Numbered from the stretch's first letter, positions 1-64,000 are shown. The stretch: 64,000 bases of DNA from Spartobacteria bacterium (GCA_003134785.1 PLCN01000002.1:372219-436218), one strand, 5' to 3'. Numbers and translations: made by a program. Notes: generated from the sequence alone by a model not told the origin.

Positions 1-119
1 ATGAGGATGTCGTTAAAGACCGTCATGAATCCCCACATGAAAAAGAGGACGGTCATGATCGCGAACGGGCCGCGATAGGTCTGGCCGTTGCTTGCTCGGG
101 TCGTAGGTGCTTCGTGCAT
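1..119 (-). CDS. MFS sugar:proton symporter, FucP-like (partial)
   Basis: Only the first 39 codons lie in the window; the gene continues past base 1. The peptide starts with a short polar stretch followed by GPFAIMTVLFFMWGFMTVFN, typical of the first membrane helix of FucP/glucose-galactose type major facilitator transporters of the inner membrane. The ATG is two bases after the TAA of the GH92 gene, so it is almost certainly the third cistron of a mannosidase operon. It probably imports the monosaccharide released by the two upstream glycosidases. Exact sugar specificity cannot be read from this fragment. Confidence 0.72.
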   Translation of the reverse strand, partial: MHEAPTTRASNGQTYRGPFAIMTVLFFMWGFMTVFNDIL

Positions 120-121
120 CT

Positions 122-2422
122 TTACTGCGGAATTTGTGGCTTCGTGCCCCATTGGCTTGGAGATGGACCCATGGTGAAGACCAGCGTGCCACCCTTTGTT
201 ACTTCCGCGAAAGGAAGAAAGGGGTTATCGAGCTTCTGGCCGTTCACTTCGACCGACTGAACGTAAATGTTTTCGGGCGAAAGGTTGTTCGCCGTCATCG
301 CAAACGTCTTTCCATTCGAAAGATGCAGCACCGCCTTCTTCAACTGCGGAGCACCGATGACATAGTAATCGCTGGCGGGACAAACGGGATAGAACCCCAG
401 GCAAGTAAAGATATACCAGGCGGACATCTGGCCGCAGTCGTCATTGCCGCTCAAGGAGTTTGGCTTGTTGCCGTACTGGGTCGTCACTACCTCGTGCAAA
501 CGCTCGGCCGCCTTCCAAGGCTGACCGGCATAGGAGTAAAGATAGATCACATGATGGCTTGGTTCGTTGCCATGCCAGTATTCGCCGATCCTGCCCTGAA
601 TATCGGAAACGCCTTTGCTTTGGTCCGCCTCCTTGAAGGTAAACAATTCGTCCAGCTTCCGGGCGAATGGCTCTTTGCCCCCCATGAGCGCCATCAGTCC
701 GGGCACGTCGTGCGGGACATACCAGGAATACTGCCAGCTTGTTCCCTCGGTAAAGTCATTGACTCCAGCAGTCTCATCATAGAAATGGGGGTTGAAGGGC
801 GAATGCCACTTGCCTTGGGAATCCTTGCCTCGCATCAGGCCTACTGACGGATCGAACAAGTTCTTGTAGCTGGCCGCGCGCTTCGAGAAGGAAGCGAAGT
901 CCTCCCGCTTGCCCAGAGCTTTCGCCATCCGCGCGATGCAGTAATCGTCGTAGGCATATTCCAAGGTTTTGGAGACCGATTCGTTTTCCTGGTCGAACGG
1001 AACCCAGCCCAATTTGGCGTAGGTGGCCACGCCGTCATAATGCGGATTCATCGCTGTGGTCTTGATCGCGTTGTAAGCGCGGTCGCGATCGAACCCTTTC
1101 ACGCCTTTCAGGTAGGCATCGACGATGACCGGCACCGCGTGGTATCCCACCATGCACCAAGTCTCATTGGCCTGGAGCGACCAGATCGGAAGCATGTGCT
1201 CCACGCTTTGGTCGTAATGAGCCAGCATCGAGTTGATCATGTCCGCTTCGCGCGGCGCTTGAACCAAGGCGAAGAGGGGGTGCGTCGCCCGATAAGTGTC
1301 CCAAAGCGAGAAGACAGTGTAGTTAGTGAAGCCTTTGGTGTGATGAATGTTCTGGTCCAGGCCTCGATATTCGCCACTGACGTCCTGATAAAGGTTCGGC
1401 GCGAGGAACGCGTGGTAGAGCGAGGTATAGAAAGTCTCCTTCTCCTCCCGCGATCCGTCGATCTCGATCCGTCCAAGCTCATTCTCCCATTTCGCCCGCG
1501 TCGCGTTCCGGACCTTCTCGAAATTCCAGTCAGGAATCTCCGCGTCCAGATTCTTCAAAGCATTCTCGGCGCTAATAGCGGAGACCGCCACTTTGATCAC
1601 AATGGCCTGTTTTTCCCCGGTCTTGTAGTGGGCGAGAAATTGCAAGTTGGTTCCGCTAGCTTCCTTCTCACTGCGGAATCGATAGGTATTGTAAACAACC
1701 GGCTTGCCGTCGCTCATGATCTCGGCCCTTTCGAAGGGCTTTGAATAACGCGCCGCAAAGTAAAGGTAACGCTCCCTGGCCCACCCATTCACGAGATGGA
1801 ATCCGGTCACGGTGGAGTTATCCTCGACGCGAACGTGGGACCAGACGACCTTCCATTTCTTGCCGGTCAGGACATGACTGAGATCAGTGAGGATCGAGGC
1901 GTTGTCACTCGCGAGGAAGGTCATCCGCATCATACCCGCCCGTTCCCCTGCGGTAAGCTCGACGGTGACGCCGGATTTTTGCAGCTTCACTTTGTAATAG
2001 CCCGCGGAAGCCGTTTCCTCCTCATGCGAGTAACGCGATTGATAACCGGATTCGGGATCGTTCTTTGTCCCGGAAACGAGCCTGGGCTCGCCTGTTTGCG
2101 GGATGAAAAGGAAATCGCCCAGATCAGGAATCCCGGTGCCGGTAAGATGGGTCAGGCTAAATCCCAGTATAGTCGAATCAGAGTACTCGTAGCCGGAAGC
2201 AGTGTCCCAAAGCTCCTTTTCCGTATCGGGGCTCAACTGAATCATGCCAAAGGGCGCGGAAGGTCCGGGATAGGTGTTGCCTTCTCCTTGCGTCCCGACG
2301 AAAGGACGGACGAAATCGGCCAGGCGAGTTTGATCGGTTGCGGACTCGGGTGCGCTAAAGGCAGTTCTGCCCAAGAACGCGAGACAACCGAGCGCGATGG
2401 ATAAAAAGATCGCCTTCTTCAC
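122..2422 (-). CDS. Secreted GH92 alpha-mannosidase
   Basis: About 766 residues. GH92 enzymes are calcium-dependent, inverting exo-alpha-mannosidases acting on N-glycan or yeast mannan branches. Visible family features are the N-terminal FVGTQGEGNTYPGPSAPFGM segment, SLWDTYRATHPL, NDFTEGTSWQYSWYVPHD near residue 547 and GNDDCGQMSAWY near residue 657. The last two carry acidic residues used in catalysis and calcium binding in the family. I chose the GTG at 2422 because it starts directly at a clean signal peptide (KKAIFLSIALGCLAFLG) four bases after the stop of the GH47 gene. A longer upstream reading frame would only recode the end of that gene. Likely exported to periplasm or surface. It is translated between GH47 and a sugar symporter. 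Confidence 0.93.
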   Translation of the reverse strand: MKKAIFLSIALGCLAFLGRTAFSAPESATDQTRLADFVRPFVGTQGEGNTYPGPSAPFGMIQLSPDTEKELWDTASGYEYSDSTILGFSLTHLTGTGIPDLGDFLFIPQTGEPRLVSGTKNDPESGYQSRYSHEEETASAGYYKVKLQKSGVTVELTAGERAGMMRMTFLASDNASILTDLSHVLTGKKWKVVWSHVRVEDNSTVTGFHLVNGWARERYLYFAARYSKPFERAEIMSDGKPVVYNTYRFRSEKEASGTNLQFLAHYKTGEKQAIVIKVAVSAISAENALKNLDAEIPDWNFEKVRNATRAKWENELGRIEIDGSREEKETFYTSLYHAFLAPNLYQDVSGEYRGLDQNIHHTKGFTNYTVFSLWDTYRATHPLFALVQAPREADMINSMLAHYDQSVEHMLPIWSLQANETWCMVGYHAVPVIVDAYLKGVKGFDRDRAYNAIKTTAMNPHYDGVATYAKLGWVPFDQENESVSKTLEYAYDDYCIARMAKALGKREDFASFSKRAASYKNLFDPSVGLMRGKDSQGKWHSPFNPHFYDETAGVNDFTEGTSWQYSWYVPHDVPGLMALMGGKEPFARKLDELFTFKEADQSKGVSDIQGRIGEYWHGNEPSHHVIYLYSYAGQPWKAAERLHEVVTTQYGNKPNSLSGNDDCGQMSAWYIFTCLGFYPVCPASDYYVIGAPQLKKAVLHLSNGKTFAMTANNLSPENIYVQSVEVNGQKLDNPFLPFAEVTKGGTLVFTMGPSPSQWGTKPQIPQ

Positions 2423-2426
2423 AGTG

Positions 2427-3800
2427 TCACCAGGTGCGACGCAACGGATGTGCTTCCGTGTTGAACACAACCTTGTCGAACTCCAGAATGCCTGGGGGCG
2501 CGAAAAGGAGATAAAAATATTTGAAGGTCTCGGCCAGAGCGAAGCTCTCCATTTCATCACGCTGTTGTTTGGTGACAATGTCGGAAAGTGCAGTATAACC
2601 GGCTTCCGTTCGGCAATACTTGACGAAATCGTTGAAGATCGTTTCCCCCATCTGACGATACTGTTGGTCCTTGGTGTAGTGATAAAGATAGTAGGTCGAT
2701 TCAATGATCTCGGGCCGCAGGTGATAGGTCTTGACGATAACCTGCATGGTTTTGTAGTCGATCACTTCCGGCTCGATGCCGTGGAGGTTCCACATCTTGA
2801 AAGAAGACGCTTGTAACCGGCGTGCGCGCGGAATATCGCCGGAAAGCGCGAGCAAAGCGGGGAAGAAGGCATCGAGCGCGCCGTAGGTCGTCTCGGTCCG
2901 CAGGCCGGTGATCATATCGGCGTGGCCGTACCACAATTCGCTGCCTGTTTCGTCAGCCAGGTATTTGTGGATGGCGGGGATGCTCGCGTTCCACATCTCG
3001 AGGCAGTCTTTGTCACCGAACAGAAGCCAGCATTTCCAAAGATACTCGTAGTAAGAATCGATCCCGCCACTGATATGACTGTCCTTGTCAATCCACTGGC
3101 CTGTTTCAACATTAATGCTGGATCCTACCAGCCCTAGCTGGGAACGACGCTTATAGGTCTCCACCAAGGCTTGTTTCGCTTTGTCGTAGAAGACGGGCTT
3201 CCCGGTGAGCTTACTAAGTGTGCCGAACTCCAGCAGCAAGGTGCCAGTTTCCGCGGGGTTCGACACCGAGTCGCGCACCTGACCGCTATGAAGATTGACG
3301 TAAACATAGGGCAGGCCCGTGGGCGAGTTGAAGGCCGGTAGCAGCCTGGTGCCCAAGTCTTCGGCCAAATCCAGGAGACGCTTGTCGCCAGTGAGTTGGT
3401 AGCCGGAAAGCAAGCCGCCCAGCAGGCGGATGGTGATCTCGAAGTTCTTGACGTAAATGTCGCGGTCGAAGGAGAGACTGCCCACGATGAGTGCGTGGGC
3501 CTTGTCAGCCTCGGCGTCTAGCTTCATCAGAATAAGTGTGTCGAGGGCGTCGACCGGTGTCATCTGAAGGGACTGCCCATACCAGTCATGGGGCGCCTTG
3601 CTCAAGGGCCGCAATGCGTCGTGCCCCCAGGCATAACGCTCGTAGTTATTCCAGGCGTGCAGAAATTCGGTCCGAACCCGGTCGGCCACTCGCCGGGCAT
3701 CCGCTTCCTCGCGAGACCTGCTGCACCCCTGTGTCGCGAACAGGCTGAAAGCCGCGAGCAGGCAGGTAACTCCAAAGCGCGCGCGGTTCTTCGCGATCAT
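2427..3800 (-). CDS. GH47 alpha-1,2-mannosidase, exported
   Basis: About 457 residues. GH47 enzymes are calcium-dependent, inverting alpha-1,2-mannosidases best known from the eukaryotic ER and Golgi; bacterial members exist but are fewer. Family landmarks: YAWGHDALRPLSK (about residues 53-68), NFEITIRLLGGLLSGY (about 117-132), YHLRPEIIESTYYLYHY (about 358-374) and the C-terminal NTEAHPL with the calcium-binding threonine. The N terminus has a hydrophobic signal ending in FATQGCSRS, so it may be a lipoprotein, although the lipobox is imperfect. The ATG at 3800 is chosen because it gives this signal; the open frame extends to 3905. First gene of the operon with GH92 and the symporter. It would trim alpha-1,2-mannose before or together with GH92. 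Confidence 0.92.
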   Translation of the reverse strand: MIAKNRARFGVTCLLAAFSLFATQGCSRSREEADARRVADRVRTEFLHAWNNYERYAWGHDALRPLSKAPHDWYGQSLQMTPVDALDTLILMKLDAEADKAHALIVGSLSFDRDIYVKNFEITIRLLGGLLSGYQLTGDKRLLDLAEDLGTRLLPAFNSPTGLPYVYVNLHSGQVRDSVSNPAETGTLLLEFGTLSKLTGKPVFYDKAKQALVETYKRRSQLGLVGSSINVETGQWIDKDSHISGGIDSYYEYLWKCWLLFGDKDCLEMWNASIPAIHKYLADETGSELWYGHADMITGLRTETTYGALDAFFPALLALSGDIPRARRLQASSFKMWNLHGIEPEVIDYKTMQVIVKTYHLRPEIIESTYYLYHYTKDQQYRQMGETIFNDFVKYCRTEAGYTALSDIVTKQQRDEMESFALAETFKYFYLLFAPPGILEFDKVVFNTEAHPLRRTW

Positions 3801-3931
3801 GCGGAGAGAGTCGAACTGGCCGTGCGACGGTGTCGAGAAGATTGTCGGGCGGTGCCGCGATCTTCTTGACTTGGCCACGAAGAAATCGCACGATTCGTTC
3901 CTCATGCCCCCCGAAATAAAGGCAGCGGGAT

Positions 3932-5542
3932 ATGTTAAGTAGCTTGGACACCGTCATCGCGTTTGCGGTGATCATGACTGTCCTTTGCCTGGTTATCACC
4001 ATTCTGGTGCAGATGATCTCGGCGGCTTTCGCCTTGCGAGGGAAGAATCTGGCGAATGCTCTCTCGCTCACTTTTCAAACTATCGATCCACAGATCGCCG
4101 AGCAGGCTCATGCCCTGACCGAGCAAATCCTGAAGGACCCAATTTTCAGCGACTCACTCTTCGCGCCGAAGGGTCGTGAGCTGGGTAATGGCGCGAGGGT
4201 TGCGCGCCCCCGGCAGAAGCCGTGGACGTTTCGTTCCTTGGGCGGAATGCATCTCGCCACTGCGATTCGTCCCGGCGAAGTCTACCGCATCCTGCATGAA
4301 ATCAGCCAACTGACGGAAGAGGAAGCGGCGGTTCGTGGTATTTCGCCGATTCTGGCTCAGACTTCGACCGCGATTCTAGACGCTTTGCACCGGCCGGACC
4401 GGCCGGCGACGGAATCACTGCTGAAACTTCAGGCGATCCATGGTGTCGCACGGCACTTCCTGAGCGAAGCGGAAAAGAAGGCGATCATGGATTCCGTAAC
4501 AAACCTCGGCGCCACGGTCGAGCGCGCCACCACGCAGTCGTATGATCGATTTCAGCGTTGGTTCGGCACCGCGCAGGACCGGGCGCAACAATGGTTCCAA
4601 GTTCACATCCGCGGATTGACTATCGCCTTTTCCATCATTACGGCATTCCTACTTCAACTCGACACCACCGATATTTTTCGCCAGCTCCGCGATCGTCCCG
4701 GCCTGGTCGACGCTTTGGTGAAATCGGCTCCCGGCGTTTTGGAGCAAGGCAACAAGGTGCTCGACTCGAGCGATACGCCCGCCTACCACGCTTATCTTCT
4801 CTGGCTGCGGAACCATCCGCTCTTTCCACTGACCACGCTGCCCGTTTCGGGCACGCCGGAACTTTTTCGTTTATCCATCGCGGAGCGGCTGAAGACAGCG
4901 CCTGATAAAAATTACCCGGTGGAGCGTTTCGGCGCGGCTTTTGATTTGGCTCGGAAAACGGAAGGCACGGCGAAAGTCACCGACGCGGACGCAGCGAAAG
5001 CCGCTTACGCCGATTGGATCCAGAAATTTCCCAGCTACCAATTGGATCCGACGATTTTCACGGAGGCCGCTACCAAAGAAAGTGTCAGCGCCGCCATCTC
5101 GGAAAAGATCGCGAGCGATCCAGTCGCCCAAGGACCGACGACAGCCGAGCAGACGGTGAAGTGGCTAACGGAGTATGACACGCTGAAGACGGCCGGCGTG
5201 ATGGCTTTCGAAAAATCGCGGCAGGAAAGTTTTCGGAACCTGCAGGCGACCTTGCACGACGCGGGGTTTGATTTGGTGCCGAAGCCATTCTGGGGTCGCT
5301 GGGACAAGGAGCCGATTCCGTATTGGGCTCGAGACTATTGTCCCCAGTTCGCCCACTATCTCCGGCATCTCCTCGGCGTCCTGATCACCGCCGGTCTCCT
5401 CGCCCTCGGCGCCCCGTTCTGGTTCAACCTGCTGAAGAATCTGATGAACTTGCGGCCCGCCGTCGCGAACCTGATCGAGAAGCGTCCACAAAGCACGCCG
5501 GCGTTGCCCACCGCGCCAGCCTCGCCCTCTTCAACTACTTAG
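3932..5542 (+). CDS. Membrane protein of unknown function, three predicted helices
   Basis: 536 residues, divergent from the mannosidase operon with 131 bases between starts. There is one N-terminal membrane helix (residues about 6-30, AFAVIMTVLCLVITILVQMI), a soluble stretch, a second helix near residues 227-245 following the RFQRWFGTAQDRAQQWF segment, a long soluble domain, and a third helix near 480-500 with GAPFWFNLLKNLMNLRP. The pattern W-F-x4-D-R followed by a helix, and a terminal GAPFWFD/N-L-L helix, recurs in uncharacterised bacterial membrane proteins. I know no function. The tail is Pro/Ala/Ser/Thr rich. The stop lies 11 bases before the tRNA-Val gene on the other strand. Confidence 0.72.
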   Translation: MLSSLDTVIAFAVIMTVLCLVITILVQMISAAFALRGKNLANALSLTFQTIDPQIAEQAHALTEQILKDPIFSDSLFAPKGRELGNGARVARPRQKPWTFRSLGGMHLATAIRPGEVYRILHEISQLTEEEAAVRGISPILAQTSTAILDALHRPDRPATESLLKLQAIHGVARHFLSEAEKKAIMDSVTNLGATVERATTQSYDRFQRWFGTAQDRAQQWFQVHIRGLTIAFSIITAFLLQLDTTDIFRQLRDRPGLVDALVKSAPGVLEQGNKVLDSSDTPAYHAYLLWLRNHPLFPLTTLPVSGTPELFRLSIAERLKTAPDKNYPVERFGAAFDLARKTEGTAKVTDADAAKAAYADWIQKFPSYQLDPTIFTEAATKESVSAAISEKIASDPVAQGPTTAEQTVKWLTEYDTLKTAGVMAFEKSRQESFRNLQATLHDAGFDLVPKPFWGRWDKEPIPYWARDYCPQFAHYLRHLLGVLITAGLLALGAPFWFNLLKNLMNLRPAVANLIEKRPQSTPALPTAPASPSSTT

Positions 5543-5553
5543 GGCGGTAACGA

Positions 5554-5628
5554 TGGTGCGCGGTACAGGGTTCGAACCTGTGACCCCTACCGTGTCAAGG
5601 TAATGCTCTACCACTGAGCTAACCGCGC
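5554..5628 (-). tRNA. tRNA-Val (anticodon GAC)
   Basis: The minus strand reads GCGCGGTTAGCTCAGTGG at the 5' end, an anticodon arm with loop TTGACAC (anticodon GAC), a T arm containing GGTTCGAACC, and ACCGCGC pairing perfectly with the 5' acceptor strand, followed by A and an encoded CCA. All four arms are present, 75 bases including CCA. Confidence 0.97.
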
Positions 5629-5797
5629 GTTCACTCGAGCGGATGGATTATGGGCTGCACGGAATTGATTGGCAAGTGAAGCGCGGGGAAGGGCGAACTT
5701 CTGCTTGTCCTAAACGCGGAAACGCGTCCCATTTCACGACACCGACAGGCGGAAGCATGTCCCTCCGAACGATACTGCGCGCGCGGCGCGCAAAAAC

Positions 5798-6349
5798 TTA
5801 AGCCGCCAGTTTCGCGGCGTCTTTGTGGCCGAGGATCCGGACCGTTTGCTGAAGCTGTTCGACTTTCAGCGGCTTTTTCAGGACGGTGATGGGACCCTTG
5901 GACAGAATCCGATCGAGCATTTCGCTGTCGGGATAACCGGTGATGACCACGATCGGCAATTCCGGATCGGCTTCTTTCGCGGCGTCGTAGACATCGTCCG
6001 CGGGACCGTCTGGTAATTTGAGATCGAGAAAAAGAAGATCGAATTTTTGTTTTTCGAGCGCGGCGATCGCTTCCTTGACGGTTCCGACAACCACACGGCT
6101 GAAGCCGATCTTCTTCAAGAAAATCTTAAACAAACTCTGGAGGCTCTCGTCATCATCTACCACGAGCACAGTCGGTTGCCCGGACTTGTCTTCCTTCAAA
6201 ATATCCTTATCGAGCGAAGCTTTTTTGATCCGCCAGCGACCGCCGATCTGGATGGCCGGCAGCTGCCCGCGTTGCACCAAATAGTAAACGGTTGGTAACG
6301 GAATCCGGAGATACTTGGCCGTTTCCTTGACCGTCAGAAGGTTGTGCAT
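5798..6349 (-). CDS. Excisionase-type HTH fused to response-regulator receiver domain
   Basis: About 183 residues. Residues 1-50 form a MerR/excisionase-like helix-turn-helix (LLTVKETAKYLRIPLPTVYY, then GGRWRIKKASLD). Residues about 58-175 form a CheY-like receiver: acidic pocket VVDDDES, phosphoacceptor Asp in LLFLDLKLPDG, the conserved Thr in VVITGYP, and Lys in VLKKPL. The DNA-binding part comes first, opposite to most response regulators. The ATG at 6349 is chosen because it begins exactly at the HTH; upstream codons look non-coding. No kinase gene is nearby. It is probably a phosphorylation-controlled DNA-binding protein with unknown targets. Confidence 0.85.
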   Translation of the reverse strand: MHNLLTVKETAKYLRIPLPTVYYLVQRGQLPAIQIGGRWRIKKASLDKDILKEDKSGQPTVLVVDDDESLQSLFKIFLKKIGFSRVVVGTVKEAIAALEKQKFDLLFLDLKLPDGPADDVYDAAKEADPELPIVVITGYPDSEMLDRILSKGPITVLKKPLKVEQLQQTVRILGHKDAAKLAA

Positions 6350-6403
6350 TGGAGAAAAACAGCAACTTGCGCCTCTTTGGGCAAGCCTTTTCGATGAGCC
6401 AGC

Positions 6404-6429
6404 ATTATAACTTTTATGGTCCATGTCAA
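6404..6429 (-). promoter_or_regulatory. Possible sigma-70 promoter for the HTH-receiver gene
   Basis: The minus strand has TTGACA (6429-6424) and TATAAT (6409-6404), both perfect hexamers, about 55 bases upstream of the ATG at 6349 in an AT-rich patch. The spacer is only 14 bases, shorter than the usual 16-18, so either spacing is unusual or only the -10 is used. Confidence 0.4.
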
Positions 6430-6578
6430 TGTTTAGTTCTAAATCGGGATGTTGACGGAAAGATAAATTGGCTGGTTTCAGGTCGAATTGGTCGCTCAAG
6501 AGGATCAAACGCGCAGCCCGCAAAGGTCACATCCCGACTGGACAACGAGGGGGCGGCAGTTGACTATTCCCCCCTTCG

Positions 6579-7202
6579 ATGAGCGCTCTCTTCTTCAAGC
6601 GGTTTCTAAAACGTCCGTTTCAAATCGCTTCGATCATTCCGAGCTCAAAGGCGCTGGTGAAGCGGGTGGCCCGGAAGATGGATTTTAGCGAACCGCGCGT
6701 GATCGCTGAGTACGGCCCGGGCGAAGGCGTTCACTCCCGCGAGATCGCCCGCCGGATGCCGGCCGGATCGAAGCTGCTCCTCTTCGAACTCGATCCCGCA
6801 TTTTCCCGTGACCTTCAACGGCAGTTCGCGGACGATCCGCGCGTGCACGTGATCCACGGCGACGCGGCGCGTTTGCCCGAAGAACTGGAGCGCCACGGCA
6901 TCGCGAAATGCGATTACATTCTTTCCGGCATTCCGTTCAGCATTCTCGAAATAAAAAAGAAACGCGCCTTGCTCGAGAAAACGTACGAGGCGCTTGCGGA
7001 TGGCGGCACCTTTATCATCTACCAGATCACGAACGAGCTGCGCCAGCATGCCAAGCTGTTCGAGCGCGCGGACTCGGAATATTTCCTCCAAAATATTCCG
7101 CCGATGTTCATCACCGTTTTCCATAAGACGAATCACCTCAACGGGCACCGGCGCCCCCTCCGGCGAGCGGCGGAATTTTCCACCAATCATCGTTCGGCAT
7201 GA
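6579..7202 (+). CDS. Phospholipid N-methyltransferase-like / SAM-dependent methyltransferase
   Basis: 207 residues. The start MSALFFKRFLKRPFQIASII followed by PSSKALVKRVARKM resembles the membrane-binding N terminus of bacterial phospholipid N-methyltransferases (PmtA class) and their rRNA-dimethylase-like relatives. The SAM site is visible as VIAEYGPGEGVHSREI and LLFELDP, with VHVIHGDAARLPE as the acidic loop. Expected role: methylating phosphatidylethanolamine at the inner membrane. Substrate is inferred from family similarity only. The stop overlaps the fumarase start by four bases (ATGA), so the two are probably co-translated. The last 25 residues are basic and may be poorly conserved. 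Confidence 0.72.
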   Translation: MSALFFKRFLKRPFQIASIIPSSKALVKRVARKMDFSEPRVIAEYGPGEGVHSREIARRMPAGSKLLLFELDPAFSRDLQRQFADDPRVHVIHGDAARLPEELERHGIAKCDYILSGIPFSILEIKKKRALLEKTYEALADGGTFIIYQITNELRQHAKLFERADSEYFLQNIPPMFITVFHKTNHLNGHRRPLRRAAEFSTNHRSA

Positions 7203-8611
7203 TGTCGATGCGGCTGGAAAAGGACTCGATGGGCGAGATGTCCGTCCCGGCGTCCGCGCTCTACGGCGCGTCGACCCAACGTGCGGTCCTGAATTTTCCG
7301 ATCAGCGGTCATCGCTTTTCGCGGCCGTTCATTCGCGCGCTCGGCCTGATCAAATGGGCCGCCGCGCAGGCGAACGCTGATCTTGGCTTGCTCGATGCGC
7401 ATCGGTGCGCGTTCATCGTCCAAGCGGCGGAAGAAGTGTTGGAGGGAAAACTCGACGAGCATTTTCCGCTCGATATTTTCCAGACCGGTTCCGGCACGAG
7501 CACGAACACGAACGCGAACGAGGTGATCTCGAATCGTTGCTGTCAGCTCGCCGGAAAACCAATCGGCGCGCGCGAGCCGGTTCACCCGAACGATCACGTC
7601 AACATGGGTCAGTCGAGCAACGACGTGATCCCATCGGCGATTCACATCAGCGCCGCGGAACAGCTCAAGAATTGCCTCATTCCGGCGCTCGAGAAATTGC
7701 ATGGCGCGCTCGACCGAAAGGCGAACGAATTCTGGAGGATTATCAAGATCGGCCGCACCCATTTAATGGACGCGACGCCGGTCCGGCTCGGTCAGGAATT
7801 TAGCGGTTACGCGTGGCAAGTTCTCTACGGAGTCGAGCGCGCGAAGCGGGCCATCGCGGTTCTCGAGGAACTCGCCCTGGGCGGAACGGCAGTCGGGACG
7901 GGCCTGAACCGGCACATCGACTTCCCCGGAAAAGTGATGCGGCATCTCGAGCAGCGCACCGGGATCAAATTCCGCGAAGCCCAGAACCATTTCGAAGCGC
8001 AGGGCGCGAAAGACGGCGTGGTTGAAGCAAGCGGCCATTTGAAAACAATCGCGGTCAGCCTCTTCAAGATCGCGAACGACATTCGCTGGCTCGGCAGCGG
8101 GCCGCGTTGCGGCATCGGCGAGATTCGTCTGCCGGCGACGCAGCCCGGCAGCTCGATCATGCCGGGCAAGGTGAATCCGGTCATGTGCGAATCGCTCATG
8201 ATGGTTTGCGCGCAAGTCATCGGCAACGACAGCTGCGTTACCTGGTCGGGCGCGAACGGGAACTTCGAGCTGAACGTGATGATGCCGGTGATGGCGCACA
8301 ATCTTCTCGAAAGCATTCGGTTGCTAGGCAACGCCGCCGAGGCCTTCCGCGAAAAATGCGTGATCGGAATCGAAGCGAACGAAGAGCGTTGCCGCGAACT
8401 GGTCGAACTCTCGATGGCGATGGTGACGAGCCTGGCGCCGAAGATCGGCTATGATCGCGCGGCTGAGATCGCGAAAGAAAGCGCGAAGACAGGACGGACC
8501 GTGCGCGAGATCTGCCTCGAAAGGAAAGTTCTTCCCGCCGCGGAACTGGAGCGCGCCCTGGATCCCGTCGCCATGACGGAGCCGGGCGGCGAAGGTTCCG
8601 GTGGCGGATAA
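7199..8611 (+). CDS. fumC: Fumarate hydratase class II
   Basis: 470 residues, the usual length for class II fumarases, iron-independent homotetramers converting fumarate and L-malate in the cytosolic TCA cycle. Diagnostic motifs: SALYGASTQRAVLNFPIS at the start, TGSGTSTNTNANEVI, the catalytic histidine region GRTHLMDATPVRLGQE, and the superfamily signature GSSIMPGKVNPVMCE. The ATG overlaps the preceding methyltransferase stop by four bases; a second ATG follows immediately. The C-terminal residues PGGEGSGGG are low complexity. The next gene starts five bases after the stop. Confidence 0.97.
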   Translation: MMSMRLEKDSMGEMSVPASALYGASTQRAVLNFPISGHRFSRPFIRALGLIKWAAAQANADLGLLDAHRCAFIVQAAEEVLEGKLDEHFPLDIFQTGSGTSTNTNANEVISNRCCQLAGKPIGAREPVHPNDHVNMGQSSNDVIPSAIHISAAEQLKNCLIPALEKLHGALDRKANEFWRIIKIGRTHLMDATPVRLGQEFSGYAWQVLYGVERAKRAIAVLEELALGGTAVGTGLNRHIDFPGKVMRHLEQRTGIKFREAQNHFEAQGAKDGVVEASGHLKTIAVSLFKIANDIRWLGSGPRCGIGEIRLPATQPGSSIMPGKVNPVMCESLMMVCAQVIGNDSCVTWSGANGNFELNVMMPVMAHNLLESIRLLGNAAEAFREKCVIGIEANEERCRELVELSMAMVTSLAPKIGYDRAAEIAKESAKTGRTVREICLERKVLPAAELERALDPVAMTEPGGEGSGGG

Positions 8612-8615
8612 GATC

Positions 8616-9125
8616 ATGTCCAGAATAAGTATCGGAGCGGCTATCGTTGCGCTGGTTTGCCCGCTGACGAATCTTTCCGGCGCCCCCGAAAAAAAACCGA
8701 TCGATCTCGCGGCGATCATCACCAAGACCGAAGCCTCTTCTGCGCTCGGCGAGCCGGTCAAGGATCCGCAGTCGCGCAATGAAGAGGGTGCGGATGGTTA
8801 TTATTCGCGCTGCAAATATTACAGCGAGAATCCCGGTCGCTCGCTGGTCCTGCGGCTGCGACAAGCATCAGCCGATCAACTCGCCCCGGCGAAACAGCTC
8901 GACGAGTTGATGGCGGGAGACGCGAAGATCAAACAGCTCTCGGGCTTCGGTGACAAGGCCGCGCTCGCGAGTGAAGGCGCGCAGAGCGGTCTTTCTCATG
9001 TGCTCATGCTTTACATCGTGAAAGGGAACGCGTTCGTCACGATCGGGATTGGCGGGATCAATGACGAAAAAGTGGCGCTCGAAAAGGCAAAGATGCTCGC
9101 GCGCAAGATCCTGGCGAAACTTTAG
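8616..9125 (+). CDS. Small exported protein of unknown function
   Basis: About 169 residues. Starting at ATG 8616, the N terminus MSRISIGAAIVALVCPLTNL is a signal peptide with a likely cleavage near LSGA. A longer GTG start at 8601 would overlap fumC. The mature part contains an ITKTEASSALGEPV segment and a C-terminal VTIGIGGINDEKVALEKAK helix, resembling small exported proteins with an ASALG-type motif, but I do not recognise a named family. It is co-directional with and close to fumC, though a functional link is not evident. Confidence 0.6.
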   Translation: MSRISIGAAIVALVCPLTNLSGAPEKKPIDLAAIITKTEASSALGEPVKDPQSRNEEGADGYYSRCKYYSENPGRSLVLRLRQASADQLAPAKQLDELMAGDAKIKQLSGFGDKAALASEGAQSGLSHVLMLYIVKGNAFVTIGIGGINDEKVALEKAKMLARKILAKL

Positions 9126-9147
9126 AACCGAAGCTCGGCATTTCGAT

Positions 9148-9522
9148 ATGGTCGCAAACGTCAACGGTCCCCATTTTTCAGGCGGCGCGAATATCGCGAT
9201 CAAATGCCCGAGCCATACCTACGAGCAAATGCTCGCTTTTTATCGCGATACTCTTGGGCTGCCGTTGATCGAAGAGGAGGATGACGGCTGCATTTTCCAA
9301 TTCGGCCCGAACCGGCTCTGGATCGATCGGGTGCCGAATTTGAGTCACCCGGATATCTGGCTCGAGCTGGAAACGAACGACACAGAAGCGGCGGCGTCCT
9401 ATTTGAAGATCAACGGCATTCCGCGCCGGGACGAGGTGGAGCAGTTACGTGAAGACTTCGACGGCTTCTGGATTTCCGATCCCGCCGGCGTGATTCATCT
9501 CGTCGTCGGCGACGAAGAGTGA
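9148..9522 (+). CDS. Glyoxalase/VOC-fold protein
   Basis: 124 residues, one vicinal-oxygen-chelate unit pair: an N-terminal beta-alpha strand (ANIAIKCPSHTYEQMLAFYR, then DTLGLPLIEE), a central FGPNRLWIDRVPNL and LELETNDTEAAASYL, and the terminal FWISDPAGVIHLVVG typical of glyoxalase/bleomycin-resistance folds. Metal ligands are not obvious, so it may be non-enzymatic or act as a dimer. ATG 9148 is chosen because upstream codons overlap the preceding gene. The substrate is unknown. Confidence 0.75.
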   Translation: MVANVNGPHFSGGANIAIKCPSHTYEQMLAFYRDTLGLPLIEEEDDGCIFQFGPNRLWIDRVPNLSHPDIWLELETNDTEAAASYLKINGIPRRDEVEQLREDFDGFWISDPAGVIHLVVGDEE

Positions 9523-9527
9523 CGGAA

Positions 9528-9548
9528 CCGCGGCTCGGGGTGACAGTG
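9528..9548. repeat. Fragment resembling the end of the TGTCATCCCGAG repeat
   Basis: The stretch CCGCGGCTCGGGGTGACAGTG is close to the right end of the longer repeat at 53027-53202, differing at one or two bases in the shared part. It is probably a remnant of that family. Confidence 0.4.
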
Positions 9549-9575
9549 CATTATTTTTCGCGGAGCGACCTGTCG

Positions 9576-10136
9576 TTAGGCCTCCACTGAAATTGGGCGG
9601 CCGACGATGACGAGATCACGCTCGATCCCTTCGACCCTGGCGATGCGTGGAAGAAATCCCCAGCGTTCGAAACCGAATCGTTCGAACAGTCGCAGGCTCG
9701 GTTCGTTGTGCGCGAAAACGCAGCCGACTAGAGCTGTGATTTTCAGACTGGGAGAATGCGCGATCGCTTTTTCCAGCAGCGACCGTCCCACGCCAGCCCG
9801 CCGGAATTTCTCGCGCACATAAATGCTGATCTCCGCCGTAGCGCGATACGCGCCGCGCTTCAAGAATGGATGAAAACTCAGCCAACCCGCAATCCGCCTA
9901 TCGATTTCAGCGACCCAAAGCGGATGGGATTCCGGCGAATGCTTACGAAACCAGGGCAACCGCTCCTCGACTGAAACGGTTTCCAACTGCGCCGTTGAAA
10001 TCCGCGTGAGAATAGCGGCGTTGTAGATCTCGACGATCGCCGGAAGATCCGCTTCCACAGCGTCGCGAATGGCCCCTTCCTGTGGCGGCGGTCTATGACC
10101 GCCGAGCTTGGTTGAGTTGGCAGCGACGGCGGTCAT
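9576..10136 (-). CDS. GNAT acetyltransferase, phosphinothricin-acetyltransferase-like
   Basis: 186 residues as drawn. The core reads AIRDAVEADLPAIVEIYN at the start, WVAEIDRRIAGWLSFHPF, AEISIYVREKFRRAGVGRSL with the acetyl-CoA loop RRAGVG, and ALVGCVFAHNEPSLRLFERF. This is the pattern of the PAT/methionine-sulfoximine N-acetyltransferase branch. The native substrate is unknown and resistance should not be assumed. The first 22 or so residues (including HRPPPQEG) and the start codon lie inside a palindromic repeat, so the N terminus is repeat-derived or the true start is downstream. It is followed at nine bases by the metallo-hydrolase on the same strand. Confidence 0.83.
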   Translation of the reverse strand: MTAVAANSTKLGGHRPPPQEGAIRDAVEADLPAIVEIYNAAILTRISTAQLETVSVEERLPWFRKHSPESHPLWVAEIDRRIAGWLSFHPFLKRGAYRATAEISIYVREKFRRAGVGRSLLEKAIAHSPSLKITALVGCVFAHNEPSLRLFERFGFERWGFLPRIARVEGIERDLVIVGRPISVEA

Positions 10137-10145
10137 AGACCGCCG
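10085..10145. repeat. Inverted pair of GGCGGTCTATGACCGCC palindromes
   Basis: Two 17-base near-palindromes, GGCGGTCTATGACCGCC (about 10087-10103) and its exact reverse complement (about 10128-10144), flank a spacer of about 24 bases. Each arm can fold alone, and the pair can fold together. It covers the start of the acetyltransferase reading frame and ends at the stop of the metallo-hydrolase gene. Confidence 0.85.
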
Positions 10146-11000
10146 CTATAGGGCAACCGGCGCCGTCTGGAAAAAGATATTGTCGAACGTCGGCTGAAAC
10201 GCGCGCCCGCTCGTTTCGCCGATGCGAAAGCGCATGCTGATTTCCGATTGCGCCGCGCAATGCACCTCGACTTCACTGCGCCCCCGTTGCGCGAGCATCG
10301 CGCGGATGGCGCCGGCGGCCAGCTCGGGCGTATTGCAATCGCGGCTGAGATGACCAAGCACGACGCGCTCGATTTTTCCAGAAAGCAATTGCTCGATCAC
10401 GGTCGCGGCCGCGCTGTTCGAAAGATGGCCGTGCCGCGACTGGATTCGTTGCTTCACCGGCCACGGACGATGCGGATCGTTCTGCAAAAGTTTTTCGTCG
10501 TGGTTCGTCTCGATCACGAGGGTGTGGACCTTCCGCAAACGCTCGACCACCATCTTGGTGGCGTAACCGAGATCGGTGATGAATCCCAGCGCGCTGGAGC
10601 CGGAATGAAAAGCGTATCCGACCGGATCGACCGCGTCGTGCGGAACGGAAAACGTTTGGACGTGGATATCGCAGATCGAGAAATCCGCTCCGGTCCGAAA
10701 CAATCGCCAGTTCCGATGATCGGACAAAATGCCGCAGCGAATGGCTTCGGCCGTGAGCGAATTGCAATAGATCGGGATCTGAAATTTCCGGCAGAGCACT
10801 TCGAGACCGCAAACGTGATCGCCGTGCTCGTGGGTGAGGAGCACGCCATCGAGTTGCCGCGGCGTGATCCCGCACTGCTCGAGCCGCAAGACGAGCTGGC
10901 GCGCGCTCAACCCGCCATCGACCAGCAGCCGGCAATGTTCGGTCGCGACCAGCGCGCTGTTGCCCGAGCTGCCGCTGCCGAGCATGGTCAAGGTGAACAC
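10146..11000 (-). CDS. Metallo-beta-lactamase-fold hydrolase, WalJ/YycJ-like
   Basis: 284 residues. It starts MFTLTMLGSGSSGNSALVAT, the hallmark of the YycJ/WalJ branch, followed by LLVDGGLSARQL. The zinc site is visible as THEHGDH, with later ligands in VPHDA, GFITDLGY and RHGHLSNSAAA. The family is proposed to act as a nuclease or phosphodiesterase in DNA metabolism. The product is cytosolic. The TAG stop is at the edge of the palindromic repeat separating it from the acetyltransferase gene, and the last residues TAPVAL are repeat-adjacent. Confidence 0.85.
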   Translation of the reverse strand: MFTLTMLGSGSSGNSALVATEHCRLLVDGGLSARQLVLRLEQCGITPRQLDGVLLTHEHGDHVCGLEVLCRKFQIPIYCNSLTAEAIRCGILSDHRNWRLFRTGADFSICDIHVQTFSVPHDAVDPVGYAFHSGSSALGFITDLGYATKMVVERLRKVHTLVIETNHDEKLLQNDPHRPWPVKQRIQSRHGHLSNSAAATVIEQLLSGKIERVVLGHLSRDCNTPELAAGAIRAMLAQRGRSEVEVHCAAQSEISMRFRIGETSGRAFQPTFDNIFFQTAPVAL

Positions 11001-11120
11001 GTTCGATTAGTAGCGGACGCGATCGAAATTCTCAAACAGAATTGCCTTTTCCTCGCGCAAAAAAACTGTAGACCGCGGTTCCGTCTTGCGCTCGGACGGC
11101 TGCGCCCGCACCTTCGCCGA

Positions 11121-11591
11121 ATGAAATCACTTCTCCTTTCGATCCTGATCGGCGCTATCGCCCTCCTCCAACCCGCAGTGGCTCGCGCCGACGAAGCCGG
11201 TCATCGCAAGGCGGCCGAGTCGTTATTGAGCCTGATGAACATGGACTCGGTCATGAGTCAATCCATCGATCAAATGCTTCAGATGCAGATCAAGCAGAAT
11301 CCCGCGATCGGCGCTTACGAACAGGAAATGAAGAACTTTCTCAAGAAATACATGAGCTGGGCGGGACTCAAGGACGACATGGTCAAGATTTACATGGACG
11401 AGTTTACGGAGAGTGAGTTGAACGAGTTGAACAAATTTTACCAGACGCCTCTGGGAAAAAAGACCCTGGAAAAAATGCCGACGCTGCTCTCCAAAGGCGC
11501 GGAACTCGGGCAGCGCCGCGTGCAGGAACATTTGCCCGAGTTGCAAACCGCCATCGCCGAAAAGGAGAAGGCCAAGGCCGGAGCGAAATAG
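11121..11591 (+). CDS. Exported DUF2059-type protein
   Basis: About 156 residues. The signal peptide KSLLLSILIGAIALLQPAVA ends at ARADE. The mature part is helical with the DUF2059 pattern: AAESLLSLMNMDSVMSQSID at the start, then LKDDMVKIYMDEFTESELNE, LNKFYQTPLGKKTLEKMP and a lysine-rich end. DUF2059 proteins are small periplasmic helical proteins of unknown role. ATG 11121 is chosen for the signal peptide; the open frame upstream is antisense to the metallo-hydrolase. It is convergent with the next gene, 18 bases apart. Confidence 0.8.
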   Translation: MKSLLLSILIGAIALLQPAVARADEAGHRKAAESLLSLMNMDSVMSQSIDQMLQMQIKQNPAIGAYEQEMKNFLKKYMSWAGLKDDMVKIYMDEFTESELNELNKFYQTPLGKKTLEKMPTLLSKGAELGQRRVQEHLPELQTAIAEKEKAKAGAK

Positions 11592-11609
11592 CTTCGGAGA
11601 GCCGACGTC

Positions 11610-12302
11610 CTACGAGGCGTTCATCAGCGCGAGGACGCGCTCTTTTTTCCCGCCGTAATCCAGGGAGCGGAACCGGCGGATCTCGTCCAGCCGGCGCATG
11701 CCGTTGAGGGTATCGAGAAATCGCGTGTAGCTCGCGGCCAGTTCCGTCGTTTCGAGATATCGCCCGCGCAGATTCCGGTCGTGAAACGCGCCGGGATGTT
11801 GCGAGGCGAAAAGATGAAAGCGCAACCATCGCCGATCGGTGCGCGAAACCTTTTGGGTTTTCCGAAAGAAGGCGACGAACAAAAGAAGGACGAGATAGGT
11901 GTCGACCTGCGCCTGGAGTTCCAGGTTGCGCGCGTAATCTTCGGAGTGGATTTCGCGCTGCCCGAGCTTGAACTGAAGCGCGGCATGGAGCGCGTGATTG
12001 ATTTCTTCCACGAAAGCGATGAGCGAACGGATGTTGAGATCGCTCAAGCCGGAACGCGGATCGTGCCGCTCGAGTTGTTCGATCAGCCAGCGTGAATAAT
12101 AAATACCGACGTAGAGCTGGTCGCCCGCGCGCCGGAGAAAAGTGCGGGCCAGCTCGCTCAACTCGCGGGCCGAGGCGCCGGCCAGCCGTGAGAGTTGGGC
12201 GCACCGGCCGTGGTCGATCAGGCAATCTTCCAGATTGATTCCGACCTGCGCGTAGGTCCGTTCGAAGAGCCGCTGGATTTGGCTGAAGAGAGTTTCGCTC
12301 AT
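11610..12302 (-). CDS. Unrecognised helical protein, pair member B
   Basis: About 230 residues from ATG 12302 (MSETLFSQIQRLFER). Predicted all-helical, cytosolic, rich in Arg and Leu, with a hydrophobic patch TYLVLLLFVAFF that could be buried or membrane-associated. No motif is recognised. It lies 94 bases downstream of another unrecognised helical protein of similar size on the same strand, so the two probably form an operon. The end SLDYGGKKERVLALMNAS is well formed, suggesting an intact gene. Confidence 0.6.
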   Translation of the reverse strand: MSETLFSQIQRLFERTYAQVGINLEDCLIDHGRCAQLSRLAGASARELSELARTFLRRAGDQLYVGIYYSRWLIEQLERHDPRSGLSDLNIRSLIAFVEEINHALHAALQFKLGQREIHSEDYARNLELQAQVDTYLVLLLFVAFFRKTQKVSRTDRRWLRFHLFASQHPGAFHDRNLRGRYLETTELAASYTRFLDTLNGMRRLDEIRRFRSLDYGGKKERVLALMNAS

Positions 12303-12396
12303 GACAGACCGGGATGCCTCGCACCACGGACACGAAGGACACAACGGGTCCGACTCATTCTTTGATAACAATCCTCTGTGACCTTTGTGAGAGATC

Positions 12397-13116
12397 TCAT
12401 AGGAGCAGCGATGGATTCACCTCTTCATCGAGGTTGAGCAGTTGATCGGAGAGCCGGTTGAGTGCGAATCGCACTTCGCGAAAACGGTCCGCCAGTTCTT
12501 CATAGACGCCGCTCAATTCGCAACGGCGCGCCGTCGCGTGCGAAGAGACGAGTTGAAAATTTGTCCGGCCGATCTGCTCGTAGAAGGCGAGATCGGGCGC
12601 CCCGCGCAAACTGCGGCGTTGCGTGTTCTCGTGAAAGATGCCGCTGATGAAGAGCGAGTAATTGCCGACATGGGCGCGGAGCAGAAAGGCCTGCTCGCGT
12701 GTGACGCGGGTAAGCGCGATCAGCATGTCGGAAACATATTGGCGGCCGTGGTCGCCGCTCACGTGTGGCGCCTGCAAACCATTGACGCGGGAAAAAGTTT
12801 CGAGGAGCGACGCGACGTAATCGCAGAGTTTGCGATCGATGATTCCCACATCCCGCAAGACGTGACGCGCGAGGATGTAGAAATAAAACTGCGACGAGAT
12901 GCAAAGATGGCCGGCGTTGGAAAGGATCGCTTCGACCAGCCGCGGGGAATCGAGCACGGAGTCGCGCGTTTCGGCATCGCTCAGAAGTTCGACCAGCGAG
13001 ACGTGATCGGTCCGGGAACGCGCGAGCGTGCGGACGACAAAGTCGAAATCGACCGCCGTGAAGCGCTCCCGACAATTCGCCCGAATCATCGAGAGCGAAG
13101 TATTAGCATCGGCCAT
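12397..13116 (-). CDS. Unrecognised helical protein, pair member A
   Basis: About 239 residues from ATG 13116 (MADANTSLSMIRANCRERF); an ATG at 13170 would add 18 residues. It is helical, with QFYFYILARHVLRDVGIIDR and a basic-acidic C terminus FREVRFALNRLSDQLLNLDE. No catalytic motif or signal peptide is visible and I do not recognise the family. It is upstream of pair member B, both on the minus strand, and divergent from the exported protein gene at 13215. The overlapping plus-strand frame has biased but unlikely codons and is treated as a shadow. Confidence 0.6.
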   Translation of the reverse strand: MADANTSLSMIRANCRERFTAVDFDFVVRTLARSRTDHVSLVELLSDAETRDSVLDSPRLVEAILSNAGHLCISSQFYFYILARHVLRDVGIIDRKLCDYVASLLETFSRVNGLQAPHVSGDHGRQYVSDMLIALTRVTREQAFLLRAHVGNYSLFISGIFHENTQRRSLRGAPDLAFYEQIGRTNFQLVSSHATARRCELSGVYEELADRFREVRFALNRLSDQLLNLDEEVNPSLLL

Positions 13117-13214
13117 GCCGCTGACAAGCTCGACGTTTGCCGGAAAAACTTGGCCGGCTGTTGCGAACATCCCACTTGTTCGTGGCGGTCGGTCTCCGTT
13201 ACGATTTTCGGGCT

Positions 13215-14558
13215 ATGATCTCGACCCGCATCTTCGTTGCGACGGCTTTCCTGCTTCTTCTCACGAACACATCACTCCTGGCCAATGGCGGCGCATGGCA
13301 AGCCGGTGTTCCTACCACGGGAAACGGAGCGGCCTCAGATCGGAAGAAGGCGACAGACGTCACGATTGAGGAGGAGAATCTCACGATTGATCTGCACCAG
13401 GAATTCGCGGCGGCGGAAGTGCGATACCGGATGCGGAACACCGGCCCGCAGGTCGAGCAGGATTTCTTTTTTCCCGTCGAACGCTGGGCCAAGAACGAGG
13501 AGAATAAGGTAAGCGATCTCGAGGAGTATCGGGTCGCGGCGGACGGGACGGAGCTGAAATCGGAAACCGTGGAGGCGAAAGGGGAGAAGCCCAAGCCGGT
13601 GACCGATAAGCATTGGGGGGAATTTCCGCCGGCGGTCAGGCTCTGGAAGAAATCGCGGATTCCATTCGCGCGCGGGCAGACTCGGGAATTGTCGATTCGA
13701 TATCGCGCCGACTATGCCTTAATCGAAAGTTCAGTGTCGGACGACGGACATGTCGGGGAAGCACTTTTCTACTATTCGCTGTCGCCGGCTGCGACGTGGA
13801 AAGGCCCGATCGGTAAGGGCAAAATCACCGTCAACGTCGTCCATCCGCGGCCCGAGGAAGTGACTATTTCAAAACCGAAGGATCGTTTTAAGAAGGTCAA
13901 CGCGACCCAATCAGTCTGGGATTTTCGCGACCTAAAACCGACGCTGGCGGACAATATCAAAATCGTTGTCCATCCCGCTTACGATACGTATCCCGGCCGG
14001 CACGAATTCGGCGCCAAGGATTATGAGGGCCCTTTCCAATTTCGGGCGGAATACATCATCCAGGGCAACCGCTCCTTTATCGAACACAGCGACTACGACG
14101 CAGTGGCCAGCTCGACCTTAAAGCCCGACGGCGAGCACAAGTACGACGTCGAGAATATCAAGTACGTCGAAACCTACGGAACTTGGGCGGAAGGAGTGGA
14201 GGGTGACGGCATTGGTGAAAATATTGCGATGAAGGTGCATCGGCCGCTGCCGCTGGATGCGATCATGATCATGCCCGGCTATCGCGCCGAGGACGAAGAG
14301 CTTTGGGGCAAGAATAACCGGATCGCGGAAATGGAAGTAACGCTGAACGGCGAACACACTTTCACTGCCGCGATTCCAGACGAAAAATTTTCCAAGGCCT
14401 ATCCGATTCCGGTGCGGAATTACTCCAAGCCGGTCGAGACGGTGAAGCTCACAATTAAAGGTGTCCATCGCGGCAGCGCGGCTCGAGACACGTGCATTTC
14501 GGCGGTCGATCTCCGGGCCAGGCTTTCGAAAAAACCGACGATTCAACCGGCGCGGTGA
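13215..14558 (+). CDS. Exported protein with C-terminal NADase-type glycan-binding-like domain
   Basis: About 447 residues. It starts with the signal ISTRIFVATAFLLLLTNTSL and cleavage near LLANGG. The N-terminal half is beta-rich, with EVRYRMRNTGPQVEQDFFFP, resembling DUF4424-type exported proteins. The C terminus has paired sugar-binding-like strands, VRNYSKPVETVKLTIKGVHR then DTCISAVDLRARL. The DTCISE-like motif is typical of the small beta-domain called NADase-type glycan-binding. The gene overlaps the next one by four bases (GTGA), implying coupled translation with the CapA fusion. Function is unknown; an envelope or extracellular location is likely. Confidence 0.68.
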   Translation: MISTRIFVATAFLLLLTNTSLLANGGAWQAGVPTTGNGAASDRKKATDVTIEEENLTIDLHQEFAAAEVRYRMRNTGPQVEQDFFFPVERWAKNEENKVSDLEEYRVAADGTELKSETVEAKGEKPKPVTDKHWGEFPPAVRLWKKSRIPFARGQTRELSIRYRADYALIESSVSDDGHVGEALFYYSLSPAATWKGPIGKGKITVNVVHPRPEEVTISKPKDRFKKVNATQSVWDFRDLKPTLADNIKIVVHPAYDTYPGRHEFGAKDYEGPFQFRAEYIIQGNRSFIEHSDYDAVASSTLKPDGEHKYDVENIKYVETYGTWAEGVEGDGIGENIAMKVHRPLPLDAIMIMPGYRAEDEELWGKNNRIAEMEVTLNGEHTFTAAIPDEKFSKAYPIPVRNYSKPVETVKLTIKGVHRGSAARDTCISAVDLRARLSKKPTIQPAR

Positions 14559-17263
14559 CGATTCGCTGGATCGCACTGATGTTGGCCGTCGCGTTTGCGC
14601 GCGGTGCTTTCGCAGCTTCGGCCGCCGTGCCGATCTACATCGAAGACAGCCACGCCGGTTCGTTCTACTGGCTCGCTGAGCATCTCGACCTCGATGAGGA
14701 GTGCACGCTCATCCACTTCGATGCACACAGCGATGCCTCGGCCATATTCGATTCGGATGAGCTGCGCAGCCGACTAAGACGCGTTGGTTCGTTGGAGGAA
14801 CGCCGGCAGTTATTGGATCACTGGCGGGAAGGTGGCGTGATCCAATGTTTCAATTGGATCGAGCCGCTGATGCCGGCGCCGATTTCAAATCTGATCTGGG
14901 TGCGCAGCGAGAAAGTGGGGAAAGCCAAGGCCGGTGCACTCGAGAAAGAAGCGGTCGAGTATCTTGACGGGCAACTGGAAGCGTCGCCCCGATCGGCTGG
15001 TTCGCTGGGGAAGCGCTGCCGCGTTTCCGGCTTAGGCGATCTTCGCGCGAACATTAAAGAGGGCACACCTGTTGTGATTACGATCGATCTCGATTATTTC
15101 GCGGAGGTCCAACCAGGTGCCCGGAGCGCGGCGTTCGAGCGGGTGTGGAAATTTGTCGCTGGCTGCCGCAACCTCCGCGCGGTCACATTCGCGATCTCGC
15201 GACCGTATCTTTCGGGCGACGATCAAGCAGACGCTCTAGTGCGGCTGGCACTCACGGCATCCCTTTCGTTGCCAACGGCGCGAATCCAGTTCGAGCCTTT
15301 CGAAAAAGTTGGGAACGATTGGTCGTTGAGGGCCCGGGAGTTGCGCTCGAAAAATCGCGAAGTTCCGGCGTTTGGCCTAACGAATGCATCCGAAGAATTC
15401 CGTGCCTTGATCCTGGCGAATCGGGACCGCATCAACGTAAGCAAGGACGCGGCCGCCTGGGAAAAACTTCTCGGACAATGGGAGAACGAAGCCCCGGCAG
15501 TTCGGCTCGCGGTCAAGGATCACGACCCGTCGACCGACAACATCTGGCGCGTGCCTGTTTCGGAACCAGTTGAGTTGGAGCTGCAAACGGAACCGTGGGA
15601 TGCGGCGGTGCAGTGGGTGGAATGGATCGCGGTGGCGCCGGAAAATGTCCGGTGCAATCTCACCTCGGAACGCGCGGACGAACCTGGCTTTGCCCGCGGT
15701 GCGCCGCCGCGGCCGCGGTGGAGGGAAACCAAATTACGCAGCAAAGATGGTGTGTTGCCGATTGATGCGCTGCGGGACTTCTTCGACCGGAAGACTGGCT
15801 GCGGCTCGATCCGTTTGAAAGCGCGAGCGGAAATAAACCATCACATCCGCGAGACGCCGGCGATCGAGTTCCGCCGCTTCACTGGATCGGGATTCCGGGC
15901 CGCCATTTTGGAGCAATTCGGGCTGCCTTATCTTTTCGGGAGCGGTGAATTGCGCGACGGCACCAGCACGGGGCCAGAGACGGGTTGGGGTGCGGATTGC
16001 GCAAATTTTGTGGTCTACGCGTTGCGACGGCAAGGCCGGCAAATTCCGTGGTGCAATCCCAAGCAGCTCCGGAGATACCTGGAGCCGGTGGCGCAAAACG
16101 CGGAAGCCGGCGCGGTGAAATTCAGCGAGGAAGATATGGCCGAGGGATTGGTCGTTCATTTCGGAAGTCACGTCGCGGTGGTGATGGAAGACCGGCCACC
16201 GATCGGAACACTTGATCGGAACGATCTGGTCGCACATCAGTTGGAGGGCGTCCCGGAAATGCTTTCGTTAGGTGAACTGCTGGCGAAGCGAAATAATCCG
16301 CGCTTCGATGTGTTGCGCGTTCCGCATCATCAACATCAGGCCGATCTGCTCGTCGGAGGCGACGTAATGCTGGGCCGCTCGGTGGGAGAACAGATCCAAG
16401 CTGGCGCAGATCCCTTTGCGGACGTTCGCGAATACCTGGACCGCGCCCGGTGGAAATTCGTGAATCTTGAATGCGTCGTCTCTGACAAAGGCGAAGCGAC
16501 AGCCGGGAAGCCGTACTGTTTTCGCGCTCCCGCTCAGGCGACTGGAGTCCTCACGTCTGCGCGAATCAATGCGGTCGGCCTAGCCAATAATCATGCAGGC
16601 GATTTTGGAAGTGACGCGCTGATTGATTCGATTGCGCGCTTGAAGACGAACGACATCGCGGTCGTGGGCGCGGCAGAAACGCGGGAGCTGGCTTATGCGC
16701 CGCTTTTTTTCACTGCGCGCAACGGGCAAAGAGTGGGACTCATCGCGTTGAGTGATCTGGAGAACGAGCAGGTTGGCCCGAAGGTGGCGACCGCGTTTGA
16801 TCGCGAACGCGTAGCCAGTGCAATCGCGGAAGCGCGCGCCGGCGCGAGCTTTGTCTTGTGCTTCATGCACTGGGGAGATGAGAACACGCCGCGCGTGACT
16901 GACCGCCAGCGCGAGCTTGCGCGCTGGTTGATCGATCACGAAGTCGATGCGGTGGTCGGCTGTCATTCACACTGCCTGCAGCCGCTCGATTTTTATCACG
17001 GCCGTCCGGTAATCTACTCGTTAGGCAACCTGGTCTTCGATGGCGCTCCGGGACTCGAAAGCTGGAACCGGGGGGCACTTCTTGAAGTGGACGTCGGCCG
17101 TTATGGAACCGAAGAACCGTCCATCCGCCTGGTCCCTGTGCGACTCGACTCGCGTGGTTTCCCCCAGGCGTCGGATGACGATCAGGCGCCAGGGAAAATT
17201 CCAGCCACGGCCGGCGCTGCTTTCTCACGCAACCGAGTGCAAGGCGCCTCGAAGAAACGATAA
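14555..17263 (+). CDS. Three-domain fusion: UPF0489 + NlpC/P60-like + CapA-like
   Basis: About 902 residues from GTG 14555, with signal peptide TIRWIALMLAVAFARGAFA. Residues about 25-215 match UPF0489 (arginase-like fold): LIHFDAHSDAS and VITIDLDYF are its metal-site motifs. Residues about 455-550 look like an NlpC/P60 peptidase: GWGADCANFVVYALRRQG with the catalytic Cys and HFGSHVAVVMED with His. Residues about 598-870 are a CapA/PgsA-type metallophosphatase domain: GDVMLGRSVG, FVNLECVVSDKG, ANNHAGDFG, MHWGDEN and GCHSHCLQPLDFYHGRPVIY. CapA domains act in poly-gamma-glutamate or capsule handling and NlpC/P60 domains cleave peptidoglycan or gamma-glutamyl peptides, so an envelope gamma-peptide or capsule role is inferred. 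The 3' end overlaps the convergent acyltransferase by 82 bases. Confidence 0.8.
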   Translation: MTIRWIALMLAVAFARGAFAASAAVPIYIEDSHAGSFYWLAEHLDLDEECTLIHFDAHSDASAIFDSDELRSRLRRVGSLEERRQLLDHWREGGVIQCFNWIEPLMPAPISNLIWVRSEKVGKAKAGALEKEAVEYLDGQLEASPRSAGSLGKRCRVSGLGDLRANIKEGTPVVITIDLDYFAEVQPGARSAAFERVWKFVAGCRNLRAVTFAISRPYLSGDDQADALVRLALTASLSLPTARIQFEPFEKVGNDWSLRARELRSKNREVPAFGLTNASEEFRALILANRDRINVSKDAAAWEKLLGQWENEAPAVRLAVKDHDPSTDNIWRVPVSEPVELELQTEPWDAAVQWVEWIAVAPENVRCNLTSERADEPGFARGAPPRPRWRETKLRSKDGVLPIDALRDFFDRKTGCGSIRLKARAEINHHIRETPAIEFRRFTGSGFRAAILEQFGLPYLFGSGELRDGTSTGPETGWGADCANFVVYALRRQGRQIPWCNPKQLRRYLEPVAQNAEAGAVKFSEEDMAEGLVVHFGSHVAVVMEDRPPIGTLDRNDLVAHQLEGVPEMLSLGELLAKRNNPRFDVLRVPHHQHQADLLVGGDVMLGRSVGEQIQAGADPFADVREYLDRARWKFVNLECVVSDKGEATAGKPYCFRAPAQATGVLTSARINAVGLANNHAGDFGSDALIDSIARLKTNDIAVVGAAETRELAYAPLFFTARNGQRVGLIALSDLENEQVGPKVATAFDRERVASAIAEARAGASFVLCFMHWGDENTPRVTDRQRELARWLIDHEVDAVVGCHSHCLQPLDFYHGRPVIYSLGNLVFDGAPGLESWNRGALLEVDVGRYGTEEPSIRLVPVRLDSRGFPQASDDDQAPGKIPATAGAAFSRNRVQGASKKR

Positions 17264-18354
17264 AGCAACGCGCTCAGCACGATCGCTCCACCGATTTGAA
17301 GCGCGAAGGAGGCGAGCGCTTGTGTGGGCGACTTTTCCCAATCGCGAAAGCCCGATCGTGTCACGATCCAGAAGACCGGGAGATGAACGAGATAAATTCC
17401 GTAAGACCAGAGCGCAATGCGGCGGACGGCGGTGCTGCAAAAGTTTTCCTTGGTTAGCTTCCAGCCTGAAGCCCAGGGCAGGAGGAGTGCGAACCCGAGC
17501 GAAACAAGAGTGAAACGAAAAGTGCGCGCGAAGTAAGAGTCGTCGCCGAAAGCCAGGTGACCCTGCTCGATCTTCCAGAGCGTCGCATACATGGCGAGGA
17601 GCAATGCGCCGCCGGCCAGGGCCCAGAGCATTCCATGTTTGCGCCAACGGTTTGGGAAACGGATCGAGATCCAGGCGGCAAACATTCCGAACATGAGCGC
17701 GTCGAAGCGATAGATAACGACCATGCGTTGCGCTTCGGACCAGGTCGCGGCGGGGTCGCTAGCAGCGAGCATTCGCGCTCCCGTCGAGAAGGCAAAGAAA
17801 ACGAAGGCGGCCGACAGGAAGACGCCATCGAAACGTTTCGATATTTTCAAGCCGAGCCAGAGAGCGGCCGGGAACAGGAGATAGAACCATTCTTCGACGG
17901 CAAGGCTCCACGACTCGGGGAAAAACGACAGGTGGAAGCCGGTCAGATTGCGCAGAAAAAATCCGTGCGACAGAACTTCGGAAACGCCGAGGCGATGCTG
18001 GCGGAAATGAAATTCGAGCCAAACGTTGACGGCCAGAAATAGAAAAAAAAGCGGAAGGGTGCGGAACCAGCGGCGCACATAAAAGAACGCGACGTTAGCG
18101 GCTCGATCGAGAGCGAGTCCCTGCCGAATCAGAATCTGGCCGATCAAGAAACCGCTCAGAACGAAGAATAACTCGACGCCATAGAACCCGCCGTGACCGA
18201 AGACAGCGAGAACGCTGCCGAAATGCGGATAGAGAACAACGAACCCGTGCGCGCAGATTACGCTCAGGATCGCGGCCGCGCGGAGAAGATCGAGACCGAA
18301 GACGCGATCGGCTAGGGATTTTCTGGCGACGCGATTTGAGCCGGTGGACGACAT
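17182..18354 (-). CDS. Acyltransferase 3 family membrane protein (OafA-like)
   Basis: 390 residues with about ten membrane helices. Family marks: FGLDLLRAAAILSVICAHGF with the catalytic His after the first helix, GFYGVELFFVLSGFLIGQIL, YVRRWFRTLPLFFLF, and ESWSLAVEEWFYLLFP. These proteins transfer acetyl or other acyl groups to surface sugars at the inner membrane. The C-terminal helix ends YRFFEAPCTRLREK. The gene lies 12 bases after a transglutaminase-like gene on the same strand and overlaps the CapA-fusion gene tail-to-tail, so a shared role in envelope polymer decoration is plausible but unproven. Confidence 0.9.
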   Translation of the reverse strand: MSSTGSNRVARKSLADRVFGLDLLRAAAILSVICAHGFVVLYPHFGSVLAVFGHGGFYGVELFFVLSGFLIGQILIRQGLALDRAANVAFFYVRRWFRTLPLFFLFLAVNVWLEFHFRQHRLGVSEVLSHGFFLRNLTGFHLSFFPESWSLAVEEWFYLLFPAALWLGLKISKRFDGVFLSAAFVFFAFSTGARMLAASDPAATWSEAQRMVVIYRFDALMFGMFAAWISIRFPNRWRKHGMLWALAGGALLLAMYATLWKIEQGHLAFGDDSYFARTFRFTLVSLGFALLLPWASGWKLTKENFCSTAVRRIALWSYGIYLVHLPVFWIVTRSGFRDWEKSPTQALASFALQIGGAIVLSALLYRFFEAPCTRLREKAAPAVAGIFPGA

Positions 18355-18366
18355 GGTCGCTTTACT

Positions 18367-19038
18367 TTACTTGCTTCGGTGACCGAGCAATTCCCCTTGC
18401 TTCGTCCGCAGGTCGACTCGTGTGAGATCTTTTTCTATCCCGCGTTTGAGCAGCGGCCGGTGCGGGATTTCGCAGAGATATTCCGCGATGAACCAGATGT
18501 TTTTTTCCGTGGTCATCCAGTGGAGATGATCGAACCGGGCCAGGTTTACCGGCCGCGAGTAACGGCGAAGCGTACGCTCGCCGCGCAGGTTGAAATAGAC
18601 ATTGAAGTAACTCAACGCCAGCTCGCGTAACGTGCGGTAGACCGGCTCGCGATACCGGCACCCGGTGAAATTGGATTTGGCCACGGCACCCCAATGACCG
18701 CGCGATTTGAAAATCGCGAGGACATGGTCGGTGTCCTGATCCGCTTCGAGATCGAGAATGAGCGGCAGGAATCCGAGGACGCGCAACGCCGCCGCTCCAA
18801 ATGCCGCGCCCTCGAGGCAATGCGCTGTTTTTTCGCGCAGCACCATTCGCGGCGACCACGCCGTCCCAGCCAAATGATAAGGCATGTCGTCGAGATAACG
18901 CTGGATGCCGGCCGGAGTCTTGAGCGCGCGCAATGTGCGCAGCTCCGCAGAATTGAATTCGAAGTTTGCCGCAGCCTTATCGCCGCTCGGCTCCCAGGCA
19001 TTCGATGCACGGGAGCGAATAGTCGGAGGAATGGGCAT
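18367..19038 (-). CDS. Transglutaminase-like protein
   Basis: About 223 residues from ATG 19038. The core LREKTAHCLEGAAFGAAALR with Cys, followed by DLEADQDTDHVLAIFKSRGH with Asp/His, has the order Cys-His-Asp of bacterial transglutaminase-like cysteine peptidases. No signal peptide is seen with this start; an upstream extension exists but overlaps the divergent gene region. It is followed 12 bases later by the acyltransferase. The C terminus (DLRTKQGELLGHRSK) is polar. Substrate unknown. Confidence 0.6.
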   Translation of the reverse strand: MPIPPTIRSRASNAWEPSGDKAAANFEFNSAELRTLRALKTPAGIQRYLDDMPYHLAGTAWSPRMVLREKTAHCLEGAAFGAAALRVLGFLPLILDLEADQDTDHVLAIFKSRGHWGAVAKSNFTGCRYREPVYRTLRELALSYFNVYFNLRGERTLRRYSRPVNLARFDHLHWMTTEKNIWFIAEYLCEIPHRPLLKRGIEKDLTRVDLRTKQGELLGHRSK

Positions 19039-19184
19039 CGGGATCAGATTGGAACCATTGTGTGTTAACGATAGCTCCTTTTCTAGTCGAGGAATTAGCT
19101 GAGCCGCCCTGACCGCTTTCTCAGGTGAATTTCCTTTCCGCACCTCTCTGATTTTCCTACCGTTGTTTTCCCCACTGAGCAAGG

Positions 19185-19475
19185 ATGTCTGACCCAAGCC
19201 CCATTGAAGACCGGAAGAAAACCCGGTTCTGGAATCAACTTCTCGACCTGATCGCGAAGGGAAACGTGGTGCCGATCGTGGGAGAGGAACTATTGCAGGT
19301 GCCGGGCGAAGCGGAAGGCACCACACTTTATCAGGCCCTGGCCAAACGTTACGCCGCACTTTGTGGGATCGAGCTGGAAGATCAGTTCCAGGGAAATCTC
19401 AGCGCGACCGTCCGGCGGCATCCCGATTTCCGCGATAGCCCTTTCAACGTCTATTGTAACCCCGCCAGGTCATAA
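19185..19475 (+). pseudogene. Truncated SIR2-like N-terminal fragment
   Basis: 96 residues. LLDLIAKGNVVPIVGEELLQ followed by TTLYQALAKRYAALCGIE matches the beginning of SIR2-like domains found in large CHAT/SIR2 or TIR-type conflict proteins, where the PIVG loop binds NAD. The rest of that domain is missing. The frame ends after 31 bases that are the antisense of the lipase gene tail, as if a deletion or rearrangement had joined them. It is therefore probably a remnant; a short functional protein cannot be excluded. Confidence 0.55.
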
Positions 19476-21576
19476 GCTGATCGTTCGACAAAGCGTTGCG
19501 GACATAGCGCTGCCAGACGAATCCGAGATCAAAGATGAGCGCGGCCAGCCACCAGAGGTAAAGAAACGCCGCGCCGCTAAGCAGCACCGGCCAGACTGCC
19601 GGTCGCGGGTCGAGCACTTGGATGATTTCTTTGGCATGCTTGGTGTCCGGGTTCACGTCAGTCCCAGCTCCGTAAAACAACATGTTGAGATCTTTCCGAT
19701 TCAGATGCGCCTTGTCGATTTGCCGCGCCAGTTGCGATCCCACTAGTTCGCGCTCGCGCGGGGCCAGGTCGGAGTGCGGCAAGAATTGGGATAAGACAAG
19801 AAACGCGACGGCTGCGGCGCCGGCCAAAATGAGTGGCCGCATGCCTTTGAAAATCCAGCGGTGGTTGCGCGGAGTAGCTCCGGGTCTTCCGAATTCATGA
19901 GACGGCCTTTGCACGAACAAGAGTGAGATGACCGCGACGGCCAGACCGAGAGCGAGAAAACCAACGGTTGGGTCCAAGCCCATCAGGGCAAACCCGCTGC
20001 CGATCTCGGCCCGCGAATCGGCTCTCACTCCAAAAAAATAGGAGACGCATCCCAAACCGAAGCCGAATAATCCGACGCCCTTCCAGAACCAGCCGACCGC
20101 GAGGCGGGGAATTCGCGCGAGAATCGTGATGCCCGCAAGGAACCCGGCAATGGCCCAGGCATGCAAAAACATCCGTGCACCGGAGACGCTGGTCGTCTCC
20201 GATAACCCCAGCACCATATAGCGAATGTAACGCTGGAGCGGATCGAGGTCCGGATGGGTGTAGTGGTTGACGGCGTGATAAAGAAGGAAGGTAGCCACCA
20301 CCAGCAGCACAAGGCTGATGGCATAGGGCACCAGCGGACTGAGCACATACACCAGGAGCCGTGAGCGCGGCTTCGTCGCGCTTTTCTCGTCATCTTTAAT
20401 TACGTCGCGAATGAAATGCTCGAAGACCGCGGAGTCCTCCCAGTAGTCGTTGTGAGCCTTTCCCGGCATCGCATAGCGCGCGAAACCAAGGTCATGTTTT
20501 TCCTCAAACTGGAACGGCTTGCATTCAGGATGCTCCTCCAGCCAGCGCCGCGCCGTCTCCAATCTGAAGCCGACCGGATCGCCGTAGTCGTAATAATTCC
20601 GCCATTTGATGCACCTTCCGTGAGCGAAAAAATTTTGCGCCGGCGTGAAATCGAAGTCCTCGAAAAGCTTCGACCAGAGCAAAATGTGTTTGTCGATCGG
20701 CGAGCCGATCGTCATGTAGCCATGCACTTCTTCCAGCCACGAAGGAATGGCGCCGCTCGTTGCCACAACCTTGGGACCGGCGCCGCCTGGAACTGCCGGA
20801 ATTACCTGCTCACCGGACAAGGCATGCAATAGCCCAAGGAAACTGACCACCGTTCCCTCGCTGTGCGCCACAATGTGCAGACGCGCGCCGGGGTACTTCT
20901 CGTGGATCTGTTCCATCGCGCTATGAAACCGTCCCACGATGTCGGTGCGAAATTGCTGAAACTCAGTCACGATCTGCACGTCGCCGAGATATTCCTCCAG
21001 GACGCGCCTGAGATTGAACTTCATCAGGCCCGCCTTTTCGGCGAGGAAAGTCAGGTTCTCGAGCACATAGACCGTGTCGATGATTTCCTCGAGAACCTCG
21101 GCGGCGAGACTGAAATCGGGCTCGATGATGGACAAGCGTTCCGTCGCCGGCAGAGTGTCTTGTTCGCGGATCCTATGCTTGCAAATCGCTCGCGCTCTCG
21201 CCACTACCGTGCGCGCCCACGCCTTCGTTTCCTCGATCGTGCGGCCCTCTTTCACCACGTCTTGCGGGATGTCCGCCCAGAAAACTTCCGTGAAGCCGAT
21301 CCGCGCCAGCGGATGCTTCGAGGGAAACGAATCGAGTGGAGCTACTTTTACAGCTCCACGGACATCGGTATAAAACCATCCCAACGGCTGCGTCGAGATC
21401 GGCGGCAGATCGTCCGGTTTACCGATCGATACTGAGGAAAGCGCCAGCCTCGTCGCGACATACCGCACGGTGGCGTTGCGGCTTTGCTCTCCAATGCCGT
21501 GGATCGCCACCAGAATGTCGTCGAAGCGACGCGACTCGGCGTTTTCCTCTTTTTGCTCTGGAGCGATTTGCGCCAT
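19444..21576 (-). CDS. Lipase-like alpha/beta hydrolase with C-terminal membrane domain
   Basis: 710 residues. The N-terminal half has an alpha/beta-hydrolase start DDILVAIHGIGEQSRNATV, where HGIG forms the oxyanion site, and a nucleophile elbow LHIVAHSEGTVVSFLGLLHA (Ser in HSEG). A catalytic His may be in DLGFARYAMPGKAHNDYW. The C-terminal half has about six membrane helices (VYVLSPLVPYAISLVLLVVA and later). HGIGEQ hydrolases with membrane tails are often uncharacterised and sometimes occur as toxin or defence effectors. Here the tail overlaps a truncated SIR2-like fragment on the other strand, which hints at a former conflict locus. This is inference only. Confidence 0.72.
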   Translation of the reverse strand: MAQIAPEQKEENAESRRFDDILVAIHGIGEQSRNATVRYVATRLALSSVSIGKPDDLPPISTQPLGWFYTDVRGAVKVAPLDSFPSKHPLARIGFTEVFWADIPQDVVKEGRTIEETKAWARTVVARARAICKHRIREQDTLPATERLSIIEPDFSLAAEVLEEIIDTVYVLENLTFLAEKAGLMKFNLRRVLEEYLGDVQIVTEFQQFRTDIVGRFHSAMEQIHEKYPGARLHIVAHSEGTVVSFLGLLHALSGEQVIPAVPGGAGPKVVATSGAIPSWLEEVHGYMTIGSPIDKHILLWSKLFEDFDFTPAQNFFAHGRCIKWRNYYDYGDPVGFRLETARRWLEEHPECKPFQFEEKHDLGFARYAMPGKAHNDYWEDSAVFEHFIRDVIKDDEKSATKPRSRLLVYVLSPLVPYAISLVLLVVATFLLYHAVNHYTHPDLDPLQRYIRYMVLGLSETTSVSGARMFLHAWAIAGFLAGITILARIPRLAVGWFWKGVGLFGFGLGCVSYFFGVRADSRAEIGSGFALMGLDPTVGFLALGLAVAVISLLFVQRPSHEFGRPGATPRNHRWIFKGMRPLILAGAAAVAFLVLSQFLPHSDLAPRERELVGSQLARQIDKAHLNRKDLNMLFYGAGTDVNPDTKHAKEIIQVLDPRPAVWPVLLSGAAFLYLWWLAALIFDLGFVWQRYVRNALSNDQLMTWRGYNRR

Positions 21577-21674
21577 TTGGGGGAGCGATTCGCTTGAGGA
21601 TGACCGGAATTCTCAGGTCGAAGCAAGATTATTTTTTGGCGCCTCGCGCTCGTCCGGTGCGGGGTGATCTTTCG

Positions 21675-21766
21675 TGGCGGAAGGGGTGGGATTCGAACCC
21701 ACGGTGAGTTTAACCCCACGCTCGATTTCGAGTCGAGTGCCTTAAACCGGACTCAGCCACCCTTCC
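21675..21766 (-). tRNA. tRNA-Ser (anticodon CGA)
   Basis: The minus strand reads GGAAGGGTGGCTGAGTCC, then an anticodon stem CTCGA/TCGAG around loop CTCGAAA (anticodon CGA), a long variable arm with paired GTGGGGTT/AACTCAC-like sequences, a T arm with GGTTCGAATCC, and CCCTTCC pairing with the 5' end followed by G and CCA. The long variable arm confirms class II Ser. Confidence 0.96.
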
Positions 21767-22116
21767 TTGAGCGCCGGCGATGCGCGGGCGATTTGAAACG
21801 CATCATTATGAGATGTGCTGCGCGATTTGTAAACAGCGCTCGGGCGTCGAATTTTCCTGCCGGCTCAACGGCGAAAATTTGCTTCAAGAGACGGGAACGG
21901 TCACCCAATTCGCAGTTAAGTCCCTGAACGCCAGAGGCAAAAAATGTTACAAATTTATCCTTGCCCTCAAACCGATTTCCACCGCATGTTGTAGGCCCGC
22001 TAGAGCAGCTCCCCTAGTAATGGTTGTTGGTTGCAGTTGGCTGCAATTCACAACTTATTGGCTGGGCTGTTCACTATTATTCTCGTCTATTCCCAACCTT
22101 CAACCGCGCCGCTGCC
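21767..22116. other. Intergenic region before the ribonucleotide reductase gene
   Basis: About 350 bases with no convincing gene. It is fairly AT-rich near the end, with TTG-rich stretches. I looked for a cobalamin riboswitch and for paired NrdR boxes and saw neither clearly. It probably holds the reductase promoter. Confidence 0.4.
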
Positions 22117-25100
22117 ATGATCCAACTCAAACCCGGACTCCAACCTTCTTCGCTCAACCGCCTCCGTAAATCGTCCGATCGGACCAAGACTCGGTCGAGT
22201 AAAAAGAAGAGTAAGGGTCTGCGTTTCGAGCGCGTGTTCAGCGACGCAAAGGTGGCGCCGTTTGACGAGATCGATTGGGAACGGCGCACGGCGGAGATCA
22301 CGGACGACAGCGGCAAGGTGATTTTTAAGCAGGAAAACATCGAAGTGCCGAAGAGCTGGAGCGCGCTCGCGACCAAGATCGCGGTTTCTAAATATTTCTA
22401 CGGCGACATTGCGAACGGAACCGATCCGCACAAAGGCGGTCGCGAAACTTCGGTGCGGCAACTGGTGCATCGCGTGACGCGGACCATCGCCGACTGGGGA
22501 ATTGCGGACGGATACTTCGCCAATGCGGAGCAAGCGGAAACTTTCTACGACGAGCTGACCTGGCTCTGCGTGAACCAGCATGGCGCGTTCAATTCGCCCG
22601 TTTGGTTTAATGTCGGTTTGCATCATCAATACGGCGTCGGCCGGGACGCGGGGCTCGGAAATTATTTCTACAATCGCGAGACCGGCCGGGCTGAGCGCGC
22701 CGCGACGCAATACGAATATCCGCAAGGCAGTGCCTGCTTCATCCAGAGTGTGGAGGACACGATGGAAGACATCATGCGTCTGGCGATGAGCGAGGCGATG
22801 CTCTTCAAATACGGCAGCGGAACGGGGAGCGACCTCTCATCGTTGCGGAGCACCCGGGAGAAATTGAGCGGCGGCGGGAAACCGAGCGGGCCGCTTTCGT
22901 TCCTGAAAGTTTACGACCAGGTCGCGAACGTGGTGAAGAGCGGCGGCAAAACTCGGCGCGCGGCGAAGATGAACACGCTGAAGGATTGGCATCCGGACAT
23001 CGAAGAGTTCATCGACGCGAAGCAGAAGGAAGAAAAAAAAGCCTGGGCGCTGATCGAGCAGGGATACGACGGAAGCTACAACGGCGATGCCTACGGTTCG
23101 GTCATGTATCAGAATGAAAACTTGAGCGTGCGCGTGAGCGACGAGTTCATGGACGCGGCGGTGGAAGATCGCGAATGGTGGACGCGGACCGTGCGCGACG
23201 GGAAGCCGTGCGAACGGAAAGAGGCCCGGGCGCTGCTGCGCAAGATCGCGGAAGGCACGTTCATCTGCGGCGATCCCGGGATGCAATTCGATTCCACCAT
23301 TCACAAATGGCACACCTGCAAAGGAACCGATCGCCAGAATTCCACGAACCCGTGCTCGGAATATCTCTTTCTCGATAACACGGCCTGCAATCTCGCTTCG
23401 CTGAACTTGATGAAGTTCAAAGGCCCGGATGATGTGTTCGACGTCGAGCGCTTCAAGGCGGCCGCGCGCGTCTACATCACCGCGCAGGAGATTTTGGTCG
23501 ATAATGCGAGTTACCCGATCAAGGAGATCGCGGAGAACTCGCACATTTTTCGCACGCTTGGGCTCGGCTACGCGAATCTCGGGTCGCTCATCATGAGCTA
23601 CGGTTACGGTTACGATAGCGTGGAAGGCCGCGCGATTTGCGGCGCGATCACGTCGATAATGACGGGTGAAGCGTATGAGCAGAGCGCAAAGATCGCGCGC
23701 GTCATGGGACCGTTTCCGGGGTATCGCGACGCGCGTTGCAGCGGAGTGGCAAAACCGGTGGCGAAGAACAACGTCGCGCCCATGCAGGAAGTGATCGAGC
23801 TGCATCGCTCGGCGGTAAGTGAGATCGCAGCGAATGAAGAGTTCGCCTACTTGAAGGAGGAAGCAGCGCGAGTCTGGGACAGCGCGTCGGAACTCGGCAA
23901 ACAGTACGGCTATCGTAATGCGCAGGTCACAGTTCTCGCGCCGACCGGCACGATCAGTTTCCTGATGGATTGCGACACGACCGGGATCGAGCCCGACATC
24001 GCCCTCGTAAAATACAAGCTGCTCGCGGGCGGCGGCATGTTGAAAATCGTGAACCAAACGGTCACGCCGGCGCTGGAAAAGCTCGGCTACAATTCCGAAG
24101 AGATCGAGCGCATCATCGCGCACATCGACGCGTTCGACACGATCGAGGATGTCGCGGACAGCGACGGCTCGACCATTTCCTCCGGGTTGAAACCGGAACA
24201 CATCGCGATCTTCGATTGCGCGTTCAAGGCCTACAAAGGCGAGCGCAGCCTCGGTTACATGGCGCATCTGCGCATGATGGCGGCGGCCCAGCCGTTTTTG
24301 AGCGGCGCGATTTCGAAAACGGTCAACATGCCCGAGACAGCCACCGTCGAGGAGATCATGAACACGTACGTCGAGGGCTGGCGGCTTGGTTTGAAAGCGA
24401 TCGCGATTTACCGCGACGGCTCGAAGCGTTCCGCGCCGCTCAACACGCGCAAAACGAAAGACATGGGCGGGACAGACCACGAAGACGTGGCTACCCTCGA
24501 TCGCGGCGAATTGGAGAGCCGGATCATCGAACTCGATGAAGAGGTCGCATCACTTCGGCGCAAGCTCGATCAACCCACGCGCCATCGCATGCCGGATACA
24601 CGGATGTCGTTAACGCACCGGTTCGAGATCGCGGGACACGAAGGCTACATCACGGTCGGCTTGTACGAGGACGGCCAGCCGGGCGAGCTGTTCATCACCA
24701 TGTCGAAGGAAGGCAGCACGATTGGAGGATTGATGGATACGGTGGGCACGCTCACTTCCATCGCGTTGCAGTACGGAGTTCCGCTCCAGGGTTTGGTGAG
24801 GAAATTCGCGTATCAACGATTCGAGCCGAGCGGTTTCACCAAAAACCCCGATATCCGAAACGCCACCAGCATCGCCGACTACGTGTTTCGCTGGCTCGGT
24901 TGCCAATTCATCCCCGGCTACAAGGAAGCCACGTCGCCCAACCGCGGACAGAGCGAGCTGCCGATGAAGGAAATTCCGGAGATGGAAAAGAAAGCGATCA
25001 ATCGCCCCGTCTCCGATCTGCCACGCACGGGCGAAAAAGAATTGATCGATGTGATCACGAATCATTCGCCAAACGAAGGCAATCCTCATGTCGCGAGCAA

Positions 25101-25248
25101 TGGGCATACCCATGCGGAACGAGTGCAGGAAGCGCTCGGTAACATGTTCATGGACGTCCTCTGCTCGCATTGCGGCAGCGACAAGGTGGTGCGCGCCGGC
25201 GCGTGTGGTGTTTGCACCGAGTGCGGAACGAGCCAGGGTTGCAGTTGA
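22117..25248 (+). CDS. nrdJ: Adenosylcobalamin-dependent ribonucleoside-diphosphate reductase (class II)
   Basis: About 1043 residues from ATG 22117; the open frame begins at 22024 but the extra codons lack family similarity. Class II RNR reduces ribonucleotides to deoxyribonucleotides using B12, independent of oxygen. Visible motifs: FNSPVWFNVG, GSACFIQSVEDTMED with the first active-site Cys, GSGTGSDLSSLRSTREKLSG, the Asn-Cys-Glu active site NPCSEYLFLDNTACNLASLN, and PTGTISFLMDCDTTGIEPD. The C-terminal quarter carries a TSCPD-like domain and a zinc ribbon (CSHCGSDKVVRAGACGVC) containing the terminal redox cysteines. It appears monocistronic. The basic 35-residue N-terminal extension (RTKTRSSKKKSKG) is unusual. 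Confidence 0.95.
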   Translation: MIQLKPGLQPSSLNRLRKSSDRTKTRSSKKKSKGLRFERVFSDAKVAPFDEIDWERRTAEITDDSGKVIFKQENIEVPKSWSALATKIAVSKYFYGDIANGTDPHKGGRETSVRQLVHRVTRTIADWGIADGYFANAEQAETFYDELTWLCVNQHGAFNSPVWFNVGLHHQYGVGRDAGLGNYFYNRETGRAERAATQYEYPQGSACFIQSVEDTMEDIMRLAMSEAMLFKYGSGTGSDLSSLRSTREKLSGGGKPSGPLSFLKVYDQVANVVKSGGKTRRAAKMNTLKDWHPDIEEFIDAKQKEEKKAWALIEQGYDGSYNGDAYGSVMYQNENLSVRVSDEFMDAAVEDREWWTRTVRDGKPCERKEARALLRKIAEGTFICGDPGMQFDSTIHKWHTCKGTDRQNSTNPCSEYLFLDNTACNLASLNLMKFKGPDDVFDVERFKAAARVYITAQEILVDNASYPIKEIAENSHIFRTLGLGYANLGSLIMSYGYGYDSVEGRAICGAITSIMTGEAYEQSAKIARVMGPFPGYRDARCSGVAKPVAKNNVAPMQEVIELHRSAVSEIAANEEFAYLKEEAARVWDSASELGKQYGYRNAQVTVLAPTGTISFLMDCDTTGIEPDIALVKYKLLAGGGMLKIVNQTVTPALEKLGYNSEEIERIIAHIDAFDTIEDVADSDGSTISSGLKPEHIAIFDCAFKAYKGERSLGYMAHLRMMAAAQPFLSGAISKTVNMPETATVEEIMNTYVEGWRLGLKAIAIYRDGSKRSAPLNTRKTKDMGGTDHEDVATLDRGELESRIIELDEEVASLRRKLDQPTRHRMPDTRMSLTHRFEIAGHEGYITVGLYEDGQPGELFITMSKEGSTIGGLMDTVGTLTSIALQYGVPLQGLVRKFAYQRFEPSGFTKNPDIRNATSIADYVFRWLGCQFIPGYKEATSPNRGQSELPMKEIPEMEKKAINRPVSDLPRTGEKELIDVITNHSPNEGNPHVASNGHTHAERVQEALGNMFMDVLCSHCGSDKVVRAGACGVCTECGTSQGCS

Positions 25249-25289
25249 CTTCGCGCGCCAGTTATCGTTAGGCCGCGTAGCGGCGGATC

Positions 25290-25691
25290 ATGCAATTGGA
25301 AATATTCACCCTCTGCGACGCAGCGACGGAACACGCCGGCAAATTAAACATCATCGGGACGTTCGATGCGCTCCGCGGACTCGAGGCGCCGATCGCGCAT
25401 CCGCAATGCGCCATTGCCGGACGGCTGCGTTTCGAGCAAATCGAGGAGGGCAATCACCGGGTCAGCCTGACCTTCGCGGATGAAGACGGGAATATTGTGA
25501 TGCCGAAGTTCGACTCGACTCTCGCGGTCAAGTTCGCCCCGGGATTGCGGACCGTGACGTCTCATTTCGTCATGGTGATCCAGCAAATCCGCCTGCCGAA
25601 ATTCGGCGAATACACGATCGATCTCGCGGTCGATGGCCGACAGTTGGGTTCGATTCCGCTTTACGTCTCGAAAGTCGAACCCACCACGTAG
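25290..25691 (+). CDS. DUF6941 family protein
   Basis: 133 residues, beta-rich, cytosolic. It begins MQLEIFTLCDAATEHAGKLN and then IIGTFDALRG, the standard opening of DUF6941 proteins, and ends with YTIDLAVDGRQLGSIPLYVS. Function is unknown. It lies 41 bases downstream of nrdJ; the gap contains a small GC hairpin (GCCGCGTAGCGGC). No link to nucleotide metabolism is known. Confidence 0.8.
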   Translation: MQLEIFTLCDAATEHAGKLNIIGTFDALRGLEAPIAHPQCAIAGRLRFEQIEEGNHRVSLTFADEDGNIVMPKFDSTLAVKFAPGLRTVTSHFVMVIQQIRLPKFGEYTIDLAVDGRQLGSIPLYVSKVEPTT

Positions 25692-25830
25692 CGTAAATTA
25701 TCGGTTGTCAGCCGGGGCAGAATCCGCGATTTAGTTCCCGCGCATTCGCGCAAATCAGGGTCCAGCTTGCGCGAAGCCGTCTTTGCGTAAGACCGGGACC
25801 GACCGTAAAGCGTATAAGCGATGTAAGTTT

Positions 25831-27627
25831 ATGAACGAAGCAGAAATCCAGCGGCAGAAAGAAATCAAGGAAGCGGAGGAGCTGCTTTTCACGGGTCCCC
25901 AGGCGTTGGGATTCGCCAAGGGGCTTTTTCTCGGGCAATTCGTTTCGGACTGGGCGATGCCTTATCCGCGTGTCCCAGCTGCGCAACAGGCCGAGCTCAA
26001 CACCTCGCTCGCGGAGGTGCGCGAGTTTCTCGATCAAAATCTCGATCCGGTGGCGATCGATCGCACCGCGGACATTCCGCAGCACATCGTCGATGGGCTC
26101 GCTCATGTCGGGGTGCTTGGGATGACGGCGCCCAAGGAATACGGCGGGCGCGGATTTTCTCAGCGGGCCTACTGCACCGTCCTCGAGGAAATTGGAGCGC
26201 GCTGCGCTTCGACTTCTGTGTTTACCAACGCGCACCATTCCATTGGCATTCGGGCGCTGCTTCTTTTCGGCACGCGCGAGCAAAAGCAAAAATGGCTGCC
26301 GCCTCTGGTGACGGGCCAGCAACTGGCGGCGTTTGCGCTCACGGAAAAAGAAGCGGGCTCGGATGCGGCGAATGTCCAAACAATGGCGCAGCCCAGCGCT
26401 GATGGGACGCACTACATTTTGAATGGCGAGAAGCGTTACATCACCAACGCATCCATCGCGCAGGTTCTGACCGTGATGGCGCGGACGCCGATTCCGGGCT
26501 CTGACAAGACCGCGATCACTGCGTTTTTGGTTACGCCCGATATGCCGGGATTCACCATGCTCGAACCGCGAATGGAAAAACTCGGCATTCGCGGAACCGC
26601 CACCGGCCGCTTCGCCATGCAAGACATGGCGGTGCCGAAGGAAAATATTCTGGGCCCGCTCGGCAAGGGATTGAAAGTCGCGCTGACTGTTCTCGATTTC
26701 GGCCGCACGACTTTCGGCGCGTGCTGCACGGGCGCGGCGAAAACCTGTCTGCGTCTCGCGGTGGAACATGCGAACGCGCGCCGGCAATTCAAAAAGACCC
26801 TCGGCGATTTCGACCTGGTGAAGAAAAAGATTGGGCGAATGGCGGCCGACATTTACGCGATGGAAGCGATGACGGCGGTGACCGCTTCGCTGATCGATCG
26901 CGGGCTCGAGGACTACATGATCGAGACGGCGATGCTAAAAGTTTTCACGACGGATCGTCTCTGGGAAGCGGTCAACGACGCCTTCCAGATTCACGGCGGC
27001 TCCGCGTATTTCAACGACTCGCCCCTCGAACGCATGCTGCGCGACGCGCGCATCAACCAGATCGGCGAAGGGAGCAACGAAGTGCTCACGTCCTTTATCG
27101 CGCTGGTCGGCATGCGCGGACCGGGTATGGAGTTCAAGGAGATTTACGATACGATGTTCAATCCTTCACGCGGCCTCGGCAAAGCCTGGAGCGCGGGCAT
27201 GAATCGGCTCGGCGCGGCGGTGAAAATCCCGAGTGTGCCGGTGAAGAGCGAGTCTCTGCGCACGCACGCCTCGCAACTTGGGCGCTTGATCTGGCGCTTT
27301 AATCTGAGCGTGAATCGCGCGCTGATTAAGTACCGCGAGCCCGTCATGGACATGCAGTTGGTGCAGGAACGAATCGCCGGCGCGGCGATGGAAATGTTCG
27401 CTTCAGCCTGCGTGATCAGCCGCATGGATTCGGAGCTGCAAGGCGTCGGCCGAAACGGCGATACGGCGGCGGGCAGCCATCGAGCGGCCGAGCTTTTTCT
27501 GCGGCAATCTTTTCATCGGGTTCGGAGATTTTTGAGCGAGCTGACGGACAACGACGACTACGACTTGCTAGCCACGGCGAATTCAGTGCTCGGGAAAGAC
27601 GATGGCGCAGGCCGGAACAGCCGCTGA
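25831..27627 (+). CDS. Acyl-CoA dehydrogenase, long-chain type with C-terminal extension
   Basis: About 598 residues from ATG 25831. It catalyses the first step of fatty acid beta-oxidation using FAD. Motifs: GGRGFSQRAYCTVLEEIG, AFALTEKEAGSDAANVQT (FAD and substrate loop), YITNASIAQVLTVMART, and the active-site glutamate region INQIGEGSNEVLTSFIAL. The additional C-terminal domain of about 180 residues is typical of VLCAD/ACAD9-like bacterial enzymes that may associate with the membrane. No electron-transfer flavoprotein or other beta-oxidation genes are nearby. Preferred chain length cannot be read from sequence. Confidence 0.93.
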   Translation: MNEAEIQRQKEIKEAEELLFTGPQALGFAKGLFLGQFVSDWAMPYPRVPAAQQAELNTSLAEVREFLDQNLDPVAIDRTADIPQHIVDGLAHVGVLGMTAPKEYGGRGFSQRAYCTVLEEIGARCASTSVFTNAHHSIGIRALLLFGTREQKQKWLPPLVTGQQLAAFALTEKEAGSDAANVQTMAQPSADGTHYILNGEKRYITNASIAQVLTVMARTPIPGSDKTAITAFLVTPDMPGFTMLEPRMEKLGIRGTATGRFAMQDMAVPKENILGPLGKGLKVALTVLDFGRTTFGACCTGAAKTCLRLAVEHANARRQFKKTLGDFDLVKKKIGRMAADIYAMEAMTAVTASLIDRGLEDYMIETAMLKVFTTDRLWEAVNDAFQIHGGSAYFNDSPLERMLRDARINQIGEGSNEVLTSFIALVGMRGPGMEFKEIYDTMFNPSRGLGKAWSAGMNRLGAAVKIPSVPVKSESLRTHASQLGRLIWRFNLSVNRALIKYREPVMDMQLVQERIAGAAMEMFASACVISRMDSELQGVGRNGDTAAGSHRAAELFLRQSFHRVRRFLSELTDNDDYDLLATANSVLGKDDGAGRNSR

Positions 27628-28049
27628 TACTGGCCAATTCTAGCTTCTAATGAGGCATACGCTGGGGGAGCTGGAACTTGCCGCGCCGGATCTGATTGCC
27701 GATGCGGTTTTCGGGTAGCCCATAATCGGCAAACGAGCGGCGTGCCAGCGCGAATGCCGGCCTGCAAATATCGGCAATCAGGTCCTCACGATCTTCCAAA
27801 AAAATGCTGGCATGCTTGCGCTAGTTGCAGCCGAAAATGGATTCTCGGCCTCGCATCTGCGTCGGTTCACATTCAATCACGAGTGCCTTGCTCGAACAAG
27901 CGCGCTACGAAACCCTGGAAGCGCGCGTCGTTCCGGCGCCTTTCCCGCTGGTACGAACGGCCTGATACGCGACACCTATTTAAAGAAACATTTTGCGGCA
28001 GTGCGGCGCTCCGGTCGCGACTTCTCAATCGCGTGGCGCAGTTTTCTCG
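27628..28049. other. Intergenic region with possible gene remnants
   Basis: About 420 bases without a convincing gene. On the minus strand a 57-codon stretch (about 27652-27822, containing ADICRPAFALARRSFADYGL) reads like a protein C terminus but is cut by an in-frame stop upstream. On the plus strand a 42-codon frame starts at 27837. Both may be decayed genes between the acyl-CoA dehydrogenase and the sugar cluster. Confidence 0.35.
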
Positions 28050-29330
28050 TTACGGTGCAGGGGCCGACTTTAGAATGTGCAGGGCGCGAAGCAGCCCTTC
28101 TGGGACCAATTCGTAGAGCGGATATTGCACGAATAGGATGATGTACTGCCGGAACTCGACCGCACAGACGAGCCCGACGGCGACGCAGAGGATGAGCGGG
28201 CGATACCGTTGCGATGGCGCGCAGAACGCGGCGAGTTGGCTAAAGGCAAGAACGCGTAAGGGCATGTCCCACATGTTCGCGTAGCGCAGATTCATTCCGT
28301 ATTTGACGTTGCACATGACGAGGTAACTCGCCGCAATGAAGACGAAGAGAAATAACTCCGGCCTCTGCGCACGATTGAGGCGGAAAGCCGCACCGATCGC
28401 CAGGAGCAGGATCAGAGGACTGACCAGGAGCAGATCAACCAGATAACGGTGCCACGGTCCATCGCCGGTCAAAATGGCGTAGGGGAGGTGATAGTTCTTG
28501 CTGACGGAGAGTTGATAGGTTGTGCGCAAAGTTTCGAGACCGCCCGCGAGAAAAACAAGCACGACAAAGCCGAGAAGCGGCCCCACGATGCTGCAGAGTA
28601 AGAGCTCACGAGTGACGCCGCCGAAGTGAAGCCAGCGATTCACCGCGATGAGGACCATAAGAGCGACGAAAACAAAGAACGCGTTCTCTTTCGTCAAGAC
28701 CAGGCAACAAAGGCCAAAAACGTAGGCGGCGAGGCGCGCCCAGTTGCCCGGTGAACGCAGGTTTTCCCAGAGCATGCAAAGGCAAAAGAGCGCCCAAAAA
28801 GTAAAGAAGCCGTCGACGAGCGCGTGTTGCGACATATGGATCTGGGTCGGCGCGAAGCTCATGAGCGCAGCGACTCCCAAGGCCCACGCAGGACCTTTGA
28901 GGCGCCATGCGAAAACCGTGGAAAGCAACAGCGTTAGAATGCTGAAAAGCGACGATACAGCGTGGAGCGCAACGAGCGCTTCGGTGCCAAAGATTTGGTG
29001 CCAAAGGTAGGCCGAGAAGACGTAAAGAAAGCGAACCGGCGGGAGAATTGAACCGGTCAGCTTTTGTTGAACTTCGATGTAGTGATCGACGATCTCCGGG
29101 TACGCGGTCAGGCCTCCGGCAATGAGGCTGTTGACGTATCCGCGGTAAAGGCCCTCGTCGAATCCGATGCCATCAAACTTTGGCGCGGGATGGAGTGCTT
29201 CGAGCTGGCGGAGCGGAGCGTTCGCGCCGGAAAAGATCGGAGCGGGGATCCTGAGGAAGGCGCCAATCGCAAGGACAATGCACAAGGCGGCGACATAAGA
29301 TTTCTGACCGCGTGCCGATTCGAATGCCAT
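28050..29330 (-). CDS. GT-C membrane glycosyltransferase, GT39/ArnT-like
   Basis: About 426 residues from ATG 29330. There are about ten membrane helices, and the first large periplasmic loop contains FDGIGFDEGLYRGYVNSLIA, with the Asp-Glu pair typical of GT39/PMT and ArnT-like GT-C enzymes, which transfer sugars from polyprenyl phosphate on the periplasmic side. LTKENAFFVFVALMVL is also typical of the family. Acceptor and sugar are unknown. It is the first GT-C gene of the cluster, divergent from the methyltransferase gene at 29542. Confidence 0.8.
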   Translation of the reverse strand: MAFESARGQKSYVAALCIVLAIGAFLRIPAPIFSGANAPLRQLEALHPAPKFDGIGFDEGLYRGYVNSLIAGGLTAYPEIVDHYIEVQQKLTGSILPPVRFLYVFSAYLWHQIFGTEALVALHAVSSLFSILTLLLSTVFAWRLKGPAWALGVAALMSFAPTQIHMSQHALVDGFFTFWALFCLCMLWENLRSPGNWARLAAYVFGLCCLVLTKENAFFVFVALMVLIAVNRWLHFGGVTRELLLCSIVGPLLGFVVLVFLAGGLETLRTTYQLSVSKNYHLPYAILTGDGPWHRYLVDLLLVSPLILLLAIGAAFRLNRAQRPELFLFVFIAASYLVMCNVKYGMNLRYANMWDMPLRVLAFSQLAAFCAPSQRYRPLILCVAVGLVCAVEFRQYIILFVQYPLYELVPEGLLRALHILKSAPAP

Positions 29331-29541
29331 GTCGGAAGACTCTAGCAGTTCACGTGGAAACACAATGCGCAGCGCACGTATTGCGCCGCGGAGTCACTCG
29401 CGTGATCTATCCTGCCGCGTGACGCCCGGCGTACGAGGGTGTTCCACTGGCACGACCACTGCTCTGAATTGAGCCATGTCCACAGTCGCGCTCAGGTCGC
29501 CAGCCGCCCGAAATTTCACGGTCCTGCGGAGTTCGCCGGAA

Positions 29542-30798
29542 ATGTTCCGGGAAATTCAAAAATGTCGAGTTTGCGGAAATCGAGATCTCGCTCCTGTCCT
29601 GTCTCTGGGAGAACAGTATCTCACGGGAGTATTTCCCGGTGTTCAAAAAGCAGTTCTTAGCCGAGGTCCTCTGGAGCTGGTCGCTTGCAACACCGCTGTC
29701 AACCAAAAGGCGTGTGGTCTGGTGCAGCTTCGCCAGTCCTACAATCTTGAGGAGATGTATGGTGAGAACTACGGTTACCGGTCGTCTCTGAACCAGGCCA
29801 TGGTGAAACACCTGAGGGCGAAGGTGCATCAACTAATCCACCGTTATCCTCTCCAGGCGGGGGATTTGGTGCTCGATATCGGCAGCAACGATGGGACGCT
29901 CCTGTCGTTTTACCCGGAGAATAACGTCACCGTCGTTGGCATAGATCCCACCGCGCGAAAATTCGAATCTTTTTATCGGAAACACATTTCGGTGATCCCC
30001 GACTTTTTCTCTGCCGAGTTGTTCCGCGAAAAATTCGGACTAAAGAGAGCGCGCATCGTCACCTCAATCGCGATGTTCTACGATCTGGAGAATCCGCTCA
30101 GCTTCATGGAGGACGTCACTTCCATCCTGGAGAAGGATGGAATCTGGCACTTCGAGATGAGTTATCTGCCGGCGATGGTCAAGACGATGGGGTACGACAC
30201 GATTTGTCACGAACACCTGGAGTACTATTCGCTGCACCAGATCAAATGGATGACGGCAAGGTGCGGATTGAAGATTTTGAACGTGGAGTTTAACGAAACC
30301 AACGGAGGAAGCTTCGCCATCACAGTTGCCCGGCAATCCTCGTCCCATCCGGAAAATGCGGCCCAACTTGACTGGCTGTTGCGTGATGAGCAGACACAAG
30401 GTTTGGGCACCGTTGCGCAACATCGTGCTTTCGAAGAGGCGGTGAAAGACCACAAAGAGAAACTCCTCGGGTTGTTGCATAGTCTGAAAGCACAGGGGCG
30501 CACCGTGCTCGGCTATGGAGCTTCCACGAAGGGAAACGTCCTCTTGCAGCACTGTGGAATAACTCCTGATCTACTGCCGGCGATTGCCGAAGTGAACAAG
30601 GACAAATTCGGTTGCTTCACTCCCGGCACTAATATTCCCATCATTTCCGAGTTGGAAGCGCATGCGATGAAGCCCGACTACCTGCTCGTCCTGCCATGGC
30701 ATTTTCGAGAAAACATTCTCCAGCGGGAAAGCGCATTCCTTGCACGCGGGGGAAAGATGATTTTCCCTCTGCCAGCGATTGAAATCGTCGGCGCCTGA
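29542..30798 (+). CDS. Zinc-binding class I SAM methyltransferase, sugar C-methyltransferase-like
   Basis: About 418 residues from ATG 29542; GGAG lies ten bases upstream and this start matches the family opening MFREIQKCRVCGNRDLAPVL. An ATG at 29476 would add 22 residues. The N-terminal zinc-binding part (CRVCGN, later Cys residues) is followed by the SAM site LVLDIGSNDGTLLSFYP and a C-terminal Rossmann-like domain with GRTVLGYGASTKGNVLLQ. This three-part layout matches NDP-hexose C-methyltransferases (TylCIII/CloU class). It probably methylates an NDP-sugar precursor. The adjacent decayed GDP-mannose dehydratase supports a nucleotide-sugar role. Confidence 0.85.
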   Translation: MFREIQKCRVCGNRDLAPVLSLGEQYLTGVFPGVQKAVLSRGPLELVACNTAVNQKACGLVQLRQSYNLEEMYGENYGYRSSLNQAMVKHLRAKVHQLIHRYPLQAGDLVLDIGSNDGTLLSFYPENNVTVVGIDPTARKFESFYRKHISVIPDFFSAELFREKFGLKRARIVTSIAMFYDLENPLSFMEDVTSILEKDGIWHFEMSYLPAMVKTMGYDTICHEHLEYYSLHQIKWMTARCGLKILNVEFNETNGGSFAITVARQSSSHPENAAQLDWLLRDEQTQGLGTVAQHRAFEEAVKDHKEKLLGLLHSLKAQGRTVLGYGASTKGNVLLQHCGITPDLLPAIAEVNKDKFGCFTPGTNIPIISELEAHAMKPDYLLVLPWHFRENILQRESAFLARGGKMIFPLPAIEIVGA

Positions 30799-30800
30799 GT

Positions 30801-31700
30801 CGTCGTCGAAGCGCGCTCATTATCGGCGCGGGCGGGCAGGACGGCCGGCTCCTGGTGCGTATGCTTCTCGACCGCGAGTACGACCTGCGCGGCTGGACCC
30901 GCGGTGAGCTCGCGTCTGCCGTGCATGCGAATGCACGCTGATTGACATCCTGCAGCCCGAATTGGTTGAAGCGGAACTCCTGAGATCACCGCCGGATGAA
31001 ATCTATTATTTGGCGGCGTTTCATCATGCGACGGAAGATGCCGTGGAATTGTCGGCGGCTGATTTGCTGAGGTGCAGTTTAGTGTGCACATACTCGGGCT
31101 GCTGAATGTATTGCAAGCCATGGAAGAATGTTGTCCGAGGACGCGGTTATTCTACGCAGCGTCCTCACACGTCTTCGGCGCGCCGCTGAACGAATGGCAG
31201 AATGAGAAAACCCCTCTTGTCCCCGACTCCGCTTATGGGATTTCCAAGGCAGCCGGGCTCCAGTGTTGTCAGCTACCCGCAAGCAGAAAGGCATTTTCGC
31301 CGCGACGGGGATTCTGTTCAATCACGAATCTTCGTTGCGCAAGCCTTCCTTCCTCTCCCAAAAAATCGTACGCGGCGCGCTTCGGGCGCAACGTGATCCA
31401 GGTTACCGGCTGGTGCTGGGAAACCTCGAAGCGAGCGTGGATTGGGGTTATGCGCCTGACTACGTGGACGCCATGTTTCGTATTCTGCAACTACCTGAGG
31501 CTGGCGACTTCGTTGTGGCGTCGGGAGAAATGCTCACGGTGCGCGAGTTTGCGGAGGCCGCTTTTGCTGCGCTTGGCCTTGATTGGCGACGACATGTGGA
31601 AACGGACGCCAGCTTGCTGAACAAGGTTTCTCATCCTTTACGTGGCGATTCCGGCAAGTTGCGCGCTACGACGGGATGGGCACCCACCGTGAGTTTGTAG
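30801..31700 (+). pseudogene. Decayed GDP-mannose 4,6-dehydratase-like gene
   Basis: Three frames give consecutive pieces of a short-chain epimerase/dehydratase. First comes the Rossmann start ALIIGAGGQDGRLLVRMLLD, broken near 30940. Next, in another frame, is DEIYYLAAFHHATEDAVELS. Then follow VHILGLLNVLQAMEECCPRT, FYAASSHVFG, and the catalytic YGISKAAG motif, broken again near 31265. The last piece is GIFAATGILFNHESSLRKPS, WGYAPDYVDAMFRI and TVREFAEAAF. The GILFNHES and DWGYAPDYVD motifs are specific to GDP-mannose 4,6-dehydratases. At least three frameshifts are needed, so it is inactive unless they are sequencing errors. Confidence 0.85.
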
Positions 31701-31796
31701 AAATGGTGGCGAGACTCGTGAATATGCGGAAAAGCCTTCATGCAAGCATGCCTCCGCGTCGCTCCCATGACCTGCGCCATAAGATACATGGCTGGC

Positions 31797-33329
31797 ATGT
31801 CCACTGCTTTACGACAGCGTATGCGCGCTTCGTTGGGGGGTGGGACGAACTCGTGGGCCACACAGACAAGACCTACGGAATTATCCAGGCTTCTCATCTT
31901 CATTCCCACTTACAACGAGGCCGAGAATGCCCAGCGCCTTTGCCGGGAATTAAGCGCCCTCCAGCTCGGAGCCGATATCCTCTTTTGCGATGACGGCTCG
32001 CCCGACGGCACGGGTGAGATCGTGGATGAGTTAGCCAAAGAGTTTTCGCACGTTCGCGCAATTCACCGCGCCGGCAAGCTCGGAATCGGCAGCGCCCATC
32101 AGGCCGGCATCCGCTACGCCTATGCCCAGGGCTACGAAACGCTGGTGACGATGGATTGCGATTTCACTCATCAGCCTGCCGACGTGGAGCGGTTGCTGGA
32201 GGTCGCGCATTCCAGCGGCGAGGCCGTGTCTATCGGATCCCGCTATATGAAACGCGACAGCCTGCCCGGTTGGAACCCGATGCGTCGCTCGCTGACATAT
32301 CTGGGGCATTTCTTTACGGTCAATCTTCTCCAGTTACCACAGGATGCGACCGGCGCGCTGCGGGTTTACCAACTCGGCACCATTCCGCAGGAGCTGTTTG
32401 ATCGAGTCCGCTCCTGTGGGTACTCATTCTTTTTCGAAAGCCTGTTCGTGTTGCATCGCAATGGCTTTGCCATCGAAGAAATGCCAATCGCGCTGCCGGC
32501 TCGCACCTATGGCAGCTCCAAGATGAGCTGGCGCGAGACTGGGCGCAGCGCCTCGCGCCTGCTCAAGCTTTACTGGGCGGGTGTCCGTCACCCTGAGAGC
32601 TTTCTGCTCGCGTCGCCGCTTCCACCGATTCTCGAGGCCGAACTGCCACTGCAAGATCCTCAGGGCTGGGATACTTACTGGACCCGCGGCCAGGAGAAAA
32701 GTCGGCGCGCCTATTCCTTTGTCGCGAGCATGTATCGGCGGCTCGCCATCCGGCGCAACTTGAACTATTTCATTCATAAGCATTTCCTGCCCGGCGCGCA
32801 GCTTCTTCACGCGGGCTGCGGTTCAGGACAGGTTGATTCGGAACTCTCCCGCGAAATGCGAATCACGGCCGTGGATATTTCTCTCCCTGCGCTCGAATCC
32901 TATCGCCGCAATAATCCCGGCGCCGAGGCCATTCTTCACGGCGATATTCTCCACTTGGACGATGTGGCCGGCGGCAGTTTTGATGGCGCGTACAATCTCG
33001 GAGTGGTCGAACATTTTACCCAAGATCAGATCGTCCAAATTCTGCGCGAGATGGGCCGCACCGTGAAGCCGGGCGGAAAGGTGGTCATCTTTTGGCCCCA
33101 CCGGCGTGCCACCAGTGTTTTTGTGCTTAAGGTGATCCATCACGTCCTCGATTTCTTCCGCCGTTGCGGCGGACCGCAGGTGCGTCTGCACCCGCCCGAA
33201 ATTTCCTTGCTTAGATCACGTGACCAAGCGCGAGAAGTGGTAGAACAGGCGGGATTCAATTTGGTTGATTACTATTTTGGAATGAGTGACCTGCTCGTTC
33301 AAGCGGTCGTCGTCGGCTGCAAACGGTGA
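31797..33329 (+). CDS. Polyprenol-phosphate-mannose synthase-like GT2 fused to SAM methyltransferase
   Basis: About 510 residues from ATG 31797; the open frame reaches 31740 and the exact start is uncertain. Residues about 30-270 match dolichol/polyprenol-phosphate mannose synthases: LLIFIPTYNEAENAQRLCRE, ILFCDDGSPDGTGEIVDELA, LVTMDCDFTHQP, DATGALRVY and IEEMPIALPARTYGSSKM. Residues about 340-510 form a class I methyltransferase: LLHAGCGSGQVDSELSRE, ITAVDIS and GAYNLGVVEHFTQDQIVQI. The GT2 half would load a sugar (mannose in the family) onto undecaprenyl phosphate, the donor used by GT-C enzymes, which surround it here. The stop overlaps the next GTG (GTGA), implying coupled translation. Confidence 0.87.
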   Translation: MSTALRQRMRASLGGGTNSWATQTRPTELSRLLIFIPTYNEAENAQRLCRELSALQLGADILFCDDGSPDGTGEIVDELAKEFSHVRAIHRAGKLGIGSAHQAGIRYAYAQGYETLVTMDCDFTHQPADVERLLEVAHSSGEAVSIGSRYMKRDSLPGWNPMRRSLTYLGHFFTVNLLQLPQDATGALRVYQLGTIPQELFDRVRSCGYSFFFESLFVLHRNGFAIEEMPIALPARTYGSSKMSWRETGRSASRLLKLYWAGVRHPESFLLASPLPPILEAELPLQDPQGWDTYWTRGQEKSRRAYSFVASMYRRLAIRRNLNYFIHKHFLPGAQLLHAGCGSGQVDSELSREMRITAVDISLPALESYRRNNPGAEAILHGDILHLDDVAGGSFDGAYNLGVVEHFTQDQIVQILREMGRTVKPGGKVVIFWPHRRATSVFVLKVIHHVLDFFRRCGGPQVRLHPPEISLLRSRDQAREVVEQAGFNLVDYYFGMSDLLVQAVVVGCKR

Positions 33330-35161
33330 GCACGTCGTTGTTGCCCGCGGCAACTAGCCAAACCGGCGCCGAGTTGGTACCAGTTACGGCCACGGTACAT
33401 TCCCCTACTTTCTCCACGGCGAGGGATGGAAAGCCGCGGCTTTGGAGTTGGATTAACCATCTCGAGTGGGTTGCCGTGCTGCTTACCGCCTTGCTGTCGG
33501 CTGCTCTCCATATTCGGTTCGTCACCCATGTTGGCGGGCTCTGGCGCGACGAGAGCAACAGCGTTCATCTGGCGGCGCTGCCCAGCTTTGCGGAGGTATG
33601 GCATTTCCTCGACTACGATTCCTTCCCCATCCTATTTTTTGCCGTGCTCAGAGGGTGGTTAGGGGTCTTCGGATCAGATAACGATGCCGCCCTCCGCACA
33701 CTTGGCTGCCTCACGGGGTTCGCAGTGTTAGGAATCCTGTGGTTCAACGCCCGCGCATTTCGAATCCGGTGGCCAGTGCTTTCGCTGGCGCTGATCGGAT
33801 TGAATCCGATGCTGATTCGTTACGGCGACTCAACGCGAGCCTACGGTTTGGGGATACTTCTCATTCTCCTCACCTTTCGCAGCTTTTGGCGTCTGGTGGA
33901 TAATCCCTCAGGTCCTGGTACCAAGCGGGTGCTGGCCGCCACGGCGCTGGCGCTCCTCAGCGTCCAGTGTTTGTATTACAACTCAGTCCTCCTACTTGCT
34001 ATCGTTGCGGGGAGCGTCGCCGTTGCGCTCCGAGCGAGAGCGTGGAGAACGGTAGGCATCGTCTTGGGGATAGGTCTACTCGCGGCTACATCGCTTCTGC
34101 CTTATGTGCCAATGATGCGCCGGATGAGCGAGTGGACGTTCATGGTGAGCTATCCAGCGGATCTCCCTTGGCTGTGGAAGCGAATATGCGAGGTGATCGG
34201 CTCGCCGAATCCCTTCAGCATTTGGCTATGGCTAGGTCTCTTTCTTATCGGTCTGGGTGTGGCTGTCAGTGTCGCGATATCACAACTTTGGCGCGGATTT
34301 GTCCGACGGCGGATCATTGAAGAGAACGCGAAGCATGCGTCATCCTCCATTGTCCCCCTGCAACCTAATCAGCCTCACTCGCTTCCTGATGCGGTGCTTT
34401 TTGCTGTTGTCGCACTCATTGTGGCCGTTGTCGGATATGCAGCGTTTTTGAGGATGCTGCATTATTACACCCAACCGTGGTATTATATTACCCTCGCTGC
34501 CTTTGCCGCGGCCGCCTTGGACGTTGTCTTCGGCGCCTGGCCCAGCGGCGCAAGACATCAAGCTATCCCTTTGCTTTTGCGGAGTGGCCGGTTGGGGACG
34601 GCGATGGCGCTGTTGTGTTTTACGGCATTGCCTGATTGGAAGGAGATGCCTGTCCGCCATACGAACCTAGACCTGCTTGCCACTCAGCTCCGGCCTCTCG
34701 CCACCACCGGCAATGTAATTCTGGTCCCCCGCTGGGAATGCGCGATTACTCTTTCCCGTTACTATCGTGGGCCGGCGGAGATCGTCACCATTCCTCCCAT
34801 CGACGATCACCGTTTCCATCGCTACGATCTCGTCTTGCGCCGGATGATGATGGCCGACCCACTTGGACCGCTCCTTGCGCGGCTGGAAGAAGTCCTGCGG
34901 TCCGGGCACCGCGTTTTTCTTGTGGGAAACCTTCCCTTTCCCGACGCCAACGAACAATTCCCCAGTCTGCCGGCAGCTTACCGAGACGCCGGCGGAACCT
35001 GGCACGTCGACGACTACCATGGTCTGTGGCGGCTGCAGGTCGGGCAATTCCTGCGTGCCCATGCTACGCGCGCTGAGAATATCAAGGGTTCGATTCGAGA
35101 CAAAGCCCACGTGCAAGAATTCGAAAGCCTCGGACTTGGGGTAATAGAAGGCTGGCGATAG
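33326..35161 (+). CDS. GT-C membrane glycosyltransferase, GT39-like
   Basis: 611 residues from GTG 33326, overlapping the GT2-methyltransferase stop by four bases. About 50 polar residues precede the first helix (LEWVAVLLTALLSAALHIRF), then GGLWRDESNSVHLAALP with the Arg-Asp-Glu motif expected in the first periplasmic loop of GT39-type enzymes, then about ten more helices and a soluble C-terminal domain (about residues 440-611). Likely uses the lipid-linked sugar made by its upstream partner. It is convergent with the minus-strand operon, 118 bases away. Confidence 0.82.
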   Translation: MSTSLLPAATSQTGAELVPVTATVHSPTFSTARDGKPRLWSWINHLEWVAVLLTALLSAALHIRFVTHVGGLWRDESNSVHLAALPSFAEVWHFLDYDSFPILFFAVLRGWLGVFGSDNDAALRTLGCLTGFAVLGILWFNARAFRIRWPVLSLALIGLNPMLIRYGDSTRAYGLGILLILLTFRSFWRLVDNPSGPGTKRVLAATALALLSVQCLYYNSVLLLAIVAGSVAVALRARAWRTVGIVLGIGLLAATSLLPYVPMMRRMSEWTFMVSYPADLPWLWKRICEVIGSPNPFSIWLWLGLFLIGLGVAVSVAISQLWRGFVRRRIIEENAKHASSSIVPLQPNQPHSLPDAVLFAVVALIVAVVGYAAFLRMLHYYTQPWYYITLAAFAAAALDVVFGAWPSGARHQAIPLLLRSGRLGTAMALLCFTALPDWKEMPVRHTNLDLLATQLRPLATTGNVILVPRWECAITLSRYYRGPAEIVTIPPIDDHRFHRYDLVLRRMMMADPLGPLLARLEEVLRSGHRVFLVGNLPFPDANEQFPSLPAAYRDAGGTWHVDDYHGLWRLQVGQFLRAHATRAENIKGSIRDKAHVQEFESLGLGVIEGWR

Positions 35162-35279
35162 CTAGAAAGCACCGCATCACTAGCTGAAGCTGCCATAACA
35201 AACAGTATAAGCGCTCAGGAAGAAAGGAAACCGAGCGCCCGGTGTCGGTCATGTAACCCGTCGTAGCTCCAGGGTTTCA

Positions 35280-36923
35280 TTACTTCCAGCGAAGGATGTA
35301 ATACTTCTCCGCAGAGACGTCGCCAAACGCGAAAGGGAGGGGGCCGAGAACATCCATGTAAAAACCGGCGCCAATCGCCTTGCTCATGGTGGAGACGCAA
35401 GGAAACACCGGCAGCTCGATTACCGTTAGGCGTTCAGCCTTGTCCTTGGGAATCGGGATGAGGTTCGTGTTATTGAACGGCAGGACCATCAAGTCGCCGC
35501 TGCGGACTTGGGAATGCGCCGAATCGAAAGCGCGTAACCCGTTTGCTTGCGCATAATACTGGAAGCCCCAATGGCCCTGAAACCAAACGGTCACGGCCGA
35601 AGAGTTGCCAAACGTCTCTTTGATCGTCATTGCGGCAGCGCGAGCCGAGTTGGCCAGGTGATAATCAGCGAGCGAGACCAACAATGAAAGCAAAGCCGCG
35701 GTGGCAAAAGGCCAAACCAGTTTCGTTGAAGAAGAAGCGACTGTTTTGATCCGCCGCAGGAGAAGAATGGCGACGGCCGGGGCCATCGGGAGGATTGAGC
35801 GCGCGTTAACGGTCCAGTTCAGAATGCAAAACACGAACGTCCCCCAAACCCAAAGGAGGAGCAAGAGAGACTCAGCGTCCTTATGACGCTTCCAGTCTGG
35901 AAGAGGAAGGGCCAACACGACCAGACCGCCAAGAAGAAGGAGACTCCACTGGAGGGCGATTCCGAGCCGGGTCGGACTACCGGCATAGGTCGACCAGTTT
36001 CCTAACATAACCCAGGTCATAACCAGCAAGACGATCACGGCAATTCCCGCCCACCTTGACCTCCTCCGCCAAAGTACTGGCGCCAGGAACAGAGCGATAA
36101 CACAACAACCCCCAGCGAAGCCAGCCGCCGTCAGCGTTTTAAGGAACAAACCGCTGATCGTGCGAGTTTCCATCTGGTTCGTATAACTAAAAGCGTCGAG
36201 CAATAGTCCGCGGCCATATAAGGCGTGAGTCCAGTGCTCATAGAGTAGAACAATTACGAGGGGAATGAAAAGGTAAAGAAGCCACCAACCAATTCGGCGT
36301 TTCCGGACAAGAGAATAAGCTAATAAAAGCGGAATTAAAGTTACGCCGAAATACTTTGCCATGACACAAGCTCCTACAAGAAGCCCGGCTAAAGACAAAG
36401 TGAGTGGTTGATCGTTGTCCAATCCTCGTATCCAAACGGCCACGGCCCAAACCCACAGAGCGACCATCAACACGTCACACATCACGGTAGTGCTTGAAAC
36501 CAGGAAGACCGGAGTGAATAGCGTCGCAAGCGCTGCCTGGAAAGGACGATCGCAGAGGTGGCGCGCTAACTCGTACGTTCCTAGGACCACGGCAATCGCC
36601 TGGGCCAGGAAGCCGAGATGAAGAGCGAATTCATTTTCGCCAAAGATCGACCCGATCACGGCGATGTAAGCGCAGGCAAGAGGTGGATTCTTGGTTACTT
36701 CATGCATGGGCATGGTCGAGCCATACCAGTTCACCTCGAACCCGTACGGATTCCACCATTGCGTTTGCATGTGGCGGCCCGCCCAGACAAAGAGTGAATC
36801 ATCGATGTGGAAGGCCTTGTCGGCGAACGGTAGAAGACAAGCCAGCGTAATTATCACGAGAATGACTCTCGGATAACGCGCCATCCAGGGGATCGATCGT
36901 GCCGCGGTGTTGTTATCCTTCAT
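35280..36923 (-). CDS. GT-C membrane glycosyltransferase, GT39-like
   Basis: 547 residues with about 11 helices. The first loop reads ADKAFHIDDSLFVWAGRHMQ, where DD/DE is the probable catalytic acid and metal site, and later MHEVTKNPPLACAYIAVIGS, typical of ArnT/PMT-like proteins. The C-terminal soluble part is about 100 residues. The ATG overlaps the end of the gene at 36913-38124 by 11 bases. It is the last gene of a four-gene minus-strand operon (42015 to 35280) of polytopic proteins. Confidence 0.8.
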   Translation of the reverse strand: MKDNNTAARSIPWMARYPRVILVIITLACLLPFADKAFHIDDSLFVWAGRHMQTQWWNPYGFEVNWYGSTMPMHEVTKNPPLACAYIAVIGSIFGENEFALHLGFLAQAIAVVLGTYELARHLCDRPFQAALATLFTPVFLVSSTTVMCDVLMVALWVWAVAVWIRGLDNDQPLTLSLAGLLVGACVMAKYFGVTLIPLLLAYSLVRKRRIGWWLLYLFIPLVIVLLYEHWTHALYGRGLLLDAFSYTNQMETRTISGLFLKTLTAAGFAGGCCVIALFLAPVLWRRRSRWAGIAVIVLLVMTWVMLGNWSTYAGSPTRLGIALQWSLLLLGGLVVLALPLPDWKRHKDAESLLLLLWVWGTFVFCILNWTVNARSILPMAPAVAILLLRRIKTVASSSTKLVWPFATAALLSLLVSLADYHLANSARAAAMTIKETFGNSSAVTVWFQGHWGFQYYAQANGLRAFDSAHSQVRSGDLMVLPFNNTNLIPIPKDKAERLTVIELPVFPCVSTMSKAIGAGFYMDVLGPLPFAFGDVSAEKYYILRWK

Positions 36924-38124
36924 CGAGCGTTACTTTACTCGACGCCAACCGAACAGGCGCGCGTTCCTGAGGAAGTAAGTAGTAAACGGTCATGACGATG
37001 AGAATGGCGGCGAGGGGCATGAAGTTCCTGCCTTCTCGCAGCCAGCTAAAGAAAAGGCTGGAACAAAATAGCACAGGACCCAGGTAGAGCGCGAGGGATT
37101 GGAGGCCCCAGGGGAAGCTTCTCCATCCCAGCACGACGAAAGGAACGAATATTCCTACGGTGAAGAGAATCGGCCGAACCCATTGCAAATAATTATTCCA
37201 GTTGGTAGAAAGGTGGGTCGGGTCAACCCCGCTTATCGCCGCGTAACCCGGTGCAGCGGGAAGCACCAGGGCGCGGACACCGGCAACAAGCAGAATCACG
37301 CTTGCGAAAAGAACGACCGCCCGCAGACGCGAGCCGGGATCTCGCCACGAGAAAAGGAGGTAATAGCCACTCATCGCCGCAACCGTTTCCTTGGCCAGCG
37401 TACCGATCAAGACAACCAGGAACAGGTAAACAAATTGCTCCGTTTCCAGGAAGATAAATGAAAGGATAAACGAAAGGTGCGAGAGCGGATCGGTGGGTTG
37501 GCCGGCGTAATAACGAAAGCTAACTGGAGTAATCGCGGTCCAGATAGCCAGACAAAATAGGGCGCCACCGTGACGGAGAAAAAGCCGGGCGAAGCGGTAA
37601 ATGGCATACAACAGCAGAACCCCAAAGAGATTTCGATAGCTGTCGCGCGCGGTCGCAAAGTCGCCCGTAACCAACTCGACGAGGCGGATGAACGAATTCG
37701 GCAGAAACCTGTAACTATGAGGCAATGCGTCCGGCGAAAACGCCACGACCTGCTCATGCAAATGTTGCTGTAAAGCAAGGTTTGGCCCTGTTACATAGCT
37801 GGCATTGTCCACCAGCCAAAGGTGCAGGTAGTTGGTTAGTAACGCCAGGACAACGCACAGGAGCAAGGTGTCTCGTCTCTGCTTTCTGTCCGCCGTGCGA
37901 TCGAGAAAGTAGCAAAGACCAACGGCAGCGATCGCCGGCCCGTAAAGGACAACATACAAAACAAGAGGATCACGAGCATGAGCAGGTGCGGGCAGACCGA
38001 GCAAGACTGGCAACAAGCTGATAAGCGTAGCGAATAGGATTAGGCCCAAAGCTAGCCAGTTGGGACCTGATCTATTCGCAGAGGCGCCTTTAGGATCTTC
38101 GGGCTCCGTTAATTGAGTACTCAT
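36913..38124 (-). CDS. Polytopic membrane protein, probably GT-C-like
   Basis: About 403 residues from ATG 38124, with about ten membrane helices. No clear DE motif is seen in the first loop, unlike its neighbours; the loop contains VTGPNLALQQHLHEQVVAFS and FLPNSFIRLVELVTGD. The helix spacing resembles GT-C proteins, but the catalytic acid is not identifiable, so it could be a flippase-like or accessory membrane protein. It starts eight bases after the preceding stop and overlaps the next gene, so it is part of the operon. Confidence 0.62.
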   Translation of the reverse strand: MSTQLTEPEDPKGASANRSGPNWLALGLILFATLISLLPVLLGLPAPAHARDPLVLYVVLYGPAIAAVGLCYFLDRTADRKQRRDTLLLCVVLALLTNYLHLWLVDNASYVTGPNLALQQHLHEQVVAFSPDALPHSYRFLPNSFIRLVELVTGDFATARDSYRNLFGVLLLYAIYRFARLFLRHGGALFCLAIWTAITPVSFRYYAGQPTDPLSHLSFILSFIFLETEQFVYLFLVVLIGTLAKETVAAMSGYYLLFSWRDPGSRLRAVVLFASVILLVAGVRALVLPAAPGYAAISGVDPTHLSTNWNNYLQWVRPILFTVGIFVPFVVLGWRSFPWGLQSLALYLGPVLFCSSLFFSWLREGRNFMPLAAILIVMTVYYLLPQERAPVRLASSKVTLDEG

Positions 38125-38132
38125 TGGCGGAC

Positions 38133-40004
38133 CTATCTTCGGATCGTCTCGTAAAGATCTTGAAATTCGCGCTGGTTTGGTTTCAGTCGCAGAGCGGTTT
38201 CTATTTCGGACAACGCTCGCTCGGAATGGCCAGCTTCGAACAGCGCCCGGGCGTAGAGGTAATGCGTTTTGGCGTCGTTCGGGTCGACCTCCAGCGCTGC
38301 GCGAAGGTAGTTGCTCGCATTGTCCCACTGCTTCTCGGACAAGGCCAGGACGCCCATGTTACTGAGAGCCGCTTTGTGATGGGGGTCGGTTTGGAGGACG
38401 GCAAGGTAGTAGCCTTTGGCTCGAGACAGGTTCTGTTGTTGCAGCCAAAGGTTACCCAATGCGAGGTTGATCTCGGTGCTATCCGGTGCATAGGCGTGTG
38501 CGAGTTCCAGCTGCTCCTGGGCCAGCACCCATTGTTGGAGATCGAGGGCTTGCGATCCGGAGTTATAAGACTTGAGGGCCCACAAAGCCGGGTCGCGCTG
38601 CGGCCAGGTCACGAGAACCGCTACTGCCGCCAGGAGCGCAACGTAAACGGCGGCGAAGTTGATTCGCCCGACGGCGCAGTTTCCCCAAAACATCCAGAGG
38701 CCTGCCGCGGCAAACAATAGCAGCCCCGGCGCAGCGGCCAGACGGTAGCGTTCCGTCACAAAAACCGGCAGCACTGCCGCCAGGTGTAATAGGATTGCCG
38801 CCGCGATCCAGCGCGCCGTCGGAAATTGCCGGATGGAAAAACAAACACCCGGAATTGCCAAAGCGGCGACCAACCCGAAGTGCAGCCCGGGTAGAATGAC
38901 GCTACTGCCGCGAAGTTTGTCGATGATACTGATGTCGTCGTATTCGAACGCGTTCCAGAAGTTGGCTACCTTTCGGCCCATTAGCTTTAACCATCCGCGG
39001 AAGTTGCTGCGAATATAGGCTCTCGCTTTGGCCGACCAGTATTCGGACACTTCGGAGCGTTTCAAACTTCGGCCTGCGGCAGCCTCAGCGAGGTCGATCG
39101 AGTCCTTCAGCATTTCGGCCTGGCCCGCATGCAGGCCGGGAAAACGGGGATACCCGGTCGCGTCTGGATTATTTCCGAGCCAAAAGTTAATGCCGCTGTG
39201 CGCCGATAAGAAAACTGGGTCGCGCGCGACGAAGTAATTGTGAATCCAGCAAGGCGAGGTGCCGACGCCGAGGCCAAGAAAGAGCAGTGCGAGCGCGGTG
39301 CCGCGAGCTACCCAGGGCGAGCGTTTCGGCTTCTCTGACTCTGGTTTCAACAGCAACGCGGCGAGCAAGAAGGGCACGATGAATAGGATCGTGGCGATAC
39401 CTGTCGCCGTGATTCCAATCAGCGTTCCATAAGCCAGGCTCCGAAGCGGAGTAGGAGCTTGTTCGGTCCTTACCGTCTCCCAGACCAGGAGCCAGAACAC
39501 AAAGACGCCCCAGGCCGTGGGCATGAGAATTACGGAATACGCTTCCGCTGGAACAAAGAAGGCCCAGCCGACGGCGGCGAGGATACCAATCACTTGTGCG
39601 CGATAACCGACAGGGTGGCGTTCATCCCCGTTTCTAAAGACGCGAGTTGCGATCTTGTATAGGAGCGTTGCCGTTCCTGCATCGAGGCAGGCCTGGAGGA
39701 AACTCGGAACGAATGGGCTGTAACCAAAGAGCTTGTAAAGGAACGCGAGAAGATAGGCGTAAAGAGGAAGGCCATAGAAGGCGAAGTGTTCCGTGAGCCG
39801 TCCATGCAGAATCTGTTGCGCCCAATCGTCGTAGAAGTGCATGTCGCCGCCGCTTGGAAGAAGAAAGGGAGACGAGGTCAACCGCGCCAGCGAAATCAGG
39901 CGGACTAGAAACACGAAAGCGAAGACGTAGTGCACGAGGCCTGGCGAGCCACGCAACGCGCTGCCAAGATTCAGCCGCCGGGTAAGAGCTTGCGACCTGG
40001 TCAT
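38133..40004 (-). CDS. GT-C membrane glycosyltransferase with C-terminal TPR repeats
   Basis: About 623 residues from ATG 40004. The N-terminal region has about ten helices, with SGGDMHFYDDWAQQILHGRL in the first loop (acidic pair), followed at residues about 490-620 by three or four TPR units such as ALSNMGVLALSEKQWDNASN. TPR-tailed GT-C proteins of this kind are common in PVC bacteria; the TPRs probably bind a protein partner or acceptor. The ATG is one base after the stop of the DUF2079 gene, and the stop is eight bases before the next start, so all four genes look like one transcript. Confidence 0.85.
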   Translation of the reverse strand: MTRSQALTRRLNLGSALRGSPGLVHYVFAFVFLVRLISLARLTSSPFLLPSGGDMHFYDDWAQQILHGRLTEHFAFYGLPLYAYLLAFLYKLFGYSPFVPSFLQACLDAGTATLLYKIATRVFRNGDERHPVGYRAQVIGILAAVGWAFFVPAEAYSVILMPTAWGVFVFWLLVWETVRTEQAPTPLRSLAYGTLIGITATGIATILFIVPFLLAALLLKPESEKPKRSPWVARGTALALLFLGLGVGTSPCWIHNYFVARDPVFLSAHSGINFWLGNNPDATGYPRFPGLHAGQAEMLKDSIDLAEAAAGRSLKRSEVSEYWSAKARAYIRSNFRGWLKLMGRKVANFWNAFEYDDISIIDKLRGSSVILPGLHFGLVAALAIPGVCFSIRQFPTARWIAAAILLHLAAVLPVFVTERYRLAAAPGLLLFAAAGLWMFWGNCAVGRINFAAVYVALLAAVAVLVTWPQRDPALWALKSYNSGSQALDLQQWVLAQEQLELAHAYAPDSTEINLALGNLWLQQQNLSRAKGYYLAVLQTDPHHKAALSNMGVLALSEKQWDNASNYLRAALEVDPNDAKTHYLYARALFEAGHSERALSEIETALRLKPNQREFQDLYETIRR

Positions 40005-40005
40005 G

Positions 40006-42015
40006 CTAATTGGAGTGTTTTCCAACCGTAACCTTGAGGGCGCCCAGAGAGATAGCGGGAGCGAGTAGCGGGGTTGGTGCATTACGCTGACCTGACGTAG
40101 CGGCCCAAACTCGCTTGGTGTTATCCACGAAAAAGGCTTCAACTCCGTAATCTCCTTCCGGGATTCGCTCGGAAGGAGTGATGTGCCAGCTTTCCTGATA
40201 CGCCCCGCTCGTCGCTTCTGGCACGGACAAACCCTTTGAAATAATGATGGCATATCCCTGATTTTGTGACGTGAGTTTCAAGAACATCCAGGGAAAAACG
40301 TCTCGTGGGTCCTCGAAGGTCCAGTTCATCTTAACCTCTAGCCCTTGCTCGGTAAGCTCATCGCCCGACTTGGCGATACTGATAAGCGACGTTCCCGTCC
40401 CTATCTGAGCGATTGGGCCTGACGCGAGATTCACCGGGGGCACATCTGTCGCCGGTTTTCCTTGCCGAAGCAGCGTTAGTTCATTTGATGAGCTAGCGGT
40501 CCAGGAAGCGCGCCGCAGGAACTGATGCAAAAGCTGGTCGCTGGATGGAATCACGCGGGCATCGACCGTTTTCATGGCGGGATGATAGTAACCTGCTTCC
40601 GCGTCGAAGGTGGCGGAATCGTCATAGTCGATCAGAACGAAGTCCGTGGGTGGCGGCGCCTCATAGGTCGAGCGGCTCAATGTCTTCAAGCCTTTGAGGA
40701 CGTAATGGAGCGAATACAGTTTCTCGCGCATCGCCAGATGTGACAGATACGGAAGCGGCGCGAGAACGCTGGCATCCGATGGAATCTGGCTGATAAAGGC
40801 CGTTTTACGAAGGCGGTTCTGTTCTCCGCTGGTCCAACTCGTGGCGGCAAGGAATATGTCGCGGACGGGTCCCAAAAGAAATTGGGCCGCAACGCACGCG
40901 GCGATGACAAGAAAAGGTAGCGAGCGCCGGATGGGAAGCGGAACAGGCGTCCAGCGATCGACCCGGGCGGCGGCTTCCGCGAGCGCGATCCAAAACACCG
41001 GAAGAAGCGGAGCCGCGTAATGAAAGTATATCGTCCACTCCGAAGAACGCCAGGAAAGGAGGTGTTGAAGAAGGATTGGAGCGGCAATCAGCAGCCAGTG
41101 TGGCCTAACGAGTGGAAGGGTCAGAAAAGGAAGGAGAAGAGCCCAGAGCAGATTGCCATGGCTAAGGGATTGGACGAGCGCGGCGGAGATCCGGTGTGGC
41201 TGGGTGATCGCTTTTAGCAAGATATCGACGGCTGATGTGCCGAGCCGATCGTACAGAGCCAGGTAATCGATATTACCCGAGTTCAATGCGGGAGTGATCA
41301 GTTTGACGCAGGCGAGAAACCACAAGATCGACAGCGCCGTGGGCCAAAGATACCAGGCGCGCAACTCCGCCATAGGTCGCTTACGCTCAATGATGGCGTA
41401 CACGACGCAGTAGACGGCAACGATCACGGCCATGTTTTCTTTGCAAGCGAGGACAGCAACCAGCCAGATCCAATGCGCGCGCAGCGAGCCTCGAAGCCGC
41501 GCCTGAAACATAAGGAGCAGGAACGGCGCGGTCAGCGCTTCGGGGTGGAATTCGTGGAGCGCAATATAACCTGCTGCGGGCGTGATCAGCACGGCGCCGG
41601 CGAGGAGGAACGCCGATCTGCGATCAAGGCCGAGACGCCGCGCGATGCTGAATGCCACCGGACCCATCGAAGCCAGCGCCGCGTTTTGCACCACGACGAA
41701 GACCAATGGGTGGCGAAAGAGCAGAAAAAGAGGCGCAATCAGGAAAACGATCGGCTCGACATGGTTCCCGAGAAGCGGAACACCTTCGACCGAGACTTCG
41801 AACCGTCCGTGGATGAGTTGCCACAGGGCCTGAACGTAATAGGCGAGATCGAACGTCCGGTACTCGAAATTCGCCCAGCGGGCATAGGAAGTCCAGGTGC
41901 AGACGGTAAAGAAGATTAGCGCGAGGCCGAGAATGGCTGCTTTGCCGGAGTCAGCCGCAAGCGACTTGGTCGTGGTCACTGCCCATGCCTTATCCCCAGA
42001 GGTGCCGAGAGACAA
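40006..42015 (-). CDS. DUF2079 membrane protein, GT-C-like
   Basis: 669 residues. Near the N terminus is the DUF2079 signature YRTFDLAYYVQALWQLIHGR followed by LLGNHVEPIVFLIAP, then about ten helices and a C-terminal soluble beta-rich domain (residues about 430-669). DUF2079 proteins are polytopic and structurally related to GT-C glycosyltransferases; their substrates are unknown. It is the first gene of the minus-strand operon and diverges from the pilin genes 194 bases away. Confidence 0.87.
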   Translation of the reverse strand: MSLGTSGDKAWAVTTTKSLAADSGKAAILGLALIFFTVCTWTSYARWANFEYRTFDLAYYVQALWQLIHGRFEVSVEGVPLLGNHVEPIVFLIAPLFLLFRHPLVFVVVQNAALASMGPVAFSIARRLGLDRRSAFLLAGAVLITPAAGYIALHEFHPEALTAPFLLLMFQARLRGSLRAHWIWLVAVLACKENMAVIVAVYCVVYAIIERKRPMAELRAWYLWPTALSILWFLACVKLITPALNSGNIDYLALYDRLGTSAVDILLKAITQPHRISAALVQSLSHGNLLWALLLPFLTLPLVRPHWLLIAAPILLQHLLSWRSSEWTIYFHYAAPLLPVFWIALAEAAARVDRWTPVPLPIRRSLPFLVIAACVAAQFLLGPVRDIFLAATSWTSGEQNRLRKTAFISQIPSDASVLAPLPYLSHLAMREKLYSLHYVLKGLKTLSRSTYEAPPPTDFVLIDYDDSATFDAEAGYYHPAMKTVDARVIPSSDQLLHQFLRRASWTASSSNELTLLRQGKPATDVPPVNLASGPIAQIGTGTSLISIAKSGDELTEQGLEVKMNWTFEDPRDVFPWMFLKLTSQNQGYAIIISKGLSVPEATSGAYQESWHITPSERIPEGDYGVEAFFVDNTKRVWAATSGQRNAPTPLLAPAISLGALKVTVGKHSN

Positions 42016-42121
42016 GTTTATCAGGTGAGAGGCGCTAGATTATTCGGCTGGCCGCCCTCGGGACGTTTGAAAAGCCCGCGAGAGCCCCGGAGCATTCTAG
42101 AAATTGTAAAAAGCACCCCCC

Positions 42122-42138
42122 TTGGCATTAACACTGCT
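42122..42138 (+). promoter_or_regulatory. Sigma-54-like promoter before the pilin genes
   Basis: TTGGCATTAACACTGCT keeps the invariant GG and GC with the required ten bases between them (consensus TGGCAC-N5-TTGC). It lies about 70 bases upstream of the first pilin ATG. Type IV pilin genes are often sigma-54 dependent. Confidence 0.6.
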
Positions 42139-42209
42139 TTAGAGAGACCCAAATCCGCGGTCGATATCGTGGATCGCAGTCAAACAAACAAGATACAAGA
42201 AAGCAAAAC

Positions 42210-42608
42210 ATGTTAAACAAACTCAACAAACGCCGCGGGGGCTTCACCCTCGTGGAAATCATGATCGTAGTGGCGATCATCGCGTTGCTGGCGGCGATCG
42301 CTGTGCCCGGATTCCTCCGTGCCCGTAAACGCTCGCAAGCAAGCCGCGTTATCAACGACCTGCGCTTGATCGACTCCGCAGTCGACCAGTACGCGATCGA
42401 AAATAACAAGGCTAGCGGAAATAATGTCGCTGTCACCGATTGGACCAAGTACCTGAAGGCGGGCACCAATCTGTACGTCACCGGCAACGACATCATGGGG
42501 AATACGTACGGTGCGCAAACAGTGGATTCGCTGCCGAGGGTCCCAACCGCGACCAAGAACAACCTCTCGGACGTGACCGACAACACGTTCTGGTCGCCCT
42601 ACAACTAA
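42210..42608 (+). CDS. Type IV pilin-like protein 1
   Basis: 132 residues. The prepilin leader MLNKLNKRRGG is cut between Gly and Phe by prepilin peptidase, giving FTLVEIMIVVAIIALLAAIA with the conserved Glu at +5. The mature part is about 120 residues, without cysteines, and ends in NNLSDVTDNTFWSPYN. It assembles in the inner membrane into a pilus or pseudopilus fibre. It shares more than half of its sequence with the next gene, indicating tandem duplication. It is preceded by a sigma-54-like promoter and surrounded by glycosyltransferase genes, so it could be glycosylated. Confidence 0.93.
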   Translation: MLNKLNKRRGGFTLVEIMIVVAIIALLAAIAVPGFLRARKRSQASRVINDLRLIDSAVDQYAIENNKASGNNVAVTDWTKYLKAGTNLYVTGNDIMGNTYGAQTVDSLPRVPTATKNNLSDVTDNTFWSPYN

Positions 42609-42723
42609 GAATCTGACGATTCATTCTCCTGTCATTGGTTCGCTGGTGGCAGGGAATGAGTTGTGAGGAACAAACGCAAATTTGCCACCTCGCACTAATA
42701 AATAACAGAAAGACTTCCAAGCC

Positions 42724-43122
42724 ATGCTAAGAAAACTGACAACCAAACGCGCCGGCTTTACACTGGTGGAAATCATGATTGTGGTGGCGATCATCGCGCT
42801 TCTCGCGGCGATTGCTGTCCCAGGATTCTTGCGGGCCCGCAAGCGCTCGCAGGCTTCGAAGATCCTGAACGACCTCCGCCTGATCAGTTCGGCGGTGGAT
42901 CAATACGCCATCGAAGCGTCGAAAAAGAGCGGCGATTCGATCGACGTCACTGACTGGACCAACTACCTCAAGAAGGACACTAACCTTTATACGACCGGAG
43001 CTGATTTGTTCGGGAAGGCTTACGGCAACCAAACGGTGGATTCGCTTCCCCACGTCGACTCCACCACCAAGGCATCCCTCTCGGATGTGACGGACGAGGC
43101 CTTCTGGTCGCCCTACAACTGA
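42724..43122 (+). CDS. Type IV pilin-like protein 2 (paralogue)
   Basis: 132 residues, the same length as its upstream paralogue. The leader MLRKLTTKRAG precedes FTLVEIMIVVAIIALLAAIA, identical in the first 20 mature residues. The shared pattern continues as RARKRSQAS, NDLRLI, SAVDQYAIE and the end FWSPYN, with divergence in the middle (residues about 55-100), where surface loops are expected. The 115-base gap contains only a weak GG-N10-GC sequence, so both genes may be read from the promoter upstream. A strong terminator follows. Confidence 0.93.
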   Translation: MLRKLTTKRAGFTLVEIMIVVAIIALLAAIAVPGFLRARKRSQASKILNDLRLISSAVDQYAIEASKKSGDSIDVTDWTNYLKKDTNLYTTGADLFGKAYGNQTVDSLPHVDSTTKASLSDVTDEAFWSPYN

Positions 43123-43145
43123 GCGGTTCGGCAGATCACTAATGA

Positions 43146-43186
43146 AGAGAGCCCTTTCGGCAACGGAAGGGCTCTCTCTTGTTTGT
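43146..43186 (+). terminator. Rho-independent terminator after the pilin genes
   Basis: The perfect stem AGAGAGCCCTT / AAGGGCTCTCT (43146-43156 and 43167-43177) has a ten-base loop and is followed by CTTGTTTGT. It sits 24 bases after the second pilin stop. It implies that the following gene has its own promoter or is reached by read-through. Confidence 0.85.
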
Positions 43187-43198
43187 CACCCAGATGGA

Positions 43199-45352
43199 AT
43201 GAGCAACATGACCGAGGCGGCACTCATCCCAATTCCTGTGGTTTCGGGGCGTCTCAAAGCCGCGTGGCGCAGACTCGTGATCTACAGCGAGCGTCAATGG
43301 CTGCGCTGTCTATTCCTTCTCCTGGTGGGAGCCGGCGTTCACTATCCCGCGCTGCAAGGGCCGTTGCTTTGGGATGATTTTTACTTGGTGCGTGACAATC
43401 CGTTTATCAAGAGTCCGCTTCTGATTCCGGAAACGTTTCGCCATTATCTCTTCCCTGATTCCCACGCCGGACATTACCGCCCGATTCAGACCATATCGTA
43501 TGCGTTCGATTACCTGATCTGGAACACCGATACCTACGGCTACCATCTCTCTAATCTTTTATGGCACATCGGAAGCGGCCTCCTGCTTTATCTGCTTTTG
43601 CAAAGGCTGTTCCGGTTGATCGCCACGCGGCAGGTGAACAAGAAGACGGGCGTGGTCCGAGATCAACCAACGTCGATGCTTTCGGGCGCGGCGTTCTTCG
43701 TCGCTCTCTGTTGGATTGTCCACCCGGTGCATAGCGCGGCAGTCGATTACATTTCGGGACGCGCGGACAGCCTTGCCTTTTTCTTTGCCTGTGGTGGCTG
43801 GCTCCTTTACCTCCGTGCGCGCGAAGCACTGCGCACCATCTTCCGCTGGGCCTGTTTTTTTCTCGCGGCGGTGTCCGGGTTGTGCGCGCTCGGCTCGAGG
43901 GAAACCGGTCTTGTCTGGATGCTGGTCTTTCTCCTTTTTCTTTTCATTTTCGATCGGCAACCCGGCTTGAAAACGAAGTTGCTAGTTCTGTCGTGCTGCC
44001 TCGCGCTCGTGGGCGTCTATGGAACCTTGAGAGCTCTGCCGGAATACCGGCACACCGAGGTCTCCGGCAGTGCGCTCACAGGCGCGGCCAAAGCTGTCTT
44101 AATGTTGCGGGCCCTGGGCGATTACGGCCGGCTCATGATTTGGCCCGCTAACTTGCATATGGAGCGCGATCTGGGAGACCCCGATATCGTGTTCGACACG
44201 GCCCATTGGAGGCAGGCGATCCAAGCTGAATATCTTTCGATCGCCGGCTTAGTAGTCGCGGCGGCATTGCTTTTCGGCGCTTCGCGCCGAGGCGCGGCTC
44301 GGCCGATCCGGCTTTTGGGCGCGGGATGGTTTGTCATCGCCTATTTGCCGATTTCAAATCTTTTCAACCTGAACGCGACCGTGGCGGAGCATTGGCTTTA
44401 TCTGCCGAGCGTAGGTTTCCTCGTGTTCGTTGCCGGCTGTTGTTTGGAACTTCCGCGGCTCGGCGCCAGGATCGCGTTGACGGTCGGGTGCGCTGTCGTG
44501 TTAGGATTGAGCGCACGTAGTTTCGTCCGAAGCGGTGACTGGGCAGCGGCGGAAACGTTTTATCAGCGAACCTTACAGAGCGGCGGGGTTAGCGTCCGCG
44601 TGTGCGTAAATCTCGCGTCGAGTTACTCGAAGCGCGACAAGGCGAAGGCGGAAAGATTGCTGCGCAGAGTGCTCGAGATCGACCCGAGCTATCTGGTGGC
44701 GCGGAATAATCTGGCTGCCCTTCTGTCTGAGCGCGGCGAAAAAGCAGAAGCCGAGAAAATATTTAATTCCGCGAGCAGACCTACGGCCGCCGAACGCGCG
44801 ATGTCTCCGCGCACCTGGACCGCTCGGCTCAATCTCGCCGGCATGGCGTATGGGCGGCACGATGACGAGGAGGCTTTGGCCGTGATCAACCAGGCGTGGG
44901 CCGATTATCCCGGCGTGTGGGAAATAGCGCGCTACAAGGCCGAGCTAATTCGCACCACGCACGGAGCGGAAGCCGCGCTACCGATCATGAAGGAGTTTAC
45001 CCAGGCGCATTGGTGGCACTGCGAAGCGTTCATCGCCCTAGGCAGGCTTTTTTGGGAAAGCGGCGACGCCGCCGGCGCGGAGAAAGCGTTTCGCCATGCG
45101 AGCTGGCTCGACGTGCACGACGCGGAGGCACTCGGCGCCCTGGCCCTTCTGCAAGTGCAGCAAAGCCGGTTCGAAGATGCTTTGCACACGCAGTCCCGTG
45201 CGGTTTCCCGGCAACCCGACGAGATACGACCCTACCTTCTTCTCTCCGATATTCTCCAGAAGATGGGACGGACCGCAGAGGCGCGGGCCGCGACCGCTCA
45301 AGTCGATCGTCTGAAAGCGTTCGCCCAGTCGCAGCCTCTCGCCGTCAACTAG
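43199..45352 (+). CDS. GT-C membrane glycosyltransferase with TPR tail, TMTC/DUF1736-like
   Basis: About 717 residues from ATG 43199; the open frame begins at 43142 but that would place the start inside the terminator. The first loop LLWDDFYLVRDNPFIKSPLL (Asp-Asp) and YRPIQTISYAFDYLIWNTDT, then YGYHLSNLLWHIGSG, are the hallmarks of TMTC/DUF1736-type O-mannosyltransferase-like proteins. About ten helices follow, then six or more TPR units from residue about 480. In eukaryotes TMTC proteins use dolichol-phosphate-mannose, which fits the GT2 gene in this cluster. Placement directly after the pilins suggests they may be acceptors. Confidence 0.87.
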   Translation: MSNMTEAALIPIPVVSGRLKAAWRRLVIYSERQWLRCLFLLLVGAGVHYPALQGPLLWDDFYLVRDNPFIKSPLLIPETFRHYLFPDSHAGHYRPIQTISYAFDYLIWNTDTYGYHLSNLLWHIGSGLLLYLLLQRLFRLIATRQVNKKTGVVRDQPTSMLSGAAFFVALCWIVHPVHSAAVDYISGRADSLAFFFACGGWLLYLRAREALRTIFRWACFFLAAVSGLCALGSRETGLVWMLVFLLFLFIFDRQPGLKTKLLVLSCCLALVGVYGTLRALPEYRHTEVSGSALTGAAKAVLMLRALGDYGRLMIWPANLHMERDLGDPDIVFDTAHWRQAIQAEYLSIAGLVVAAALLFGASRRGAARPIRLLGAGWFVIAYLPISNLFNLNATVAEHWLYLPSVGFLVFVAGCCLELPRLGARIALTVGCAVVLGLSARSFVRSGDWAAAETFYQRTLQSGGVSVRVCVNLASSYSKRDKAKAERLLRRVLEIDPSYLVARNNLAALLSERGEKAEAEKIFNSASRPTAAERAMSPRTWTARLNLAGMAYGRHDDEEALAVINQAWADYPGVWEIARYKAELIRTTHGAEAALPIMKEFTQAHWWHCEAFIALGRLFWESGDAAGAEKAFRHASWLDVHDAEALGALALLQVQQSRFEDALHTQSRAVSRQPDEIRPYLLLSDILQKMGRTAEARAATAQVDRLKAFAQSQPLAVN

Positions 45353-45407
45353 AAGGCGCTAATTTAACTTGATGCGCCCGTCGGGAGGCGTTCTCTTCCC
45401 GCGCCCT

Positions 45408-46400
45408 ATGGCCGCGCGCATCTATACCGATCGAGACGCCGACCTGAAATTTCTGCGTGGGAAAACTTGCGCCGTCATTGGCTATGGTGCGCAAGGTCGC
45501 GCGCACGCGTTGAATCTAAAAGATAGCGGCATGCGGGTGCTGGTCGGATTGCGCCCAGGCAGCAAATCGCGGCAGATCGCCCGCAAAGAAGGATTGGAAG
45601 TTGTCGGCACCGAAGAGGCGTCTCGCCGGGGCGACATTATCTTTCTCGCTTTGCCCGATACGCGGATGCCTGAGATCTACGAAAAGGAAATCGCGCCATT
45701 TCTTTCCACCGGCAAAACGCTTCTCTTCGCTCACGGGTTTGCGATTTTTTACCGGACGATTGTTCCGCCGAAAGATGTGGACGTCATCATGGTCGCGCCA
45801 AAAGGGCTCGGTCCGATGGTGCGGCGGGAGTTCGAGCAGGGTCGCGGCGCGCCCGGTCTCTTCGCCATTGCTCAAGGCCTAAGCCGGCGCGCAAAAAAAA
45901 CTGCGCTGGCGTGGGCGAAAGCAATCGGCTGCACGAGAGCTGGAGTGATCGAAACGACTTTTCGTGAAGAGACCGAGACCGATCTTTTCGGCGAACAGGC
46001 GGTGCTTTGCGGCGGCGTCAGCGCGTTAATCCACAGTGGATTTGAGACTCTGGTTGCCGCCGGTTACGCGCCGGAGCTGGCGTACTTCGAGTGTCTGCAC
46101 GAATTGAAATTCATCGTCGACCTGATTCACGAAGCGGGAATCCACGGCATGCGCTCGCTCATCTCGGAAACGGCGAAATGGGGCGATGTTTCAGTCGGCC
46201 CGAAGGTCGTCGACCGCTCCGTGCGAAAGAGAATGGAAGCGGCGCTGGCGGAAATTCGCAGCGGCAAGTTTGCGCGCGATTGGTTGCGCGAGACGGCGGG
46301 CGGTCGCAAGCGCTACAAAAAGCTTCTCTCGAAATCGCGAGACCATCCGATTGAAAAAGTGGGTGCCCGACTCCGCGGCCTGATGTCCTGGAACAAGTAG
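45408..46400 (+). CDS. ilvC: Ketol-acid reductoisomerase-like enzyme
   Basis: About 330 residues from ATG 45408; ATGs at 45369 and 45372 are alternatives. It makes the dihydroxy acid precursors of valine, leucine and isoleucine with NADPH and magnesium. Motifs: GYGAQGRAHALNLKDSG (the family usually has GxGSQGHAHA), LRPGSKSRQIA as coenzyme loop, and the magnesium and substrate acids in ETTFREETETDLFGEQ and FECLHELKFIVDLIHE. The His to Arg change in the coenzyme motif and ISETAKWG instead of ISNTAEYG mark it as divergent. No ilvB, ilvN or ilvD is nearby. It could be a paralogue with altered substrate. Confidence 0.85.
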   Translation: MAARIYTDRDADLKFLRGKTCAVIGYGAQGRAHALNLKDSGMRVLVGLRPGSKSRQIARKEGLEVVGTEEASRRGDIIFLALPDTRMPEIYEKEIAPFLSTGKTLLFAHGFAIFYRTIVPPKDVDVIMVAPKGLGPMVRREFEQGRGAPGLFAIAQGLSRRAKKTALAWAKAIGCTRAGVIETTFREETETDLFGEQAVLCGGVSALIHSGFETLVAAGYAPELAYFECLHELKFIVDLIHEAGIHGMRSLISETAKWGDVSVGPKVVDRSVRKRMEAALAEIRSGKFARDWLRETAGGRKRYKKLLSKSRDHPIEKVGARLRGLMSWNK

Positions 46401-46405
46401 CCCCT

Positions 46406-46490
46406 TGTAGCCGCTTCGCTGTGCGAAGCGCCGGTCGGCCCCAAACCGAATCACGCCTCAACCAACGCCGCCCACAGGGTGGCGGCTACA
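46406..46490. repeat. TGTAGCC...GGCTACA repeat, copy 1
   Basis: 85 bases bounded by the inverted ends TGTAGCC and GGCTACA. Inside are a CTTCGCTGTGCGAAG hairpin and CGCCCACAGGGTGGCGGC. A second copy with the same ends and inner hairpin is at 59156-59261. It lies between ilvC and the TPR gene and reaches the TPR stop codon. Confidence 0.85.
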
Positions 46491-46491
46491 A

Positions 46492-48993
46492 CTACTGCTC
46501 CCAGAGAAAATGTTCCAGGCGCAAACGGCTCAGGCGCGACTTTGCTTCGTCGCTCCGCGCGCCGCCGGCCGATGCGAGTTTTTGGTAAACGATCGCGGCC
46601 GGTTGCCATTTCGAATCGTCCTCGAGCAATCGCGCCGCATTGAAGCCTGCCTTGTAATACCAAAAAAATTCCCGTGGCCGGTCCGGCCGGCTTTCGTCTT
46701 CGATGATCTTGTAAAAGGTCGCGAGGGCGTTGTCTCGATCCTCCAATTTCTCAAGACAAATTCCCTTCTTGAAGAGCGCCTGATTCCGCCAATGCAGCGG
46801 CGCGTCTTTCTGCGACGCGAGTTGATCGTAAATCTCGATCGCGCGCCGGTAGTTTTCGCGATCAGCCGGGCCCGACTCATATAAAATGTCCCCTTTGCCG
46901 CAGAGCGCTTCGCGTTTCTCCTCGGGCTTTGCGGCGCCCTGCAAGACCTCATCGTAGAGCGTTGCGGCGTCCTGCGGCTTGCCGAGTTTGCGCTCGATCA
47001 CCGCCTGCTCATTTCGCGCGGGCCACTTCAGTTCCCCATTCTTTTTCACGACCTCGTCCAGCAACACGAGCGCGCGGTCGAGCGATTGCGCTCCCATGCT
47101 TTGCATCGCGGATTTGGCCGCGAAAAAGAGGGCCTTCTCGGTGAATGGCGCGCGCGGATTTTCCTGCGCGAGGATTTGGAACTGGGTTTGCGCGCTCGAA
47201 AAATCCTGAAGCCGGTAATAGGTCTCCGCCAGCTTCATCCGAACATCCGAAACGAATTGGGACGCGGGATATTTTTGGAGAAATTGATTGGCGGCCGCGA
47301 TCACTTTCGGCGCAGAATTCGGCGCGGCGTCTTCGATCCAGATCGCGAGATAATCCGCCCGTTCGCTCGCGGCAGGATTCGGCTCGCTTTCCCGGGCTCG
47401 GGTAAGATTTTTTCGGGCGTCCTCGAGGTTTGGCCGAACGCCGTGAAAGGCCAATTCCGCGAGGGCGACCCACGCTTCCGAGCTGCGTTTATGGCGGGGG
47501 AATTCTCGCAGGAATGCTTGCAGCGTCTCGGCCGCTTTCTTGTTTCCTTGCGTAGCTTGGGTGAGGCCTTCCTCGAGCAACAAATCGCCGCGCGTTTCTT
47601 CATTCCCGCCGCCTTGGCCCAGTTCGCGATAATCAGCCTGAAAACGGGCATCGTCGTTCAACTGCATCCAGGCGAGCGAGGCGTTGAAGAGCGAGTCGGC
47701 CGCGGAGTGAGGGGAGGTGTGGGCCACTGTTTCGAAAGCAGCCGCGGCTACTTCAAAATGCCGCGCGTAATAGTAGGCACGACCGGCGAGCAAATTGATT
47801 CGCTCGAGCAACTCCGGAGCCGGTCGAAGGCCGCGCGCATCATCCAGGATGGCCAGCGCTTCATCAAACTGCCGATCCTCGAGCTCGAGCCGCGCAAACT
47901 CGAAGAAGCTTTCCGCCAGCGCCGGCAATTGCGGGTGACTGTTCCGCAGCTCGCCAAATATCCGCAAGGCATTCTCGCGCCGGCCGCCGCGCAATTCATT
48001 TCGTGCCAAATACCATTGGGCCAGGGCGCGGCGAGGCTGGAGGGAATCGTTCGCCCACCGGCTCAATTCCGGGACCGATGGAGTGCGTTCGGCGCGATAG
48101 AGTTGATCGAGTTTCCCGAAGATCGTGGGCAATTCCGGGTCGGCCGGATGATGCTCGATGAAGTCCTCGAGAGCGTCATCGACCACTTCGGGGGTTTTCA
48201 ACGTCAGGCCCTCGTCGGCAATGGCGCACAGGGTGGCAACCAGCACCGCACGGTTCGTCCCCTCCTGCCGTCGCACGATCGTCTGGAAAAGTTCGATCGC
48301 GCGCTCGTGGTGGTTCGATTGCGCCTCGACGCGTCCCTGGAGAAAACGTTTCTCCTTCTTGTCCGCGAGCGCAGTCGGTCTCGTTTTTTCGAGCAGGGCG
48401 CGCGCGGAGGCGATGTCTTTTTTCCCGAGCAATAATTCGACCGAGTTCAATTCTGCGCGCGCTTTCCACTGCGGATTGGAAAAGAGAACTTCAAACATGC
48501 GCAGCGCTTCATCCGTTCGGCCGAGCGCCCTGAGCGCCTGAGCCTGCCCGAGGATCGCGCTGGAACGGTAGGGAGACGCGATCTCGGCCGCCACTTGCTG
48601 ATAAAGCGGGAGCGCTTCCGCCCAACGTCCGAGAGCGGCAAAAGTTTGCGCGCGCGCAAATCGCGTTGACGGCAGATTCGGCAAAGTCGGATCTTGCAAG
48701 ATCTTCAACGCTTCTTCTGCTTGACCCGCCGCCAGCAACGCTTCGCCCAGTTTCGCGTTCGCGGCCTGCCGCTGTTCCGCCGAGAGATCGCCACCCAGCA
48801 GCGTCCGCAGCCGCAACACCGCAACTTGCGGGACTCCTTCTTCCAGCGGTCGCGTTGCCGTGGCCAATTCCGGAAAATCCGCCGCGAAAATCCGGCCAGC
48901 GAATACCAACGTCGCCGCGAAAATCGCCCCCAAAATCTTCCTCTTCCGTTGGGCGTTGGACGTTGGACGTTGGACGTTGGACGTTTTCTTCAT
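46492..48993 (-). CDS. Large exported TPR protein
   Basis: About 833 residues from ATG 48993, overlapping the uvrA stop by four bases (ATGA). The N terminus is [18 protein letters not shown], encoded by a simple repeat, followed by the signal segment ILGAIFAATLVFAGRIFA and cleavage near AADFPE. The mature part is a long array of TPR-like helices (QAEEALKILQDP, RWAEALPLYQQVAAE, RLQDFSSAQTQF and more). Such proteins act as periplasmic scaffolds, resembling BamD/YbgF-type TPRs, but the partner is unknown. It ends LEHFLWEQ at the edge of a TGTAGCC repeat. Confidence 0.82.
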   Translation of the reverse strand: MKKTSNVQRPTSNAQRKRKILGAIFAATLVFAGRIFAADFPELATATRPLEEGVPQVAVLRLRTLLGGDLSAEQRQAANAKLGEALLAAGQAEEALKILQDPTLPNLPSTRFARAQTFAALGRWAEALPLYQQVAAEIASPYRSSAILGQAQALRALGRTDEALRMFEVLFSNPQWKARAELNSVELLLGKKDIASARALLEKTRPTALADKKEKRFLQGRVEAQSNHHERAIELFQTIVRRQEGTNRAVLVATLCAIADEGLTLKTPEVVDDALEDFIEHHPADPELPTIFGKLDQLYRAERTPSVPELSRWANDSLQPRRALAQWYLARNELRGGRRENALRIFGELRNSHPQLPALAESFFEFARLELEDRQFDEALAILDDARGLRPAPELLERINLLAGRAYYYARHFEVAAAAFETVAHTSPHSAADSLFNASLAWMQLNDDARFQADYRELGQGGGNEETRGDLLLEEGLTQATQGNKKAAETLQAFLREFPRHKRSSEAWVALAELAFHGVRPNLEDARKNLTRARESEPNPAASERADYLAIWIEDAAPNSAPKVIAAANQFLQKYPASQFVSDVRMKLAETYYRLQDFSSAQTQFQILAQENPRAPFTEKALFFAAKSAMQSMGAQSLDRALVLLDEVVKKNGELKWPARNEQAVIERKLGKPQDAATLYDEVLQGAAKPEEKREALCGKGDILYESGPADRENYRRAIEIYDQLASQKDAPLHWRNQALFKKGICLEKLEDRDNALATFYKIIEDESRPDRPREFFWYYKAGFNAARLLEDDSKWQPAAIVYQKLASAGGARSDEAKSRLSRLRLEHFLWEQ
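48950..48987. repeat. GGACGTT tandem repeat at the start of the TPR gene
   Basis: Four to five units of a 7-base sequence (GTTGGAC) immediately downstream of the ATG at 48993, encoding SNVQRPTSNAQR. Related simple repeats occur inside uvrA at 51141-51172. Confidence 0.8.
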
Positions 48994-51914
48994 ACGGCAA
49001 GCAAGGGCTTCAGATAACGCCCCGTATAACTCTCCGCTAGCGCCGCAATCTTCTCCGGCGTTCCCGCCCCAACAATCTCCCCGCCGCGTTCCCCGCCTTC
49101 TGGTCCCAGGTCGATGATCCAATCCGCGCACTTGATCATCTCGAGGTTATGCTCAATCACGACCAGCGTATTCCCCGCGTCGCGCAATTTCATCAGCACT
49201 TGCAGTAACTTTTCGATGTCGGCGAAATGCAATCCCGTCGTCGGCTCATCCAGAATGTAGATCGTGCGTCCCGTCGCTTTTTTCGCGAGCTCGGTCGCCA
49301 GTTTCACGCGTTGCGCTTCGCCACCCGAAAGCGTGGTCGCCGCCTGGCCCAGACGCAAATATCCCAATCCCACATCCAGCATGGCCACGAGCCGATCCGA
49401 AACCGAAGGCACATTTCGAAAAAACCGCGCCGCTTCGTCCACCGTCAGGTTGAGTACGTCGGCGATATTTTTTCCTTTGAAAGTGATCTCGAGCGTTTCC
49501 CGATTGTAACGCTGGCCCCGGCAGACTTCGCATTCCACATAAACATCCGGCAAAAAATGCATCTCGATCTTGATCAACCCGCCGCCTTCGCAATTTTCGC
49601 AGCGCCCACCTTTCACATTGAAGCTGAAACGTCCCGCGTCGTACCCGCGTATGCGCGACGCGGGCAGTTGACTGAACAGCTCGCGGATCGGCGTGAATGC
49701 GCCCGTGTACGTGATCGGGTTTGAACGCGGCGTGCGGCCGATCGCGCTTTGATCGATCACGATCGCCTTATCGAGCTGATCGAGCCCGCGGAGCATCTTA
49801 TGCGTCCCCGGTTTGTCCTTCGAATTGTAAAAATGCCGGAAGAGCGCGCGCCGCAAGATATCGTCGATCAAAGTCGATTTGCCGCTGCCCGATACGCCGG
49901 TCACGCAGGTAAAACAGCCGATCGGAAACGATGCCGTCACATTTTTCAAATTGTTTTCGGCCGCTCCCGTTAGCGTGAGCCATCCGTCACTGGTCTGATT
50001 TGATCGCGGCGTGACGCGCTCCCTTGGAATGGCGATTCGTGCGCGGCCCGAGAGGTAATCCGCGGTCGGTGAATTTTTCGCGCGGAGCACCTCCCCGATC
50101 GTTCCTTGCGCGACGATCTCTCCGCCGCGCGGACCAGCTCCCGGCCCGAGATCGAGAACATGATCCGCCGCGCGAATCGTCTCTTCGTCGTGCTCGACCA
50201 CGATGACGGAATTACCCAGATCGCGGAGCCGGCGCAGCGTCGCGAGAAGCCGCGCATTATCACGCTGATGCAAACCGATGCTCGGTTCATCGAGAACATA
50301 GAGAACGCCCGCCAGCCCGGACCCGATCTGCGTCGCCAGCCGGATGCGTTGCGCCTCGCCGCCAGAAAGAGTGCCGCTCTCGCGATTCAACGAAAGATAA
50401 TTGAGTCCGACCTCGACCAAAAATTGCAGCCGCGAATCGATCTCACGAACAACGTCCGTAACGATGTGCCGTTGCTGATCCGTCAGATCGAGCCGCCGAA
50501 CATATGCCGCCGCCGCATCGATCGTTAGCTCGCTGAACTGGTGAATATTCAACTCGCGTCCCTCAGAGTCCTTGATCGTGACCGCAAGAATTTCCGGTTT
50601 CAGTCGCGCGCCGTGACAAGTCTGACAAGGCACTCGCGTCATGAACGCGCGGATTCGGTTGCGCGTAAATTCGCTCTCGGTTTCCTCGTAAAGCCGCTCC
50701 ATCTGAGGCACGAGCCCTTCGAACGGCCGGGCCGTCTTCGGTGATTTTCCGTTGCCACCGACATTTATCTGGATCGGCTCGTCGCCCGTTCCGTAGTAAA
50801 GCGCTTTCTTAAATGTCTCCGGCAAATCCGCGAATGGAATGCAGTCGTCGACCTCGAAATGTTTCACCAGCGCGCTTTGCAGACTGCGATAATAAGCCTG
50901 CATCGGTTTGGTCCCGCGCCGCCAGGGCGTGATCGCGCCTTCCGCGAGCGACTTCGCCGGATCGGAAATCATCAAGTCCGTGTCGCACACCAGTTGCGTC
51001 CCCAATCCGTGGCAGACCGGACACGCCCCCAAGTGGCTATTGAACGAAAAATGTTTCGGCGTCAGTTCGCCTAACGAGAAGTTGCTCTCCGCATTCCCGT
51101 AGTCCGTCGTGTAACGAACCGTCTCCCATTTCTCCGGTTTGGCGTTAGACGTTAGGCGTTTGGCGTTAGGCGTTTCTTTATCCCCTTCCGCCGACCGCAA
51201 AACCACGATCCGGTTCCCGCCCCACTTGAGCGCCGTCTCCACCGAATCCGCCAGCCGCGTCCGCACTCCTTCGCGGACGACCAAGCGATCCACCACCGCC
51301 TCGATCGTGTGCCGTTCGGTCTTCTTTAGCCGGATCGGCTCCGGCTTTCCGAGTTCCACGATCTCGCCATCGATCCGAATCCGGACAAATCCTTCTCTCT
51401 TCACCTTCTCAATCACATCGCGGAATTCTCCCTTCTGATTTTGCACCAATGGCGCGAGCAAGATGATTTTTGTCTCCGCCGGATAAGCGAGAATCTGATC
51501 GACGATTTGCTGCGGCGTTTGCCGATGGATTGGTTGGCCTGTGGTCGGATCGTGCGGTTGGCCCACCGCCGAAAAGAGGACACGCAAATAGTCGAAGATC
51601 TCGGTCGTGGTCGCGATAGTCGATCGCGGATTCGCCCCCGCGCTCCGCTGCTCGATCGCGATCGCCGGCGAAAGCCCCTCGATGAAATCGACGTCCGGTT
51701 TTTCCATCTGATCCAGGAACTGCCGGGCATAAGCCGAGAGGCTTTCGACATAACGCCGCTGCCCCTCGGCGTAGAGCGTGTCGAAGGCGAGGGAAGACTT
51801 CCCGGACCCGCTTAGCCCGGTAATGACGACCAGTTTTTCCCTCGGAATCTCAACATGGAGATTCTTGAGATTGTGCTGGCGTGCACCGCTGATCTTGATA
51901 GTTTGCGCAGGCAT
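48990..51914 (-). CDS. uvrA: Excinuclease ABC subunit A
   Basis: About 974 residues from ATG 51914. It is the DNA-damage sensor of nucleotide excision repair, a cytosolic ATPase dimer that loads UvrB. Visible: first Walker [10 protein letters not shown] (residues 33-41), zinc motif CPVCHG after FSFNSHLGA, Cys pair CQTCHGAR, signature [20 protein letters not shown], Walker [16 protein letters not shown], second Walker [10 protein letters not shown] near 675, zinc finger CENCEGGG with CEVCRGQR, second signature [15 protein letters not shown] and Walker [14 protein letters not shown]. Residues about 247-258 ([14 protein letters not shown]) come from a repeat insertion not present in typical UvrA. 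It overlaps the TPR gene start by four bases. No LexA site was recognised. Confidence 0.97.
51141..51172. repeat. GGCGTTAG simple repeat inside uvrA
   Basis: Imperfect 7-8 base units (GGCGTTAGAC, GTTAGGCGTT, TGGCGTTAGG) in the uvrA reading frame, adding about 11 residues between the UvrB-binding region and the first zinc module. It is similar in style to the GGACGTT repeat 2.2 kb away. Confidence 0.7.
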
Positions 51915-51970
51915 CGGACGACAAATGTCGAACCTGTCAGTCAAGCACAAGTCCTGCTTTTCTCCAGTCG

Positions 51971-52240
51971 ATGTCTTTACTCATGAGTGATCCCGCGCGC
52001 ACCGTTTCCCAAGAAGAACTCGTCGAATTGCAGAAGAAATTCAGCGAGATCAAACACGCCATTAACAACGCCCTCGCCGTGATGTCGGCCCTCGCCGAAA
52101 TGTCGCAACGGCGGCCGGATTACTCAGAGAAACTGGCCAGCACCGTGGTGACTAAGACCCCGCAAATCGTGACAAGCCTGCAGGAATTCACCCAGGCCTT
52201 GAACGAAAAGGTCGGCCCGAAACCGGAAGCGGTTTCGTAG
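51971..52240 (+). CDS. Small helical protein, histidine-kinase dimerisation-like
   Basis: 89 residues (ATG 51971; a second ATG at 51983). Two predicted helices, [20 protein letters not shown] and [17 protein letters not shown], resemble the first helix of bacterial histidine-kinase dimerisation domains, which often have H-x-I/F-N-N. No ATPase domain follows, so it is not a complete kinase. It is divergent from uvrA (57 bases apart). Function unknown. Confidence 0.6.
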
Positions 52241-52349
52241 TCATCTAGGACTGTCGTCGAGCGGGGTTGCAGCTTTCCCCGGGCTACCTCGAACCGGACG
52301 CCTTTCCACTGGTTGATCGAACGAAACCTCTCGGCAAGCTCCCGAGATG

Positions 52350-52376
52350 GGCAGGCTGGCAGCCTGCGCTCCCCAT
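52350..52376. repeat. GGCAGGCTGGCAGCC element, intergenic copy
   Basis: 26 of 27 bases match the right arm of the inverted repeat inside the long uvrA-like gene (62526-62552). A small CTCGG-CCGAG hairpin precedes it. It is in the 164-base gap before secG. Confidence 0.8.
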
Positions 52377-52404
52377 AGAAGGAATCTTCACCCGCCCGTG
52401 GGAA

Positions 52405-52935
52405 TTACGGCTTTGGCTTGGCGGAGACAGAAGGGGCTACGCTCGGTGCCTGTGAAGCAACCGGGCTGGCAACAGCTGCAGGCGACACCGTCGAACTGAC
52501 TGGAGGCACTGCACCCACCGCGAGATCGGATGGCTTCACGGACGGTGCGGGACCCGTAGAGGCGGGGGTCATATTAGTTACCGTGCCGGGAGGACCGACG
52601 GCCGATGAGGGACCGGGGCTCGCCGCCGGTGTTGCTGTCGCCGCGGGGGCCGGCAAATTTTTCTTCAGCTCACGGCTCAGATTGCTCGAGGAGTTGCCTT
52701 TGTGCGCATAAAGAATCGAGAGCACGAAAGTCAGGATGAAAAAGAGCGCGGCGAGCCAGCCGGTGATTTTCGTGAGCACGTTGGTGGTTTGTGCGCCAAA
52801 AATATTTTCCGTCACGCCGCCCCCGAACGCTGCGCCCAGGCCTTCGCTTTTCGGCCGTTGCATCAGGATCACGAGCATCATGAGCAGCGCGTCAAAAACG
52901 TAAACGCCGAGCAGGATGTTGATCAAAAGGTTCAT
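52405..52935 (-). CDS. secG: Protein-export translocase subunit SecG with long tail
   Basis: About 176 residues from ATG 52935. The first 75 residues are a standard SecG: helix LLINILLGVYVFDALLMMLV, then ILMQRPKSEGLGAAFGGGV with the conserved GLG segment, and second helix FFILTFVLSILYAH. It is the small partner of the SecYEG channel in the inner membrane. A tail of about 100 residues rich in Pro, Ala, Ser and Val follows, unlike the short tail of most SecG. Adjacent genes are unrelated and no other sec gene is near. A GTG at 52965 would add ten residues. Confidence 0.93.
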   Translation of the reverse strand: MNLLINILLGVYVFDALLMMLVILMQRPKSEGLGAAFGGGVTENIFGAQTTNVLTKITGWLAALFFILTFVLSILYAHKGNSSSNLSRELKKNLPAPAATATPAASPGPSSAVGPPGTVTNMTPASTGPAPSVKPSDLAVGAVPPVSSTVSPAAVASPVASQAPSVAPSVSAKPKP

Positions 52936-53026
52936 CGGGACGGGCAATATCGCCAAGTGGTGCACTTTGTAAACGGGGGATTGGCGGCGCTGTGCGAGCG
53001 TGGCAATTCGGGCCGAGCCATATGCG

Positions 53027-53202
53027 TGTCATCCCGAGCCGCGCAGACGGTGAGGGACCTCACAAGCGCTCTACCGCTTCCGCGTTACGTCACGCGCTTA
53101 CGTTGAGCTGCGCGCGCTCTATGTTGTGTGATCGTAATTTGCAGATGTGAGGTCAGCGCTCCTCCCGTGGTCGCGGTCCCGTCTGCGCGGCTCGGGATGA
53201 CA
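53027..53202. repeat. TGTCATCCCGAG repeat, copy 1
   Basis: 176 bases with inverted ends TGTCATCCCGAG and CTCGGGATGACA. Inner landmarks shared with copy 2 are AGACGGTGAGGGACCTC near the left end and GCTCCTCCCGTGGTCGCGGT near the right end. The centre differs. No open frame of its own; it looks like a non-autonomous MITE-type element. Confidence 0.9.
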
Positions 53203-53222
53203 TTGTTGTTGCGCCAAATAAC

Positions 53223-54053
53223 TCAGCGCCCCTGACGCGCCCTGGCTTTAAGCGCGTTCCAGATTTCGTCCAGCTCCTCAAGTCCCACGTCACCCAGTTT
53301 CTGGCCGCGCGCGCGCAACTCATCCTCGACCTGGTTAAACCGCGAGACGAACTTGTCGGTCGCAGCTTGCAAGGCCGTTTCCGCGTCGAGTTTGCTCTTG
53401 CGGGCGAGATTGACGACGGCGAAGAGCAGATCGCCGATCTCATCCGCCATCGCACTGGGATCGCCCGACGCGATGGCCTCTTTCGTTTCCGCTAATTCCT
53501 CATCGACCTTTGCGACTACGTCCGCGATTTCGGTCCAGTCGAAATTGACTCGGGCCGCCTTCTTCTGCGCTTTCTGCGCTCGCATCAAAGCCGGAAGCGC
53601 CGCCGGAAGATCGGCCAGGTAATGGCCGCCGGCATCGACCTTCTCTGCGCGTTTGATCGCCTCCCATTGTTTCACGACGCCATCGGTGTCGCGCACCCCG
53701 CTTTCGCCGAAGACATGCGGGTGCCGGCGAATCAGTTTAGCCGTCACGTCCTCCAGCACCTCGCCGATATTGAACCGGCCATTTTCCTCGGCTATCTGGG
53801 CATGCATCACGGCGAGCAAGATGAGGTCGCCCAATTCCTCACGAAGATTTTGATCGTCCCTCGCGCGGACAGCGCCCGCCACTTCGTAGGCCTCCTCGAT
53901 CAGGCCCGGCAGCAGCGTCTCGTTGGTCTGTTCGCGGTCCCACGGACAGCCGTCGGGCGCGCGGAGCTTTGCGACGACTTCGCAAAGCTGGTTGAAAGAT
54001 GAAAGTTGAGAGTTGAGAGCCGCCGCACTGACTACCGGCGATGAATCGGGCAT
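53223..54053 (-). CDS. mazG: Nucleoside triphosphate pyrophosphohydrolase MazG
   Basis: 276 residues. MazG hydrolyses NTPs or dNTPs to monophosphates and pyrophosphate, helping to clean the nucleotide pool. Both MazG domains are visible: LRAPDGCPWDREQTNETLLP with EEAYEV and EELGDLILLAVMHAQIAEEN (metal-binding EExxE/ExxD), then VDEELAETKEAI and DEIGDLLFAVVNLARKSKL. The ATG 54053 start adds a 22-residue leader SPVVSAAALNSQLSSFNQ that comes from a GAGAGTT simple repeat, so the true start may lie a little inside. It ends near the MITE-like repeat. Confidence 0.94.
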   Translation of the reverse strand: MPDSSPVVSAAALNSQLSSFNQLCEVVAKLRAPDGCPWDREQTNETLLPGLIEEAYEVAGAVRARDDQNLREELGDLILLAVMHAQIAEENGRFNIGEVLEDVTAKLIRRHPHVFGESGVRDTDGVVKQWEAIKRAEKVDAGGHYLADLPAALPALMRAQKAQKKAARVNFDWTEIADVVAKVDEELAETKEAIASGDPSAMADEIGDLLFAVVNLARKSKLDAETALQAATDKFVSRFNQVEDELRARGQKLGDVGLEELDEIWNALKARARQGR

Positions 54054-54094
54054 CTCAATCTCTCAACTATAGACTCTCAACTCTCAACCCTCTC
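54001..54094. repeat. GAGAGTT/AACTCTC simple repeats around the mazG start
   Basis: AGTTGAGAGTTGAGAG (54004-54019) and the inverted set of CTCAACTCTC units at 54056-54090 can pair with each other. They flank the mazG start and separate it from the DUF2270 gene. Confidence 0.7.
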
Positions 54095-54812
54095 AAATTC
54101 TCCACAGCGACCGGTGCGTGCGGAATTCCGAAACCTCCCCCGTCGTTTTCTTGCCGACATAAATGGTAATGCCCACCACGCTGGCCAGCGTGCCCACGAA
54201 GATGAAGGCGACGAGCCAGGAAGGAATATGTCCGACCCGTAACGCGGCATAGAAGGCGGGGAGTCCTTGCACGGGCGCGCTGGCGTGGAGAAATATTTTC
54301 GTGATCCACGCCACCATGATCAGGATGAAAATGAAAACGTAATTGCGTTTCAGGCGCCGCCCGACCGCTTCGAGTTTCGTGATCTTGAACGAAGGCAGAA
54401 TGAGATCTTCGCAGACTAATTTTTTCCATTCGCCCTGAAGCATCTCGCGATTTTCCATCACCATCGGGACGAGAAAATGCGCTTCGAGCATGCGGACGCG
54501 CGCGCGAAAAGCATCATAGAATCGGTAGCGCCGCGCCTCGATCCAAAGCATGCCCCAGACGATTGCGAGATTGAAAAAGAAGATGATGTGCGGCACTTCG
54601 CGATTCGAAAACGCGATGGTGATAATGGCGGTGCTGCTGGTGATGGCCCAGTTCGTGGTGATGTCGAGCCGCTGACGCCAAATCATGATTCGCCCCAGCT
54701 CGCCCCGGTAGAAATGCGACATCGCATTGACGTAGCCCGGATCGTAAAGGCTCTTTTGGAGCGAGATGGTCGCTTCTTCGCTGAGCCCGGCGGATTGGTT
54801 TTGAGTTGCCAC
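54093..54812 (-). CDS. DUF2270 membrane protein
   Basis: 239 residues with four predicted helices: WAITSSTAIITIAFSNRE then IIFFFNLAIVWGMLWIEARR, and YVFIFILIMVAWITKIFLHA then WLVAFIFVGTLASVVGITIY. The conserved MSHFYRGELGRIMIWRQRLD plus TTNWA and the ARRYRFYDAFRARVRMLE stretch are typical of DUF2270. The family is unassigned; some members are linked to stress survival. It is upstream of mazG on the same strand but separated by repeats. Confidence 0.88.
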   Translation of the reverse strand: MATQNQSAGLSEEATISLQKSLYDPGYVNAMSHFYRGELGRIMIWRQRLDITTNWAITSSTAIITIAFSNREVPHIIFFFNLAIVWGMLWIEARRYRFYDAFRARVRMLEAHFLVPMVMENREMLQGEWKKLVCEDLILPSFKITKLEAVGRRLKRNYVFIFILIMVAWITKIFLHASAPVQGLPAFYAALRVGHIPSWLVAFIFVGTLASVVGITIYVGKKTTGEVSEFRTHRSLWRI

Positions 54813-54880
54813 GAGTGCCTCGATAATTCGATAACTCGGATTACCCCGTCAATCCAATCAATCCCTGCGGTCCGTGCCCA

Positions 54881-55348
54881 ATGTCTGCGCTGCTCTCCGA
54901 AATTCTTGATCCCAAATTAGTCGTACTCGAAGTGCGGGAAGGCACGGCGGCGGAAGCAATCCTGGAAATAGCGGAGTTGCTCCGCGACCACGGACACGTG
55001 GACGACTATTTCAAATTCGGCGATGCGGTCATGGAACGAGAGGGAAGAACCTCGACCAATACCGGCGAGGGCGTTGCTTTTCCGCATGCGCGAACGGATC
55101 TGGTCGGGCGGATCGCCCTGGGCATCGGGCGCAGTGCGGAAGGCATTCGATTCGGCCCGTCGAAAGAACTGGTGCATTTGATTTTCCTCTTCGGCGTTCC
55201 GAAACAAATGGTGACCGATTATCTGGTTTGCGTCGGCGCAGTAGCTCGCGTGGTGAAAGACAAAGCGAGACGAGATGCCCTCATGACGGCGACGACTGGG
55301 GAGGATTTCGTGGAACAACTTCGCGCCGCATCGCTCCTGGTGGAGTGA
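54881..55348 (+). CDS. PTS fructose/nitrogen-type IIA domain protein
   Basis: 155 residues, a single EIIA-fru-like domain. The phosphorylatable His is in EGVAFPHARTDLVGRIAL, with the family pattern TNTGEGVAFPHAR and HLIFLFGVPKQM. Stand-alone IIA proteins of this type (PtsN-like) usually regulate nitrogen, potassium or other processes and do not transport sugar. No EI, HPr or EIIBC genes are in the window. Confidence 0.88.
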   Translation: MSALLSEILDPKLVVLEVREGTAAEAILEIAELLRDHGHVDDYFKFGDAVMEREGRTSTNTGEGVAFPHARTDLVGRIALGIGRSAEGIRFGPSKELVHLIFLFGVPKQMVTDYLVCVGAVARVVKDKARRDALMTATTGEDFVEQLRAASLLVE

Positions 55349-55387
55349 TCAGCCGGGCGCGTCATCGGTTCTTTGCGCTTTCTATCG

Positions 55388-55553
55388 TGTCATCCCGAGC
55401 CGCGTAGACGGCGAGGGACCTCTCACACGCAGCTTGCCTCACACAGAAAAGCATCACGCCTCACTGGCAGCATATCGCGGAAGCGCCTGACCGATCTGCG
55501 AGGTCACCGCTCCTCCCGTGGTCGCGGTCCCGTCTGTGCTTCTCGGGATGACA
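55388..55553. repeat. TGTCATCCCGAG repeat, copy 2
   Basis: 166 bases with the same inverted ends as copy 1 and shared GCTCCTCCCGTGGTCGCGGT near the right end. The last 18 or so codons and the stop of the following glycosyltransferase lie inside it. Confidence 0.9.
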
Positions 55554-56328
55554 GCATACGCGTTCGCCCGCTCACATCACGATGACACACTGTGTCGTGC
55601 GCGGGCCGATTTCTCGTGGCGCCGTAATACCAGCGATGGAGCCGGTGAGGCGAGACCCCGAGATGGTAGAGCACAATGAACAAACCATTCTGGACGCTCG
55701 TCCGCCACGCGCCTTTGCGCAGATGACGCCGCGCTGATGATTGCACGGGTGGATCAAGCACCGCCACTTTGCCGGCCGCGCGCAATCGCCGGGAAAATTC
55801 CACGTCTTCCATCAGTGGAATTTTCGCGAATCCACCCAGCTCCATAAAAACATCGCGCCGGACGAAAATGGATTGGTCGCCGTAAAGCGTCCCGCCATGC
55901 CGGCTCAGAAAACGCGCGACCGATTCCAGCCACACCAAACGCGGATGCCTCCGATCGAATTTTCGATAGAACGCGCCGCCGATGATTTCCGGATCGGACA
56001 ACGCCGCTTCGATTGCGGCTAGGTGCGCTTCCTCCAAATCAGTATCGGCATGTTGAAACACGATCGCGTCTCCACTGGCTGAGCCCGCTCCGAGGTTCAT
56101 CTGCTCCCCACGACTCGGCGCCGCACACGCCACGAAAGTCGCGCCGCACGCGAGCGCGACATGCTCGGAATCCGCATCGCTCGAGGCGTCCACCACGATT
56201 GTTTCCGCTACGCGCTCGAGCCGGGATAAAGCTGGCAACAGCGCCGCGAGATTTTCCCTGTCCCGCCACGAAGGCACGACCACGCTGATTCGAACACGGC
56301 CGTCGCGACCCTCGGCCCGTCCGCTCAC
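55504..56328 (-). CDS. Glycosyltransferase, TIGR04283 family
   Basis: 274 residues from GTG 56328. RISVVVPSWRDRENLAALLP, IVVDASSDADSEHVALACGA, SRGEQMNLGAGSASGDAIVF with QHADT, and LMEDVEFSRRLRAAGKV are typical of this GT2 family, which is often found next to TIGR04282 cofactor or arsenosugar genes (none here). The family normally ends near VSPHRLHRWYYG; beyond that the tail (SSREAQTGPRPREER) and stop codon are supplied by the MITE-like repeat. The GTG overlaps the rhomboid stop by four bases (GTGA), so the pair is co-translated. Confidence 0.88.
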   Translation of the reverse strand: MSGRAEGRDGRVRISVVVPSWRDRENLAALLPALSRLERVAETIVVDASSDADSEHVALACGATFVACAAPSRGEQMNLGAGSASGDAIVFQHADTDLEEAHLAAIEAALSDPEIIGGAFYRKFDRRHPRLVWLESVARFLSRHGGTLYGDQSIFVRRDVFMELGGFAKIPLMEDVEFSRRLRAAGKVAVLDPPVQSSARRHLRKGAWRTSVQNGLFIVLYHLGVSPHRLHRWYYGATRNRPAHDTVCHRDVSGRTRMLSSREAQTGPRPREER

Positions 56329-57161
56329 TGCGGTTTTTTCAAGAGACGATTGCGCGCCCGGTCGAGCGCTCGCCGTTCCGACGCCGTCAAGCTGTTGATC
56401 CCCTGCTTCGAGATTTTGTCGAGCACCGGATCGATCGATTCGTGCACGTTCTCCGATTCCACCACGCGTCGCGGCGTCGAGCGCGGGACAACATGAAACT
56501 TAGGCTTCGGCTGCCAACGCGATTTGAGATCACCCCACCAAACAAGTTCAGGACCGGCGCCTCGTGAGCGGATAAAGAAAAAGGCCGCGGCCATACTTAC
56601 CCAAAGCACAGTCATGCCCGACCAATCGCGGAAAGCGATTAATTGAAAGGTATAAATCGCCGCGAGAGCTATGGCCACCCACTTGGCCATGATCCGCAAC
56701 AGCAACTCGACGTTTGGATAGATGGTGGCGAACGCTACGAAAATGCCGAAATGCAAAGCGGGTGAGCCGGCCAGGCCCGTTCGCTCCGAAATTCCCCAGA
56801 GCATGAGGAGCAAAGTGGGCGCGAGAAGGAGGACGAGGTAGAGAACGATGAACGCGCGGCTGCCAATGAAACGTTCCACTTCACGCCCGAAAACGAAAAG
56901 CATGTACATCTCGATCGCAAACCAGAGAAGTCCTGACGGCGAATGGACGAAAGCGTAGGTGGCGAGCTGCCAGAATTCTCCGCGTTGCCAAACGAGCGCG
57001 CTGTCGAAGGCCAGGTGTCCCAGAATGCCGGCGCCTCCGATGAAGCACGCCACGATTGCCGCGAAAACGTGAAGACCGACGAGCAAGGTCGTGACATAAA
57101 TCGGATGACGTCCCACCCATGTCACCGGCTGGTAGTCATCCGAAGTGGTGACTCCAAACAT
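56325..57161 (-). CDS. Rhomboid-like membrane protein with DUF6576-type tail, probably inactive
   Basis: About 278 residues from ATG 57161 (MFGVTTSDDYQPVTWVGRHP). There are six or so helices. FVHSPSGLLWFAIEMYMLFV and FGREVERFIGSRAFIVLYLV align with rhomboid TM2-3. The catalytic GxSG loop is replaced by AGSPALHFG, with Pro where Ser should be, the TM2 Asn is absent, and no TM6 His is seen. The tail DKISKQGINSLTASERRALD is the DUF6576 motif found after rhomboids. It is therefore likely a rhomboid pseudoprotease that binds or sorts membrane proteins. Confidence 0.82.
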   Translation of the reverse strand: MFGVTTSDDYQPVTWVGRHPIYVTTLLVGLHVFAAIVACFIGGAGILGHLAFDSALVWQRGEFWQLATYAFVHSPSGLLWFAIEMYMLFVFGREVERFIGSRAFIVLYLVLLLAPTLLLMLWGISERTGLAGSPALHFGIFVAFATIYPNVELLLRIMAKWVAIALAAIYTFQLIAFRDWSGMTVLWVSMAAAFFFIRSRGAGPELVWWGDLKSRWQPKPKFHVVPRSTPRRVVESENVHESIDPVLDKISKQGINSLTASERRALDRARNRLLKKPQ

Positions 57162-57205
57162 GCCTTCAATTAAGTGTGCGCGCTCAGTTCGCGCAAGCGG
57201 CGTTC

Positions 57206-57253
57206 GTGGCATCGGCATCTTGCCGATGGTTCATGGCTGGAAGCCCATGCCAC
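57206..57253. repeat. GTGGCATCGG...CCCATGCCAC imperfect hairpin
   Basis: 48 bases starting GTGGCATCGGCATCTTGCC and ending AAGCCCATGCCAC can fold imperfectly. It lies in the gap between the divergent rhomboid-like gene and pckG. Confidence 0.6.
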
Positions 57254-57339
57254 GCAAAATTTGCTTGGAGAAGCGGGCGAAGCGGCGAAAATGGCAATTC
57301 TCTCCGCGCCACTTGGGAATTAGCGCGGAGCCGCACTTT

Positions 57340-59151
57340 ATGGATAACCTCGCGCCAGCCATCTCGCCCCCGAGCGGAATCGGCGATTCCAAGCCGACGA
57401 ATCCAGCGGTGCTTGACTGGGTCCAGGAAGTCGCGCGCCTGGCCGAACCTGAAAATATTTTTTGGTGCGATGGATCGGAGAAAGAAAACGACTATCTGCT
57501 CGAGCAAGCCCAGCGCCTGGGCGTGGTGATCAAATTGGATCAGAAAAAAAATCCTGGTTCGTATTTGCACCGCTCGAATCCGAATGATGTCGCGCGGGTC
57601 GAGCAATTCACCCTCATCTGTACGCCGACGAAAGAAGAAGCAGGTCCCACTAATAATTGGGCCGAGCCGGCGGAGACCTACACAAAACTTCACGGCATGC
57701 TCGCCGGAGCGATGCGCGGGCGGACGATGTTCGTCGTGCCCTACATCATGGGCCCGCCGGATTCGTCCTTGACGAAGGTCGGCTTCGAAATCACCGACTC
57801 CATCTACGTCGTCCTGAGCATGCGGATCATGACGCGAATGGGATCCATCGCGGTCAAGCGTCTCGGCGCCGATGCGGAGGCGGAATGGAATCGCGGCGTT
57901 CATTCCTTGCTCGATGTGAATCCCGATCGCCGGTTGATCTGCCACTTTCCTCAGGACAACGCGATCATCTCCGTCGGCTCGGGTTACGGCGGAAATGTTT
58001 TGCTGAGCAAGAAATGTCTCGCGCTCCGCATCGGTTCGTATCTCGCCCGCAAACAAGGCTGGCTCGCCGAGCACATGCTGATTCTCGGCGTGGAATCACC
58101 CGAAGGCCGGAAGCATTACGTCGCAGCGGCGTTCCCGAGCGCCTGCGGGAAAACGAATTTTGCGATGCTCATCCCGCCTCCGCATTTCAAAGGCTGCAAG
58201 GTCACCACGATCGGCGACGACATTGCGTGGATGCAGATCGGCGAGGATGGCCGGCTCTACGCGGTCAATCCCGAGAATGGATATTTCGGTGTCGTGCCGG
58301 GGACGAGTTACAAATCGAATCCAAACGCGATGACGTCGATTCAGCACGACACGCTCTACACGAATGTCGCGCTGACCGATGATGGCGATGTCTGGTGGGA
58401 AGGAAAGGATGGCGCGCCACCGGCTTCATGCACCGACTGGAAGGGAAATCGTTGGACGCCGGACTCGAAAGAAAAAGCTGCGCACGCCAATAGCCGCTTC
58501 GCCGTTCCGATGCGGAACAATCCGGTGCTCGATCCCGATGTCGAAAAGGGCGAAGGCGTGCCGATCAGCGCGATCATTTTCGGCGGACGCCGGAGCGACA
58601 CGATACCGCTGGTTTTTCGGGCGTTCGATTGGACCCATGGCGTTTATGTTGGCGCGACGATGGCTTCCGAAACCACTGCGGCCGCGACTGGCGCGGTCGG
58701 TCAGGTGCGGCGCGATCCGATGGCGATGCTGCCGTTCTGCGGATACAGCATGGGGAAGTATTTCCAGCACTGGCTCGAGATCGGCCCGCGCCTAACGAAT
58801 CCGCCGCTGATTTTCAATGTGAACTGGTTCCGGAAGAGCGCCGACGGAAAATTTCTTTGGCCCGGTTTTGGCGACAACATGCGGGTGCTGAAATGGATCA
58901 TCGACCGCTGTGAAGGCAAAAGCGGCGCGGAGAAAACGCCGATCGGCTGCATTCCGCGGCCCGAAGATCTCGACCTGGAAGAACTCGAAGGAGTTTCAAA
59001 GGAGCAATTGAAAGAATTGCTCTCCGTGAAACCCGACGAGTGGAAAAAGGAGCTCGAAGGACAGAAGAAATTTTTCGAAACGCTCGCGCCCGATATGCCC
59101 AAGGCATTGCTCGCCGAACGCGAAAAGGTAGCGCAGCGGTTCGCCGATTGA
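57340..59151 (+). CDS. pckG: Phosphoenolpyruvate carboxykinase (GTP)
   Basis: About 603 residues from ATG 57340, preceded by GGAG nine bases upstream; the open frame upstream to 57145 covers the hairpin repeat. It converts oxaloacetate and GTP to phosphoenolpyruvate in the cytosol for gluconeogenesis. Visible: FPSACGKTNFAMLIPPPHF (phosphate loop), GDDIAWMQIGEDGRLYAVNP with metal and kinase motifs, ENGYFGVVPGTSY and GPRLTNPPLIFNVNWFRKS. The length is normal for the GTP enzyme. Confidence 0.97.
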   Translation: MDNLAPAISPPSGIGDSKPTNPAVLDWVQEVARLAEPENIFWCDGSEKENDYLLEQAQRLGVVIKLDQKKNPGSYLHRSNPNDVARVEQFTLICTPTKEEAGPTNNWAEPAETYTKLHGMLAGAMRGRTMFVVPYIMGPPDSSLTKVGFEITDSIYVVLSMRIMTRMGSIAVKRLGADAEAEWNRGVHSLLDVNPDRRLICHFPQDNAIISVGSGYGGNVLLSKKCLALRIGSYLARKQGWLAEHMLILGVESPEGRKHYVAAAFPSACGKTNFAMLIPPPHFKGCKVTTIGDDIAWMQIGEDGRLYAVNPENGYFGVVPGTSYKSNPNAMTSIQHDTLYTNVALTDDGDVWWEGKDGAPPASCTDWKGNRWTPDSKEKAAHANSRFAVPMRNNPVLDPDVEKGEGVPISAIIFGGRRSDTIPLVFRAFDWTHGVYVGATMASETTAAATGAVGQVRRDPMAMLPFCGYSMGKYFQHWLEIGPRLTNPPLIFNVNWFRKSADGKFLWPGFGDNMRVLKWIIDRCEGKSGAEKTPIGCIPRPEDLDLEELEGVSKEQLKELLSVKPDEWKKELEGQKKFFETLAPDMPKALLAEREKVAQRFAD

Positions 59152-59155
59152 GTCC

Positions 59156-59261
59156 TGTAGCCTCTTCGCTATGCGAAGCGCCCGAGGTGCGTCGACTCGA
59201 TTTACGACGCACGATAGGATTTTGACGCCATCCTCACGTCGCCCACAGGGCGACGGCTACA
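59156..59261. repeat. TGTAGCC...GGCTACA repeat, copy 2
   Basis: 106 bases with the same ends as copy 1. It contains CTTCGCTATGCGAAG and CGCCCACAGGGCGACGGC, plus a GTGCGTC/GACGCAC hairpin not seen in copy 1. It lies five bases after the pckG stop. Confidence 0.85.
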
Positions 59262-59268
59262 GGAGATC

Positions 59269-59293
59269 GTCCGCGTGGCTCGGGACGACATTG
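59269..59293. repeat. Fragment of the TGTCATCCCGAG repeat
   Basis: GTCCGCGTGGCTCGGGACGACATTG matches the right end of copy 1 (53027-53202) and the flanking bases except for a few changes. It probably marks an old insertion next to the TGTAGCC repeat. Confidence 0.7.
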
Positions 59294-59343
59294 TTTTTAC
59301 GCCGGAAATTTGCGAACTTGAGCGCTTAATCGGATAGTCTCCG

Positions 59344-62300
59344 GTGGGTTCAACGACCGCCGAAAAACCGAGCATCACCGCTCCGCCTGACCGCGGTTGC
59401 GTGGAGATTCGCGGCGCGCGTCAGAACAACCTGAAAGGGATCGACCTCGATCTCCCGCTCGGAAAATTAACCGTCGTCACCGGGCCCAGCGGTAGCGGCA
59501 AATCGAGCCTCGCCTTCGACACGATCTACGCGGAAGGCCAGCGCCGTTATGTCGAAACCTTCAGCCCTTACATGCGGCAATTCCTCGACCGCATGGACAA
59601 ACCGCGCGTCGACGAAATTCGCGGCATCCCACCGGCGATCGCGATCGAGCAGGCGAACCCGGTCAAGAGTTCGCGTTCCACCGTCGGCACCATGACGGAG
59701 ATCAACGATTACCTGAAACTTTTGATGCCGCGCATCGCCCGCGCCTTTTGCCCCGGCTGCGGCCGCGAGATCCGGCCCGAGACCGCGCAATCAATTGCCG
59801 ATCACGTTTTCCAGGAACTCGCGGGCGAAAATGTCCTGATCACCTTCTGGGTCGCCGTGCCTCCGAAAACAGAGCCGCGCGTGTTTTTCGATTTCATCCA
59901 GCAGCAAGGCTATCATCGCGTCTGGATCGACGGCGCGATTGTCCGCGTCGACTCCGACAAAAAAATCAAGCGGCTCGGCGCGCGTGTCCAGGTGATTCAG
60001 GATCGGGTCGCGATTTCCGAACCGAATCGCGCACGACTGATCGAGGCGATTGAAACCGCCCTTCGCTTTGGCAAAGACAAGATCAATGTGATTGCGGAAC
60101 GCGGAACGCAGAATGCGGAACGGGGAGACAAAGGAAATTCCGCATTCCGCACTCCGCATTCCGAATTTCCCTTTTCCACCGGCTGGCATTGTGCGCATTG
60201 TGATCTCGATATCCGGCCGCCGACTCCCGGCCTCTTCAGTTTCAACAATCCGCTCGGCGCTTGTCCGACCTGCCGCGGCTTCGGTCGAACGATCGCGATC
60301 GATCTGAACCGCGCGATCCCCGATCGGAGCTTGAGCATCGCTGGCGGCGTGGTCCGCGCATTTCAAGGCCAGCAATTCGGCGAATCGCAGAAGGACCTGC
60401 TGCGCGCCTGCGCCCGTGAAGAGGTCGACGTGCGCACACCTTTTGAGGATCTGCCCAAAGCCGATCAGGACTTTGTCATCAACGGCGAAGCGCGGGATGC
60501 CGACACCGATGTCGAAGAGCTGGCGGAGAATGATCGCTGGTATGGCGTCCGCGGGTTTTTCAAATGGCTCGAGAGCAAGACTTACAAAATGCACGTGCGC
60601 GTTTTGCTCAGCCGGTATCGCGCTTACACCACCTGTCCTGATTGCAAAGGCGGGCGTTTTCAACCTGCGTCGCTGAATTATCGGATCGTGTCGCGCGCAA
60701 AAGGCGAAACGCGGGAAACGGCTCGGACCTTGCCGGAGATCGCGCTGCTTTCCATTGCCGATGCACGAAAGCTTTTCGCCGATCTGGTTCTGCCGCCTAA
60801 CGACTCCACCGCGGAGATGTTGCGCAACGAAGTCGTCACCCGGCTGCGCTATCTCTGCGAGGTCGGGCTCGGCTATCTGACGCTTGATCGCTCCACCCGC
60901 ACGCTCAGCGGTGGCGAGGTCCAGCGCGTAAACCTAACGACTTGTCTCGGTGCGTCGCTCGTAAACACCCTCTTCGTCATGGACGAACCGAGTGTCGGGC
61001 TCCATCCGCGCGATGTTGGCCGCCTCGTGCGCGTCATGCACGATTTGCGGGACAAGGGCAACACCCTGCTCGTGGTCGAACACGAGGAAGCAATCATCCG
61101 CTCGTCCGATCATGTGATCGATATCGGTCCGGGCCGCGGCGAGCGCGGAGGCGAATTGGTGTTCAGTGGAGCGTTGGAGCAGATGCTGGGGAGCGCACGC
61201 GCCTCGCGTGCTGGTTTCGGCGCCTCGCCGAAACAATCTTTCGCCGACAAAGTTCGCGATGGCGAGGGCGCCATCGCCAGCACGCGAGGCGCGTGCGCTC
61301 GCCAGTCTCTGACGCGTGATTATCTGACAGGTAAGAAGTCGATTCCCGTTCCGAAGTCCCGCCGCAAGTCAACCTCCTCGATCAGAATCACCGGGGCGCG
61401 CGAGCACAATCTCAAGAATCTCGACGTGGAAATTCCGATCGGCCTTTTCAACTGCGTCACGGGCGTCTCGGGCTCTGGCAAGTCGACGCTCATTCACGAA
61501 GTTCTTTATCGAAACCTGCTCCAGGCCAAAGGACAGCCGAGCGACCAGGAGCCGGGGTCGTGCAAATCGGTCACCGGCGCGCATCGCATCGGCGATGTGG
61601 TCATGGTCGATCAGTCGATGCTCGCCCGCACGCCGCGCTCGACGCCGATTCTTTATCTCGGGCTCTACGATCGCGTGCGCGAGCTTTTCGCCGCGCAACC
61701 GGAAGCGATGGCACAAGGCCTGACCGCAAGCGCGTTCTCCTTCAACTCCGGCAGCGGGCGTTGCGAGCGTTGCTGCGGCACCGGTTTCGAAAAGATCGAG
61801 ATGCAATTCCTGAGCGACCTTTACGTGCGTTGCGCCGAATGCGAGGGCCGTCGCTTTCAGCCGCACGTCCTGCGCGTGAAACTGCACGAGAAATCAATTC
61901 ACGACATCCTCCAACTCACCGTTCACGAAGCGATTCAGTTCTTCGCGCTAATTGGCGAATCCGAGAAGCTGGGAAATCCGCTCGACGTGCTGGACGAAGT
62001 CGGGCTCGGTTATCTGCGGCTCGGTCAGCCGCTGAACACGCTTTCCGGCGGCGAATCGCAGCGCCTTAAACTCGTCAGGCATCTGGCGGACGAGAGCACC
62101 GGCGCGAAGCAGAACGGATCGTCCCATGGCAATCTCCTGATCTTCGACGAGCCGACGACCGGGCTGCATTTCGACGATGTCGCGATGCTGGTGAAGTTGT
62201 TTCAACGACTCGTCGAAGCCGGCAACACGATCATCGTGATCGAGCATAACCTCGAGGTGATCAAATGCGCCGATTGGGTGATCGATCTCGGACCCGAGGC

Positions 62301-64000
62301 CGGTGATGAAGGCGGGACACTCGTCAGTGCGGGAACTCCGGAAGCCGTCGCGCGGGTTGGTGCGTCGCATACCGGGAGATTCTTGCGGAAGACTCTGGGG
62401 AGCGCAGGCTGCCAGCCTGCCGTTCGCGGCAGCTTGCCGCGAACCACTCAGCGCGGTTACGCCTTGGACGATTCCGATCAGGCCTTGCGCGCCGCGGAAG
62501 ATCCGTCCGGCAGGCTGCCGGACGGGGCAGGCTGGCAGCCTGCGCTCCCCAGAAATGGAAACGACGCCATTCGCATTCATGGGGCGCGGGAACATAACCT
62601 GAAGAATATCTCGCTCGATATTCCGCGCGATAAATTGGTCATCATCACCGGCCTGAGCGGTTCCGGGAAATCGACGGTTGCGTTCGACATTCTCTTCGCC
62701 GAAGGGCAGCGCCGCTTTCTCGACAGCATGTCGCCTTACGCGCGGCAATTCGTCGAGCAACTCGAAAAGCCGGACGTCGATTTCGTGGAAGGCGTGCCTC
62801 CGAGCGTGGCGATAGAACAACGCGTCACGCGCGGCGGCGGCAAATCCACCGTTGCGACCGTGACGGAGGTCTATCATTTCCTCCGGCTTCTTTTCGCGAA
62901 AACCGGAACGCAGTTTTGTCCAGATTGCGATTTGCCAGTCGAGAAACAAAGTCTGGCCGCAATCGTCAAGCAACTGGAGACCGCGGTGAAACGCGGCCCG
63001 CTCAAAGTTCTGGCGCCGCTTGTGAAGGCGCGCAAGGGATTCCACACCGATGTTGCGCGGTGGGCGGAACGGCAGGGCTTCGACACGCTCTTCGTCGATG
63101 GAGAACTCTTGCCGATCGCGCAGTTTCGAAAACTCGAGCGCTTCAAGGAACACACCATCGATGTCGTGGTCGGAGCAATCGATGCGAAGCGAATTCTGAA
63201 AGCGCGCAATCTGGTCCAGCGCGCGCTCGACATCGGACGCGGCACCGCGCACCTGCTCGACGCGAAGCGCGTCACGGTCATGAGCACGGAGATGAGCTGT
63301 CCGGGATGCGGCCGAGCGTTTGAGGAACTCGATCCCCGTTTGTTTTCGTTTAATTCGCCTCACGGCGCCTGTGCGGAGTGCGGCGGCTTCGGCGAGATCT
63401 GGAATCAAGCCAAGCAAACGGGCACGGAGGATACCGGCGACTCCGTGCTGGAAAACGAACTGGCTGCCGAACGGGAATCGGAATGGATTGATGAAGACGA
63501 GGCGGCGCCATGTTCCGCCTGCCACGGATCGCGCCTGAATCCGATCGCGCGACACGTGCGGTTGCAAAATCAGACGATTGATAATTTCACCGCACTCTCC
63601 GCGGGCGAAGCGTTGCAATTGATCGGCAAACTTCGTTTTCGCGGCAATCAGAAAACCGTGGCCGACGATCTCGTGCCGGAAATTTCGCAGCGTCTCCGGT
63701 TCATGGAAAACGTCGGGCTTGGTTATCTTGCGTTGGGACGTTCCGCGAAAACCTTGAGCGGCGGCGAATCGCAGCGAATCCGTCTCGCGGCGCAGCTCGG
63801 CTCGAACTTGCGGGGCGTGCTCTACGTTCTTGATGAGCCGACGATCGGACTGCACCCGCGCGATAATCTGCGATTGCTCGAGACGCTGACCGCGCTGCGG
63901 GAGAAGGGGAATTCGCTCGTCATCGTCGAACATGACGAAGAGACGATGCGCCAGGCCGACCATATCATCGATCTTGGTCCCGGCGCGGGCATGCACGGCG
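59344..64000 (+). CDS. uvrA: Double-length UvrA-like protein, tandem fused modules (partial)
   Basis: At least 1552 residues from GTG 59344; the gene runs off the window. Module 1 (residues about 1-1016) is a full UvrA: Walker [10 protein letters not shown] (47-55), zinc pieces [13 protein letters not shown] and CPTCRGFG, signature [12 protein letters not shown], Walker [16 protein letters not shown], second Walker [10 protein letters not shown] near 710, [43 protein letters not shown]. Module 2 starts near residue 1080: GLSGSGKST near 1105, [62 protein letters not shown]; its second ATPase half is outside. Three repeat insertions keep the frame (residues about 250-275, 616-652, 1017-1070). 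It is a paralogue of the canonical uvrA 7 kb away. Confidence 0.92.
60091..60168. repeat. GGAATGCGGAA-type inverted repeat inside the long uvrA
   Basis: Repeats of GCGGAACGCGGAAC and GAATGCGGAA (60094-60120) and their reverse complement (TTCCGCATTCCGC, 60138-60166) surround a short GGGGAGACAAAGG loop. It is in frame, encoding [20 protein letters not shown]. Confidence 0.85.
61191..61300. repeat. 24-base inverted repeat inside the long uvrA
   Basis: The arms at 61191-61214 (starting GAGCGCACGCGCC) and 61277-61300 are exact reverse complements. The 62-base centre contains further hairpins, TTTCGGCGCCTCGCCGAAA and GCGATGGCGAGGGCGCCATCGC. It is in frame. Confidence 0.95.
62395..62552. repeat. 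27-base inverted repeat between the two UvrA modules
   Basis: The arms 62395-62421 (starting CTGGGGAGCGCAGG) and 62526-62552 are exact reverse complements. Two inner hairpins, CGCGGCAGCTTGCCGCG and CCGTCCGGCAGGCTGCCGGAC, sit in the 104-base centre. It is in frame and forms most of the inter-module linker. One arm also exists alone at 52350-52376. Confidence 0.95.

What the first reader, a model, noticed from the sequence alone, without database searches (positions are those of the whole stretch)
14555..17263. UPF0489, NlpC/P60-like and CapA-like domains in one exported protein
Three domain types linked to arginase-like metal folds, peptidoglycan or gamma-glutamyl cleavage and poly-gamma-glutamate handling are joined. 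An upstream glycan-binding-like protein is translationally coupled. Together with the acyltransferase and transglutaminase-like genes this may be a new envelope polymer module.
Basis: partly seen in the sequence, partly recalled or inferred. Interest (0 to 1): 0.6.

Follow-up and report, generated by a model that had tools for sequence, protein, structure and literature searches.

The report
Exported three-enzyme protein with arginine-tailed partner
Soil and gut bacteria of one phylum export a single protein that fuses three enzyme folds and always travels with a sugar-binding-like partner whose very last amino acid is almost always arginine, which suggests that the fused enzyme recognises or chemically changes that protein end.

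Summary
A 902-aa exported protein (GTG 14555..17263, +) joins a UPF0489/peptide-arginase fold, a beta-sandwich, an NlpC/P60 domain and a CapA (PGA_cap) domain. All three catalytic residue sets are invariant across Verrucomicrobiota orthologs down to about 28-30% identity. The predicted structure is confident (pLDDT 87, pTM 0.86). Its closest solved folds are OspR, a peptide arginase (Z 17), and MslH, a lasso-peptide C-terminal epimerase (Z 32).

The acyltransferase and transglutaminase-like genes are not conserved partners, and 13 genomes carrying the protein lack CapC and any above-cut-off PgsB.

The real unit is two genes. The upstream DUF4424-like/discoidin protein co-occurs with the fusion, usually overlaps it, and is lost with it. 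It carries a tail absent from enzyme-less paralogs. That tail ends in arginine in 34 of 35 distinct complete C-termini, with six arginine codons and three stops.

Best reading (inferred): the fusion is an exported processing enzyme for the partner's C-terminus. Its arginase-like domain acts on the terminal Arg, most simply giving ornithine. NlpC/P60 and CapA then process or attach it, perhaps to peptidoglycan. The reaction itself is untested.

The parts
13215..14558 (+). Partner gene c1 (447 aa): signal peptide, DUF4424-like domain, discoidin/CBM32-like domain, C-terminal tail ending in Arg
   Evidence: NADase_discoid 4.9e-29, NADase_transloc 5.8e-21, model pLDDT 84.4, conserved upstream of c0
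13293..14000 (+). c1 N-terminal DUF4424-like domain (approx. residues 27-262)
   Evidence: Weak DUF4424 hit; 4g2a Z 18.8, 199 aligned, 2.9 A
14070..14525 (+). c1 discoidin / F5/8C (NADase_transloc) domain (approx. residues 286-437)
   Evidence: CBM32/F5-8C rows Z 12-14; 7ji1 E 6.4e-11
14526..14555 (+). c1 C-terminal tail SKKPTIQPAR; terminal Arg codon CGG 14553-14555
   Evidence: Arg terminal in 34 of 35 distinct complete C-termini, six Arg codons and three stop codons, fixed L437-P441-R447 spacing; no strand or helix assigned after residue 436
14555..17263 (+). c0: exported fusion protein, 902 aa
14624..15451 (+). c0 UPF0489 / peptide-arginase-fold domain (residues 24-299); ligands H33 (14651-14653), D56/H58/D60 (14720-14734), D178/D180 (15086-15094)
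   Evidence: OspR 8brp Z 17.1, 212 aligned; ligands aligned to OspR; invariant
15491..15880 (+). c0 beta-sandwich linker domain (residues 313-442)
   Evidence: AF2 strands 315-442
15881..16330 (+). c0 NlpC/P60-like domain (residues 443-592); Cys482 (15998-16000), His539 (16169-16171), His561 (16235-16237)
   Evidence: NLPC_P60 in 9 of 17 orthologs, best 2.7e-5; triad invariant
16331..17185 (+). c0 CapA / PGA_cap metallophosphatase-fold domain (residues 593-877)
   Evidence: PGA_cap 1e-61; MslH 8itg Z 32.4, 271 aligned, 2.5 A, 25% identity

Best explanation
The two overlapping genes form one exported enzyme-substrate pair. The fusion protein (c0) is a multi-active-site processing enzyme for the C-terminal tail of its partner (c1), a DUF4424-like/discoidin protein that may bind surface glycans. 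Inferred steps: (1) both proteins are exported through signal peptides; (2) the tail L-x-x-x-P-x-x-x-x-x-Arg enters the peptide-arginase-like pocket and the terminal Arg is hydrolysed to ornithine plus urea; (3) the NlpC/P60 and CapA domains act on the same end or on its acceptor. The most attractive version of step 3 is an NlpC/P60 acyl-enzyme formed on a gamma-D-Glu-containing peptidoglycan stem and resolved by the new ornithine amine, which would anchor c1 to the wall in a sortase-like way. Shown here: the fusion, intact active-site residue sets, predicted folds, co-occurrence and loss of the pair as a unit, and the near-invariant terminal Arg. Not shown: any catalysis, and that c0 touches c1.
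For: c1 is the only conserved neighbour of c0 and lies directly upstream, usually overlapping. In 387 phylum genomes, full-length c1 occurs in exactly the eight genomes with full-length c0. In the same genus the pair is missing together between preserved flanks (G007), or only c1's first ~89 residues remain (G006). c1 ends in Arg in 34 of 35 distinct complete C-termini, using all six Arg codons and all three stops, with no indels in the tail; this includes tandem c1 copies only 47-60% identical and two loci where c1 and c0 lie 6.9 and 8.9 kb apart (L052, L053). c1 paralogs without c0 lack the tail and end in R, K or Q. The tail motif is not found above chance elsewhere in six genomes. The closest solved relatives of two c0 domains act on ribosomal peptides: OspR turns Arg into Orn (PMC10028609) and MslH binds and epimerises a C-terminal residue (PMC10406935). 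All six OspR metal ligands are invariant in c0.
Against: No reaction or contact between c0 and c1 was tested, and no complex was modelled. Characterised peptide arginases act on Arg inside short cytosolic precursors, not on a terminal Arg of an exported folded protein. OspR's guanidine-stabilising Glu11, beside His12, is Ser/Asn in most orthologs here. G081 keeps c1 with its Arg although c0 is nearly gone. In G085 the copy next to c0 ends in Lys and c0 carries a nonsense codon; both could be assembly errors. The wall-anchoring step is speculation from NlpC/P60 chemistry.
Confidence: 0.4

Rival explanations
1. The Arg tail is only a docking peptide: it holds c1 in a pocket of c0 (possibly the arginase-like or CapA cleft), so that c1's discoidin domain brings the enzyme to its glycan or wall substrate. 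c0 then acts on that third substrate and c1 is not modified.
For: Explains the near-invariant terminal Arg, co-occurrence and joint loss equally well. A discoidin/CBM32 fold suits a targeting subunit. Most orthologs replace OspR's Glu11 by Ser/Asn.
Against: The full six-ligand arginase metal site is invariant, which mere peptide binding would not need.
Confidence: 0.25
2. c0 is an exported degradation or scavenging enzyme for peptides or wall fragments: NlpC/P60 cuts gamma-glutamyl or peptidoglycan peptides, the arginase-like domain removes urea from Arg-containing or guanidino products, and CapA removes another group. c1 is its sugar-binding helper.
For: Three hydrolase-type active sites with intact residues; signal peptides; hosts include the gut species Akkermansia glycaniphila.
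Against: Does not explain the near-invariant terminal Arg of c1. No transporter, peptidase or sugar gene is conserved nearby.
Confidence: 0.2
3. One reading: part of a new envelope polymer (poly-gamma-glutamate-like) module with the acyltransferase and transglutaminase-like genes.
For: PGA_cap domain at 1e-61; NlpC/P60 relatives include gamma-glutamyl hydrolases (general knowledge).
Against: CapC 0 of 13 and PgsB over cut-off 0 of 13. Acyltransferase and transglutaminase-like genes are not conserved partners and persist without the pair.
Confidence: 0.06

Closest known systems
Peptide arginases (UPF0489 / PF12640; OspR, FlmR, OhkR, BipC)
   Same: Fold of residues 24-299 (OspR Z 17.1); six metal ligands; [quoted passage not shown]
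   Different: Exported, fused to NlpC/P60 and CapA, no short precursor-peptide gene recognised nearby; Glu11 replaced by Ser/Asn in most; sequence score below Pfam and NCBIfam cut-offs.
MslH lasso-peptide epimerase and CapA/PgsA (PGA_cap)
   Same: C-terminal domain is PGA_cap (1e-61); MslH is the closest solved fold (Z 32.4); residues matching Asp11, Glu44, Asn87, His88, Asp91, His259 and His295 are kept.
   Different: MslH metal ligand His261 is Gly774 here, and His804 of the usual CapA GxHxH motif is kept where MslH has Gly. No CapB/CapC partner.
NlpC/P60 peptidases (for example RipA)
   Same: PYxFG and DCANF motifs; Cys482-His539-His561 invariant; helix and strand order consistent.
   Different: Longer insertion between the two His; scores below the Pfam cut-off in the window protein; embedded in a fusion.
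Sortase / exosortase C-terminal sorting systems
   Same: Proposed resemblance only: a dedicated exported enzyme acting on a conserved protein C-terminus.
   Different: No sortase fold, no TM/LPxTG or PEP-CTERM signal; the tail is found on a single partner, not many proteins.

Membership tests
Peptide arginase (UPF0489) | Arginase-type alpha/beta/alpha fold closest to OspR | tested here: met
   8brp Z 17.1, 212 aligned, 3.5 A, 18% identity
Peptide arginase (UPF0489) | Six metal ligands (H, DxHxD, DxD) | tested here: met
   H33, D56, H58, D60, D178, D180 invariant and aligned to OspR
Peptide arginase (UPF0489) | EEH(N/H)EAF motif with Glu next to the first His | tested here: not met
   Here mostly (E/D)(S/N)HA(G/E)(S/T)F; Glu11 position is Ser/Asn in most orthologs
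Peptide arginase (UPF0489) | Sequence score over curated cut-off | tested here: not met
   UPF0489 16.3 vs 27 bits; NF052474 17.1 vs 350
Peptide arginase (UPF0489) | Arg to Orn activity on a peptide | not testable with these tools
   Needs an assay
NlpC/P60 | Cys-His-polar catalytic triad | tested here: met
   C482, H539, H561 invariant in all orthologs aligned
NlpC/P60 | Sequence score over Pfam cut-off | tested here: inconclusive
   Window 21.5 vs 23 bits; 9 of 17 orthologs match, best 2.7e-5
NlpC/P60 | Papain-like fold by structure search | tested here: inconclusive
   Confident model with a fitting element order, but the domain was not searched alone
PGA_cap (CapA) | Pfam PGA_cap match | tested here: met
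   209 bits, E 1e-61; 17 of 17 orthologs
Poly-gamma-glutamate synthase (CapBCA/PgsBCA) | CapB and CapC partners | tested here: not met
   CapC 0 of 13; PgsB over cut-off 0 of 13
MslH epimerase | NCBIfam equivalog cut-off | tested here: not met
   60 vs 700 bits
MslH epimerase | Ca ligand His261 | tested here: not met
   Aligned residue is Gly774; G774 invariant in A1 and nearly invariant in A2

The most novel reading that the evidence does not exclude
A previously undescribed protein C-terminus modification system of Verrucomicrobiota: a single exported enzyme converts the terminal Arg of its operon partner to ornithine and uses its NlpC/P60 site to join that end covalently to peptidoglycan, a sortase-like attachment by unrelated chemistry.
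Probability: 0.15. Interest if true: 0.85.

Novelty: new variant of a known kind. Interest (0 to 1): 0.6.

Why it matters
Known peptide arginases work in the cytosol on small natural-product precursors. An exported version fused to a wall-type peptidase and a CapA domain, and tied to a full-size protein with a near-invariant terminal Arg, would extend this chemistry to protein maturation at the cell surface. It gives a direct testable prediction (a 42 Da loss at one known residue) in cultured species such as Akkermansia glycaniphila and Persicirhabdus sediminis. It could also give CapA-type domains, whose chemistry is poorly known, a defined substrate.

Tried and rejected
PF12640 search of the own genome found nothing, and no control rang either, so it is uninformative. 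Proteobacterial and other CapA homologs (up to 41% identity) were checked for separate neighbouring UPF0489-like or NlpC-like genes using profiles made from this family: none found. MslH membership was rejected on His261 (Gly774) and score. PGA synthesis was rejected by absent CapC/PgsB. Acyltransferase/transglutaminase linkage was rejected by synteny. Chance overlap of the two genes as the cause of the terminal Arg was rejected because codons and stops vary and the Arg persists where the genes are apart. The VIA list is filled by the CapA domain, so the NlpC domain's fold was not independently ranked.

Full report
Observation. The reported frame is real. Open frame 14492..17263 (+) encodes 923 codons. 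The likely start is GTG at 14555, overlapping the stop TGA (14556-14558) of the upstream gene, and gives a 902-aa protein with a clear signal peptide. I call it c0, and the upstream gene (13215-14558) c1.

Domains. Pfam finds PGA_cap at 1e-61, with NLPC_P60 and UPF0489 below cut-off. NCBIfam points to the peptide arginases and to MslH, both far below cut-off. On 17 orthologous sub-domains, NLPC_P60 matches 9 (best 2.7e-5) and the peptide-arginase model matches 6 (best 2.7e-4). The best PDB sequence match of the N-terminal profile is OspR, at a weak E of 0.21, but its metal ligands line up. The AlphaFold model is confident through most of its length (pLDDT 87.2, pTM 0.86). VIA-align gives OspR Z 17.1 for residues 24-299 and MslH Z 32.4 for residues 593-877. 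MslH is the only close PGA_cap structure in that list, so its rank does not imply the same reaction.

Active sites. Alignments of c0 from many Verrucomicrobiota show all six arginase ligands, the Cys-His-His triad of NlpC/P60 and the CapA residues invariant at 28-73% identity. The CapA domain keeps most MslH catalytic positions but has Gly774 instead of ligand His261 (alignment; for the paper), so it is not an MslH-type site.

Distribution. Full-length c0 was found only in Verrucomicrobiota in the GTDB contig scan, including Akkermansia glycaniphila, Persicirhabdus sediminis and Prosthecobacter. Lower-ranked hits matched the CapA part only.

The real unit. Clustering genes of 17 loci shows one conserved neighbour: c1, directly upstream, usually overlapping or within a few bases. 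In a draw of 387 phylum genomes, full-length c1 occurs in exactly the eight genomes with full-length c0; among relatives the two again go together, apart from fragments. Same-genus G007 has the flanking genes, acyltransferase, transglutaminase-like gene and reductase in order, with c1 and c0 missing apart from the c0 3' end that overlaps the acyltransferase. G006 retains only the first ~89 residues of c1. L041 has the pair without the acyltransferase.

c1. It has a signal peptide, a DUF4424-like domain (4g2a, Z 18.8) and a discoidin/CBM32-like domain (Z 12-14), followed by a short tail. In 34 of 35 distinct complete C-termini the last residue is Arg, at a fixed distance from an invariant Leu and Pro. 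All six Arg codons and all three stop codons occur. It holds in tandem c1 copies only 47-60% identical and where c1 and c0 are separated by several kb (L052, L053). c1-like paralogs of Akkermansia species without c0 end about where the tail would begin, in R, K or Q. The tail motif is not enriched elsewhere in six genomes. The single exception (G085) coincides with a nonsense codon in its c0, which may be coincidence or sequencing error. These sequences are related, so the counts are not independent events; the strength of the case is that the Arg persists at 28-35% overall identity.

Interpretation. A near-invariant terminal Arg on the obligate partner of an enzyme with an intact peptide-arginase-like site suggests that the tail is recognised by c0, and the simplest chemistry is Arg to Orn. 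MslH, the nearest structure to the last domain, also binds a peptide C-terminus. What NlpC/P60 and CapA do is inferred; attaching the tail to peptidoglycan through the ornithine amine is an attractive but unsupported option. The main rival is that the tail is only a docking peptide. No complex was modelled and no activity measured.

Poly-gamma-glutamate. CapC is absent from 13 c0-bearing genomes while B. subtilis rings as control. PgsB is nowhere over cut-off.

Literature. Held papers describe UPF0489 peptide arginases in the maturation of ribosomal peptides (PMC10028609, PMC12703449, PMC12707348). No held paper found describes this fusion; subscription papers are not covered.

Verdict. A real, conserved and so far undescribed (in the held library) fusion and gene pair, built from known folds. 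The mechanism is unproven but sharply testable.

Noticed in passing
17182-17263: The 3' ends of c0 and the convergent acyltransferase gene overlap by about 80 bases; in G007 the only part of c0 left is the end that overlaps this gene.
   Followed up: partly
L121, L124, L125 (G392, G085, G358): Tandem c1 copies (47-60% identical) next to one c0; five of the six copies end in Arg.
   Followed up: partly
L052 and L053: c1 and c0 are 6.9 and 8.9 kb apart in an uncultured Verrucomicrobia genome and in Akkermansia glycaniphila, yet the tail is kept.
   Followed up: no
L127-L138, L147: Many genomes of the genus that includes Akkermansia glycaniphila carry a c1-like discoidin protein without the tail; most of them lack c0.
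   Followed up: partly
L186 (G081:C45:12500-17500): c1 intact with its terminal Arg, but c0 reduced to about 31 recognisable residues.
   Followed up: partly
L059-L065: CapA proteins of Rubrivivax and other Proteobacteria are 39-41% identical to the c0 CapA domain, with no UPF0489-like or NlpC-like neighbours found.
   Followed up: partly
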